Assembly: GCA_021738485.1 (NCBI GenBank)
Contig: JAIPBX010000001.1
Coordinates: forward strand, 68,702-110,599
Length of the DNA stretch: 41,898 bases
Source of the DNA: Bacteroidales bacterium
Lineage (GTDB): Bacteria; Bacteroidota; Bacteroidia; Bacteroidales; JAIPAH01
Direction: 5' to 3'
The notes below the pieces were generated by a model. It ran no database searches and was not told the origin of the DNA. It saw nothing but the letters and a program-made list of their open reading frames with translations. The position numbers and the translations under genes are program-made. Of this stretch, positions 1 to 41,898 are shown piece by piece. Position 1 is the stretch's first letter; the number at the start of each line of letters is the position of its first letter.

Positions 1-161
1 TCCCCTTCGCCAAAATAGTTAACAATATCACGAAAATATTTATGTTCAATTTTGCGTTCTTTGCGATGCAGAACCATCATTCGCGAATTGTCTCTTTCCT
101 GTGGGGGATGTGCTGCTATCAGCTCATTTGGTAAGTCATACTTAAATTGTGAAAGCTTCAT
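1..161 (-). CDS. queA: S-adenosylmethionine:tRNA ribosyltransferase-isomerase, 5' end only
   Basis: QueA transfers and isomerises the ribosyl part of S-adenosylmethionine onto preQ1-tRNA to make epoxyqueuosine in the tRNA wobble position. Only the first 53 codons are present; the gene runs off the left edge. The start is the ATG at 159-161. The visible N-terminus begins MKLSQFKYDLPNELIAAHP, followed by PQERDNSRMMVL, which matches the family pattern (F-x-x-x-LP-x-x-LIA-x-x-P-x-x-x-R-x-x-SR). A Bacteroidota-type promoter lies just upstream (209-240). It is the last member of the ftsX-DUF3098-uppP-truB-queA cluster, although a 317-nt gap and its own promoter suggest partly independent transcription. 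Identification is by sequence recognition of the N-terminus only. Confidence 0.88.
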   Translation of the reverse strand, partial: MKLSQFKYDLPNELIAAHPPQERDNSRMMVLHRKERKIEHKYFRDIVNYFGEG

Positions 162-478
162 AAACCTCTGCGATTAACCTTTTTATACCTTCCTCAAAAA
201 TTGGACTGCAAAGATAATACTTTAAACCCTTAAAAGCAAATGCTTGTTTGTCAAAGGATAAATAAAAACGCCCGCAAAAAGCATATACAGGAATTTCTTA
301 AAATCATTTATTAATAAATTTTAACAAATAAAAATATACATGCCCCAATAAAAATATTTGATAATTGGGCTTCTATTCTTTTATTGATGCGGCTATTACA
401 GGCACCGGTAATAAGATATCATGGATCACGGGGTTTTAAAAACTTTACCTCTACACTTTAAAGGGTCTTCCGGTTAAA
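162..478. other. Intergenic region between queA and truB
   Basis: This 317-nt gap holds no convincing ORF. Besides the queA promoter it contains an imperfect hairpin at about 341-370 (GCCCCAAT ... AATTGGGC with one bulged C) that could weakly terminate or process the truB transcript. The rest is AT-rich with no other structure I can support. Confidence 0.5.
209..240 (-). promoter_or_regulatory. Bacteroidota-type promoter for queA
   Basis: Read on the minus strand, TTTG (237-240) is followed after 20 nt by TATCTTTG (209-216). Both boxes match the Bacteroidota primary sigma factor consensus (TTTG, about 20 nt, TAnnTTTG). Transcription would begin near 203, giving a leader of roughly 40 nt before the queA ATG. 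Confidence 0.72.
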
Positions 479-1204
479 TTACCCCGAAGACTCTTGTTCT
501 AAAGAAAGTTTTTCCTCCAGTTTAAAAAGATCATGTGCCTGTTCTACTTCATATTCGCCAATACGGGTTCTTCGCAATGCAGAAAGTACCGCTCCGTTAT
601 TGAGCGCCTTCCCAAAATCATGGGCTAACGTACGGATATACACCCCTTTTTCGCAAACCACCCTAAAAGTAATGTAAGGAAGGTCAATTCGTGTCAATTC
701 AAATTCTTTAATATTTACGGTAACCGGTTTAATATCTGCTTTTTCATTATTGCGGGCCAAATCATAAGCTCTTTGGCCTTTTACTTTCTTGGCCGAATAT
801 TGTGGAGGCAGTTGCTCCTGAATGCCTACAAATTTTTTGGCTGTTGCTAGGATCTCCGCATTTGTAATTGCCGAAATATCATACAGCTTATTAGCATCCG
901 TTTCTTTATCAAACGAAGGCGTTTCCGTGCCCAATTCTATAGTTCCGGTATATTCTTTATCGCGAGCCTGGTAATTATCTATTTCCTTGGTTTTACGTCC
1001 TGTGCAAATTATTAATAATCCAGTAGCCAGGGGGTCTAAGGTGCCCGCATGGCCCACCTTTACTTTTTTGACTTTGTGATAATACTTTATTTTGTAGCGT
1101 AACTTATTAACCACATCAAACGAAGTCCAGCCATAAGGTTTATCAATCAATACCATCTCTCCTTTAAGAAAATCAAATGTTTTATTCGGCTTGTCGTGCT
1201 CCAT
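479..1204 (-). CDS. truB: tRNA pseudouridine(55) synthase TruB
   Basis: Isomerises U55 of the tRNA T loop to pseudouridine. The 241-residue protein has the diagnostic motif GHAGTLDPLATGLL at residues 51-64, in which D57 is the catalytic aspartate, and the later family segments YSAKKVKGQRAYDLAR and GVYIRTLAHDFG. It lacks a C-terminal PUA-type extension, as is common in short TruB proteins. The start codon is 10 nt after the uppP stop, so it is probably co-transcribed with uppP and ftsX. Two tRNA-modification genes (truB, queA) end this minus-strand cluster, an arrangement common in Bacteroidota. Confidence 0.95.
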   Translation of the reverse strand: MEHDKPNKTFDFLKGEMVLIDKPYGWTSFDVVNKLRYKIKYYHKVKKVKVGHAGTLDPLATGLLIICTGRKTKEIDNYQARDKEYTGTIELGTETPSFDKETDANKLYDISAITNAEILATAKKFVGIQEQLPPQYSAKKVKGQRAYDLARNNEKADIKPVTVNIKEFELTRIDLPYITFRVVCEKGVYIRTLAHDFGKALNNGAVLSALRRTRIGEYEVEQAHDLFKLEEKLSLEQESSG

Positions 1205-1214
1205 AACTTTTTAT

Positions 1215-2006
1215 CTATCCAAAATAATAGAAACCAATAGCTGTAAAACCTATAATGGCACAATAGATAGCAAAATAAATAAGTTTTCCACGCTTTACTA
1301 GTTTTATCATCCACCTACAGGCTAATAAGCCTGAAATAAATGCGGCTAAAAACCCAATAAGAAGAGGCAGTACACCCAATCCCCCTTCAATCGCTACCGT
1401 GCCTTCATATAAATCTTTCATATTGGCGCCAATAATAGGAATCAAAACCATAAGAAAAGAAAAACGGGCCACATTCGCCCTTTTATTTCCCAATAATAAT
1501 CCGGTTGAAATGGTAGCACCCGACCGGGATATACCCGGCATAACGGCCAAAGCTTGTGCAGCACCTATCACTAAAGCATCCCAATACGATATTGCCTTCT
1601 CCCGAGCCTTTGCATAATAGGTGAAGGCCAGCAAAACCGCAGTGATTAAAAGCATAGAGCCCACCAACAGAAGGTTACCGGTAAAAAAACCTTCTACCAG
1701 CTCTTTAAAAAACAAACCTACAATCAATACCGGGATCATAGAGATAAATATTTTAATCACATACCGCATTTCAAAATTCCACTTAAACTCAAAAAACTTA
1801 AGTATAATTTGAGCCAAATCTTTCCGAAATACAATTATCGTGCTCAACACGGTGGCCCCATGAACGACGACAGTAAAAAGCAAACTTTTTTCAGCATCCA
1901 CCCCAAGCAATATTTTACTTAACTCAAGATGACCACTGCTACTGACGGGCAAAAACTCCGTCAAACCCTGAATCAATCCCAGGATCAATGCTTGTAACCA
2001 ATTCAT
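1215..2006 (-). CDS. uppP: Undecaprenyl-diphosphate phosphatase (UppP/BacA)
   Basis: Integral membrane enzyme that removes one phosphate from undecaprenyl diphosphate, recycling the lipid carrier for peptidoglycan and other envelope polymers; overproduction gives bacitracin resistance in known members. The 263-residue protein is hydrophobic throughout, with the family motif TEFLPVSSSGHL at residues 16-27 (E17, S22-S24, H26) and PGISRSGAT at 157-165 (R161), both part of the active site. Length is usual for the family. Its ATG directly abuts the stop of the DUF3098 gene, indicating one transcript with ftsX upstream and truB downstream. Confidence 0.95.
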   Translation of the reverse strand: MNWLQALILGLIQGLTEFLPVSSSGHLELSKILLGVDAEKSLLFTVVVHGATVLSTIIVFRKDLAQIILKFFEFKWNFEMRYVIKIFISMIPVLIVGLFFKELVEGFFTGNLLLVGSMLLITAVLLAFTYYAKAREKAISYWDALVIGAAQALAVMPGISRSGATISTGLLLGNKRANVARFSFLMVLIPIIGANMKDLYEGTVAIEGGLGVLPLLIGFLAAFISGLLACRWMIKLVKRGKLIYFAIYCAIIGFTAIGFYYFG

Positions 2007-2273
2007 TTATTTTTCGTCCTCCGATTTTTTCATAATGGCGAAAACCTCCACCACAAAACCGGCGATAATAATAATAGGAGCCAGAGTTATTCTTCTAAAG
2101 CTGAATATTTCCCGGCTGAATTCATTGGGTGTATCCGAAGCCCCGCCTATCATAAGGAGATACCCCAGAAAAAGCAATCCTATCCCAATCAGCAAAAGCT
2201 TATAGTTTGTTTTCCCAAAAGCAAAAGTGTGCCTGCTTTTCTCCTGATTCTCTTGATTCTTTTGTTGTGCCAT
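2007..2273 (-). CDS. DUF3098 small membrane protein
   Basis: An 88-residue protein with a charged N-terminus rich in Q, N, E and K (about 1-23), then two predicted membrane helices (about 26-44 and 60-79) separated by the motif GGASDTPNEFSREIFSFRR, and a short charged tail. Size, the D-P-N-x-F-x-x-x-I-FSxRR loop and position between ftsX and uppP match the DUF3098 family of Bacteroidota. Its function is unknown; its steady place next to ftsX and uppP suggests an envelope or division role, which is inference. The start follows the ftsX stop by 4 nt. Confidence 0.85.
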   Translation of the reverse strand: MAQQKNQENQEKSRHTFAFGKTNYKLLLIGIGLLFLGYLLMIGGASDTPNEFSREIFSFRRITLAPIIIIAGFVVEVFAIMKKSEDEK

Positions 2274-2277
2274 ATAT

Positions 2278-3156
2278 TTACTGATAAAGTTTATCGTTAT
2301 TTACATTTAAAAATTTACGAACTGCAAAGAATGTAGAAAAATATGAGATCAATATTCCTGATAGTAAAATACCACCTGCCAGGATGGAATAATGCTCCAG
2401 GTTTCGCAGTGCCCGGAGCTCCGGCAAATTAGTTTCGCCGAAATAAACCAGAGCTGCCAGCAAAAGGATGGCAATAATAGCTCCCAGCAGTCCATGCAGC
2501 ACTCCCTGCTTAATAAAAGGCCGGCGAATAAAAGCCTGAGTAGCTCCAACCAATTGCATTGTTCTTATCAAAAAACGACGGGAATAAACGGCCAGTCTTA
2601 TGGTATTGTTTATTAGTGCTATGGCGACAAAAAGAAGTAAAATGCTAATTCCAAGTAAAATATAACTTATCCGTTCAATGTTGTCATTGATTTTCGTAAT
2701 CATTGTCTCCTGGTAATCCACTTCTTTGATGTTGCTATTGCGCATAAGCTGACGTTCTATAAGCTTCAGACTATCGCTTTTAGCATACGAAGCTTTCAGC
2801 TTAACTTCCACCTGGGGTGATAAAGGATTGTAGCCCAAAAACCCAATAAAATCCTCACCCAGGTCCTTCTTCAGGGTGCGGGCAGCATCCTCCTTCGATA
2901 TATATTTAGTGGAGCGAACATAATCATTTACCTCCATTTTTTTCTGAAAGCGTATAATATCCGTCTCCTCTACATCCTGGTTCAACGTAATGGTAAATCC
3001 AATATTTTCACGTACGAGTTCCGTAATTTTCTGGGCATGCATCAAAAACATTCCCAGCAAGCCAAGAACGAACAATACCAAGGTTATGCTCACCTGTGTG
3101 GTAAAATAGGAGTTTTTTAATCGTCTTTTATAATATTTATCTTCGCTTTTGGCCAT
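2278..3156 (-). CDS. ftsX: Cell division protein FtsX (permease-like subunit)
   Basis: FtsX partners with the ATPase FtsE to control peptidoglycan hydrolases at the division site. The 292-residue protein has a cytoplasmic N-terminus, a first membrane helix at about 20-40, a periplasmic domain (about 45-165) and three C-terminal helices (about 168-190, 215-238 and 258-282) with VYSRRFLIRTMQLVGAT between them, as in FtsX. ftsE is not in the window, which is usual for Bacteroidota where the two genes are often apart. It heads the ftsX-DUF3098-uppP-truB run; no clear promoter box was found in the 65 nt upstream. Confidence 0.93.
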   Translation of the reverse strand: MAKSEDKYYKRRLKNSYFTTQVSITLVLFVLGLLGMFLMHAQKITELVRENIGFTITLNQDVEETDIIRFQKKMEVNDYVRSTKYISKEDAARTLKKDLGEDFIGFLGYNPLSPQVEVKLKASYAKSDSLKLIERQLMRNSNIKEVDYQETMITKINDNIERISYILLGISILLLFVAIALINNTIRLAVYSRRFLIRTMQLVGATQAFIRRPFIKQGVLHGLLGAIIAILLLAALVYFGETNLPELRALRNLEHYSILAGGILLSGILISYFSTFFAVRKFLNVNNDKLYQ

Positions 3157-3221
3157 TCGCGGGTAATTTTAATGAGCTAAAATAACAAAAAATCATAAGG
3201 CTGATTCCATGATAAGTAACG

Positions 3222-4166
3222 TCATTTTTTTTTCAATGTTATCAGGGTGATTTCCGGGGGACAATTAAACCGCACGGGAATTCCCGAAACCCCACAGCCC
3301 CTGTTGGTATAGCCAATCATCCCATTATAATCCCATATACCCGAAACAAACCCCTTGCCCTCATATTGGTGAGTCAGAATTGCTTTCCCATTTGGCAAGC
3401 AAATTTGTCCTCCGTGAGTATGACCGCAAAGGTATAGATTATAGTCGTTTTGAGCTGCAACGTCCCGCAATTCACTGGTATGCACCAAGGCAATTTTAAA
3501 CCCTTCCAAAGGCTTTTCCAGAGCAAAAAGTGCTTGCTCCGAATAGTAATAATAAGGGTCATCGGTCCCTGTGATATAAATTTTTTGCCCTTCCTTTTCC
3601 AGTTCAAAAGTCTCATTCACAATTAAATTTATTCCTACCTCTTCTTCATATTCAGCCATAAGGTAAGAATCGTGGTTCCCAAGAACAGCCCATTTTCCAT
3701 AAGGAGGATTTATGGCAGCAGCTATTTTTTTCATAGGACCGAGAATATTTTTAAAGCTTCCGCTGATGTTTTTTCTGTAATCTCCTGTAAAAAAAGCCGT
3801 ATCATACTCAAGCGGGGCAACCTTCCGGATAATCTTATCTTCATGGTTGTTCAGGCTATCAATATGGAAGTCTGACAGGTTAAGGATTTTGAATCCATCA
3901 AAAGCACCAGGAAGAGTTGAAAAAAACAGGGTATGTTCTTCAAGTTTCATTTCAGAAGCATTTTTTAAGCCCTTATCATATAATCCCGTTAGTTTAAGTC
4001 CTAAACGGAGAAATCCTAGCATCCGCTCAAAGGTAGTCCAATGACTTTTACTCTTTTTTCCATTCCGTTTGTACTTAAAACGGCTAGCCTCGAGTGAAGC
4101 TCTCATCGCTGCCCAAATAATCCGGCGCTCCTTGTCTTTCTCTGTTCTATAAATGCCTGCCTTCAT
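3222..4166 (-). CDS. Calcineurin-like metallophosphoesterase (YkuE/YaeI type)
   Basis: Probable binuclear-metal phosphohydrolase. Numbered from the ATG at 4166 (a TTG 6 nt upstream is also in frame but less likely), the 314-residue protein has the metal-binding series LSDFHID (D99, H101), TGDY (D129), GNHDS (163-167), H229 and GHTHGGQI (248-255). These are the five phosphoesterase motifs in order. Members close in sequence act on lipid-linked phosphates such as UDP-diacylglucosamine, but the substrate cannot be told here. The N-terminus (1-60) is strongly basic with one hydrophobic stretch and may hold the protein at the membrane. It sits 65 nt upstream of ftsX on the same strand. Confidence 0.85.
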   Translation of the reverse strand: MKAGIYRTEKDKERRIIWAAMRASLEASRFKYKRNGKKSKSHWTTFERMLGFLRLGLKLTGLYDKGLKNASEMKLEEHTLFFSTLPGAFDGFKILNLSDFHIDSLNNHEDKIIRKVAPLEYDTAFFTGDYRKNISGSFKNILGPMKKIAAAINPPYGKWAVLGNHDSYLMAEYEEEVGINLIVNETFELEKEGQKIYITGTDDPYYYYSEQALFALEKPLEGFKIALVHTSELRDVAAQNDYNLYLCGHTHGGQICLPNGKAILTHQYEGKGFVSGIWDYNGMIGYTNRGCGVSGIPVRFNCPPEITLITLKKK

Positions 4167-4257
4167 GCTCAATAGACCCTTTTTACAAAGTGCAACAATT
4201 CATTCAGATTCTTTATAAATATAGGAAAAAAGTTCTGAGACGATATATCGGTACAAG

Positions 4258-5061
4258 CTATTTCGGTGTATGAAATCTATTCGTGATTTCCCGGATTTGT
4301 TTTTTAGAAAGTCCTTCCGGTTCATAGCCTGCCATACGGCATTTAAAATAAATATCAATAGATTTGGCGATAATATCCATGATATCGAAGGCTTCCTCTA
4401 GATTTCTTTCTACCACCACGCATCCATGTTTTTCCCAAATGATGGCTTTATGCGTTTTCATTTTTTCTATGGTGGCCTCTGCAATATCATAGGATCCCGG
4501 CATTCTGAAAGGAACAAAGCCCACCCCATCGGGGATAAACAGAGTAGTTTCAGGTTGAATGCTCCAAAGCAGGCTATTAATATTTTCCTCATCTTTAAAA
4601 TCAGGATTATGAGTGAGGGCTATCGTTTCAGTTACATGTGCATGCAAAACAGTACGCCCAGGCCTTTTCTCTTTTCGTAAAAAATCATGAATGGCCAGAT
4701 GGGCAGGCATCTCGGAGGTAGGGAAAGATGGACTGTTATCTTTTTCGGGGTATAGAATACAATACTTCCTTCCTGACTCATCCAATTCTATTAAGGTCAC
4801 CCCTTGTTGAGGTTGTTCCTTAACCAACCGCATCCGGCTTCCCGCAGCAGTAATCAAAAATATTCCTCCCCCTAATGCGGGCATAGGCTTTTCCAATTGA
4901 TAATACGAAGATTTATTCAATCGATACAGCTCTTCGCTGGAAAAAAACTCGGTAATGTTAACCGAAATATTGCCGGCATTTCTTTCAGCCCATCCTTTGT
5001 CCCAGAGGTACCCGGCAACCTTTCCTATTGATTTGTATTGCTCTTCCAGCCACTCCTTCAT
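4258..5061 (-). CDS. rhaD: Class II aldolase, rhamnulose-1-phosphate aldolase type
   Basis: RhaD splits L-rhamnulose 1-phosphate into dihydroxyacetone phosphate and L-lactaldehyde using zinc. The 267-residue protein follows E. coli RhaD closely in layout: KGWAERNAGNIS (22-33), PTSEMPAH (114-121, E117), HAH (H140, H142) and EKHGCVV (H212), giving the three zinc histidines and the catalytic glutamate at almost the same numbers as in E. coli. No rhamnose isomerase, kinase or regulator lies nearby; instead tadA is 3 nt upstream in the same orientation. The family assignment is firm; the true substrate, in this context, is less certain. Confidence 0.85.
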   Translation of the reverse strand: MKEWLEEQYKSIGKVAGYLWDKGWAERNAGNISVNITEFFSSEELYRLNKSSYYQLEKPMPALGGGIFLITAAGSRMRLVKEQPQQGVTLIELDESGRKYCILYPEKDNSPSFPTSEMPAHLAIHDFLRKEKRPGRTVLHAHVTETIALTHNPDFKDEENINSLLWSIQPETTLFIPDGVGFVPFRMPGSYDIAEATIEKMKTHKAIIWEKHGCVVVERNLEEAFDIMDIIAKSIDIYFKCRMAGYEPEGLSKKQIREITNRFHTPK

Positions 5062-5064
5062 AAC

Positions 5065-5511
5065 CTATCGCTTTTTTCTGAAAAAATCTTCCAGCAATGT
5101 TTTTGATTCCCTGGAAAGTATGTTTTTTGTAATCGTTGTTTTAGGATGCAAAATATTACCGGAAAAGAGCCGGTAGCCTTTTTTATCATCCTCGCTCCCG
5201 TAAACAAGTCTCTCAATCTGCGCCCATTGCATAGCACCCGCACACATAACACATGGTTCAAGGGTAACAAACAAGGTGCACTCCGTAAGATATTTTGCTC
5301 CCAGTTGATTCATAGCAGCAGTCAGTGCCTGCATTTCAGCATGAGCCGTGACATCATTCAGTGTTTCTGTCAGATTGTGTCCCCTAGCCACAATCTCTCT
5401 GTCGCAAACAATAACCGCTCCTACCGGCACTTCACTTTTTTCATAAGCCGCATGAGCCTCCTTTAAAGCCTCCTTCATAAAAGATTCATCCGAAAACACA
5501 CTAAATTCCAT
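5065..5511 (-). CDS. tadA: tRNA-specific adenosine(34) deaminase
   Basis: Deaminates A34 to inosine in tRNA-Arg(ACG). The 148-residue protein has the cytidine-deaminase-fold zinc signature: HAEMQAL (H57, E59 as proton shuttle) and PCVMCAGAM (C87, C90), plus the TadA-specific C-terminal part ending LLEDFFRKKR. Length fits TadA rather than guanine or cytosine deaminases. It is probably the first gene of a two-gene transcript with the downstream aldolase (3-nt gap). A candidate -7 box lies at 5553-5560. Confidence 0.92.
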   Translation of the reverse strand: MEFSVFSDESFMKEALKEAHAAYEKSEVPVGAVIVCDREIVARGHNLTETLNDVTAHAEMQALTAAMNQLGAKYLTECTLFVTLEPCVMCAGAMQWAQIERLVYGSEDDKKGYRLFSGNILHPKTTITKNILSRESKTLLEDFFRKKR

Positions 5512-5863
5512 AAAAATTTATCATTCTTTTAATCAAAACCCAAACACAGGATCAAAGCTAAAAGAAATCGCGGAATAATACTTATGAGGTTCTTTCTCCT
5601 GATAAAAATTACAAAAATACCTTTTCATTTTAAACCTTGCCCGGGTTATCGTGTTACATGGTATTGATTATGCAATCGTTTTAAAAGAAGCCGGTGTTTT
5701 TGAGATAAATATCAAAAAACTATTTGCAATTTTGTAAATCAAACAAGCTTCAAAAGAAGCCGGGCATTTTATGAAATGCGGGGAAAGAATGATTTTATTT
5801 TAATTATTGTTTAAAAGTTAGTAAAATTGCACTTTTAAAAAGCCAAAAATATTTTTTGATCAG
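5512..5863. other. Divergent intergenic region tadA / atpB
   Basis: This 352-nt gap has no supported ORF. It contains the tadA promoter candidates, two copies of AAAAGAAGCCGG (5683-5694 and 5752-5763, same orientation, 69 nt apart), and a small hairpin TTTTTGA/TCAAAAA at 5697-5718. I could not find a full TTTG/TAnnTTTG promoter for the ATP synthase operon; the nearest is TAAAATTG at about 5822-5829, one mismatch from consensus. Confidence 0.5.
5553..5560 (-). promoter_or_regulatory. Candidate -7 box for tadA-rhaD
   Basis: Read on the minus strand the sequence is TAGCTTTG, a perfect TAnnTTTG box, about 40 nt before the tadA ATG. No TTTG is found at the usual -33 spacing. A second perfect box (TATTTTTG) occurs further upstream near 5608-5615, so the true start is open. 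Confidence 0.4.
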
Positions 5864-6979
5864 ATGAATAAAGTAAAATTAGCCAAAGCTTTAAGAATAT
5901 TCGCTCCAATACTTCTATTAGGTATTTTACTTCAGGTAAATCCTTTATATGCATCTGAAAGCTCCGACCCCGGTAACAATGGATCCGGGGAAGAAGAGTA
6001 CAATGCCGGTCATATGATTCTCGATCATATTGTGGATCATTATAGTTGGCATATTATGACTATTGACGGTCACGAAGTAGCTATTGACCTTCCCGTTATA
6101 CTATATCACAATAATCAGTGGAATGTTTTTATGAGCAGCCGTTTTGACCATGGTCACTCATCGTATAAGGGCTTCAAAATAGCACAGGAAGGACCTAATG
6201 CCGGCAAAATAGTACATATTACCCATGAAAATGACGAAACAAAATTAGAACGTCCTATTGACCTGTCAATCACTAAAAATGTAGCCGCCCTTTTTGTAGT
6301 GGCAATCATCACCCTTCTCATTTTCTTATCAGTTGCAAGAAGCTATAAGAAAAAAACTTACCAGGCTCCAAAAGGTCTGCAATCCTTTTTGGAACCATTG
6401 ATTCTCTTTATCCGCGATGAAGTGGCAATAGCCTCTATTGGTAAAGAAAAATATCACAAATTCATGCCGTATCTTCTTACCCTGTTCTTTTTTATTTTCC
6501 TTATGAATCTGTTGGGGCTTGTGCCGATCCCCCCTATCGGAGGAGCCAATTTAACAGGAAACCTTGCCGTGACAGGAGTAATGGCTTTATTCACCTTAAT
6601 TATTACGCTGGCAAGCTCGAATAAAAATTACTGGAGACATACGTTTAATACACCGGGTATTCCGGTATTACTCAAATTACCAATCCCCATTATTCCGGTG
6701 ATTGAACTTGTGGGAATATTGACCAAACCATTTGTTCTAATGGTACGACTTTTTGCCAATATTACGGCAGGTCACATTGTGCTTTTAAGTTTTGTAAGTA
6801 TCATTTTCATTTTCACAAATAATATTGACCCTATAGCAGGATGGGCGGTTTCACCCGTATCCTTGCTATTTGGTGTTTTCATTAGTTTACTTGAACTGTT
6901 AGTAGCTTTTATCCAGGCCTATGTATTTGTGCTTTTATCGGCACTGTATATTGGAATGGCTATGGAAGAAGAACATTAA
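5864..6979 (+). CDS. atpB: F-type ATP synthase subunit a
   Basis: Membrane subunit that forms the two ion half-channels next to the c ring. The 371-residue protein is longer than the E. coli subunit because of an N-terminal part with a probable signal peptide (about 1-30, cut near LYA-SES) and a roughly 100-residue His-rich periplasmic domain, a form common in Bacteroidota. The core runs from about residue 140 and contains the essential arginine in VRLFANITAGH (R295), followed by two last helices. It is the first gene of atpBEFHAG. Confidence 0.95.
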   Translation: MNKVKLAKALRIFAPILLLGILLQVNPLYASESSDPGNNGSGEEEYNAGHMILDHIVDHYSWHIMTIDGHEVAIDLPVILYHNNQWNVFMSSRFDHGHSSYKGFKIAQEGPNAGKIVHITHENDETKLERPIDLSITKNVAALFVVAIITLLIFLSVARSYKKKTYQAPKGLQSFLEPLILFIRDEVAIASIGKEKYHKFMPYLLTLFFFIFLMNLLGLVPIPPIGGANLTGNLAVTGVMALFTLIITLASSNKNYWRHTFNTPGIPVLLKLPIPIIPVIELVGILTKPFVLMVRLFANITAGHIVLLSFVSIIFIFTNNIDPIAGWAVSPVSLLFGVFISLLELLVAFIQAYVFVLLSALYIGMAMEEEH

Positions 6980-6996
6980 TTAAATAAATATAGTAA

Positions 6997-7275
<279 letters not shown>

Positions 7276-7291
7276 AACAAATTGCATTTAC

Positions 7292-7327
7292 CCGGTCTTT
7301 TCGCGGCGGTTGGCCGGAAAAGACCGG
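7292..7327 (+). terminator. Strong hairpin between atpE and atpF
   Basis: Perfect 11-bp stem CCGGTCTTTTC (7292-7302) / GAAAAGACCGG (7317-7327), extended inward by CGG/CCG across a one-base bulge, and followed by TTTTAAAAATA. It sits inside the operon. The T run is short, so it probably works as a partial terminator or as a 3' end that protects atpE mRNA, which would favour the many copies of subunit c. That role is inference. Confidence 0.75.
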
Positions 7328-7361
7328 TTTTAAAAATATTGAATGACAAAAAAGTGATAAT

Positions 7362-7856
7362 ATGGAACTTGTTAATCCGGGAATAGGACTTATTTTTTGG
7401 ATGATCGTCATTTTCGGCCTGTTGCTTTTAGTTTTGGGGAAATATGCCTGGAAACCTATCATGAAATCGCTTCATGAACGTGAACAATCGATTGATAAAG
7501 CCCTCAAATCGGCAGATAAAGCCCGTGAAGAGATGAAAAATCTCCAGGCAGATAATGAAAAGCTCCGACAGGAAGCGCGTGAAGAGCGGGATAAAATTTT
7601 GAAGCAAGCTCGCGACAAGCAGAATGAAATTATAGAACAGGCACGCGAAGAGGCTAACCAGGAACGTCAAAAAATTCTTGATTCTGCCAAAAAAGAAATC
7701 AGCAATGAAAAGCAAGCCGCTGCCCGGGAGCTTCGCGAAACCGTTGCGGATATTTCGCTGAAAGTAGCAGAAAAAATAATCAGGCAGGAATTGGAAGATG
7801 AGAAAAAACAACAAAAATTAGTTGAAAAATATTTTGACGAAGTAGACTTTCGATAA
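7362..7856 (+). CDS. atpF: F-type ATP synthase subunit b
   Basis: Peripheral stalk subunit linking the membrane part to F1. The 164-residue protein has one N-terminal membrane helix (about 8-28) and then a long, highly charged helix rich in K, E, Q, R and A (about 35-150) expected to form the right-handed coiled coil. Length is normal. It lies between atpE and atpH, and translation begins 86 nt after the atpE stop, beyond the intergenic hairpin. Confidence 0.94.
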   Translation: MELVNPGIGLIFWMIVIFGLLLLVLGKYAWKPIMKSLHEREQSIDKALKSADKAREEMKNLQADNEKLRQEAREERDKILKQARDKQNEIIEQAREEANQERQKILDSAKKEISNEKQAAARELRETVADISLKVAEKIIRQELEDEKKQQKLVEKYFDEVDFR

Positions 7857-7892
7857 CAAACTACTGTCAAAAGTTTCATAAATATCTTGCTG

Positions 7893-8426
7893 ATGAAAAA
7901 CAAACGGATTGCTCAACGATATGCTAAAGCCATCTTTGATCTGGCGTTGGAACAGAATGTTTTTGAACAAACAAATAAGGATATGCAGTACCTCAGGGAA
8001 CTGAGTCAGGTTAAAGAGTACAGAAACATGCTTAAAAACCCAATAGTTCCTGTGGACAAAAAACAATCCACCAGTAAAACCCTTCTGGATAATAAGGTGG
8101 GAGAGCTCACTATCGCATTTGTTTCCCTTATTATCCGTAAAGAACGCTCTTATGCTTTACCGGGCATAGCCGAAGCATTTGTTGAAATGTATAATACCTA
8201 CAAAAAAATCCTCCCGGTAAATATACACACTGCCGTCCCTATTAACAGTAAAATCAGGGAACGAGTGATTGAAAAAATTAAAGAACAAACCTTTTCCGAA
8301 GAGGTTTTATTAAATGAAAATGTAGACGAAGACCTCCTGGGAGGTTTTATACTACGATATAAAGATAAGCTCTATGATGCCAGCGTGAAGCGGCAGCTTA
8401 GTGAAATGAGAAAAGAATTAATCTAG
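7893..8426 (+). CDS. atpH: F-type ATP synthase subunit delta
   Basis: Delta (OSCP) joins the peripheral stalk to the top of F1. The 177-residue protein starts MKNKRIAQRYAKAIFDLA, the typical N-terminal six-helix domain, and ends with the family segment EDLLGGFILRYKDKLYDASVKRQL. I prefer the ATG at 7893 over the in-frame TTG at 7887 because the former gives the usual N-terminus. It is 36 nt after atpF and 23 nt before atpA. Confidence 0.93.
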   Translation: MKNKRIAQRYAKAIFDLALEQNVFEQTNKDMQYLRELSQVKEYRNMLKNPIVPVDKKQSTSKTLLDNKVGELTIAFVSLIIRKERSYALPGIAEAFVEMYNTYKKILPVNIHTAVPINSKIRERVIEKIKEQTFSEEVLLNENVDEDLLGGFILRYKDKLYDASVKRQLSEMRKELI

Positions 8427-8449
8427 AATAGCAATAAACAATAAATACA

Positions 8450-10045
8450 ATGGCAGAAATTAATCCTTCAGAAGTATCAGCTATACTACGTCAGCAATTA
8501 TCAGGCCTCAAAAGCGAAGCCCAGCTTGATGAAGTGGGTACCGTTCTCGAAATAGGTGACGGTATCGCCCGTGTTTACGGGTTAAATAATGCACAGGCCG
8601 CTGAATTAGTAGAATTTGAAAATAGTGACCTGAAAGGGATTGTCCTCAACCTGGAAGAAGATAATGTCGGTATTGTGCTGTTGGGAGAAGCCAAAAATAT
8701 TCAGGAAGGACATATTGTCAAACGCACCGGAAGAATATCGACAATCAATGTAGGGGAAGCCCTGTGTGGGCGTGTCATCAATAGTGTGGGAGAACCCATC
8801 GACGGAAAAGGCAGCATTGAGGGCGACCTCGTAGAAATGCCCCTGGAACGCCGTGCTCCGGGTGTTATATACCGGCAACCCGTAAATGAGCCGCTTCAAA
8901 CCGGAATAAAAGCTATCGACTCTATGATTCCTATTGGAAGAGGACAGCGAGAACTCATTATCGGTGACCGACAAACTGGTAAGACCACTCTTCCTATTGA
9001 CACCATTATAAATCAAAAGGAAAATTATGATAAAGGCGAGCCCGTGTATTGCATATATGTGGCTGTCGGACAAAAGGGCTCCACAGTGGCTCAAATAGTA
9101 AAAACCCTTCAGGACCACGGAGCTATGGATTACACCATAGTCATTTCCGCTACAGCTTCTGATCCGGCAGCGATGCAGTTTTATGCCCCTTATGCCGGAG
9201 CGGCAATCGGCGAATATTTCAGGGATACCGGGCGCTCGGCATTAGTAGTTTACGATGACCTGTCGAAACAAGCGGTAGCCTACAGGGAAGTTTCCTTGCT
9301 ATTGAGAAGACCTCCGGGTCGTGAAGCATATCCCGGGGATGTTTTTTACCTCCATTCCCGTCTCCTGGAACGTTCCGCCAAAATTATTGAAGATGACAGC
9401 GTAGCCCGGCAAATGAACGACTTACCGGAGTCAATCAAAGACAAGGCAAAAGGTGGCGGTTCTTTGACGGCCCTACCTATTATCGAAACACAAGCCGGCG
9501 ACGTAGCCGCTTATATCCCTACGAATGTAATCTCAATTACGGATGGCCAGATATTCCTCGAATCAGACCTTTTCCTCTCCGGCGTAAGACCGGCTATCAA
9601 TGTAGGGATATCGGTTTCCCGCGTAGGAGGTAGCGCCCAGATAAAATCCATGAAAAAAATCGCCGGTACGCTGAAGCTTGATCAGGCACAATTCCGTGAG
9701 CTGGAAGCTTTTGCCAAATTTGGCTCCGACCTGGATAAAGCTACCCAGGCTGTTATCGACAAGGGCCGCAGAAATGTGGAGATTCTCAAACAAGATCTGA
9801 ATAATCCCATGCCCGTAGAGCAGCAGATTGCCATTATATACTGCGGAACTAAGGGCTTAGTACAACAAGTACCGGAAAATAAAATAAAAGCCTTTGAAAA
9901 AGATTTCTTGTCTGTAATGCAAGAACAACATTCCGACGTTCTTGAAATTCTGAAAAAAGGGAAGTTAGACGACGAAGCTCTTAATACTTTGGAAAAAACC
10001 GCAAAAGAGGTAGCCTCGAAGTATGAACAAAAGTCGGAGGAATAA
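8450..10045 (+). CDS. atpA: F-type ATP synthase subunit alpha
   Basis: Non-catalytic nucleotide-binding subunit of F1. The 531-residue protein has the Walker A motif GDRQTGKT at residues 172-179, the alpha-type segment followed by IDTIINQK, the [12 protein letters not shown] Walker B region, and [10 protein letters not shown]. These mark it as alpha, not beta. Length is slightly above that of E. coli (513). It is flanked by atpH and atpG with short gaps, consistent with one transcript. Confidence 0.97.
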
Positions 10046-10067
10046 GGAATAAATTGAGTAATATACT

Positions 10068-10952
10068 ATGGCTAATTTAAAAGAGATACGTACAAGAATC
10101 AACTCGGTTAAGTCGACACGACAAATCACCAGTGCCATGAAACTTGTGGCGGCCTCAAAGCTGCGTAAAGCTCAGAATGCTATCATAGCTTTGCGCCCTT
10201 ATTCCCACAAAATACAGGAAATTATGGGCCATTTGAGTGATAGTCTCGGTGACCATACCGATAATCCTTATCTGAGGGAAAGTGAAGTCAATAATATTTT
10301 GATGGTCTCTATTGCTTCTAATAAGGGATTGTGCGGTCCTTTTAATGCGAATATTATTAAGGAAACCGAGCGGCAGGTGCATGAAAATTTTAACAGTTTA
10401 TATAAGCAGGGAGGAGTGCATTTGCTTACACTTGGTAAAAGGCTTACGGAATATTTCGGGAGCCGCGATTATCATTTAACCGGTAATCATGATGAAATAT
10501 ACGATAATCTCACCTTTGAAAACGCCACAGCCATCGCCAAAGAATTAATGCAGGTATTTGAGGAAAAGCAGTACGATAAAATCTACCTCATTTACAACAA
10601 ATTTATTAATGCGGCTACTCAGGAGGTCAAAGTTGAACAATTTCTGCCTCTCGAACCTTTACATGATGAGTCAACAGATAATAATGTGCAAAGCGATTAT
10701 ATTTTTGAACCCAGTAAAAGTGAAATTGTCCGCGAATTGATACCAAAAACTTTAAAAATACATTTTTACCAGGCTCTTTTAGATTCCAATGCGGCAGAGC
10801 ATGGAGCCAGAATGACGGCTATGCATCAGGCTACCGATAATGCTACCGAGCTTATCAATGACCTGCAGATGAAATATAACAAAGCAAGGCAAGAGTCTAT
10901 TACAAATCAAATTATTGAAGTTGTATCCGGAGCAAAAGCATTAGAAGGTTAA
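10068..10952 (+). CDS. atpG: F-type ATP synthase subunit gamma
   Basis: Central rotor shaft of F1. The 294-residue protein begins MANLKEIRTRINSVKSTRQI followed by TSAMKLVAASKLRKAQ, the family signature, and ends with the C-terminal helix containing ARMTAMHQATDNATELI and YNKARQESITNQIIEVVSGA. Last ATP synthase gene at this locus; atpD and atpC (beta, epsilon) do not follow, so they must lie elsewhere in the genome. The ferritin gene starts 19 nt downstream. Confidence 0.95.
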   Translation: MANLKEIRTRINSVKSTRQITSAMKLVAASKLRKAQNAIIALRPYSHKIQEIMGHLSDSLGDHTDNPYLRESEVNNILMVSIASNKGLCGPFNANIIKETERQVHENFNSLYKQGGVHLLTLGKRLTEYFGSRDYHLTGNHDEIYDNLTFENATAIAKELMQVFEEKQYDKIYLIYNKFINAATQEVKVEQFLPLEPLHDESTDNNVQSDYIFEPSKSEIVRELIPKTLKIHFYQALLDSNAAEHGARMTAMHQATDNATELINDLQMKYNKARQESITNQIIEVVSGAKALEG

Positions 10953-10971
10953 ACTATAAAAACAGAAAGCT

Positions 10972-11499
10972 ATGATAACAAATAAGTTACAAGAAGTCCT
11001 CAACAACCAGATAAAGAATGAAGAACATTCTTCACGCATCTACCTTGCCATGGCATCGTGGTGCGAAACGAAAGGATACGAAGGCGCTGCTGAATTCCTC
11101 TATGCTCAGGCTGATGAGGAAAAAATGCATATGCTTAAGCTTATCCACTATCTTAATGACCGGGGTGGCCATGCCCAAATGCAGGCACTCGATGCGCCTA
11201 AAAAAGAATGGGACGGATTAAAGAAGCTTTTTGAGGAAGTGCTGGCTCATGAAGAATTTATTACAGGAGAGATTAACAAGTGTTATGAAACCGCACTAAA
11301 CGAAAAAGACTACAATACCGCTCAATTCCTGCAATGGTATGTTGAAGAACAAGTGGAAGAAGAAAGTACTATGAACTCTATCATCGATAAAATGAATCTT
11401 GCGGGCGACTCGAAAGGCGGGCTCCTGCAAATCGATATGGCATTGAAAAAAATGGCCGGAGGCGGAGGTAGTTCGTCCGGCACTGAAGAAAAAGCATAA
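10972..11499 (+). CDS. ftnA: Ferritin (FtnA-like)
   Basis: Iron-storage protein that oxidises and mineralises iron in a 24-subunit shell. The 175-residue protein has the four-helix ferritin domain with ferroxidase residues E17, E49/E50 and H53 (motif ADEEKMHM), as in E. coli FtnA, and a later LQWYVEEQVEEE segment. No bacterioferritin haem methionine is apparent. The tail is low in complexity (GGGGSSSGTEEKA) and likely flexible. The short gap to atpG suggests read-through from the ATP synthase operon; I found no promoter between them. A strong terminator follows. Confidence 0.92.
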   Translation: MITNKLQEVLNNQIKNEEHSSRIYLAMASWCETKGYEGAAEFLYAQADEEKMHMLKLIHYLNDRGGHAQMQALDAPKKEWDGLKKLFEEVLAHEEFITGEINKCYETALNEKDYNTAQFLQWYVEEQVEEESTMNSIIDKMNLAGDSKGGLLQIDMALKKMAGGGGSSSGTEEKA

Positions 11500-11506
11500 A
11501 GTAGCG

Positions 11507-11541
11507 AAAAACGGCTGTTATTTTTTATAGCAGCCGTTTTT
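11507..11541. terminator. Bidirectional terminator between ferritin and DUF3109 genes
   Basis: Stem AAAACGGCTG (11508-11517) / CAGCCGTTTT (11531-11540) with T runs on both sides (TTTTTT on plus; TTTTT on minus). The right arm and loop are also the last codons and the stop of the convergent minus-strand gene (11518-), so the terminator is partly inside coding sequence. Confidence 0.85.
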
Positions 11542-12102
11542 TCTTTCTTCTACCTGTTTTTCAAGCTCTTCATACCAATTCTCACCATATCGACGTATCA
11601 AAGCCTCTTTTACAAATTTACAAACAGGCACTTTTAGTTTATCGCCCAGCTCGCGTGCCGGATCGCAAATACTCCACCGGTGATAATTCATTGCCTCGTT
11701 ATGAGTATGCTTTTCTACCCGTATAGGGTATAAATGACAGGAAACGGGTTTGCGAAAATCCGTTACTCCATTTTCAAATGCTTTTTCGATACCACAGGAA
11801 GCCACCTCGTTCTGATCAAAGATAGCAAAAGCACATTCTCTGCCTTCAACAAGCGGCGTAACGTATTCGCCATCCGAGTCATAATCAAAACACCCCGTTT
11901 GTTCTATAACTTCTTTTCCTTTCTGAGTAAGAAAAGGTTGTATTGCTTCGATATCCTCTTCAAGCTCCCCAATCTCCTCTTCTTCGAGGGGTGCGCCAGC
12001 ATCCCCTTCCACGCAGCAGGCTCCTTTGCATTTTGCCAAATCACAGACAAAATTCCGTTCAACGATATCTTCCGATATTAAAACATTATCAACAATCATC
12101 AT
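11518..12102 (-). CDS. DUF3109 family cysteine-rich protein
   Basis: A 194-residue protein with a cysteine cluster near the N-terminus, CDLAKCKGACC (C20, C25, C29, C30), and further cysteines at about 71, 89, 103, 121, 145 and 157, including PVSCHLYPIR. This matches DUF3109, a Bacteroidota family related to UPF0153 (YkgJ-type putative zinc- or iron-cluster-binding proteins). The function is not known; the cysteine pattern suggests metal binding. A second ATG one codon downstream is an alternative start. The 3' end overlaps the shared terminator with the ferritin gene. Confidence 0.82.
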   Translation of the reverse strand: MMIVDNVLISEDIVERNFVCDLAKCKGACCVEGDAGAPLEEEEIGELEEDIEAIQPFLTQKGKEVIEQTGCFDYDSDGEYVTPLVEGRECAFAIFDQNEVASCGIEKAFENGVTDFRKPVSCHLYPIRVEKHTHNEAMNYHRWSICDPARELGDKLKVPVCKFVKEALIRRYGENWYEELEKQVEERKNGCYKK

Positions 12103-12266
12103 AATTTGCCAATTTTCTTTTTTTATCTACAAGAACAAACATTCACGCTAAAAGCGATTCCTCCGTAAAAAGAAGAACCCAGATAATTATTTGTTTTGAT
12201 TTTCATAGCTTTTTAATAAGTTGATGATTACAAAGATAGTTTTAAAATCCTACTCAAGAGGTTAAA

Positions 12267-13856
12267 CTATTCTACTTTAGGTTTTGTTCCCAAAAAGATT
12301 GTTCTGAACAATATAAGTACGGGGATAATTTCCAGTCGGCCTAACCACATTTGAATGATATAAGTAATTTCAAGAATCGGGGACATCCCGGGATGGGTAA
12401 TTCCGCATGACAAGCCCACCGTGCCTTGCGCGGTGGCTGATTCAAACAAGGCATCGGTTATTGAGTAATCCGGGCCCATCAAATAATATGTTATGAATGC
12501 TGCAATCAAAACAAATGTGATATAAATAAATACAAAAGTAGCTGTTGCTGCAAGCTCCCTGTTCATTTCATCGGGTAAGAAACGTTTTTCATTAAACTTT
12601 ACCACTTTGATAGAATTATCAGAAAAAAAGTAGCTGTTGATATGCCAAAACAATCCCTTAAAAAGCAGCAGAACCCGGATAATTTTAACACCCCCCACAG
12701 TTGATCCGGCCGCACCACCCACAACCATTGCTCCCATTACAATAAAGACAATAGAAGGAGCATCCCATGCGTGTATGTTTGAGGTTTGCCATCCGGTTCC
12801 TGTTAAAGCACTGATATATTGAAAAACCCCATCACGATAAGGTTCTGCTAATATGTCTGCCTTTGAAAGCATCCATGAAAGTAAGAGACTACCCAAAATA
12901 CATGAAATAATAATCGAACACGTCTGTAAATTTTTCCAGATTTGCTTAAACTCTTTATCGTAAAAAACTTTGAAATAAAATGGTAGTGACAAGGCTCCGA
13001 GCAACATAGGCAAGAAATGTAAAATTTCCATTGGCCTGGAGCTATATCCGGCTATGCTATCATCAAAAGTGCTGAATCCTCCGGTTGCCTGACCAGTCAT
13101 GGCATGATTAATCGAATTAAAAATAATTTCGGTCAGGTTATATTCCGGCAAAATCAAATAGGTGCCAACGGCCAGGTATACAAAACTAAAAAGGGTCACG
13201 CCCAAATAGATTTTCCAAATGGAACGTGCGGTGTCAATAATTGTCGGACGTAAACGCTCACCGGAGGACTCTGTCCCGTAAAGCAGAAAAGCAATTTTTC
13301 CGCTTGATTGCGTTAAAACAGCCAGCGCCAGCACAATAAATCCGGCCCCGCCTATCCATTGGGACAATGATCGATAGAAAAGCAACCCTTTCCCTATAGA
13401 AGGTTCATGAACAGACATCGTCAGCCCGGTAGTTGTAAAGCCGCTCATACTCTCAAAAAAAGCATGTAACGGGTTCCTGAAATAGAAGAGGCTCGACTGA
13501 TAATCTGCTGTGGAGGGAACAAATTGCTGGGCGACCTCTACCGGAGTAATATAGGCAATGATGATAAAAGGTAAAGCGCCCATCACGGCTATAGAAAGCC
13601 ACCCCATAGCCGCAATGATTAATGCATGACGGTTTAAGGGTTCCGTGGTTGTTTTAATATTTTTATGAAGTAAAAGCCCGATGAAATAGCATATCAACCC
13701 TGAAAATAAAAATCCGGTTGCCGAATAAAATTCTGAATAAATTAGCGACACCACCAGGGGGATAGCCATCGCGTATCCTAAAATAATCAGCAAACCTCCA
13801 ATTTGCCTGAATATCATTTTTAACGTGCCCAGCTTAGTGGCTTGAATCAAATTCAT
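12267..13856 (-). CDS. trkH: Trk-type potassium uptake channel subunit TrkH
   Basis: Potassium-translocating membrane subunit. The 529-residue protein has about ten membrane helices and four selectivity-filter-like P loops, each with a glycine core: TTTGLTMS, TGQATGGFST, ALTGTGWQTS and AQGTVGLSCG. Length is a little above E. coli TrkH (483). It follows trkA by 19 nt on the same strand, giving a trkA-trkH pair in which the cytosolic RCK protein gates the channel. It ends PKVE just before a 164-nt gap to the DUF3109 gene. Confidence 0.95.
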   Translation of the reverse strand: MNLIQATKLGTLKMIFRQIGGLLIILGYAMAIPLVVSLIYSEFYSATGFLFSGLICYFIGLLLHKNIKTTTEPLNRHALIIAAMGWLSIAVMGALPFIIIAYITPVEVAQQFVPSTADYQSSLFYFRNPLHAFFESMSGFTTTGLTMSVHEPSIGKGLLFYRSLSQWIGGAGFIVLALAVLTQSSGKIAFLLYGTESSGERLRPTIIDTARSIWKIYLGVTLFSFVYLAVGTYLILPEYNLTEIIFNSINHAMTGQATGGFSTFDDSIAGYSSRPMEILHFLPMLLGALSLPFYFKVFYDKEFKQIWKNLQTCSIIISCILGSLLLSWMLSKADILAEPYRDGVFQYISALTGTGWQTSNIHAWDAPSIVFIVMGAMVVGGAAGSTVGGVKIIRVLLLFKGLFWHINSYFFSDNSIKVVKFNEKRFLPDEMNRELAATATFVFIYITFVLIAAFITYYLMGPDYSITDALFESATAQGTVGLSCGITHPGMSPILEITYIIQMWLGRLEIIPVLILFRTIFLGTKPKVE

Positions 13857-13875
13857 TGTATTTCAGTTTTATACA

Positions 13876-15210
13876 TTATTTAAAAAAAGCTGCTACCTCC
13901 TTCACGCTACGAGGCAGAGAAAATACAAATACAGTATCATCAGGCTTTAGTTCAAAATCTCCAAGAGTTATATATCCTTTGCCATCTCTGATAACACCAC
14001 TAATTATGGCATCCTCAGGGAAATTAAACTCTTTGATGGGTTTATTGATTATTTTGGAATTCTTTTTAATAGTAAATTCCTGAATTTCGGCTCTAATCCC
14101 ATAAAGCTGAGTAAGCACCCTACCTTTAAGTATTTGGCGAAATACGAAATTTGCTGCTGCCATTTTTTTATTGATCAAGGTATCCACCCCCATTTTTTGC
14201 GAATAGTCGAACAAGCCCATATTCTCAACCATAGCAATGGTCTTTTTCACACCATGGTCTTTGGCCAACAGGCTGGAAAGAATATTTGTCTCCGCATTAC
14301 CGGTTACAGATATAACCGCATCATACTCGGATATTTTTTCTTCTTCAAGCAAGTCAATATCAGCGCCATCTCCCCACACAAATTGCACATGCGGAATATT
14401 TTTTGCCAAATAATTACAAGTTTCAAGGTTTTTTTCAATCAATTTAATATTATAATACTCACCCAGCCTTAATGCAATATATTTTCCTGTTCGGCTCCCC
14501 CCGATGATCAAGATATTTTTGATTTTGATGGGTTTCTTTCCGGCATATTGAATAACTTTCTCCTTACCTTTATCTGAGGCCACAAAATATAATAAATCGC
14601 CTTTCAATATTACCAGGTCGCCTGAGGGGATCAGCGTTTTTCCGTCACGCAAAACAGCAACAATCATAAAAGAACTATTGGATAATAGCTGGGCTGATTC
14701 GGCAATGGAGCGATTAATAATGGGGGCATCATTCTCCACGCGAACCCCCATCATGTATAAGTCTTTTTTATAAAGATTAAATACTTCCGTAAGCACAGGA
14801 GATTTTAGTGAATATTTTACCTCGCGGGCGGCCAGTGATTCCGGTGAAACGAGTTCGTCAATTCCTAAATTACGTAAATCAAGGGTATCCTTATCAACTA
14901 AATATTCCATATTGTTGATACGCGCAATAGTGTATTTTGCACCTAGTTTCTTGCCAATTAAACAAGTAGTAATATTTGTAGGCTCCACAGACGTTACAGC
15001 TATCAAAAGGTCAGCGTTTTTAATTCCGGCCTGCTTTAAGACTTTGTAGCTCGTTGCATCTCCTGCAATGGTTGCAATTCCTAACTTGTTTTCAGTGAAG
15101 GCAAGTTTTTCACTTTGTTTATCAATGAGGGTAATATCCTGATATTCTTTTTCCAATAATTCGGCAAGATAAAATCCTACTTCCCCATCGCCTGCTATAA
15201 TCACCTTCAT
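13876..15210 (-). CDS. trkA: Trk system regulatory subunit TrkA (two RCK domains)
   Basis: Peripheral NAD(H)/ATP-binding protein that controls TrkH. The 444-residue protein contains two tandem RCK units: the first with a Rossmann GDGEVG (7-12) and an acidic residue at LID30, the second starting at about 228 with IIGGSRTGKY, and a TrkA-C domain after each. Length equals that of classic two-domain TrkA (E. coli 458). A 321-nt upstream gap contains an inverted-repeat element that could lie in its leader. Confidence 0.95.
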   Translation of the reverse strand: MKVIIAGDGEVGFYLAELLEKEYQDITLIDKQSEKLAFTENKLGIATIAGDATSYKVLKQAGIKNADLLIAVTSVEPTNITTCLIGKKLGAKYTIARINNMEYLVDKDTLDLRNLGIDELVSPESLAAREVKYSLKSPVLTEVFNLYKKDLYMMGVRVENDAPIINRSIAESAQLLSNSSFMIVAVLRDGKTLIPSGDLVILKGDLLYFVASDKGKEKVIQYAGKKPIKIKNILIIGGSRTGKYIALRLGEYYNIKLIEKNLETCNYLAKNIPHVQFVWGDGADIDLLEEEKISEYDAVISVTGNAETNILSSLLAKDHGVKKTIAMVENMGLFDYSQKMGVDTLINKKMAAANFVFRQILKGRVLTQLYGIRAEIQEFTIKKNSKIINKPIKEFNFPEDAIISGVIRDGKGYITLGDFELKPDDTVFVFSLPRSVKEVAAFFK

Positions 15211-15531
15211 TTCACTTGTTTTTTAGTCTTTTAAAAATAGTTCTAAAATAAACAGCCAAAATAGTATCCGGCATTAAACTAAAATTTTCTTACAAAGTTT
15301 GAGGGTTTTCATTAAAAGCGAGAATAAGAATAATGCATTCCTTTCTGCATTTCATTAAAACAATAAACCTTTGGAATACAAAGTTGATTATCTTAAAAGG
15401 CTCTTTCTTATTCTCACAATCTTCTTTTATTAAACCTGCTGCAAATTTGGAAAAAATAATTGAGAACATCATTATCCGTTTTTAGTCCTGATTTTCAACA
15501 GCAATAACAGGCAGAAATGCAGTGATAAACC
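15211..15531. other. Intergenic region upstream of trkA
   Basis: A 321-nt gap between two minus-strand genes. I reject the one 60-codon ORF in it. The notable content is the 96-nt inverted-repeat element at 15320-15415, described separately. No clear TAnnTTTG box for trkA was found on the minus strand. Confidence 0.5.
15320..15415 (-). repeat. 96-nt element bounded by 11-bp inverted repeats, possible structured leader RNA
   Basis: Ends are GAGAATAAGAA (15320-15330) and TTCTTATTCTC (15405-15415), a perfect 11-bp inverted repeat. Read on the minus strand, two smaller hairpins lie inside: CTTTG/CAAAG with a 5-nt loop, and AATGCA/TGCATT with an 8-nt loop, so the whole can fold as a three-way junction. 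It lies 110-205 nt upstream of the trkA start. It could be a leader RNA or a small terminal-inverted-repeat element; I see no clear target-site duplication. Confidence 0.5.
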
Positions 15532-16326
15532 TTATTTTTTTATTTCAAAAATATCCCAGTCTAACCCTACTTTGAATTTATCTCTAAAATCTGCCAATTT
15601 TTGATGGGATAAGGTTTGGGTAACAGAGCCCTCTTCATTATCAGCCACAATATTCCACAAATCTCCTTTTGCATCAATAACACGTGTGCCGCCGGAATAG
15701 GTCAGATTATTTCCATCTTCCCCTACCCGGTTTACGCCTGCAACATAGGCCTGGTTTTCTATAGCACGGGCATGAAGCAGCGTTTTCCATACATGCACCC
15801 GGCTATGAGGCCAATTAGCCACATAAATCAGCAGGTCATAATCATACCTGTCCTCGTTAAAAACATTTTTACTCCAGACCGGAAAGCGCAAATCATAACA
15901 AATCAAAGGCCTGATTCTCCAGTCTTTCAAAGTCACCAGCAAGGGTTCTTTACCCCCTGTAAAACGTTTATGTTCTCCGCCCATCCTGAACAAGTGACGC
16001 TTATCATAGGTCAGATAAAACCCATTGGGCTGCATCCATATCAAACGATTAAAATAATCGTCCCCGTCTTTCACAATCAACGAACCGGTTACAACAGCAT
16101 TCTTGCTTTCAGCCTGCTCGTGCATCCAGCGAACCGTTGGTCCGTTAACGGGTTCGGCCACTTTGTGCGGCTCAACAGAAAACCCGGTATTAAACATCTC
16201 AGGTAATACAATTAAATCCGGTGAAGTTTTCAGATTCGCTATTTTCCTGGAAAACTTCTCTTTGTTGGCGTCTGGGTCTTCCCACACCAAATCGGCTTGA
16301 AAAAGTGTCACTGTTAAATCCTGCAT
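15532..16326 (-). CDS. Nitrilase-superfamily omega-amidase (YafV-like)
   Basis: Predicted to hydrolyse alpha-ketoglutaramate or a related omega-amide. The 264-residue protein has the Glu-Lys-Cys triad of the nitrilase fold: E43 in VLPEMF, K109 in YDKRHLF, and C143 in LICYDLRFP, in contexts typical of the YafV/omega-amidase branch. Its start codon lies inside the end of the upstream aminotransferase gene (13-nt overlap), so the two are translationally linked. Together they fit a glutamine transaminase/omega-amidase module that salvages 2-oxo acids such as the methionine keto acid; this pairing is inference from family knowledge and context. Confidence 0.85.
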   Translation of the reverse strand: MQDLTVTLFQADLVWEDPDANKEKFSRKIANLKTSPDLIVLPEMFNTGFSVEPHKVAEPVNGPTVRWMHEQAESKNAVVTGSLIVKDGDDYFNRLIWMQPNGFYLTYDKRHLFRMGGEHKRFTGGKEPLLVTLKDWRIRPLICYDLRFPVWSKNVFNEDRYDYDLLIYVANWPHSRVHVWKTLLHARAIENQAYVAGVNRVGEDGNNLTYSGGTRVIDAKGDLWNIVADNEEGSVTQTLSHQKLADFRDKFKVGLDWDIFEIKK

Positions 16327-17474
16327 AATACTTCGGCTGCTTTTTTTATCGTTTCCTGCTTTTTAGCAAAACAAAAACGCAGGATATTCATATTTTCTTG
16401 TTTTTCGTGATAAAAAGGCGATAGCGGGATAGCCGCTATTCCATGATTTTGTATCAGTTCTTCCGTAAAAGTTTGATCGTCTTTCCGGGTGATTTCACTA
16501 TAATCCAAAAGCTGAAAATATGTTCCTCTCGACGGAATCACCTTAAAACGACTATCTTGAATATGATTAACAAAATAATCCCGTTTTTCCTGGTAAAAAC
16601 CAGCTAATCCTTTAAGCTCAGGGTGCTTTTTTAAATAATCGGTTATAGCATATTGTACGGGTGTATTAACGGCAAAAACCACAAACTGATGCATCTTTCT
16701 GAATTCTTTCATCAGAGGGGCCGGAGCCAGGGCATAACCCGTTTTCCAGCCTGTAGCATGGAGGGTTTTTCCAAAAGAGCCGATTACAAAAGTCTTCCCC
16801 GCCAGCTCTTTAAATCGTGCCGCACTGTGATGCTCCTGACCGTCAAAAACCAAGTGTTCATATACTTCATCGCTAATGACTACAATATCTTTCTCTTTGA
16901 CCAATTTTTGGAGCTGAAGCATATCTTGCTCGGATAAAATAGCACCGGTAGGATTATGCGGCGAATTAACGATAATCATCCGGGTGTCATGACTAATAAT
17001 TTTGGCTACCTCATCCCAATCGATATAAAACCCGGGTTCTTTCAGGCGACTGTATTTCACGACCCCTCCATTCATCTGAACAGCCGGAGCATAAGCATCA
17101 TAAGCGGGTTCGAAGATAATCACTTCATCGCCTTCCCTAACGAAAGCGGATATAGCAGTATATAAGGCCTGGGTTGCTCCGGCGGTAATTGTAATCTCAT
17201 CTTCCGAATCGTAATCGGCATTATGATTCATTAAATACAGTTTTTGAATAATATCCCTTAACCCCGGCACACCTTTCATAGGAGCATACTGGTTGCGCCC
17301 CTGTTTCATGTGGTAATTCACTCTATCTATGAGCTCCCCGGAAATTTCAAAATCCGGGAAACCCTGAGAGAGGTTAATAGCATCGTAGTCTGCCGCCATT
17401 TGCGACATCACGGCAAATACCGAGGTCTTCATTTCTCTCAGTTTTGGCTTTATTGGATTACTATTATCTTTCAT
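16314..17474 (-). CDS. Pyridoxal-phosphate aminotransferase, methionine aminotransferase (YbdL) type
   Basis: Class I/II aminotransferase of the KAT/glutamine transaminase K/YbdL branch. The 386-residue protein has INLSQGFPDF (33-42), NSPHNPTG (170-177, N174), SDEVYEHL (201-208, D202 and Y205) and the PLP lysine K236 in SFGKTLHATGWKTG. These motifs are typical of enzymes that transaminate methionine, aromatic amino acids or glutamine. The next gene is an omega-amidase overlapping by 13 nt, which would make glutamine-dependent transamination irreversible. A TATATTTG box lies just upstream. Confidence 0.87.
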   Translation of the reverse strand: MKDNSNPIKPKLREMKTSVFAVMSQMAADYDAINLSQGFPDFEISGELIDRVNYHMKQGRNQYAPMKGVPGLRDIIQKLYLMNHNADYDSEDEITITAGATQALYTAISAFVREGDEVIIFEPAYDAYAPAVQMNGGVVKYSRLKEPGFYIDWDEVAKIISHDTRMIIVNSPHNPTGAILSEQDMLQLQKLVKEKDIVVISDEVYEHLVFDGQEHHSAARFKELAGKTFVIGSFGKTLHATGWKTGYALAPAPLMKEFRKMHQFVVFAVNTPVQYAITDYLKKHPELKGLAGFYQEKRDYFVNHIQDSRFKVIPSRGTYFQLLDYSEITRKDDQTFTEELIQNHGIAAIPLSPFYHEKQENMNILRFCFAKKQETIKKAAEVLCRI

Positions 17475-17496
17475 GGCTTATGATTATCACTTTATT

Positions 17497-17504
17497 CAAA
17501 TATA
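17497..17504 (-). promoter_or_regulatory. Candidate -7 box for the aminotransferase-amidase operon
   Basis: Read on the minus strand the sequence is TATATTTG, a perfect TAnnTTTG box, 22 nt before the aminotransferase ATG. No matching TTTG is seen at -33, so support is moderate. Confidence 0.42.
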
Positions 17505-17630
17505 CTTCTAAAACTCGTAATCATAAAATTATTTCAGCTTAGATACTGTAAAATATTTTGTCATGAATTATCTATCAATTATTTGATTTTACAAACATAA
17601 CAGAAATAGTACCATTAGGAATAAAATCCT

Positions 17631-17638
17631 TAATTTTG
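17631..17638 (+). promoter_or_regulatory. Candidate -7 box for the small membrane protein
   Basis: TAATTTTG matches TAnnTTTG exactly and stands 22 nt before the start codon, predicting a short leader. No TTTG at the -33 position. Confidence 0.38.
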
Positions 17639-17660
17639 AATAATAACCAAAATTAGTTTT

Positions 17661-18005
17661 ATGAAACCAGTAAAAATTCTTCTACCCGTTTTTCGATGGA
17701 TTATGCGTATTAGCCTGGTGCTTTATGCATATGTCATGTATTTTGACGTCATCCGGAGTTTCCAGTTCGGGGATTTGGGTTATTTCGTAGCCCTGATTTT
17801 CAGTCTTTTTAGTGTTTTGTTATTAGCGGGCGGATTACTTCGGGAGAGCTCTATTACCGTTATTTCAGCTTTGATATTGTTGTTGCTGGAGCTATACTTG
17901 TTAACATATGATGTAAACCCCGAAGTTAGCCAGTCCTTTGCCATATTCCTTATGATTATGTCCATAACCGGGTACTTTCTGGCTACCGGCAACGAGAAAA
18001 AGTAA
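17661..18005 (+). CDS. Small four-helix membrane protein of unknown function
   Basis: I do not recognise this family. The 114-residue protein has a short basic start (MKPVKILLPVFRW) and four probable membrane helices, at about 15-30, 38-59, 65-82 and 92-108, with short loops and a charged tail NEKK. It lies alone between the divergent aminotransferase gene and pgk. A perfect TAATTTTG box at 17631-17638, 22 nt before the ATG, supports it as a real transcribed gene. No functional residues stand out. Confidence 0.72.
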   Translation: MKPVKILLPVFRWIMRISLVLYAYVMYFDVIRSFQFGDLGYFVALIFSLFSVLLLAGGLLRESSITVISALILLLLELYLLTYDVNPEVSQSFAIFLMIMSITGYFLATGNEKK

Positions 18006-18058
18006 TCGGAACGAAAACGTTTCCATAGTTTGATATTCCTCCAAAAGAGAATATTGAT

Positions 18059-18066
18059 TAAATTTG
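18059..18066 (+). promoter_or_regulatory. Candidate -7 box for pgk
   Basis: TAAATTTG matches TAnnTTTG exactly, 45 nt before the pgk ATG. Upstream, at 18015-18022, is the 8-bp palindrome AAACGTTT within GAAAACGTTTCC, which resembles the centre of LacI-family operators; its position before the -33 region would suit regulation, but this is speculative. Confidence 0.42.
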
Positions 18067-18111
18067 TGATAATTCATTCGCAACCAATACAATTAAAAAT
18101 GAAAGACGACT

Positions 18112-19308
18112 ATGAAAACAATAGATGATTTTAATCTGAAAGGCAAGCGAGCTCTTATAAGAGTAGATTTCAATGTTCCGTTAACCGAGAACCAGGAGGT
18201 ATCGGATGATTCCCGCATCAAAGCGACCATACCAACAATTAAAGCTGTACTTGATCAGGGCGGCAGTGCGGTGTTAATGTCCCATCTTGGGCGCCCCAAA
18301 GGAGAGGCTGTAGATAAATACTCCCTGAAACATGTTCTCAAAAGATTGTCCGAGCTGTTAGAGCAGGAAGTAAAATTTGCTTCCGATTGTGTGGGAGAGG
18401 AAGCCTTCACTCTCTCGGCCAATCTGAAGGCCGGGGAGGTTTTATTATTAGAAAACCTGCGTTTCCACAAGGAAGAGACAAAAGGTGATGAAACGTTTTC
18501 AAAAAATCTGGCTCGCCATGGAGATGTATACGTAAATGATGCTTTCGGTACCGCTCATCGCGCCCATGCTTCCACGGCGATAGTAGCAAAATCCTTTGAT
18601 GAAAAGATGTTCGGCTACATCATGAAAAACGAACTTGCCAGCCTCGAAAAAGTGCTTAATAATCCAAAACGACCATTCACGGCGGTTTTGGGAGGTGCAA
18701 AGGTTTCAGGCAAGATAGAAGTCATCGATAATCTCCTCGAAAAAGCCGACAATGTGATTATCGGCGGGGGCATGATGTTTACTTTTATTAAAGCCCTTGG
18801 CGGGAAAATCGGAGGTTCCATGGTTGAGGATGATTTACTCGAGACGGCTAAAAAAGCCGTTAGCAAAGCCCAAGAGAAAAACATCAGGCTCCAGCTTCCT
18901 GTAGATACTATTATTGCCGATAAATTTGCCAATGATGCCAATACCAAAGTCAGCCCCGTGGATAACATCCCCGAAGGGTGGATGGGACTCGATATAGGTA
19001 GTGAAAGCACACAGAAGTTTGAAAACATTCTTATGCAATCCAAAACCATTCTATGGAATGGCCCCATGGGAGTTTTTGAGATGTCCAACTTTGAAAAAGG
19101 GACTGTAGCTATGGCGGAAAGTATCGCCAAAGCCACACAAAAAGGAGCTTTCTCACTCGTAGGTGGTGGCGATTCGGTAGCTGCTGTCAACAAATACAAT
19201 TACGAGGATAAAGTGAGCCGCGTTTCCACAGGCGGCGGAGCAATGCTGGAATATGTCGAAGGAAAAATGTTACCGGGAATAGCTGCTATCGAAGAAGACC
19301 AGGCTTGA
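18112..19308 (+). CDS. pgk: Phosphoglycerate kinase
   Basis: Glycolytic enzyme transferring phosphate from 1,3-bisphosphoglycerate to ADP. The 398-residue protein shows RVDFNVPL (17-24), the SHLGRPKG loop, [14 protein letters not shown], the [12 protein letters not shown] segment, and the nucleotide-binding [10 protein letters not shown] and STGGGAMLE near the C-terminus. Length is standard. It is a single-gene unit with its own likely promoter and a strong terminator right after its stop. Confidence 0.97.
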
Positions 19309-19323
19309 AATTTAGTAAACGCC

Positions 19324-19362
19324 AAAAAAACGCATCTGCCATTCTTTCAGGTGCGTTTTTTT
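19324..19362. terminator. Bidirectional terminator between pgk and cvpA
   Basis: Stem of A7-CGCATCTG (19324-19338) with CAGGTGCG-T7 (19348-19362), one G-T pair, 9-nt loop. The A and T runs serve as U tracts in both directions for the two convergent genes. The right end touches the cvpA stop codon. Confidence 0.88.
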
Positions 19363-19892
19363 CATGTAATCTTTTTTTCCAACTCGTCCTTATCCACTGG
19401 AATTTCAAAATCATCCAGGTTTATCATTGGCAGTATGGTAGGTACCAGCGATTGCACCGGTCCATAAAGGGCCGAATTCTCCTTCATTTTAGGACTTATC
19501 AAATTTTCATTCGTATCAAAACTATTAATAAAAAGAAAAATTACGCTAATTATAAATGCGGCTTTCAGTATGCCAAAAACCCCGCCGGCCAATTTATCCA
19601 GAAATCCCAGGGCTATCATGTTGATAAATTTTTCAAGTAACCTTCCGATGAATATAACGGCAATAACCACAGCAATGAAAGTTACGGCAAAAGATAATAC
19701 GGTCATATAATTTTCTTCAAGGGAAAAGTAATCCTTAAGGAAAGCAGCAGTGACAGAAGAAAAATTAATAGCTGCATAAATACCTAACAAAAGAGCTATC
19801 AGGGTGGTAACCTCAATAACGAATCCTTTGGTAAATCCCCGATAGGCTAGCCATAAAATTGGAATACCAATAACAATATCAAGGATGTTCAT
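19362..19892 (-). CDS. cvpA: CvpA family membrane protein
   Basis: A 176-residue protein with four predicted membrane helices (about 4-22, 26-44, 62-88 and 97-122) and the family start MNILDIVIGIPILWLAYRGF, followed by a GFV loop, and LDKLAGGVFGILKAAF between helices three and four. The CvpA family was named for colicin V production and links to envelope and purine phenotypes; its biochemical role is not settled. It follows the mlaF-type gene by 11 nt and probably shares its transcript. Confidence 0.85.
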   Translation of the reverse strand: MNILDIVIGIPILWLAYRGFTKGFVIEVTTLIALLLGIYAAINFSSVTAAFLKDYFSLEENYMTVLSFAVTFIAVVIAVIFIGRLLEKFINMIALGFLDKLAGGVFGILKAAFIISVIFLFINSFDTNENLISPKMKENSALYGPVQSLVPTILPMINLDDFEIPVDKDELEKKIT

Positions 19893-19903
19893 ACCATTTA
19901 TTA

Positions 19904-20653
19904 TTACTTATTCTTAAACCTTTTGATCATCTCATTGGTGTAGATAAAATCATTCAGCTCTTCATTATCCGATTCAAGTATTTCTTCCTTTGTCCCTGTC
20001 CACCATAGTTTTCCACGATAAATAAAAGCGATATTATAGCCAATTTCCAGCACTGAATTCATATCGTGGCTGTTCATTATGGTAGTCATATTAAATTCAC
20101 TGGTGAGATCATAGATAAGCTTATCAATACGCTTAGCAGTTTTGGGGTCGAGTCCGGAAGTCGGTTCATCGCAAAAAAGAAATTTCGGATTTAGGGCAAT
20201 CGCCCTGGCAATGGCTACTCTTTTAACCATACCCCCGCTAAGTTCACCGGGCATTTTATCATTAACCCCGGCCAGGTCCACCTTTTCCAGACAAAAATTC
20301 ACCCTTTCGAGTTTTTCCTTATAAGAGCTATTCCAGTACAGATCAAGCGGAAACCTCACATTCTGTTCAACATTTAATGAATCAAACAAGGCGCCTCCCT
20401 GAAAAAGCATACCCATTTGTTTTCGCAGGCTTTTGCGCTGGTGGCGTCTCATTTGGGTAAAGTTCGTATCCTCAAAATAAACCGCTCCGTCATCCACCTC
20501 GTGCAAGCCCACCAGGCATTTCATCAATACCGTTTTACCTGAGCCGCTTTGCCCTATGATAAGATTGGTGATACCTTGTTCAAATTTAACGGAGATATCT
20601 TCTATCACATCCGTTCCATCAAATCTTTTGGTAACTTCTCGTGCTTCTATCAT
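19904..20653 (-). CDS. mlaF: ABC transporter ATPase, MlaF-like (phospholipid transport)
   Basis: ATPase of a lipid-transport ABC system that keeps outer-membrane asymmetry. The 249-residue protein has Walker A GQSGSGKT (34-41), the signature ELSGGMVKR, Walker B FLFCDEPTSGLDP and the switch histidine in NSHDMNS. The MVKR after LSGG and the MlaE-type permease gene directly upstream (4-nt overlap) support MlaF rather than other ABC ATPases. The substrate-binding MCE protein (MlaD) is not in this cluster. Confidence 0.88.
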   Translation of the reverse strand: MIEAREVTKRFDGTDVIEDISVKFEQGITNLIIGQSGSGKTVLMKCLVGLHEVDDGAVYFEDTNFTQMRRHQRKSLRKQMGMLFQGGALFDSLNVEQNVRFPLDLYWNSSYKEKLERVNFCLEKVDLAGVNDKMPGELSGGMVKRVAIARAIALNPKFLFCDEPTSGLDPKTAKRIDKLIYDLTSEFNMTTIMNSHDMNSVLEIGYNIAFIYRGKLWWTGTKEEILESDNEELNDFIYTNEMIKRFKNK

Positions 20654-21390
20654 ACAAGCAATAATTTTGTCAGAAGAAGATTAAACAGGATAATAAGTAT
20701 ACTACTGTATACAACAGCTTTAGTACTGGCCTTTCCGACGTCAAGTGCTCCTCCTTTTATTATATAACCCTGGAATCCCGAAACCGAAGTAATAATAATA
20801 GCAAATACCACGGTTTTTATTAATGCATAAAAAATCTCATAAGGAACAAACCACATCTGAAGCCCGCTCAAAAACTCATTAGGCGCCACAACATCAGCAA
20901 TATAAGTCGAACCCCACCCGCCTACAAGGCTTAAAAAAATACTAACAATGATAAGAGCGGGATTAACTATAGATGCCGCAATAATTTTGGGCCCCACCAG
21001 GTAATTGGCTGAATTGACTCCCATAATTTCCAGGGCGTCTATTTGTTCGGTTACCCGCATAGTTCCTACTTCGGAAGCTATTCTTGAACCCACTTTCCCC
21101 GCCAGTATCAAACTGACGATAGTGGGCGAAAATTCCAGTATAGTAGATTCGCGTACTGCAAAACCAATGAGATATCCGGGGTAAAGGGGATTATCGGTCT
21201 GAGCTGCCGTTTGAATAGCTAAAACAGCCCCCATAAATATCGATATGATGAAAACGATTCCAAAAGAATTCAGGCCTATATGATCCATTTCCATAAAGAC
21301 CTGTTTACGGAACATTTTCCCTTTATCGGGCTTTCTCAATACCTCAGCCATGTACTGAAGATATTGTCCCAGGTATGTAATAAATCTCAT
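20650..21390 (-). CDS. mlaE: ABC transporter permease, MlaE-like
   Basis: Permease partner of the ATPase that follows it. Counted from the ATG at 21390 (an in-frame TTG is one codon upstream), the 246-residue protein has the family's five to six membrane helices and the motifs EVGTMRVTEQIDALEIMGVNS, here seen as GTMRVTEQIDALEIMG, and PKIIAASIVNPALI. The EQIDAL signature is diagnostic for MlaE. The gene overlaps mlaF by 4 nt, the mark of translational coupling. Confidence 0.9.
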   Translation of the reverse strand: MRFITYLGQYLQYMAEVLRKPDKGKMFRKQVFMEMDHIGLNSFGIVFIISIFMGAVLAIQTAAQTDNPLYPGYLIGFAVRESTILEFSPTIVSLILAGKVGSRIASEVGTMRVTEQIDALEIMGVNSANYLVGPKIIAASIVNPALIIVSIFLSLVGGWGSTYIADVVAPNEFLSGLQMWFVPYEIFYALIKTVVFAIIITSVSGFQGYIIKGGALDVGKASTKAVVYSSILIILFNLLLTKLLLV

Positions 21391-21470
21391 CAAAAAAATA
21401 TTTTTGCTAAAATAACGATATTCTAGTGAATATTCTATTGGTGTTTTTTAACTTTATAAAAAATAAAAAG

Positions 21471-21638
21471 ATGAAACGGATAAAAAAAAGTGCTTTATTG
21501 ATTAGTTTTGTCGCATTAATCGTGGCAATCAGTTCATGCGGTCCGGGGAAAAAAATAAAAGATTACGACTGCCCCTGCTGGTCGAATAATACGGAAGTTA
21601 AAGAAAATACAATTGATGCAGAAAAATCCCGATCATAG
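21471..21638 (+). CDS. Small lipoprotein of unknown function
   Basis: I do not recognise the family. From the ATG at 21471 it is a 55-residue protein: basic start MKRIKKSALL, hydrophobic core, and lipobox AISSC with C23 as the acylated cysteine, then a short mature part containing KDYDCPCW. The mature protein would have only about 33 residues. Its 3' end overlaps the SprT-like gene by 23 nt in another frame, so the two are likely co-translated. The lipobox and overlap make it credible despite its size. Confidence 0.6.
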   Translation: MKRIKKSALLISFVALIVAISSCGPGKKIKDYDCPCWSNNTEVKENTIDAEKSRS

Positions 21639-22242
21639 ATACAAGGAGATTCTTTCGAAGTATATCCCTCATCATGCGGTTGAATTCGTATATCCTATGA
21701 TAAAAAAGTATAAAATTACCCTCACTATTTCAAAGAACCGCCAAACGAAGCAAGGGGACTATCGCCCCCCGGTCTTACATACTACACATCGTATATCGGT
21801 AAATAATAACCTGAACCGGTTTGCTTTTCTTCTAACACTGATCCACGAAATCGCTCATCTTGAAGTCTGGCAAAAGCACGGCTCAAAGGCGCGACCCCAC
21901 GGTCGTGAGTGGCAGGAAAGCTTTCACAAGCTTATGATTCCCTTAATGAACGAAAACTGTTTCCCCAAAGAATTACTGCCTTCTATAAAAAACCATTTAA
22001 ATAAAGGTTATGCCTCCACCCTCTCAGACATTGGGCTAACCAGAGCACTAATGGCTTACGACGAGAGTGATGCCGTATTAATAGAAGATATTCCTGATTC
22101 AACGATATTTACACTACATGACGGACGGGCTTTCAGGAAAAAAAGCCGATTGAAAAAAAGATATCTGTGCTATTGTTTCAATGACAAGAAAGACTACTTG
22201 TTTAGCCCGGCGGCACGGGTAAACTTAAGTACCGAAAAATAA
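21616..22242 (+). CDS. SprT-like zinc metalloprotease domain protein
   Basis: Counted from the ATG at 21616, the 208-residue protein has HEIAHLEVW with HExxH at 77-81 and a third ligand candidate H95 in KARPHGREW, the pattern of SprT/Spartan proteases. The C-terminal zinc ribbon seen in many relatives is reduced: only one CxC (YLCYC) is left. SprT proteins are linked to protease action on DNA-protein crosslinks in eukaryotes; the bacterial role is open. It begins inside the small lipoprotein gene and is followed by manC after 44 nt. Confidence 0.82.
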   Translation: MQKNPDHRYKEILSKYIPHHAVEFVYPMIKKYKITLTISKNRQTKQGDYRPPVLHTTHRISVNNNLNRFAFLLTLIHEIAHLEVWQKHGSKARPHGREWQESFHKLMIPLMNENCFPKELLPSIKNHLNKGYASTLSDIGLTRALMAYDESDAVLIEDIPDSTIFTLHDGRAFRKKSRLKKRYLCYCFNDKKDYLFSPAARVNLSTEK

Positions 22243-22247
22243 ATTGT

Positions 22248-22255
22248 TAATTTTG
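22248..22255 (+). promoter_or_regulatory. Candidate -7 box for manC
   Basis: TAATTTTG matches TAnnTTTG exactly and stands 31 nt before the manC ATG. No TTTG at -33. It suggests that manC has its own promoter in addition to read-through from the SprT-like gene. Confidence 0.4.
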
Positions 22256-22286
22256 CTGATAAATCAAAGATAAAAAGACCACGCGT

Positions 22287-23378
22287 ATGGACGCCAATAA
22301 TTATTGCATTATCATGGCCGGGGGCATCGGATCGCGATTCTGGCCTATGAGTCGCACCTCCCATCCGAAGCAATTTATCGACATTCTGGGTACCGGAGAA
22401 ACCTTGCTCCAGCAAACTGTCAGAAGATTCAAAAAAATCTGTCCCCCTGAAAACATTTACATCGTTACCAACGAAAAATACCGGAGCTTAATCCGGGAAC
22501 AAGTCCCCGAAGTGCTGGATAAACATATTTTGGGGGAGCCTGCTCGCCGAAACACGGCTCCGGCAATAGCCTTTGCCACCTACAAAATTGCCTCACAGAC
22601 GGATACGGCCAATTTGGTGGTTGCTCCCTCCGATCACATTATTCTCAAGGAGGAAGAGTTTACTAACGATATTAAAACCGCTCTTAAAGCCGTAGCGAAT
22701 AACAATTGGCTGATGACCCTTGGCATAAAACCGAATCGTCCGGACACTGGTTACGGCTACATCCAGTTTGACGAATCAAAGCCCTACCGGGAAGATGAAC
22801 GCATCAGGAAAGTAAAAACATTTACAGAAAAACCTAAGCTTGAACTAGCTAAAAGATTTTTGGAATCAGGAGATTTTCTATGGAATTCCGGCATCTTTTT
22901 GTGGAACCTGCAAACAATCCAGCAAGCCTTTAAGAAATTTCTACCCGACCTGCATAGTTTGTTCTTGGAAGGGGCAGATAAATTCGATACACCAGAAGAG
23001 CAGGGTTTCATCAATTCCACTTTTTCCAGATGCAAAAGTATTTCTATAGACTATGGGGTGATGGAAAAAGCTGAAAATGTTTATGTTCTGGCCTCCGATT
23101 TCGGGTGGTCTGATTTAGGAACCTGGGGATCGCTTTACGATGTCAGCACCAAAAATGAAGACGGAAACACCATTCAGGGCAAAAATGTGATGACCTACAA
23201 CACGGAAAACTGCATCGTTAACGTGCCCAACGATAAGCTCGTGGTCCTGCAAGGCCTTAAAGATTATGTGGTGGTTGAAAATGAAAATGCTCTGTTGATT
23301 ATCAGAAAAGAAGACGAACAGCAAATTCGTCAGATCGTCAATGATATTAAAATTGAAAAAGGAGATGAATACGTTTAA
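22287..23378 (+). CDS. manC: Mannose-1-phosphate guanylyltransferase
   Basis: Makes GDP-mannose from mannose 1-phosphate and GTP for polysaccharide and glycan synthesis. The 363-residue protein has the nucleotidyltransferase start AGGIGSRFWPMSRTSHPKQF (11-30), EPARRNTAPAIA, FTEKP (172 region), WNSGIFLW and the C-terminal SDFGWSDLGTWGSL. It is the short, single-domain form without the fused phosphomannose isomerase. It lies 19 nt before the S46 peptidase gene. Confidence 0.94.
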   Translation: MDANNYCIIMAGGIGSRFWPMSRTSHPKQFIDILGTGETLLQQTVRRFKKICPPENIYIVTNEKYRSLIREQVPEVLDKHILGEPARRNTAPAIAFATYKIASQTDTANLVVAPSDHIILKEEEFTNDIKTALKAVANNNWLMTLGIKPNRPDTGYGYIQFDESKPYREDERIRKVKTFTEKPKLELAKRFLESGDFLWNSGIFLWNLQTIQQAFKKFLPDLHSLFLEGADKFDTPEEQGFINSTFSRCKSISIDYGVMEKAENVYVLASDFGWSDLGTWGSLYDVSTKNEDGNTIQGKNVMTYNTENCIVNVPNDKLVVLQGLKDYVVVENENALLIIRKEDEQQIRQIVNDIKIEKGDEYV

Positions 23379-23397
23379 CTAAAATTATTAATTACTT

Positions 23398-25596
23398 ATG
23401 AAAAAGCTCTCAATATTAATTGTTGCAATGCTCTTCGTATTTCAGCCTTTGCTGAAAGCAGGAGAGGGGATGTGGTTACCTTTCCTGATCGAAAGACTTA
23501 ACTACCAGGACATGCAGGAAAAAGGCCTGCAGCTGACTCCTGATGAAATTTATTCTGTAAACCATTCGAGTCTCAAAGATGCTGTGGTTGTCTTTGGAGG
23601 GGGATGCACAGGTGAAGTCGTAAGTGAAAAGGGATTGGTGTTAACAAACCACCACTGTGGATACTCTTACATCCAGGAGCATTCCTCCGTGGAAAATGAT
23701 TACCTCACCGACGGATTCTGGGCCGAAGATTTTGATGAAGAATTACCTAATCCGGGGTTAAAAGCAAAATTTTTGGTGCGGATAGAAGATGTAAGTGATA
23801 CGATAAATGCCAGGCTATCTGACAGTATGACAGAAAGCGAGCGGAATCGTACTATCCGAAAAATTGGAAATAAGCTCGAAAAAGAAGCCACAAAAGACAC
23901 TTATTACGATGCTTCGGTGCGTTCTTTCTTTAAAGGCAACGAGTTTTATCTCTTTGTTTACAAAACTTACAAAGATGTTCGTTTGGTGGGCGCCCCGCCA
24001 TCATCTATAGGGAAATTCGGCGGAGATACGGACAATTGGATGTGGCCGCGTCATACCGGTGACTTTTCCGTATTCAGAATTTATGCCTCCCCGGATGGTG
24101 AACCGACCGAATATTCCGAAGATAATGTTCCGCTTAAACCCGACCATCACTTTCCCATTTCTCTGAATGGTGTCGATAAAGGAGACTTTTCCATGATTAT
24201 GGGCTACCCCGGAGGAACACAAAGATATCTCACATCGCATGGTGTTAAACAAGCTATCAAAAAAAAGAACCCCACGATTGTGAATATCCGCGACGAAAAG
24301 CTGGATATTATGAAAAAAGCCATGGATGCTTCCGAAGAAATCCGTATTAAATATGCTACCAAATATGCTCATACGGCAAACTATTACAAATATTTTAAGG
24401 GGCAGACCAAAGGCCTGAAAAACCTTAATGTAGCTAAGAAAAAAGAGAAGATAGAAAAGGATTTCCGTAATTGGGTGGCTCAGGAGGCTGAACGAAAAGA
24501 AAAATACGGTGATGCCCTCGAAAATATCAAAAAAGGTTACCAAATCAGGGAGCAAGCGCTTATCTCAAACATTTATATCAGTGAAGCGATATTCAGAGGC
24601 AGCGATATTCTCGGATTTGCCCTTAAAAATATGAACTCACTTCATAAAGCGCTGAAAGCCGACTCAAGTGACAAGTTCATCAGCAAGGAGGTAGAAAAAA
24701 TCAAGCAAGGCCTGGATGATCATTTCAAAAACTACCATGCTCCTCTCGATCAAAAGTTACTGGGTAAAATGCTTGAAATGTATTACCACAACGTGCCGAA
24801 ATTTCAGCATCCTGAATTGCTCGAAGAGTATAACAACAAATTTAACGGGGATTTCCATAAAGCAGCCGAATACATCTTTGAAAAATCAGCCCTCGACAAT
24901 AAAGAAGAGCTGGTCGATTTGCTTGAAAAGCCAAGAGAAAGAAAAATCAGAAAAGATAAAGCTTTTGAACTGGTAAAAGCGTTTTATAACAAATACCGTC
25001 AAATCCGTAAGGACAATAGTATGGCTGAAAAGCTGCTTTCCAAAGGATACAGAAATTTTGTCGCGGGGCTTAGAGAAATGAACCCCGATAAAAAATATTA
25101 TCCTAATGCCAACTTCACCATGCGCGTAACTTATGGTACAGTGCAGGGCTATAGCCCGGAAGACGCCGTTGACTATCTCTACTATACAACCCTTGAAGGA
25201 GTTATGGAAAAAGAGGACCCGAACGATGATGAGTTTGTGGTCCCGAAAAAGCTGAAAGAATTATACAAAAACAAAAATTACGGGCGATATGGCGAAAATG
25301 GAACGATGCGCGTATGTTTCCTGAACAACCTCGACATCACGGGAGGAAATTCCGGAAGCCCCGTAATTGACGGGAAAGGACATCTGACCGGTATTGCTTT
25401 CGACGGCAACTGGGAAGCCATGAGCGGCGATATAGCCTTTGAACCCGAACTACAGCGAACCATCTCGGTGGATGTTCGCTACGTCTTGTTCATAATTGAC
25501 AAATTTGCCGGAGCCGACAGGCTTATCGACGAAATGGACATTGTGCAAAATAAAAGTAAGGCAGAATTAAAAAGCAAAAAGCCAAACTGTGAATAA
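23398..25596 (+). CDS. S46 family dipeptidyl-peptidase, DPP7 type
   Basis: Secreted serine exopeptidase that removes dipeptides from peptide N-termini, important for amino-acid use in Bacteroidota. The 732-residue protein has a signal peptide (about 1-21), the catalytic histidine region NHHCGY (H85/H86), and the serine S652 in GNSGSPV. The residue 18 after this serine is glycine (G670 in AFDGNW). In the known Porphyromonas enzymes the same place is Gly in DPP7 (hydrophobic P1) and Arg in DPP11 (acidic P1), so hydrophobic specificity is expected. A strong terminator follows. Confidence 0.93.
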   Translation: MKKLSILIVAMLFVFQPLLKAGEGMWLPFLIERLNYQDMQEKGLQLTPDEIYSVNHSSLKDAVVVFGGGCTGEVVSEKGLVLTNHHCGYSYIQEHSSVENDYLTDGFWAEDFDEELPNPGLKAKFLVRIEDVSDTINARLSDSMTESERNRTIRKIGNKLEKEATKDTYYDASVRSFFKGNEFYLFVYKTYKDVRLVGAPPSSIGKFGGDTDNWMWPRHTGDFSVFRIYASPDGEPTEYSEDNVPLKPDHHFPISLNGVDKGDFSMIMGYPGGTQRYLTSHGVKQAIKKKNPTIVNIRDEKLDIMKKAMDASEEIRIKYATKYAHTANYYKYFKGQTKGLKNLNVAKKKEKIEKDFRNWVAQEAERKEKYGDALENIKKGYQIREQALISNIYISEAIFRGSDILGFALKNMNSLHKALKADSSDKFISKEVEKIKQGLDDHFKNYHAPLDQKLLGKMLEMYYHNVPKFQHPELLEEYNNKFNGDFHKAAEYIFEKSALDNKEELVDLLEKPRERKIRKDKAFELVKAFYNKYRQIRKDNSMAEKLLSKGYRNFVAGLREMNPDKKYYPNANFTMRVTYGTVQGYSPEDAVDYLYYTTLEGVMEKEDPNDDEFVVPKKLKELYKNKNYGRYGENGTMRVCFLNNLDITGGNSGSPVIDGKGHLTGIAFDGNWEAMSGDIAFEPELQRTISVDVRYVLFIIDKFAGADRLIDEMDIVQNKSKAELKSKKPNCE

Positions 25597-25608
25597 TTAA
25601 GCTTCCTC

Positions 25609-25652
25609 AAAAAAGGCTGCATCTTATCATGAAAAAAATGCAGCCTTTTTTT
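25609..25652 (+). terminator. Terminator after the S46 peptidase gene
   Basis: Perfect 14-bp stem AAAAAAGGCTGCAT (25609-25622) / ATGCAGCCTTTTTT (25638-25651), 15-nt loop, with T7 at its end. Classic intrinsic terminator, also able to act on the minus strand. Confidence 0.9.
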
Positions 25653-25690
25653 ATGAAATATATCGCTCGCATGTCAAACTTATACAAAAA

Positions 25691-26164
25691 ATGGGAAAAG
25701 AAACAGAAAGGAAATTCCTGGTAAAGCATACCGGCTTTAAAGAAAGCTTTTCGCACAAATATGAAGTAAAACAGGGATATTTGAGTACGGAACCAAAGCA
25801 TGTGGTTAGAATCAGAACGCTTGACGGTAAAGGATTTATAACAATAAAAGGCCGAAGTTCCGGGCTAACACGCCAGGAATTTGAATATGAAATTCCCGGA
25901 AAGGATGCCCTGGAAATGATGGGGGCCATGTGTTCGACGCTTATTGAAAAATTCCGGTATATCGTCTATTATAAAGGCATGAAATGGGAGGTCGATGAAT
26001 TTTTTAACGATAACGAAGGACTGATGCTGGCTGAAATTGAGCTGGATGACGAAAAACAAGATTTTGAACAACCTTCATGGTTGGGCGCAGAAGTCAGCAA
26101 TAACGAAAAATATTACAACGCCTACCTTATCAATTATCCCTATAAAACGTGGCGAACATTCTAA
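25691..26164 (+). CDS. CYTH domain protein (triphosphate tunnel metalloenzyme)
   Basis: The 157-residue protein starts MGKETERKFLV, carrying the ExExK motif (E4, E6, K8) of the CYTH superfamily, followed by alternating charged strands such as VRIRTLDGKGFITIKG, EFEYEIP and LAEIELDDE that line the tunnel. Small bacterial members hydrolyse inorganic triphosphate or similar; adenylate cyclase and thiamine-triphosphatase members share the fold. The exact substrate is not visible. It lies 38 nt after the S46 terminator. Confidence 0.9.
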   Translation: MGKETERKFLVKHTGFKESFSHKYEVKQGYLSTEPKHVVRIRTLDGKGFITIKGRSSGLTRQEFEYEIPGKDALEMMGAMCSTLIEKFRYIVYYKGMKWEVDEFFNDNEGLMLAEIELDDEKQDFEQPSWLGAEVSNNEKYYNAYLINYPYKTWRTF

Positions 26165-26170
26165 AAAGAA

Positions 26171-26197
26171 AAGGACAACCCTTGGGTGATTGTCCTT
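26171..26197 (+). terminator. Hairpin after the CYTH gene
   Basis: Stem AAGGACAA (26171-26178) / TTGTCCTT (26190-26197), 11-nt loop. There is no T run on the plus side; on the minus side it is followed by TTCTTTTT. It probably marks the 3' end of the CYTH transcript but is a weak intrinsic terminator. A second short hairpin (CCTCTTGAGG) occurs at about 26268-26278. Confidence 0.45.
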
Positions 26198-26406
26198 AAC
26201 CTAATACATCTTCTTAATAATTTTAGTAATAACGAGGCAATCGATATAGTAAGTTTATCTATGACTGTCCTCTTGAGGGGAGACAAATCATAATTAAAAA
26301 AGTTGCAGTACCACCCTTTTTTAAAAAAAAAATGTAACAAAATGGGATTTACAATCGTCAAATCAATATGATTGCACCTTGACACTAAGAAAAATCCATT
26401 TCCATT

Positions 26407-26838
26407 ATGAAAAGAATAATAATCTTTACAAGCACATTTTGTTGGTTACTAATAAGCACAATCGGAGCGGTTAATGCCCAGGAAAAACCAAATGCTTTGC
26501 TAAAGGCTATCTACCTTACCAAAGAGGAGGATTATGCTCTTGCCCTGAAATACTGCGATAAAGCTATCGAAGAAAATGCCGGTAATGCCGATTCATACTA
26601 TATAAGAGGTTACGCAAGATATAAGCTGGGAAAATACGAAAAAGCTATTAAAGATTTTGATACTACCCTAAGGCTCAATAAAAATCATGCAGATGCCTAT
26701 CTTTACCGTGGCAATTGTAAAAAAGCGCTTAACAAGTACTGGTCAGCCCTTAAAGATTACAAAAAAGCCCGTAAAATTGCTCCGAATATTACCAACATGT
26801 ACATCATAAAAAACTTTGTGAGTGCCCTTTTTTCTTAA
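26407..26838 (+). CDS. Secreted TPR-repeat protein
   Basis: The 143-residue protein has a signal peptide (about 1-24, ending AVNA-QEK) and three tetratricopeptide repeats spanning about 30-128, with the usual hallmarks: A-x-x-Y-C-D-K-A-I, YYIRGYARYKLGKYEKAIKD, and YLYRGNCKKALNKYWSALKD. It should act as a small periplasmic or surface-exposed protein-binding scaffold. No partner is indicated by neighbours (CYTH protein and hemW). A stretch of 242 nt precedes it with two small hairpins and no clear promoter box. Confidence 0.82.
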   Translation: MKRIIIFTSTFCWLLISTIGAVNAQEKPNALLKAIYLTKEEDYALALKYCDKAIEENAGNADSYYIRGYARYKLGKYEKAIKDFDTTLRLNKNHADAYLYRGNCKKALNKYWSALKDYKKARKIAPNITNMYIIKNFVSALFS

Positions 26839-26894
26839 TTCTTAAAAATATCTTCTTATAAAAAATAAAATGAAAGCGGAATCTTTCCTCTTGT

Positions 26895-26902
26895 TATCTT
26901 TG
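26895..26902 (+). promoter_or_regulatory. -7 box immediately before hemW
   Basis: TATCTTTG matches TAnnTTTG exactly and ends 4 nt before the hemW ATG. With the usual 4-7 nt from box to start point, transcription would begin at or within the start codon, predicting a leaderless mRNA. Confidence 0.45.
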
Positions 26903-26906
26903 CTCT

Positions 26907-28043
26907 ATGGCAGGTTTGTATATACATATACCATTTTGCCGGCGAAAGTGCCATTATTGCAACTTTTATTCTCTTGCATCGGTAAAATATTTCGACAAGT
27001 TCGTAGATGCCTTGCAAAAAGAAATTAAGCAAAGAGCTCATGAACTTGATGAGCCCTTGCAATCGATCTATTTTGGGGGCGGCACCCCCTCAATGCTTGA
27101 AGAAAGGCATCTTAGCCGGATTATGCATACGATATTTTCACATTTCACTATTTTGCAGGATGCTGAAATAACCTTTGAGGTCAACCCGGAAGACATTACG
27201 GAGGCGGGTCTGCAAAGCTTTCACAATCACCATATAAACCGGTTAAGTCTTGGCATCCAATCTTTTTATGATCGTGAACTCCAATACCTCAACCGGATTC
27301 ATTCCGCTCAAACAGCCATAAGCGCGGTGGAATTAGCCCAAAAAAAGGGCTTTCACAATATCAGTATTGACCTGATATATGGGCTACCCAACGCCACTGC
27401 CAAAAGCTGGGAAAATAACCTGGAGCAGGTTTTCAAACTAAATGTGCCTCACCTCTCCTGTTATGCTCTGACCGTAGAGCCTCAAACCGCTTTAGCCCGT
27501 TTTATTGAAAAAGGCCAATTGGAAAACGTGAGTGATGAAGCTTTTGAAAAACAATTTGAGATACTGATTAAGAAAACCGAAAAGTTAGGGTATCAGCAAT
27601 ATGAGATTTCCAATTTCTGCAGGGATAATTTCTATGCCGTCCATAATACGAATTACTGGTTTGGAAAAAAATACCTGGGCCTCGGTCCTTCGGCCCATTC
27701 ATTTGATGGAACAACAAGGCAATGGAACGTTGCTCATCTGAAAAAATACGTGGATTCGGTAAATAACGGACAAGTTTCGGCCGAAAGCGAAACCCTTACC
27801 CTCATCGATCATTATAACGAATTCGTTATGATGCGTTTGCGAACCCAATGGGGTGTGGACAGCTCTTTAATTTCCAAACGCTTTGGCCAGAAGATGGGGG
27901 CGCATTTCACTTCCATAGCTTCCAAATATCTGAAATCAGGTCATCTTAAGAAAAGCGGCACCATCATCCGCTTATCCGAAAAAGGAAAATTTATTTCGGA
28001 TGGAATTATTGCCGACTTATTCTTTACTGAAGAGCAGGACTAA
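26907..28043 (+). CDS. hemW: Radical SAM haem chaperone HemW (CPO3-like)
   Basis: HemW binds haem and a 4Fe-4S cluster and delivers haem to respiratory proteins; older annotation called it oxygen-independent coproporphyrinogen oxidase-like. The 378-residue protein starts MAGLYIHIPFCRRKCHYCNF with the CxxxCxxC cluster (C11, C15, C18). The SAM-binding GGGTPS follows, then HemW-typical IQSFYDRELQYLNRIHSA and SIDLIYGLP. The start at 26907 gives the standard family N-terminus. The 3' end overlaps the convergent EEP gene by 20 nt. Confidence 0.92.
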   Translation: MAGLYIHIPFCRRKCHYCNFYSLASVKYFDKFVDALQKEIKQRAHELDEPLQSIYFGGGTPSMLEERHLSRIMHTIFSHFTILQDAEITFEVNPEDITEAGLQSFHNHHINRLSLGIQSFYDRELQYLNRIHSAQTAISAVELAQKKGFHNISIDLIYGLPNATAKSWENNLEQVFKLNVPHLSCYALTVEPQTALARFIEKGQLENVSDEAFEKQFEILIKKTEKLGYQQYEISNFCRDNFYAVHNTNYWFGKKYLGLGPSAHSFDGTTRQWNVAHLKKYVDSVNNGQVSAESETLTLIDHYNEFVMMRLRTQWGVDSSLISKRFGQKMGAHFTSIASKYLKSGHLKKSGTIIRLSEKGKFISDGIIADLFFTEEQD

Positions 28044-29109
28044 AGCTCATGTAAACCGGTTCATGATCGGAATTTTTAAAATGCTGATTCATCACCCTTA
28101 TTTCCTCTACCTGCAGGTTAGGAGAAACCAGAAAAAAGTCAATGATTGTTGTTTTGACATCTTTCCCAAAAGGAGCTTTTAAGGAACGATTGGTTGGTTG
28201 CCCTCCCATATAAGCCCATTGCCATTCAGGGCTAATAAAATCTTTCGGAAGTGTAAAACCCACTTTGTCTCCAGCCGGAAGCGCTTTGGGTTTAAATCCC
28301 GGTGGATTCTGATTCCAGTCTCCCCCTGCTATCACGTAATTACCCTTTTGGTATTCCTGTTGCGCCAGCTTCTTAATAACTCGCAACTCTTTTCGCCTCT
28401 CTTTTGCATCCTCTACATAGGCAGAATTATGAATATTCATTACTACCAGCTCTTTATCTCCGGGCAAAGGAAAGGTGCTCATCACCACAGCCCTGTCCAG
28501 CATAAAAAGGCTCTCAGGCCAATTGTGGGTCTGTGGTAAAGCAAAACGGTAGCTCATCATAGGCCTGAAAGAAGCCATCGTCATCATTCCGGCCTCAACT
28601 TTTCCCAAAGGATTGGCCAGTGGTAATGGAACAAACGGCACATCGTAGTTTTTCGCAAACACCGCATTATATGCCGGCAGGGTTTTAATAATATGATGCA
28701 CCTGGTTATTGTAATAACTCCGTCTTGAATTTCTATCCACTTCCTGAAGAAGAATGATATCTATCGAATCGTGGGAAACTAAAAAGTCGGTGATTCCATT
28801 AAAATACTTCTTATAAGTACTACTATCCGACCTGACCTGCTCGCCTCCGTCATAAAAAAAATCCATTTCCGAACCCAGGCCGCCGTAACCTATATTCCAG
28901 GTTAATATACTGAAGGTACGCGTTTTTTGGACCGGCTCCTGTCTCAAGCCACGCAATTCAAGCGGTTCTTGTTCATGCGGTCGATAGTCCGTCACCTGAA
29001 TGTAGACAATAAAAAACAAAAAAACGGCCACTATAAGCACAATAATCCTTACACTCCACTTAAAGAAAGCAAATAATCGCTTTTTGCTTATTGTTCTGGA
29101 AAGCTTCAT
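28024..29109 (-). CDS. Membrane-anchored endonuclease/exonuclease/phosphatase (EEP) family protein
   Basis: EEP-fold phosphodiesterase or phosphatase. From the ATG at 29109 the protein has 361 residues: a basic start, one membrane helix (about 19-40), then the catalytic domain facing the periplasm with TWNIGYGG, LLQEVDRNS, NIHNSAY, AGGDWNQNP and the C-terminal SDHEPVYM. These are the family's metal and catalytic motifs. I chose this ATG because AAGG stands 8 nt before it; an in-frame ATG at 29148 lacks such a site. The substrate is unknown (nucleic acid, phosphoinositide-like or lipid). The 3' end overlaps hemW by 20 nt. Confidence 0.83.
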   Translation of the reverse strand: MKLSRTISKKRLFAFFKWSVRIIVLIVAVFLFFIVYIQVTDYRPHEQEPLELRGLRQEPVQKTRTFSILTWNIGYGGLGSEMDFFYDGGEQVRSDSSTYKKYFNGITDFLVSHDSIDIILLQEVDRNSRRSYYNNQVHHIIKTLPAYNAVFAKNYDVPFVPLPLANPLGKVEAGMMTMASFRPMMSYRFALPQTHNWPESLFMLDRAVVMSTFPLPGDKELVVMNIHNSAYVEDAKERRKELRVIKKLAQQEYQKGNYVIAGGDWNQNPPGFKPKALPAGDKVGFTLPKDFISPEWQWAYMGGQPTNRSLKAPFGKDVKTTIIDFFLVSPNLQVEEIRVMNQHFKNSDHEPVYMSFSPALQ

Positions 29110-29262
29110 GATTTTAACCTTTTTTAAAAAATTCCTCTTCCTTTTCATATTGAGTAGATTAAAATTACATTAAAAAAATTAAAATAACCGTATCTGCGAA
29201 ATGAAAACAGCGTTATGGAATAAATTTTATAAATTTACCCTTTAAATTTAAAAACTATTTAC

Positions 29263-30810
29263 ATGCCAATATTAGGTTCTGTCATTAAGAACGCAATAGC
29301 ATTAAGAAGCAAATTACCCTATGATAATAGGAAGACCCATCCGAGGGAGACCCAGAAGAAAGTTCTGAAAAAACTTCTTCGGAAGGCTCTCTATACGCGA
29401 TTTGGTGAAAAATATAATTTTAATGAGATCCTTAATTCCAGAAATATAGTAAAAGCTTTTCAACAAAACATACCCATATACGATTATAAAACCATTTACC
29501 GCGAATGGTGGTACCGCACCCTTAACAATGAACCCTATGTTACCTGGCCGGGAAAAGTAAAATATTTTGCCTTAAGCTCGGGTACTTCGGAAGCTTCCAG
29601 CAAGCATATTCCTGTAACTTCCGATATGCTCAAGGCTATCCAAAAAACCAGTATACGCCAGATATTTTCCCTTGCCAATTATAAATTCCCCAAAGAATTT
29701 TATGAGAAGGAAATCCTCATGCTCGGAGGCAGCACACATCTGCAGCATAACGGCACGTATTATGAAGGAGATTTATCGGGAATTACAGCCAGTAATATCC
29801 CTTTTTGGTTTCAACATTTTTATAAACCCGGAAAACGAATCTCAAAAGAACGCGACTGGAATACCAAGTTGGATGAGATCGTAAAAAAAGCCAAAAACTG
29901 GGATGTCGGTGTTATTGTGGGAGTGCCGGCATGGCTGCAAATTCTTTTGGAAAAAATCATCGACACCTACGAGCTAAACACGATTCACGATATATGGCCC
30001 AATCTGAATATTTATGTACATGGGGGTGTCTCTTTTGCTCCATATAAGAAAGGCTTTGAAAAATTACTGGCACGGCCGCTCACCTATATGGAGACATACC
30101 TTGCTTCCGAGGGCTTCATTGCCTACCAGAGCCGCCCCGGAACAGAAGGCATGGAGCTGGTTCTTGATAACGGCCTATTCATGGAATTTGTTCCCTTTGA
30201 CAATAATGGTTTTGATGAAGAAGGAAATATCAGACCCGATGCCAATACGCTGCTTATCGATGAAATAGAAAAAAATAAAGAATATGCCCTTTTAATATCA
30301 ACAGTGGCAGGAGCCTGGCGTTACCTGATTGGTGATATAATAAAGGTTATTGACAAAGAACGTAATGAAATAGTTATTACCGGCCGCACCAAATTTTTCC
30401 TCAACTACTGTGGGGAGCATTTATCGCAGGAAAACATGAACAGAGCTATCGAAATGATGGGCAAAAACCTGAACGTTAATATCAGGGAATTTACTGTTGC
30501 GGCAATACCTTATGACGGCATGTTTGCTCATCAATGGTTTATCGGTACCGATGATGCCCTGGATCCCGAAGATGCTAAAAAAGAGCTGGATAATAATCTG
30601 AAAAAGCTGAATGACGATTATCGTGTTGAACGAAGCTCGGCCATTAGGGAGGTATTTGTTAATGTCTTACCTATTAGCGCTTTTTATGAGTACATGGATA
30701 AATATGACAAAATGGGCGGACAAAACAAGTTCCCCAGAGTATTGAAAAACAACAATTATGAAGACTGGGTACAGTTTTTGAGAGAAGAATTTCAAAAAAA
30801 GAAATATTAA
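29263..30810 (+). CDS. GH3 family acyl-adenylate/amido synthetase-like protein
   Basis: GH3 proteins of plants adenylate carboxylic acids such as auxin or jasmonate and join them to amino acids. The 515-residue protein has the ANL-type ATP-binding motif SSGTSEASSKHIPVT (105-119), the second motif TYLASEGFIAYQ, and GRTKFFLNYCGEHLSQENM, all in the GH3 order. Bacterial members are common in Bacteroidota but lack a settled function. The next gene, 3 nt downstream, is a LysE-type amino-acid exporter, so synthesis and export of an amino-acid conjugate is a reasonable, untested idea. Confidence 0.88.
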   Translation: MPILGSVIKNAIALRSKLPYDNRKTHPRETQKKVLKKLLRKALYTRFGEKYNFNEILNSRNIVKAFQQNIPIYDYKTIYREWWYRTLNNEPYVTWPGKVKYFALSSGTSEASSKHIPVTSDMLKAIQKTSIRQIFSLANYKFPKEFYEKEILMLGGSTHLQHNGTYYEGDLSGITASNIPFWFQHFYKPGKRISKERDWNTKLDEIVKKAKNWDVGVIVGVPAWLQILLEKIIDTYELNTIHDIWPNLNIYVHGGVSFAPYKKGFEKLLARPLTYMETYLASEGFIAYQSRPGTEGMELVLDNGLFMEFVPFDNNGFDEEGNIRPDANTLLIDEIEKNKEYALLISTVAGAWRYLIGDIIKVIDKERNEIVITGRTKFFLNYCGEHLSQENMNRAIEMMGKNLNVNIREFTVAAIPYDGMFAHQWFIGTDDALDPEDAKKELDNNLKKLNDDYRVERSSAIREVFVNVLPISAFYEYMDKYDKMGGQNKFPRVLKNNNYEDWVQFLREEFQKKKY

Positions 30811-30813
30811 TCA

Positions 30814-31443
30814 ATGCTGGACATTATCCTTGAAGCTATAGGCTTAGGTCTTGTGGTTTCCTTTTCGTTTGGCCCCGCATTTTGGGGGGTCATCCAAATC
30901 GGAGTCGATAGGGGATTCAAATGGGGCATTTTGCTGGCGCTGGGTATTCTCATTAGTGACGCTGTGTTTATTTTCATCGCTTATATCGGCGCCTCAAGCA
31001 TATTCAATGATGCCAGTAAATTCTACATCGGGTTAATCGGAGGCTTCTTATTAATAGGTTTTGGGATTTATACTTTTTTCAAAAAACCGGAAATCCTGCG
31101 ACGTCGAAGTCCAAAATATAAAACACCGAAAAATCCTACCGGGGCTTCTCTGCTCATAAAAGGTTTCTTATTAAATTTTGCCAACCCTTTTATCTTTTTC
31201 TTTTGGCTGGCGGCAATGGGTTTTGTCACTTCCCACTCCAGCCCCGATACCTTTGATGAAACTGTCATTACTTTCTTTGGTATTACCCTGGCCACTATCT
31301 TCAGCTCTGACTTACTTAAATGCTACATTGGCAATCGATTTAAGAAAATTTTACGCCCGAGGGTGACATTTTGGTTAAATCGTATAATCGGCGTCCTCCT
31401 TATTATTTTCGGAGTCATAATTATTTTCAGAGTGACTTTTTAA
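30814..31443 (+). CDS. LysE-type amino-acid exporter
   Basis: The 209-residue membrane protein has six predicted helices and the LysE/RhtB start: GLGLVVSFSFGPAFWGVIQI followed by GVDRGFKWGI, then GILISDAVFIF, and later FLLNFANPFIFFFWLA. The family exports amino acids and related small molecules by proton antiport. It begins 3 nt after the GH3 gene and so is almost surely co-transcribed with it. The substrate cannot be read from the sequence. It converges with recJ, with only 33 nt between the stops and no hairpin. Confidence 0.87.
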   Translation: MLDIILEAIGLGLVVSFSFGPAFWGVIQIGVDRGFKWGILLALGILISDAVFIFIAYIGASSIFNDASKFYIGLIGGFLLIGFGIYTFFKKPEILRRRSPKYKTPKNPTGASLLIKGFLLNFANPFIFFFWLAAMGFVTSHSSPDTFDETVITFFGITLATIFSSDLLKCYIGNRFKKILRPRVTFWLNRIIGVLLIIFGVIIIFRVTF

Positions 31444-31476
31444 CAGGAATTAACCCCTTATCGGTAAAAATTAATG

Positions 31477-33228
31477 TCAGGTTTCGGCCGGTTTGATATC
31501 TTTTATATTCAGTTGCAACATTCCATTCATTTCATTTTCCTCTACCGAATAACAAATGTCAAAAGGATTGCTGTTTTTAATATATTCAAAATGCTTCCCT
31601 TGCTGAAAAGCAATCGCTTCTATGGGAAAACCCGAAATCCGGGGATGGATAACCGCCATTTTTAAATGCTTATCTTTAATAAGCCTGATATAACCGGTAT
31701 CTATAACGCCACAGGTCCGGAAAATCGGTGCTTCATTGCCCGGACCAAACGGCGCGAATTGACGCAGTATGCGAAAAAATTTGCTATTAATATCTTTTAA
31801 GTGCAGATTAGCATCAATTTCAATTTCCGGGACCATATTCTCAGCCCTAAGAGAGCGACCGACAATATCCTCAAAACGCTCTTTAAACGGCTCAAAATTC
31901 TCCGGGCGCAACGACAAGCCGGCGGCATACTTATGGCCTCCAAAGTGCTCCAGCAAATCACTGCAGGCATCTATGGCATCATACACATCAAAGTTTTTGA
32001 TAGAGCGTGCCGAGCCGGTTATCAAGCCATTGGACTTGGTCAGTACAATAGTCGGTCTGTAATATTTTTCGATAAGTCGTGAAGCTACGATGCCTACAAC
32101 GCCTTTGTGCCAATCAGGATCATACACCACGGTAGTCTTTTTCTCTTCGCCACCCGGCTCGCTCTTAATCATCTCCTGAGCTTGCTGAGTAGCTTTTGCA
32201 TCCAGATTCCTGCGTTCAATGTTAAAGTCATTGATTTGTTCAGCCAAGTGGCGGGCATATTCGATATCATCACTTATCAATAACTCAACGGAATTATTTC
32301 CGCTTTCAATACGTCCGGCGGCATTAATACGCGGTCCTATCAAAAAAACCATGTCCGTAATGGTAAGTTCCCGGTGAAAGATATAATTGTTGCGGGCTTT
32401 CGGATCATTTCCTTTTCGGTGGATGTTGCTATATCGTAATATCGCTTCAAAACCGGGACGCGGGTTGGTATTCATCAGTTTTAGTCCATGAAAAGCCAGT
32501 ATCCGATTCTCGCCTGTTACCGGAACGATATCGGCGGCAATGCTTACCACTACCAAATCCAGGTATTTTTCCAACTCACGGAAAGGAATGTAATGCTGCT
32601 GGGCATAGGCTTGAACAATTTTAAATGCTACTCCACAACCCGATAGTTCGGGATAGGGATAATTGCAATCCGGGCGCTTGGGGTCCAGAATAGCATATGC
32701 ATTAGGTAAAGCAGCATCCGGCCGGTGGTGGTCTCCTATGATAAAATCAATGCCTTTCTCCGTAGCATATTTCACCTTATCAACTGCTTTGATGCCGCAA
32801 TCCAGGGCAATGATCAGACTAATACCATTCTCACAGGCATAATCAACTCCTTTATAAGACACGCCATATCCTTCCGTATATCGATCAGGAATATAGTAAT
32901 CGATATTCAAATAGATACTGGATAAAAATGTATACATAAGTGCCACAGCAGTAGTTCCGTCAACATCGTAGTCACCGTAGATTAAAATACGCTCATTGCG
33001 CTGGATAGCCATTTCAATTCGGTTGATGGTACGATCCATATCTTTCATTAAAAAGGGGTCGTGGAGTTGGGAAAGTTCGGGACGAAAAAAATTTTTCGCC
33101 TCGTCAAAAGTGTATATTTGCCGCTGAACTAATAAATTAGCCAGATTATGATCTATATTCAGCACCTTTGAAAGATGCTCTACATGTTCCGACTCACCTT
33201 CTTTCTTAAGTAACCATCTTTTTTCCAT
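31477..33228 (-). CDS. recJ: Single-stranded-DNA-specific 5'-3' exonuclease RecJ
   Basis: DHH-family nuclease used in recombination and repair. The 583-residue protein has motif I YGDYDVDGTTA (84-94, metal ligands D86, D88, D90), motif II ALDCGIK (D143), the DHH motif GDHHRP (165-170), then SGCGVAFK, GPRINAAGR and the GGHKYAAGLSL C-terminal DHHA1 part. Length is typical. It is a single gene in its orientation, with 98 nt to the upstream propeller gene. Confidence 0.95.
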   Translation of the reverse strand: MEKRWLLKKEGESEHVEHLSKVLNIDHNLANLLVQRQIYTFDEAKNFFRPELSQLHDPFLMKDMDRTINRIEMAIQRNERILIYGDYDVDGTTAVALMYTFLSSIYLNIDYYIPDRYTEGYGVSYKGVDYACENGISLIIALDCGIKAVDKVKYATEKGIDFIIGDHHRPDAALPNAYAILDPKRPDCNYPYPELSGCGVAFKIVQAYAQQHYIPFRELEKYLDLVVVSIAADIVPVTGENRILAFHGLKLMNTNPRPGFEAILRYSNIHRKGNDPKARNNYIFHRELTITDMVFLIGPRINAAGRIESGNNSVELLISDDIEYARHLAEQINDFNIERRNLDAKATQQAQEMIKSEPGGEEKKTTVVYDPDWHKGVVGIVASRLIEKYYRPTIVLTKSNGLITGSARSIKNFDVYDAIDACSDLLEHFGGHKYAAGLSLRPENFEPFKERFEDIVGRSLRAENMVPEIEIDANLHLKDINSKFFRILRQFAPFGPGNEAPIFRTCGVIDTGYIRLIKDKHLKMAVIHPRISGFPIEAIAFQQGKHFEYIKNSNPFDICYSVEENEMNGMLQLNIKDIKPAET

Positions 33229-33326
33229 ACCACACCGTTTCGATTTGTAAAATTACTATTTAAAAACGATCCTGAAAAAATAAAGGCACTTTTACTTATC
33301 CCAAGCTGGTAATAACCGAAAGGTCC

Positions 33327-34298
33327 CTATTTGCCTGCATTAAAATCCAGCGAGGTGACGCCTCCCGGTTTGGTAGTAAACCATAAAGTACCATCCTGAT
33401 CAACAGCGATATCGCTCACCCAATTCTCCCCAAGTCCATCTTTTTCGGTGAAAGTCTCCCAATTCTGGCCATCGTATCGACTGACACCTTTTTGGGTGGC
33501 AATCCAAACATTATCTCTTTCAAAAGCTGCTCCATACACCTGATTAAAAGCCAACCCCTGTCCATAAGAATGATGTGTATAGGTATTGTTATGATATTCT
33601 AAAATACCATTCAATGTCGAAATCCAAACCTCATCTTTTACGGGATGTATGTCGAGATCTGTGATATAATTCCATGAGTTACCCTGCGGAGATATATACG
33701 AAAACCATTCATTGGTAGTAAACCTGGAAATCCCGTATTCCGTTCCAAACCAAATATTCCCGGATTGGTCCACATCAACCGCTCTCACATGATTATTTAC
33801 AATAGTAGTATCGCTTTGCTTAACATAATGCTGCCATTGCTGACCATCATAACTGGCTGCTCCTGAATGAGTAGCAAACCACTTGGTATTATTTTCATCA
33901 ACGGCAATATCGTATACATGATTATCGATAAGCCCCTCCTGCTGGCTAAAAGAGGTCCAATTGGAGCCATCAAAACGGGATACGCCAAAAGGGGTACCGA
34001 ACCACATATTACCGTCTTGATCTTCGGCAATTGCAATGACTTTGTGATGGATGAGCCCATTGGTTTCAGCCTCTGTATAGGTGGTCCAGTTCATGCCATC
34101 GTAAGCGGAAACGCCGTATTCCGTACCCACCCATACCACGTTTTCCTGGTCGACCATTACAACATACGCTTCATTACCCGCCAGGCCATCTTTTGAGGAA
34201 TAAACCGTCCATTGCCAATCTTCGCGGGGATTCAAATTTTCATCTTCACAACCCGATATCAGCAAAAGCAATGAAATAATCACAGACAAATATCGCAT
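33327..34298 (-). CDS. Lipoprotein beta-propeller with two-component-regulator-type repeats
   Basis: The 323-residue protein has a lipobox LLISGC (C17) and seven Reg_prop-type repeats of about 40 residues, each with the pattern D-x-x-G/N-x-x-W-x-G/A-T-x-x-G-V-S-x-Y/F-D-G-x-x-W (for example NMWFGTPFGVSRFDGSNW). Such repeats form the seven-bladed sensor domain of Bacteroidota hybrid two-component systems, but here there is no membrane helix, kinase or regulator after the propeller. It may be a stand-alone surface or periplasmic binding lipoprotein. It lies between udk and recJ; neither suggests a function. Confidence 0.85.
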   Translation of the reverse strand: MRYLSVIISLLLLISGCEDENLNPREDWQWTVYSSKDGLAGNEAYVVMVDQENVVWVGTEYGVSAYDGMNWTTYTEAETNGLIHHKVIAIAEDQDGNMWFGTPFGVSRFDGSNWTSFSQQEGLIDNHVYDIAVDENNTKWFATHSGAASYDGQQWQHYVKQSDTTIVNNHVRAVDVDQSGNIWFGTEYGISRFTTNEWFSYISPQGNSWNYITDLDIHPVKDEVWISTLNGILEYHNNTYTHHSYGQGLAFNQVYGAAFERDNVWIATQKGVSRYDGQNWETFTEKDGLGENWVSDIAVDQDGTLWFTTKPGGVTSLDFNAGK

Positions 34299-34329
34299 AG
34301 GGATAATTTTTACATAAAGATAGTGAATT

Positions 34330-34941
34330 TTATAATTCTATATTCTGACAAATGCGCGAGCGGAGAATATCGATAGCTATATGATTTCGTCCTCCTTCGG
34401 GGACAATAATATCAGCAAATTTTTTTGAAGGTTCAATAAACTGAAGATGCATAGGTTGCACATAACTCTGGTAGTGCTCTATAACTTCATCATAGGAACG
34501 TCCTCTTTCTTCCTTATCTCTTACAAGTATACGCATTAAACGGTTATCTGAATCAGCATCCACAAAAATTTTAATGCCCAGGCGTTTTCGCAATTCGGGA
34601 TTGGTTAATATCAGGATGCCTTCGACAATAACAACTTTTGTAGGTTCTATTGTTATGGTCTCCTCTTTGCGCGAACATGTAACGTAAGAGTATACAGGCA
34701 TTTGGATGGATTGTCCGCTAATAAGCTTATCAACATGTTCCACCAGTAATTCAAATTCTATCGAAGAAGGGTGATCAAAATTTATGGTTTTACGCTCTTC
34801 AATCGGCAAGTGACTATTGTCCTTGTAATAGGCATCCTGAGGTATGATGCTAATAGATTCCTCGGGAAGTCCTTCAATAATTTTTTTTGCCACCGTTGTT
34901 TTGCCCGATCCGGATCCGCCCGCAATACCAATAATTAACAT
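34330..34941 (-). CDS. udk: Uridine kinase
   Basis: Phosphorylates uridine or cytidine in pyrimidine salvage. From the ATG at 34941 (a TTG three codons upstream is in frame) the 203-residue protein has the P loop GGSGSGKT (7-14), the QDAYYKD substrate segment, FDHPSSIEFELL, and a lid with VRDKEERGRS. Length is standard for Udk. A 15-nt odd palindrome (GCCAAAA-T-TTTTGGC, 34946-34960) stands directly before the start codon and could fold over the ribosome-binding region. Confidence 0.94.
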   Translation of the reverse strand: MLIIGIAGGSGSGKTTVAKKIIEGLPEESISIIPQDAYYKDNSHLPIEERKTINFDHPSSIEFELLVEHVDKLISGQSIQMPVYSYVTCSRKEETITIEPTKVVIVEGILILTNPELRKRLGIKIFVDADSDNRLMRILVRDKEERGRSYDEVIEHYQSYVQPMHLQFIEPSKKFADIIVPEGGRNHIAIDILRSRICQNIEL

Positions 34942-34945
34942 GATC

Positions 34946-34960
34946 GCCAAAATTTTTGGC
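34946..34960 (-). promoter_or_regulatory. 15-nt palindrome directly upstream of udk
   Basis: GCCAAAA (34946-34952), a central T, and TTTTGGC (34954-34960) form a perfect odd palindrome ending 4 nt before the udk ATG. It could be an operator or a small RNA hairpin covering the ribosome-binding site. No known regulator is indicated. Confidence 0.4.
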
Positions 34961-35010
34961 TAAATTATAAAAAAGAAAAACAAATAGCGAAGATTTGGTT
35001 TCAAACTAAA

Positions 35011-35049
35011 ACCGGGTAAAAAAAGCTGAATGATGCTTTTTTACCCGGT
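35011..35049. terminator. Terminator after the decarboxylase cluster
   Basis: Stem ACCGGGT-A7-GC (35011-35026) / GC-T6-ACCCGGT (35035-35049), about 15 bp with one bulged A and an 8-nt loop. It follows the mmdB stop on the minus strand by 28 nt. The T run is inside the stem, so it may work through the long stable stem rather than a classic tail. Confidence 0.72.
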
Positions 35050-35076
35050 ATTCGAATTCCGCAAGTTCCATTATTA

Positions 35077-36408
35077 CTACAACAAGAAACTTAGTAAAAT
35101 TCCTGCGGCCACTGCCGAGCCTATCACTCCCGAAACGTTGGGTGCCATAGCATGCATCAGCAAGTGGTTTGAAGGATCATGTAATAAACCTTCGTGCTGA
35201 ACAACCCGGGCGCTGTCAGGGACAGCGGAGACACCGGCGGCACCTATCAAAGGATTGATTTTTTTGTTATCGGGTAAAAATATGTTCATGATTTTGGCGA
35301 AAGACAGGCCTCCCAAAGTAGCTATCATAAATGAAAGCGCTCCCAGGCCGAAAATCAACAGAGAAGTGTCTTTCAGAAAAACTGTGGCTTGGGTGGAGGC
35401 CCCAACGGTCAATCCCAATAAAATGGTTACAATATCCACCAATGAGTTACGGGCTGTCTCTGCCAGGCGTCTTGTAACGCCACTTTCCTTCAGAATATTT
35501 CCGAAGAAAAGCATACCAAGCAGTGGTAAAGCACTGGGAGCGATAAACCCTGTGACCAAAAGCCCAATAATTGGGAACAGAATTTTTTCGAGTTTTGAAA
35601 CGGCGCGCGGCGGTTTCATTTTTATCACCCGTTCCCTTTTGGTGGTCATCAACCGCATGAGCGGAGGCTGTATTACGGGAACCAGAGCCATATAAGAATA
35701 AGCGGCAATGGCAATCGGTCCGATAAGATTTCGCACGGTTGTTCCGTCGGGTAAAACATTTACTCCATTGGCTAATTTTGAAGAGAGAAATATCGCAGTT
35801 GGTCCGTCGGCACCACCTATAATTCCAATTGCTCCGGCTTCGGGAGGCGCAAACCCGAGTGCCAGGGCTCCGAGAAATGTGAGGAAAATACCTACCTGCG
35901 CAGCGGCACCCAATAACATCAGCCGCGGGCTGGACATCAGGGTTGAAAAGTCGGTCATGGCCCCAATCCCCAAAAATATCAAAGGCGGATAAATCCCTGC
36001 GGTCACACCATAATAAAGATAATTTAAAACGCTCCCGTCTTCATAAATACCTAATTGCAAACCCGCTCCTTCAAGGAAAGGGATATTGCCTATAATAACC
36101 CCCACGCCAATAGGTATTAATAACAAAGGTTCATACTCATAGCGAATGGCAAGAAAAACAAAAAATAAACCCACAACTATCATTATCAGATGTTTGTGGG
36201 TTACATTACGAAAACCGGTAAATTTATAAAACTGGTTTATCCCGTGGGTAGCAGCATCACCTTCCACTTCGGTGTCGCCTCCTACAACCTTTTCTTGCTG
36301 TTCTTGTGTGTCTTGCTGGTTAGCTAGTTGTTTTTCCGGGGTGTCGAAGGCATACGATATGACAGACAAAAGCACGATGGCACCCAGAACTGTAAGTAAT
36401 TTTCTCAT
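35077..36408 (-). CDS. mmdB: Na+-translocating decarboxylase beta subunit (MmdB/OadB)
   Basis: Membrane subunit that decarboxylates carboxybiotin and pumps Na+ outward. The 443-residue protein has the family core from about residue 75 with about nine helices and the signature IIGGADGPTAIFLSSKLA, and SAVPDSARVVQ near the end. An extra N-terminal part (1-70) has a signal-like helix and a Q/E-rich linker not found in the classical Klebsiella or Veillonella proteins. Last of five genes; it starts 3 nt after the biotin carrier gene. Context indicates methylmalonyl-CoA as substrate, though oxaloacetate cannot be excluded from this subunit alone. Confidence 0.92.
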   Translation of the reverse strand: MRKLLTVLGAIVLLSVISYAFDTPEKQLANQQDTQEQQEKVVGGDTEVEGDAATHGINQFYKFTGFRNVTHKHLIMIVVGLFFVFLAIRYEYEPLLLIPIGVGVIIGNIPFLEGAGLQLGIYEDGSVLNYLYYGVTAGIYPPLIFLGIGAMTDFSTLMSSPRLMLLGAAAQVGIFLTFLGALALGFAPPEAGAIGIIGGADGPTAIFLSSKLANGVNVLPDGTTVRNLIGPIAIAAYSYMALVPVIQPPLMRLMTTKRERVIKMKPPRAVSKLEKILFPIIGLLVTGFIAPSALPLLGMLFFGNILKESGVTRRLAETARNSLVDIVTILLGLTVGASTQATVFLKDTSLLIFGLGALSFMIATLGGLSFAKIMNIFLPDNKKINPLIGAAGVSAVPDSARVVQHEGLLHDPSNHLLMHAMAPNVSGVIGSAVAAGILLSFLL

Positions 36409-36411
36409 GAC

Positions 36412-36837
36412 TTAAGCAATTTCCATTAATTCCTGACCTTCTAAAACACTGTCACCCTTAGCTACTTTGATGGATTTTACGACACCATCTTTCTCGGCAT
36501 GCACTTCATTTTCCATCTTCATGGCCTCATACGTAAGGACTTTTTGTCCCTTTTTAACCTCGTCCCCTTCGGAAACCACAATATCAATTATGTTGCCGGG
36601 TAGCGGTGCCTTAATAGCACTGGCTGTTGCACTGATACTCTTTTTAATTTTACTGTCCTGGCGTTTTGTCGGTACCTCAGAACGAACAAGGGTAGGTGTT
36701 TTAGATTTCTTCACATCGCGGTGAATTTCTACTTCATAGGTGGTCCCGTTCACTTCGAGCTGGGCCACGTTATCTTCCACATCTTTTATTTCTACATCGT
36801 ACTGATTCCCGTTTATCGTAAATGAGAATTTTTTCAT
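36412..36837 (-). CDS. mmdC: Biotin carboxyl carrier subunit of the decarboxylase
   Basis: Carries CO2 on biotin from the carboxyltransferase to the membrane subunit. The 141-residue protein has an N-terminal strand-rich part (1-42), a K/S/T/P-rich flexible linker (43-75) and a C-terminal biotinyl domain with EAMKMEN, in which K107 is the biotinylated lysine. Size and design match MmdC/GcdC. It overlaps oadG by 4 nt and precedes mmdB by 3 nt. Confidence 0.92.
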   Translation of the reverse strand: MKKFSFTINGNQYDVEIKDVEDNVAQLEVNGTTYEVEIHRDVKKSKTPTLVRSEVPTKRQDSKIKKSISATASAIKAPLPGNIIDIVVSEGDEVKKGQKVLTYEAMKMENEVHAEKDGVVKSIKVAKGDSVLEGQELMEIA

Positions 36838-37202
36838 CGTTTCAAATTTTGAAAGTAAGGATTAAGTTCGTAAATCTTAGAGCTCCATGGAGAATAGCGT
36901 TTTGAAACTTTCTTAATCGTCATTTTATCGCTCTCCACATCATGCATTTCATTAAAATATAAGTGCAGAGCCATACTCATTGCTGCATTGATCTCCCCGG
37001 TTATGTCTTCACATTCTTCACACTCTTTCTCGCCTTTCTTTCTCATCTTGTAGCGATTCTTAATATTCAGCACCTTAGGCAGACTATTATAAATGGTGAA
37101 CATTAAAATCAATACAACAAAAACCACAATATAGCCTACAATGGCGACAATGATTCCAAATTGGTCAATGGCTCCTAAATCAAAAGTGATATCCAACAAC
37201 AT
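36834..37202 (-). CDS. Decarboxylase gamma/delta subunit (OadG/MmdD-like)
   Basis: Small membrane subunit that holds the complex together. The 122-residue protein has one N-terminal membrane helix (about 15-39), then a charged cytoplasmic part with CEECED and the segment GEINAAMSMALHLYFNE, as in Bacteroidota OadG-family proteins, and ends with a basic YSPWSSKIYELNPYF. Its place between the carboxyltransferase and biotin carrier genes supports the call. It overlaps the biotin carrier gene by 4 nt. Confidence 0.85.
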   Translation of the reverse strand: MLLDITFDLGAIDQFGIIVAIVGYIVVFVVLILMFTIYNSLPKVLNIKNRYKMRKKGEKECEECEDITGEINAAMSMALHLYFNEMHDVESDKMTIKKVSKRYSPWSSKIYELNPYFQNLKR

Positions 37203-37252
37203 AGTTTCTCTCCTTTTATTAAAAAGCAGAGGGAGACCTCTGCGATTTCTAA

Positions 37253-38809
37253 CTACAATGGTATATTTGAATGCTTTTTGGGTGGTAGTGTGTCTTTTTT
37301 GGTTGCCAGTGTTTGCAACGCTCTCACCACCCTAAACCGTGTATTTCGTGGTTCAATCACATCATCAATATAGCCAAACTTGGCTGCCACATACGGATTG
37401 GCAAATTTTTCCCTGTACTCTTCCTCTTTCTCTTCAATAAATTTCTTTGCTTCTTCCTCCTCCATATCCTTAATCTTTTTGCCTTCCAGGACTTCAATAG
37501 CACCTTTAGGTCCCATAACGGCAATTTCGGCTGTGGGCCAGGCATAATTGATATCCCCGCGGAGTTGTTTGGAGCTCATTACGTCATGGGCCCCACCATA
37601 TGATTTTCGCAAGGTCACTGTTATTTTCGGAACAGTCGCCTCACCATAGGCAAACATAAGCTTTGCCCCGTGGGTGATAATACCGCCATATTCCTGCGTA
37701 CTGCCCGGAAGAAAACCCGGCACATCAACAAATGTAACTAGCGGAATATTGAAGGAATCGCAAAAACGTACGAAACGCGCCGCTTTTCTTGAAGCATTAA
37801 TATCAAGCACTCCTGCCAGATAATTGGGCTGGTTGGCAACAACACCTACCGGATGGCCATCGAATTTGGCAAACCCCACAACCACGTTTCTGGCCCAATG
37901 GCGATGAAACTCCAGAAATTCCTTGTCATCGACAATCCCATAAATTACATCCTTGACATCATACGGTGTGTTGGGATTTTCCGGAATAATTTCATTCAGA
38001 GAATCCTCCTTTCGGTCGAAAGGATCATCGGTTTCACTTACTGCCGGATCTTCAAGGTTGTTATTGGGCACATATTCCAGGATTTTCCTGATCACCAATA
38101 ATCCCTCTTCTTCGTCATCTACTTTAAAATGAGATACACCGGATTTGGAAGAATGAACATCAGCTCCTCCGAGATCTTCTATGGAAATATCTTCACCGGT
38201 CACGGTTTTAGCTACCTTGGGTCCGGTAACAAACATATAGGAAGTCCCCTCCGACATAATAATAACATCTGTAAGTGCAGGGGAATAAACGGCTCCACCT
38301 GCGCAGGGTCCAAATATCGCCGAAATCTGCGGTATAACCCCCGATGCCAATATGTTTCGCTCGAATATTTCGGCATAACCGGCCAGAGAGGTCACCCCTT
38401 CCTGGATACGTGCTCCGCCTGAATCATTAATACCAATAATAGGGGCCCCCATTTTCATAGCCTGGTCCATGACCTTACAAATTTTATTGGCAAAAGTTTC
38501 GGAAAGCGATCCCCCCAGAACGGTAAAATCCTGAGAAAAAATAAAAACAACACGGCCGTCAATAGTTCCGTGTCCGGTAATTACCCCGTCCCCGTAATAC
38601 TTTTTCTTCTCCAGCCCAAAATCAGTGCTACGATGAGTGACAAACATGTCATACTCCTCGAAACTTCCTTCATCAAGAAGCATATCAATACGCTCGCGGG
38701 CCGTATTCTTTCCTTTTTTGTGTTGGTCTTCAATCCGTTTCTCGCCTCCACCCATCTTCGCATTTTCGCGAAGCTGAATGAGTTCTTTGATTTTATCCTG
38801 ATTATTCAC
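37253..38809 (-). CDS. mmdA: Methylmalonyl-CoA decarboxylase carboxyltransferase subunit (MmdA)
   Basis: Transfers the carboxyl group of (S)-methylmalonyl-CoA to biotin. The 518-residue protein is a full acyl-CoA carboxyltransferase with GGSLSETFANKICKVMDQA, INDSGGARIQEGV, FGPCAGGAVYSPALTD and the C-terminal YGGAHDVMSSKQLRGD. Start is a GTG at 38809, chosen because it gives the family N-terminus (NNQDKIKELIQLRENAKMGG) and no upstream ATG is in frame. Alone it could be the beta subunit of propionyl-CoA carboxylase; epimerase, biotin carrier and Na+ pump genes beside it favour the decarboxylase. Confidence 0.92.
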   Translation of the reverse strand: MNNQDKIKELIQLRENAKMGGGEKRIEDQHKKGKNTARERIDMLLDEGSFEEYDMFVTHRSTDFGLEKKKYYGDGVITGHGTIDGRVVFIFSQDFTVLGGSLSETFANKICKVMDQAMKMGAPIIGINDSGGARIQEGVTSLAGYAEIFERNILASGVIPQISAIFGPCAGGAVYSPALTDVIIMSEGTSYMFVTGPKVAKTVTGEDISIEDLGGADVHSSKSGVSHFKVDDEEEGLLVIRKILEYVPNNNLEDPAVSETDDPFDRKEDSLNEIIPENPNTPYDVKDVIYGIVDDKEFLEFHRHWARNVVVGFAKFDGHPVGVVANQPNYLAGVLDINASRKAARFVRFCDSFNIPLVTFVDVPGFLPGSTQEYGGIITHGAKLMFAYGEATVPKITVTLRKSYGGAHDVMSSKQLRGDINYAWPTAEIAVMGPKGAIEVLEGKKIKDMEEEEAKKFIEEKEEEYREKFANPYVAAKFGYIDDVIEPRNTRFRVVRALQTLATKKDTLPPKKHSNIPL

Positions 38810-38837
38810 GCTTACTTCTGGTTTTCGGGTTCAATTC

Positions 38838-39242
38838 TTATTTTTTTCCACAAAATTCTGTTAAAACTCCATTGGTGGATTTGGGATGTAAAAATCCAAT
38901 CTTCATTCCCTCGGCTCCCTGACGGGGTTCCTTATCAATCAACCGCAAGCCTTTTTGCTCAGCCTCTTTAAGGGCACTTCCCACATCCTCCATTGCATAA
39001 GCAATATGATGCATTCCCTCTCCTTTTTTAGCAATGAATTTGGCCACCGGGCTTTCATCATCCGTAGGCTCCAGAAGTTCAATTTTTGTGTCTCCCAATT
39101 TAAAAAATGCCGTCTTTACTTTTTGATCCTGTACTTCTTCAATCGCATAGCATTCAAGACCAAGGACATTTTCATAGTAAGGAATACTAGTATCCAAACT
39201 ATTTACTGCTATTCCAATATGCTCAATATGAGATGGTTTCAT
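38838..39242 (-). CDS. mce: Methylmalonyl-CoA epimerase
   Basis: Interconverts (R)- and (S)-methylmalonyl-CoA, linking the mutase to the decarboxylase. The 134-residue vicinal-oxygen-chelate protein has the metal ligands in IEHIGIAV (H8), GEGMHHIAYA and the terminal LTEFCG, and is of normal length. First gene of the mce-mmdA-oadG-mmdC-mmdB transcript, 28 nt before mmdA, with a well-formed promoter upstream. The B12-dependent mutase is not in the window. Confidence 0.93.
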   Translation of the reverse strand: MKPSHIEHIGIAVNSLDTSIPYYENVLGLECYAIEEVQDQKVKTAFFKLGDTKIELLEPTDDESPVAKFIAKKGEGMHHIAYAMEDVGSALKEAEQKGLRLIDKEPRQGAEGMKIGFLHPKSTNGVLTEFCGKK

Positions 39243-39650
39243 AATTTAGCCTTTGCTGTTTTTTAATTCACAAAAGTAATTTCTTTTTAGTTACTGCAAA
39301 ACGCTATAAGAAAAAAATATCTATTCTAAATAATAGTATTGTATTGATAATTAGAAGTTAAAGAATATTCATATTTAAATATATCCGAGTAATAAAAATA
39401 ACTAGATGTATAAGGTTCATATACAGCACGGGAAAACTATGAGTCTGTCCAAAGTCCGTCCGGAAGGATATTCAGCAACTTTTACCCTTAAATTCCCCAA
39501 AAGGAAGTTGCTATATATCATTATGTTTTAATTTTTATTTGTGTGTATCGAATTATTTCAAGGATAAAATTTTTGCTTTTTGGTCAACCTCGGGCTCAAC
39601 ATTGAAAAATGAAATCATCCTGTTTAAACTCAGTGGTCAGGGCTTAAGTC
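39243..39650. other. Intergenic region between mce and the outer-membrane protein gene
   Basis: A 408-nt gap without a supported ORF. Besides the mce promoter it has a hairpin AGCAACTT (39474-39481) / AAGTTGCT (39505-39512) with an inner CCTT/AAGG pairing, followed on the plus strand by AT-rich sequence. The segment 39420-39515 is less AT-rich than its surroundings and may be the remnant of an interspersed element. Confidence 0.45.
39271..39300 (-). promoter_or_regulatory. Promoter of the methylmalonyl-CoA decarboxylase operon
   Basis: Read on the minus strand, TTTG (39297-39300) is followed after 18 nt by TACTTTTG (39271-39278), matching both boxes of the Bacteroidota consensus. The predicted leader before the mce ATG is about 20-25 nt. 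Confidence 0.65.
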
Positions 39651-40379
39651 TTAGATAAACGACAATGCGAAGGAAACATGCAATTGTTTCTGTGCGGGAT
39701 TGCCTACGATGGACGCAGATACAGGAAAGGATCGGTCCTGGCTATATTCAAACAATTTGTGAAAAGCCATACCCATATTAACGACACTGAATTTCTCGCT
39801 ATAAAATCCGTTTCCTGGTGATACACCTACGAAAAAATCCAAAAGGTAATCAGCCCGTTCAACCTGGTAATTGGTTTCGAAATAGGTAGAATAGCGGTTT
39901 TCATTATACTCATTAAAGCGATTACCCCATAAGCCTGTAGCCATTGTGAAATTAAAGGGAATTTGGTTGAAAGGTTTGTAATCCACCGCCAAATCCAGGA
40001 AATGATTGGTAGACTGCTCATTGTAATTGAGTAAATTTTTAGCCTGATACCCATTAGCCGCCGGGGCATAATAATCGGAAAAAGAAATCTCAAAATCATT
40101 GAATTGATAGGACATTGACAAATCCATTTCATCATAACTCCTATCTACACTATAAACAGCTCCCCCGGAGAAACTAAATCCATCAAGAAAATTAACACTA
40201 ATGTCGGGTTTTACTGCCGGCGCTTGCCCTTTGGCCGTACCTCGCCACAGGTGTTGACTCACGAAACTCACATCCATATCAACCCTGCGATTTGAGTCGT
40301 TTTCAGAACTCAAACCTCCGGCATTCACATTATTTATAAAAAACAAACTTATTGTGATAAGGATTACAAAATTTCGCAT
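39651..40379 (-). CDS. Probable outer-membrane beta-barrel protein
   Basis: From the ATG at 40379 (an in-frame TTG seven codons upstream is less likely) this is a 242-residue protein with a signal peptide (about 1-21, ending NNVNA-GG) and alternating polar/hydrophobic strands to the end, closing in a terminal aromatic strand HVSFALSFI, as outer-membrane barrels do. The early segment VSFVSQHLWRGTAKGQAPAVKP resembles the first strands of TorF-type putative porins; here only the motif SQHLWRGTAKG is taken as evidence. Function unknown. Confidence 0.68.
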   Translation of the reverse strand: MRNFVILITISLFFINNVNAGGLSSENDSNRRVDMDVSFVSQHLWRGTAKGQAPAVKPDISVNFLDGFSFSGGAVYSVDRSYDEMDLSMSYQFNDFEISFSDYYAPAANGYQAKNLLNYNEQSTNHFLDLAVDYKPFNQIPFNFTMATGLWGNRFNEYNENRYSTYFETNYQVERADYLLDFFVGVSPGNGFYSEKFSVVNMGMAFHKLFEYSQDRSFPVSASIVGNPAQKQLHVSFALSFI

Positions 40380-40826
40380 GGTTTTATTTTTGTTTTGCAA
40401 AAGCAGACTTTTCTTTTCTTTAATATTTACGTCAAATACCCTAATTAATTATACTGAAGTGTAATTTATTCAGTTTTTAAATATTTTAAGTATTTTTCTA
40501 CCACTTCTATCAAAAACCGTTCCTTTATATAACGCGTTTAATATCAGCATTTTAAACTTCTTTCCTTTTTTGTACCTAAAGCATACTCTTAGGTCCGGTT
40601 TTATAGAAATCTTTACTGATAGACTGTTTCGGAATCAAAAAAAAATGGATCTCAACAGTTCAAACAGCCACTTATTTCTTGACCTATTATCGTTTATGCC
40701 CTGATTCACAAATGGGAATAATACATTTTACAAAAACAAAGCCTTTTCGTATATTCGATACTTTAATTATTTCTCATGTATTGGATACTAAATAAATCAA
40801 CTATTAACCTAAAAAACCCAATTGCA
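40380..40826. other. Divergent intergenic region between two membrane-protein genes
   Basis: About 447 nt without a supported gene. It is AT-rich with a short hairpin ACCTAA/TTAGGT at 40574-40594. I found no full TTTG/TAnnTTTG promoter on either strand; TGCTTTTG (minus, near 40396-40403) is one mismatch from the -7 box for the minus-strand gene. Confidence 0.4.
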
Positions 40827-41669
40827 ATGAAACACTTCCTAATTATTCTTCTGGTAAGCAGCAGTTTTATGTATGCTAAAGGTCAAGAAACAAGCCAGGA
40901 AAAACCTTCAAAAAATCAATACCTAATTGAAACAAACTTTGGATACAGTTACGATCATAAAGATTCGCCAGATACTGAAGGACCCGTTTATAATGACCCC
41001 ATTTTCGGAGTAATCACCTCAGACTTTTCTGTTTCGTTAAATCTCAGCAAAAAGTTTAAAACGCAATTCCGCTATGGAATCGGGGCCTCCTTCAACCGTA
41101 GCAAAAAAGAAATCAATCCGGAAAGCGATGTGCCCGAACCGGGAGATGGGTCAACAGGATGGAATAATTCTTATATCGGCTATACAAATTCAGTGACCCA
41201 ATCAACATCGTTTAGTCCGATGGCTTTTGTGCAGTACAGTAAAAAGCTTGCCGATAACTTCTCCCTAACATTCGACCTCTATTCAAGGTATGATTTTGTT
41301 AATGAAGAAGTGAAGAGGAAATTAAATTCCCAGACCGGAATATATGTCGGTGATAGTATAGACTACGGAGAAATTATTGGTGGTGGGGGAATTATCGGTA
41401 ATGATAGTATAGGTAATGGAAACGGAATCCCGGTTTCTTCTTTAAATAGTGAGCAAACCACCGAAAAGCACTATTTTAACCTCGGGCTTATACCTTCATT
41501 TCGTTACCAAATGTTCGACAATGCCGGGGTGGACTTTTCCTTTGGGTTACTACAATATCGCCACAAGGTCAAGGATTCGCGCAATGACCAGGCGGAAAAC
41601 AGAACCAGTGAATTCCGAACCAGCTTTGCTCCTGAAAACTGGACAATCGGTTTTTGGATGACGTTTTAG
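40827..41669 (+). CDS. Secreted protein, probable outer-membrane beta-barrel
   Basis: I do not recognise the family. From the ATG at 40827 (the open frame extends further upstream but only this start gives a proper signal peptide) it has 280 residues: signal peptide (about 1-19, ending YAKG-QET), then amphipathic strands such as YLIETNFGYSYDHK, DFSVSLNLSKKFKTQFRYG and FSPMAFVQYSKKL, ending NWTIGFWMTF, a typical barrel-closing strand. A glycine/asparagine-rich insert (GGGGIIGNDSIGNGNG) near residue 197 is probably an exposed loop. No neighbour indicates a function. Confidence 0.65.
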   Translation: MKHFLIILLVSSSFMYAKGQETSQEKPSKNQYLIETNFGYSYDHKDSPDTEGPVYNDPIFGVITSDFSVSLNLSKKFKTQFRYGIGASFNRSKKEINPESDVPEPGDGSTGWNNSYIGYTNSVTQSTSFSPMAFVQYSKKLADNFSLTFDLYSRYDFVNEEVKRKLNSQTGIYVGDSIDYGEIIGGGGIIGNDSIGNGNGIPVSSLNSEQTTEKHYFNLGLIPSFRYQMFDNAGVDFSFGLLQYRHKVKDSRNDQAENRTSEFRTSFAPENWTIGFWMTF

Positions 41670-41683
41670 AAGAAAGTACAAAA

Positions 41684-41713
41684 AAGGGAGTATCTATCAT
41701 CAAGACCTCCCTT
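41684..41713. terminator. Terminator hairpin near the right end
   Basis: Stem AAGGGAG (41684-41690) / CTCCCTT (41707-41713) with a 16-nt loop. On the minus strand it is followed by TTTTTT and lies just after the tRNA-like 3' end, the usual place of a tRNA terminator; on the plus strand it follows the barrel gene stop and is trailed by TTCTTTCTTTCT. It may serve both. Confidence 0.6.
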
Positions 41714-41725
41714 CTTTCTTTCTGT

Positions 41726-41820
41726 TGTGGAGAATATCGGGCTCGAATGCCGTCCGCTATGCGGACGAGCACCCTCGAAAAACTTCGCAAATCTGAGATT
41801 TGCGGTTTTTCGGGGCCGAT
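41726..41820 (-). pseudogene. tRNA-Ala(GGC)-like 3' fragment with a 68-nt insert in the T arm
   Basis: On the minus strand, GGCAGTCAGGAGGTCATCGG (ending at 41816) reads like an anticodon loop (ATGGCAG, GGC), 3' anticodon stem (TCAGG), variable loop (AGGTC) and T stem (ATCGG). After 68 nt (41748-41815) the sequence resumes with TTCGAGC-CCGAT-ATTCTCC-ACA, an exact T loop, T stem, acceptor strand and end. The insert holds two hairpins. The 5' half of a tRNA is not convincingly present, so this is a remnant, not a working tRNA. Confidence 0.5.
41751..41815. repeat. Palindromic insert in the tRNA-like fragment
   Basis: Contains GTCCGC-TAT-GCGGAC (41752-41766) and a long hairpin CGAAAAAC..CGCAAATCT (41775-41793) / AGATTTGCG-GTTTTTCG (41795-41812). 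These inverted repeats occupy nearly all of the 68-nt insert. It looks like a small hairpin-forming interspersed element. Confidence 0.6.
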
Positions 41821-41898
41821 GACCTCCTGACTGCCATTCGCCCAGTTAATCAAAATATCTCCAAAGTAAAATCTTGAAATCATGCCTGACAATAAACC

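Follow-up and report, generated by a model that had tools for sequence, protein, structure and literature searches.

A tRNA-Ala half-copy interrupted by a double hairpin in a Bacteroidales genome, and similar half-copies and small GIY-YIG genes at tRNA loci of Bacteroidota

In E. coli, the tRNA gene tyrT is followed by distal tandem repeats that contain the 3' end of the tRNA. To our knowledge, these repeats have no double hairpin in the T loop and include no 5' pieces. Paired inverted hairpins that are interspersed are typical of REP/BIME elements, which are found with RAYT transposases. A 3' tRNA fragment that adjoins an intact gene is the usual mark of tRNA-targeting integration. In mitochondria, double-hairpin elements are said to have been described in work on Allomyces. 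According to the accessible part of one report, mitochondrial DNA contains double-hairpin and repetitive hairpin-forming elements that are short, look mobile and have variable stems (PMC2800124). SegB of the phages T4 and T6 is, in the available excerpts of two accounts, a free-standing GIY-YIG homing endonuclease that is encoded in the tRNA region (PMC13096335; PMC2988022), in T4 between tRNA genes (PMC2988022). The excerpts of one of them state that SegB cuts within tRNA genes, at a motif, RAWTSGAAC, that represents the T loop on the other strand, and that it drives tandem amplification of the tRNA segment (PMC13096335).

We analyzed a stretch of DNA of 41,898 nt (hereafter the window) from a Bacteroidales genome, G000, with an assembly completeness of 78%. 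The window is the end of contig C26, which ends at position 41898. Within its last 170 bases, the minus strand carries a tRNA-Ala(GGC) 3' half, which is split by a 68 nt insert (41815-41748, minus strand) at the edge between T stem and T loop, G53|T54. Read on this strand, GGCAGTCAGGAGGTCATCGG (41835-41816) is followed by the 68 nt and then by TTCGAGCCCGATATTCTCCAC (41747-41727), and without the 68 nt the sequence reads ATCGG-TTCGAGC-CCGAT, followed by the acceptor strand. The first-pass annotation of this DNA had claimed that a 3' tRNA half is interrupted exactly at this edge and that deletion of 41748-41815 restores a perfect T arm and an acceptor strand, and the minus-strand reading bore out both claims. 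The part on the 5' side of the insert (41816-41836, minus strand) comprises the anticodon region, the variable loop and the 5' strand of the T stem, TGGCAGTCAGGAGGTCATCGG; the part on the 3' side (41727-41747, minus strand) comprises the T loop, the 3' strand of the T stem and the 3' strand of the acceptor. Both are identical to an intact tRNA-Ala(GGC) gene of a sister species (G001, L064, positions 1231-1305).

The insert does consist of two strong palindromes, as had been noticed initially. Folded as DNA, it forms two hairpins with z = -8.95, and none of 200 shuffles was equally good; a region of 115 nt folded as RNA gave z = -5.57. Hairpin a (41772-41815, minus strand, 44 nt) has a CCC foot, CG, a long stem with an internal loop, CG, a bulged A, and GGG, and hairpin b (41748-41771, minus strand, 24 nt) has a TGC foot, a bulged T, CGTCCGC-ATA-GCGGACG, and GCA. 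The two hairpins abut without a spacer and are built alike, from a foot of three bases, one bulged base, and a longer stem. Downstream of the half-copy, where a terminator-like hairpin had been postulated, an inverted repeat followed by a T run was read by eye (41711-41680, minus strand); it was not listed by the inverted-repeat scan because its loop exceeds the limit of the scan. On the opposite side, the sequence from 41837 to the contig end at 41898 did not yield a match. ARAGORN did not call a tRNA in the window, neither with nor without the insert, so the tRNA-finder comparison that had been suggested did not recover a gene; the 5' half is absent, which accounts for this result. An intact tRNA-Ala of the same genome was not seen in the 78%-complete assembly. 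Within this genome, the whole 68 nt insert is unique, and its hairpin core recurs on contig C101, adjoining two tRNA-Leu genes; the earlier suspicion of a repeated element thus holds for the core and not for the insert as a whole.

The identity of the half-copy as tRNA-Ala(GGC) follows from the sister species G001, a Bacteroidales MAG (contig JAIPAH010000148.1), in which the 3' half of the intact tRNA-Ala matches the window flanks on both sides of the insert. An intact gene that shares these flanks thus exists, as the first-pass annotation had presumed. The region is collinear with the window, with about 86% identity up to the half-copy. In G001, a 5' half-copy whose D loop holds a double hairpin lies in front of the intact gene, and about 15 nt behind this gene follows a 3' half-copy that carries the orthologous double hairpin of the window in its T loop; on the side on which the window runs into the contig end, the sister species thus has a short spacer and the intact tRNA-Ala. 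A comparison of the orthologous inserts by eye gave three differences, all at positions that are unpaired in the fold. A second orthologous locus revealed turnover. In G000, the intact tRNA-Gly gene of this locus is accompanied by one D-loop piece and two T-loop pieces. At the same locus of G001, with flanks that are 89% identical, the D-side half is joined via three hairpins to the T-side half, and the intact gene is gone. The simplest reading is that recombination between the flanking hairpins deleted the gene.

Partial tRNA copies turned out to be widespread in the order. tRNA loci were sampled from seven genomes; for G000, 30 of the 39 listed places plus L002 were used, and for the other six genomes the loci were taken from among the matches listed. 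When distinct tRNAs with a copy of the same tRNA within 700 bp on the same strand were counted, 43 of the 144 tRNAs examined in five genomes had partial copies of themselves (11/37 in G000, 9/29 in G001, 12/29 in G040, 10/28 in G067, and 1/21 in G052). Of two control genomes, G060 was essentially negative (1/29) and G003 was positive (8/37) due to a Val array. Opposite-strand partial copies were found for none of the 210 tRNAs of the seven genomes. In the five genomes, the intact gene has 5' pieces on its upstream side and 3' pieces on its downstream side, with few exceptions: L021, where a second Lys gene is cut by the contig end, and L045, with two neighboring Leu genes. In the controls, the exceptions were L161 of G060, at a contig start, and L181 of G003, an array with pieces on both sides. 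Because the partial copies include leader or terminator sequence of the respective locus, they represent tandem duplications of their own locus and no imports; tandem duplication of a tRNA segment is also a property of SegB-type units.

Several arrays go beyond single half-copies. At the tRNA-Met gene of L030 (1576-2115; G000, C66), the T arm and acceptor end are repeated in tandem in about nine copies of 60 bp, most of which have the palindrome TCCGCC..GGCGGA. At L016 (G000, C141), tRNA-Asn is followed by four 124-bp repeats and then a GIY-YIG gene, and each repeat comprises an almost complete copy of tRNA-Asn in which a hairpin precedes the anticodon region. In the Val pseudo-copy array of G003 (L181/L222, C3), a palindrome forms the anticodon arm, and some pseudo-copies were called tRNA-??? 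or tRNA-Phe(aaa) by ARAGORN. At L045 of G040 (C147, about 1849-2019), two intact tRNA-Leu genes enclose a tRNA-Leu(GAG) copy that is full-length and carries the double hairpin in its D loop. Two pairs of contigs were 100% identical between G000 and G040, which belong to different families: L029 on C106 and L134 on C125 over 1160 nt, and L275 on C113 and L272 on C14 over 3345 nt. This points to cross-binning in one of the two assemblies. The Arg locus on C106/C125 was thus counted twice for the partial copies, the GIY-YIG matches, the insert placement, and the palindrome and strand checks, and once for the statistics on GIY-YIG neighbors.

The layout of the pieces bears on the proposal of the first-pass annotation that the window feature may be an attachment-site scar, left at a tRNA gene by an element that encodes an integrase. 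A 3' tRNA fragment close to an intact gene is indeed the trace that such integration usually leaves. However, an attachment site comprises an uninterrupted tRNA end, and here the 3' end is broken inside the T arm. The pieces occur on both sides of one gene, together with the leader or terminator of that gene, their distance from it ranges from tens to hundreds of bp, the interruption is within a loop, and between the copies only GIY-YIG frames were recognized. We regard a scar as very improbable and prefer local duplication of the neighboring gene as the origin of the pieces.

To locate the inserts, each piece was aligned to its own intact tRNA, leaving out the G003 copies. An insert could be placed in 55 of 80 pieces, and 25 remained without placement. 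In 5' pieces, the double hairpins were located in the D arm, and in 3' pieces at G53|T54. In the D arm, they follow position 15 (15/16) in Val, Asn, Gly and Ala, lie at 18/19 in Leu and at 19/20 in Ala of G052 and G067, and occur once, in Glu, in the 3' strand of the D stem. The G53/T54 site is used in 3' pieces of Ala, Gly, Val and His, in a few of which the first loop T is either ambiguous or missing. The earlier idea of a repeated hairpin element with tRNA T arms as its target was thus close to what is seen in these half-copies and too narrow for the family, which also occupies D arms. Removal of the cleanly placed double hairpins, including that of the window, gives back the tRNA sequence without loss, gain or target duplication. 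Single palindromes were found elsewhere, e.g. at 21/22 and 56/57 in Arg-CCT, and often take the place of the anticodon arm. In a strict test, 63 of 79 pieces had an inverted repeat that is absent from the intact gene; because the test was also positive for 72/210 intact tRNAs, due to their own stems, it is meaningful only relative to the intact gene. Most of the other 16 pieces have a palindrome by eye, and the Thr piece of L033 has none.

Twenty elements from five genomes were chosen for folding, 19 as placed by alignment. The T-loop insert of the G001 Ala copy, which has three changes, was misplaced by the automatic alignment and was cut by hand. The second Gly copy of L019, His of L153, further Leu copies and Ala of L069 were outside this set. 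All 20 fold as two abutting top-level hairpins, with stems that differ widely in sequence and length within a total of 49-92 nt. The conserved part is the linker between the stems, e.g. CGAGGGTCCTCG, CGAGGGTGCTCG or CGAGCATCCTCG. In two adjacent hairpins, variable stems and several copies, all 20 resemble the mitochondrial elements as far as these are characterized in the accessible part of the report (PMC2800124). In contrast to those, they reside in a bacterial chromosome, in the loops of tRNA half-copies beside an intact gene; the likeness concerns the manner of working alone, and we do not claim membership.

Searches with hairpin patterns gave few matches. The exact double-hairpin pattern matched only G000, G001 and G040 among 393 genomes of the order, which indicates that a strict pattern undercounts the family. 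With a looser D-loop pattern, 13 of 247 genomes of the phylum were matched, and half-copies upstream of a tRNA were found, besides G000, only in G485 (one) and G630 (two of three matches); the remaining matches are at loci without a tRNA and look like chance. In a collection of named genomes, one contig was matched, that of the sister species, and two matches in viral contigs were, by eye, both in unrelated sequence without a tRNA. Rfam covariance models applied to nine loci gave only tRNA matches and one match below threshold.

Could the hairpin half-copies be functional RNAs, i.e. leader or trailer RNAs of the tRNA transcript that serve processing or regulation? The half-copies are on the tRNA strand, the form of the stems is conserved while their sequences vary, and the three differences between the orthologous double hairpins of the two species spare the paired positions. 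On the other hand, half-copies are found at some tRNAs and are absent at most, arm and palindrome differ between neighbors, no Rfam family was matched, and the tRNA-Gly locus of the sister species kept the hairpins and lost the intact gene. We thus judge a role as functional RNA to be quite improbable.

A more serious alternative is that the palindromes are independent mobile elements (MITE or REP-like) that are moved by another enzyme and prefer the loops of hairpin-forming DNA. Partial tRNA copies would then arise by slippage, and only insertions into redundant copies would survive selection. This would explain without a nuclease why inserts are in D arms upstream and in T arms downstream, since the D arm is invariably part of a 5' piece and the T arm part of a 3' piece. 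It would also fit single palindromes of several sequences at the same arms, and the similar double or triple hairpins outside tRNA genes that were observed in G040 (L073, L076, L087, L090, L093-L095), in intergenic AACTTGGAA-like repeats. However, nearly every partial copy has a palindrome (the 63/79 of the strict test and most of the others by eye), such that duplication and insertion look coupled. A Y1 transposase was rejected as the mobilizer: copies flanking a Y1 transposase gene, as expected of REP/RAYT or IS200/IS605 elements, were not found, and the linker motif of the double hairpins was present at 0/20 Y1 loci. The elements share the paired hairpins with REP/BIME, and differ in their location in tRNA loops and in lacking a link to a Y1 gene. 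Independent palindromes also leave the linkage to GIY-YIG genes unexplained. On balance, we consider them an unlikely, though by no means negligible, explanation.

This linkage was observed at several loci, where an open reading frame with a GIY-YIG domain lies between the intact gene and the half-copy. Four proteins tested scored 52-66 bits with Pfam PF01541, and the nearest solved chain was UPF0213 BH0048 (E = 0.012); a different protein family for the ORF at L143 was ruled out by the GIY-YIG match there. The tRNA-linked proteins have about 82-100 aa. Among the matches in six genomes, 28 small GIY-YIG genes were counted, 27 of them distinct, and 15 of these 27 are within about 1 kb of a tRNA (binomial p ~5e-18, against a rough background). 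At all 14 loci examined (13 distinct), the ORF is on the tRNA strand. The distance to the tRNA is 24-79 nt, except for one gene at 548 nt, which lies behind the Asn repeats of G000. Partial copies were present for 9 of 11 tRNAs with a GIY-YIG neighbor versus 33 of 132 others (p = 3e-4; inputs tallied by hand, and Pro of G067 and Val of G003 omitted as tRNAs outside the counted set). In an independent sample of 61 genomes of the phylum, 7 of 29 GIY-YIG loci (the best per genome, among the matches listed) had a tRNA within 1 kb, and 22 had none. All seven tRNA-linked loci have the gene on the same strand and partial copies, with palindromes in most: pieces of Lys, Val, Asp, Pro and Ser with arm palindromes, and an Asn piece with a short insert. 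No GIY-YIG gene was visible at most double-hairpin loci, nor at the window locus, which the contig end truncates; there, inspection by eye of the 83 nt that lie upstream of the insert and reach to the contig end gave no GIY-YIG-like reading.

Our preferred reading, to which we assign a probability of about 45%, is that the window feature, a displaced 3' half-copy of tRNA-Ala(GGC) with a double hairpin, belongs to a family that invades tRNA genes in Bacteroidota, and that it would be a compact relative or relic of SegB-like GIY-YIG homing-type units that heal the gene by partial duplication. A SegB-type GIY-YIG nuclease would break the tRNA gene in an arm or loop, and repair would double one half of the gene together with its flank, such that an intact tRNA survives. 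The palindrome would stay in the displaced half, where it would destroy the cutting site. A unit composed of the tRNA 3' part, terminator, gene, arm piece and palindrome, entering a tRNA arm, would yield an intact tRNA and the gene, with the 3' half displaced to a position behind the palindrome, and mirror-image entry would give the 5' form. Gene-less units, e.g. the window copy, would be compact relatives or relics that are acted on in trans. We infer the mobility of the double-hairpin/GIY-YIG units and the action of a nuclease on this basis, and the nuclease step is well motivated by the analogy to SegB.

This analogy has two sides. SegB and the loci of the relatives have in common a GIY-YIG gene beside tRNA genes, and the tandem amplification of a tRNA segment has its counterpart in the tandem half-copies described here. 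In contrast, SegB is a phage gene and the present loci are chromosomal, half-tRNA copies with double hairpins are not described for SegB in the available excerpts (PMC13096335; PMC2988022), and the proteins of about 82-100 aa are only putative nucleases, whereas cutting is reported for SegB in these excerpts. The SegB motif RAWTSGAAC fits exactly two of five T arms checked, with Ala not among them, and is silent on D loops. The surviving tRNA would keep the supposed cutting site, which leaves classical homing immunity unexplained. Partial copies at 33/132 tRNAs without a GIY-YIG neighbor, the hairpins outside tRNA genes in G040, and the 22/29 GIY-YIG loci of the phylum sample without a tRNA within 1 kb also count against the nuclease model, as do the failure to see a GIY-YIG gene at the window and at most double-hairpin loci, and to see the intact Ala gene of G000. 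The E. coli tyrT repeats share the position downstream of a tRNA gene, the tandem arrangement and the tRNA 3' end with the pieces found here; as far as we know, double hairpins and 5' pieces are confined to the latter.

In a wider sense, the GIY-YIG units and gene-less double-hairpin satellites may form a class of self-healing selfish DNA in Bacteroidota chromosomes, which would enter tRNA genes at the D, anticodon or T arm, make the gene whole again by means of a half that is either carried along or duplicated, and leave the palindrome behind in the half that is displaced. We offer this wider proposal tentatively and would not be surprised to see it fail. There is a real chance that the tRNA-linked double-hairpin units are a class distinct from the known kinds, i.e. 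tRNA-linked GIY-YIG homing genes and double-hairpin elements. A literature search, which covered few subscription journals, found no published description of such tRNA half-copies with hairpins. If the proposal is true, the SegB principle would extend from phages to bacterial chromosomes across a phylum. It would account for clusters of half tRNA genes that are skipped or mis-called by tRNA finders, and the mitochondrial double-hairpin elements would have an equivalent in bacteria, together with a candidate enzyme. The loci would also be a simple system in which to test how invading DNA is tolerated by essential genes.
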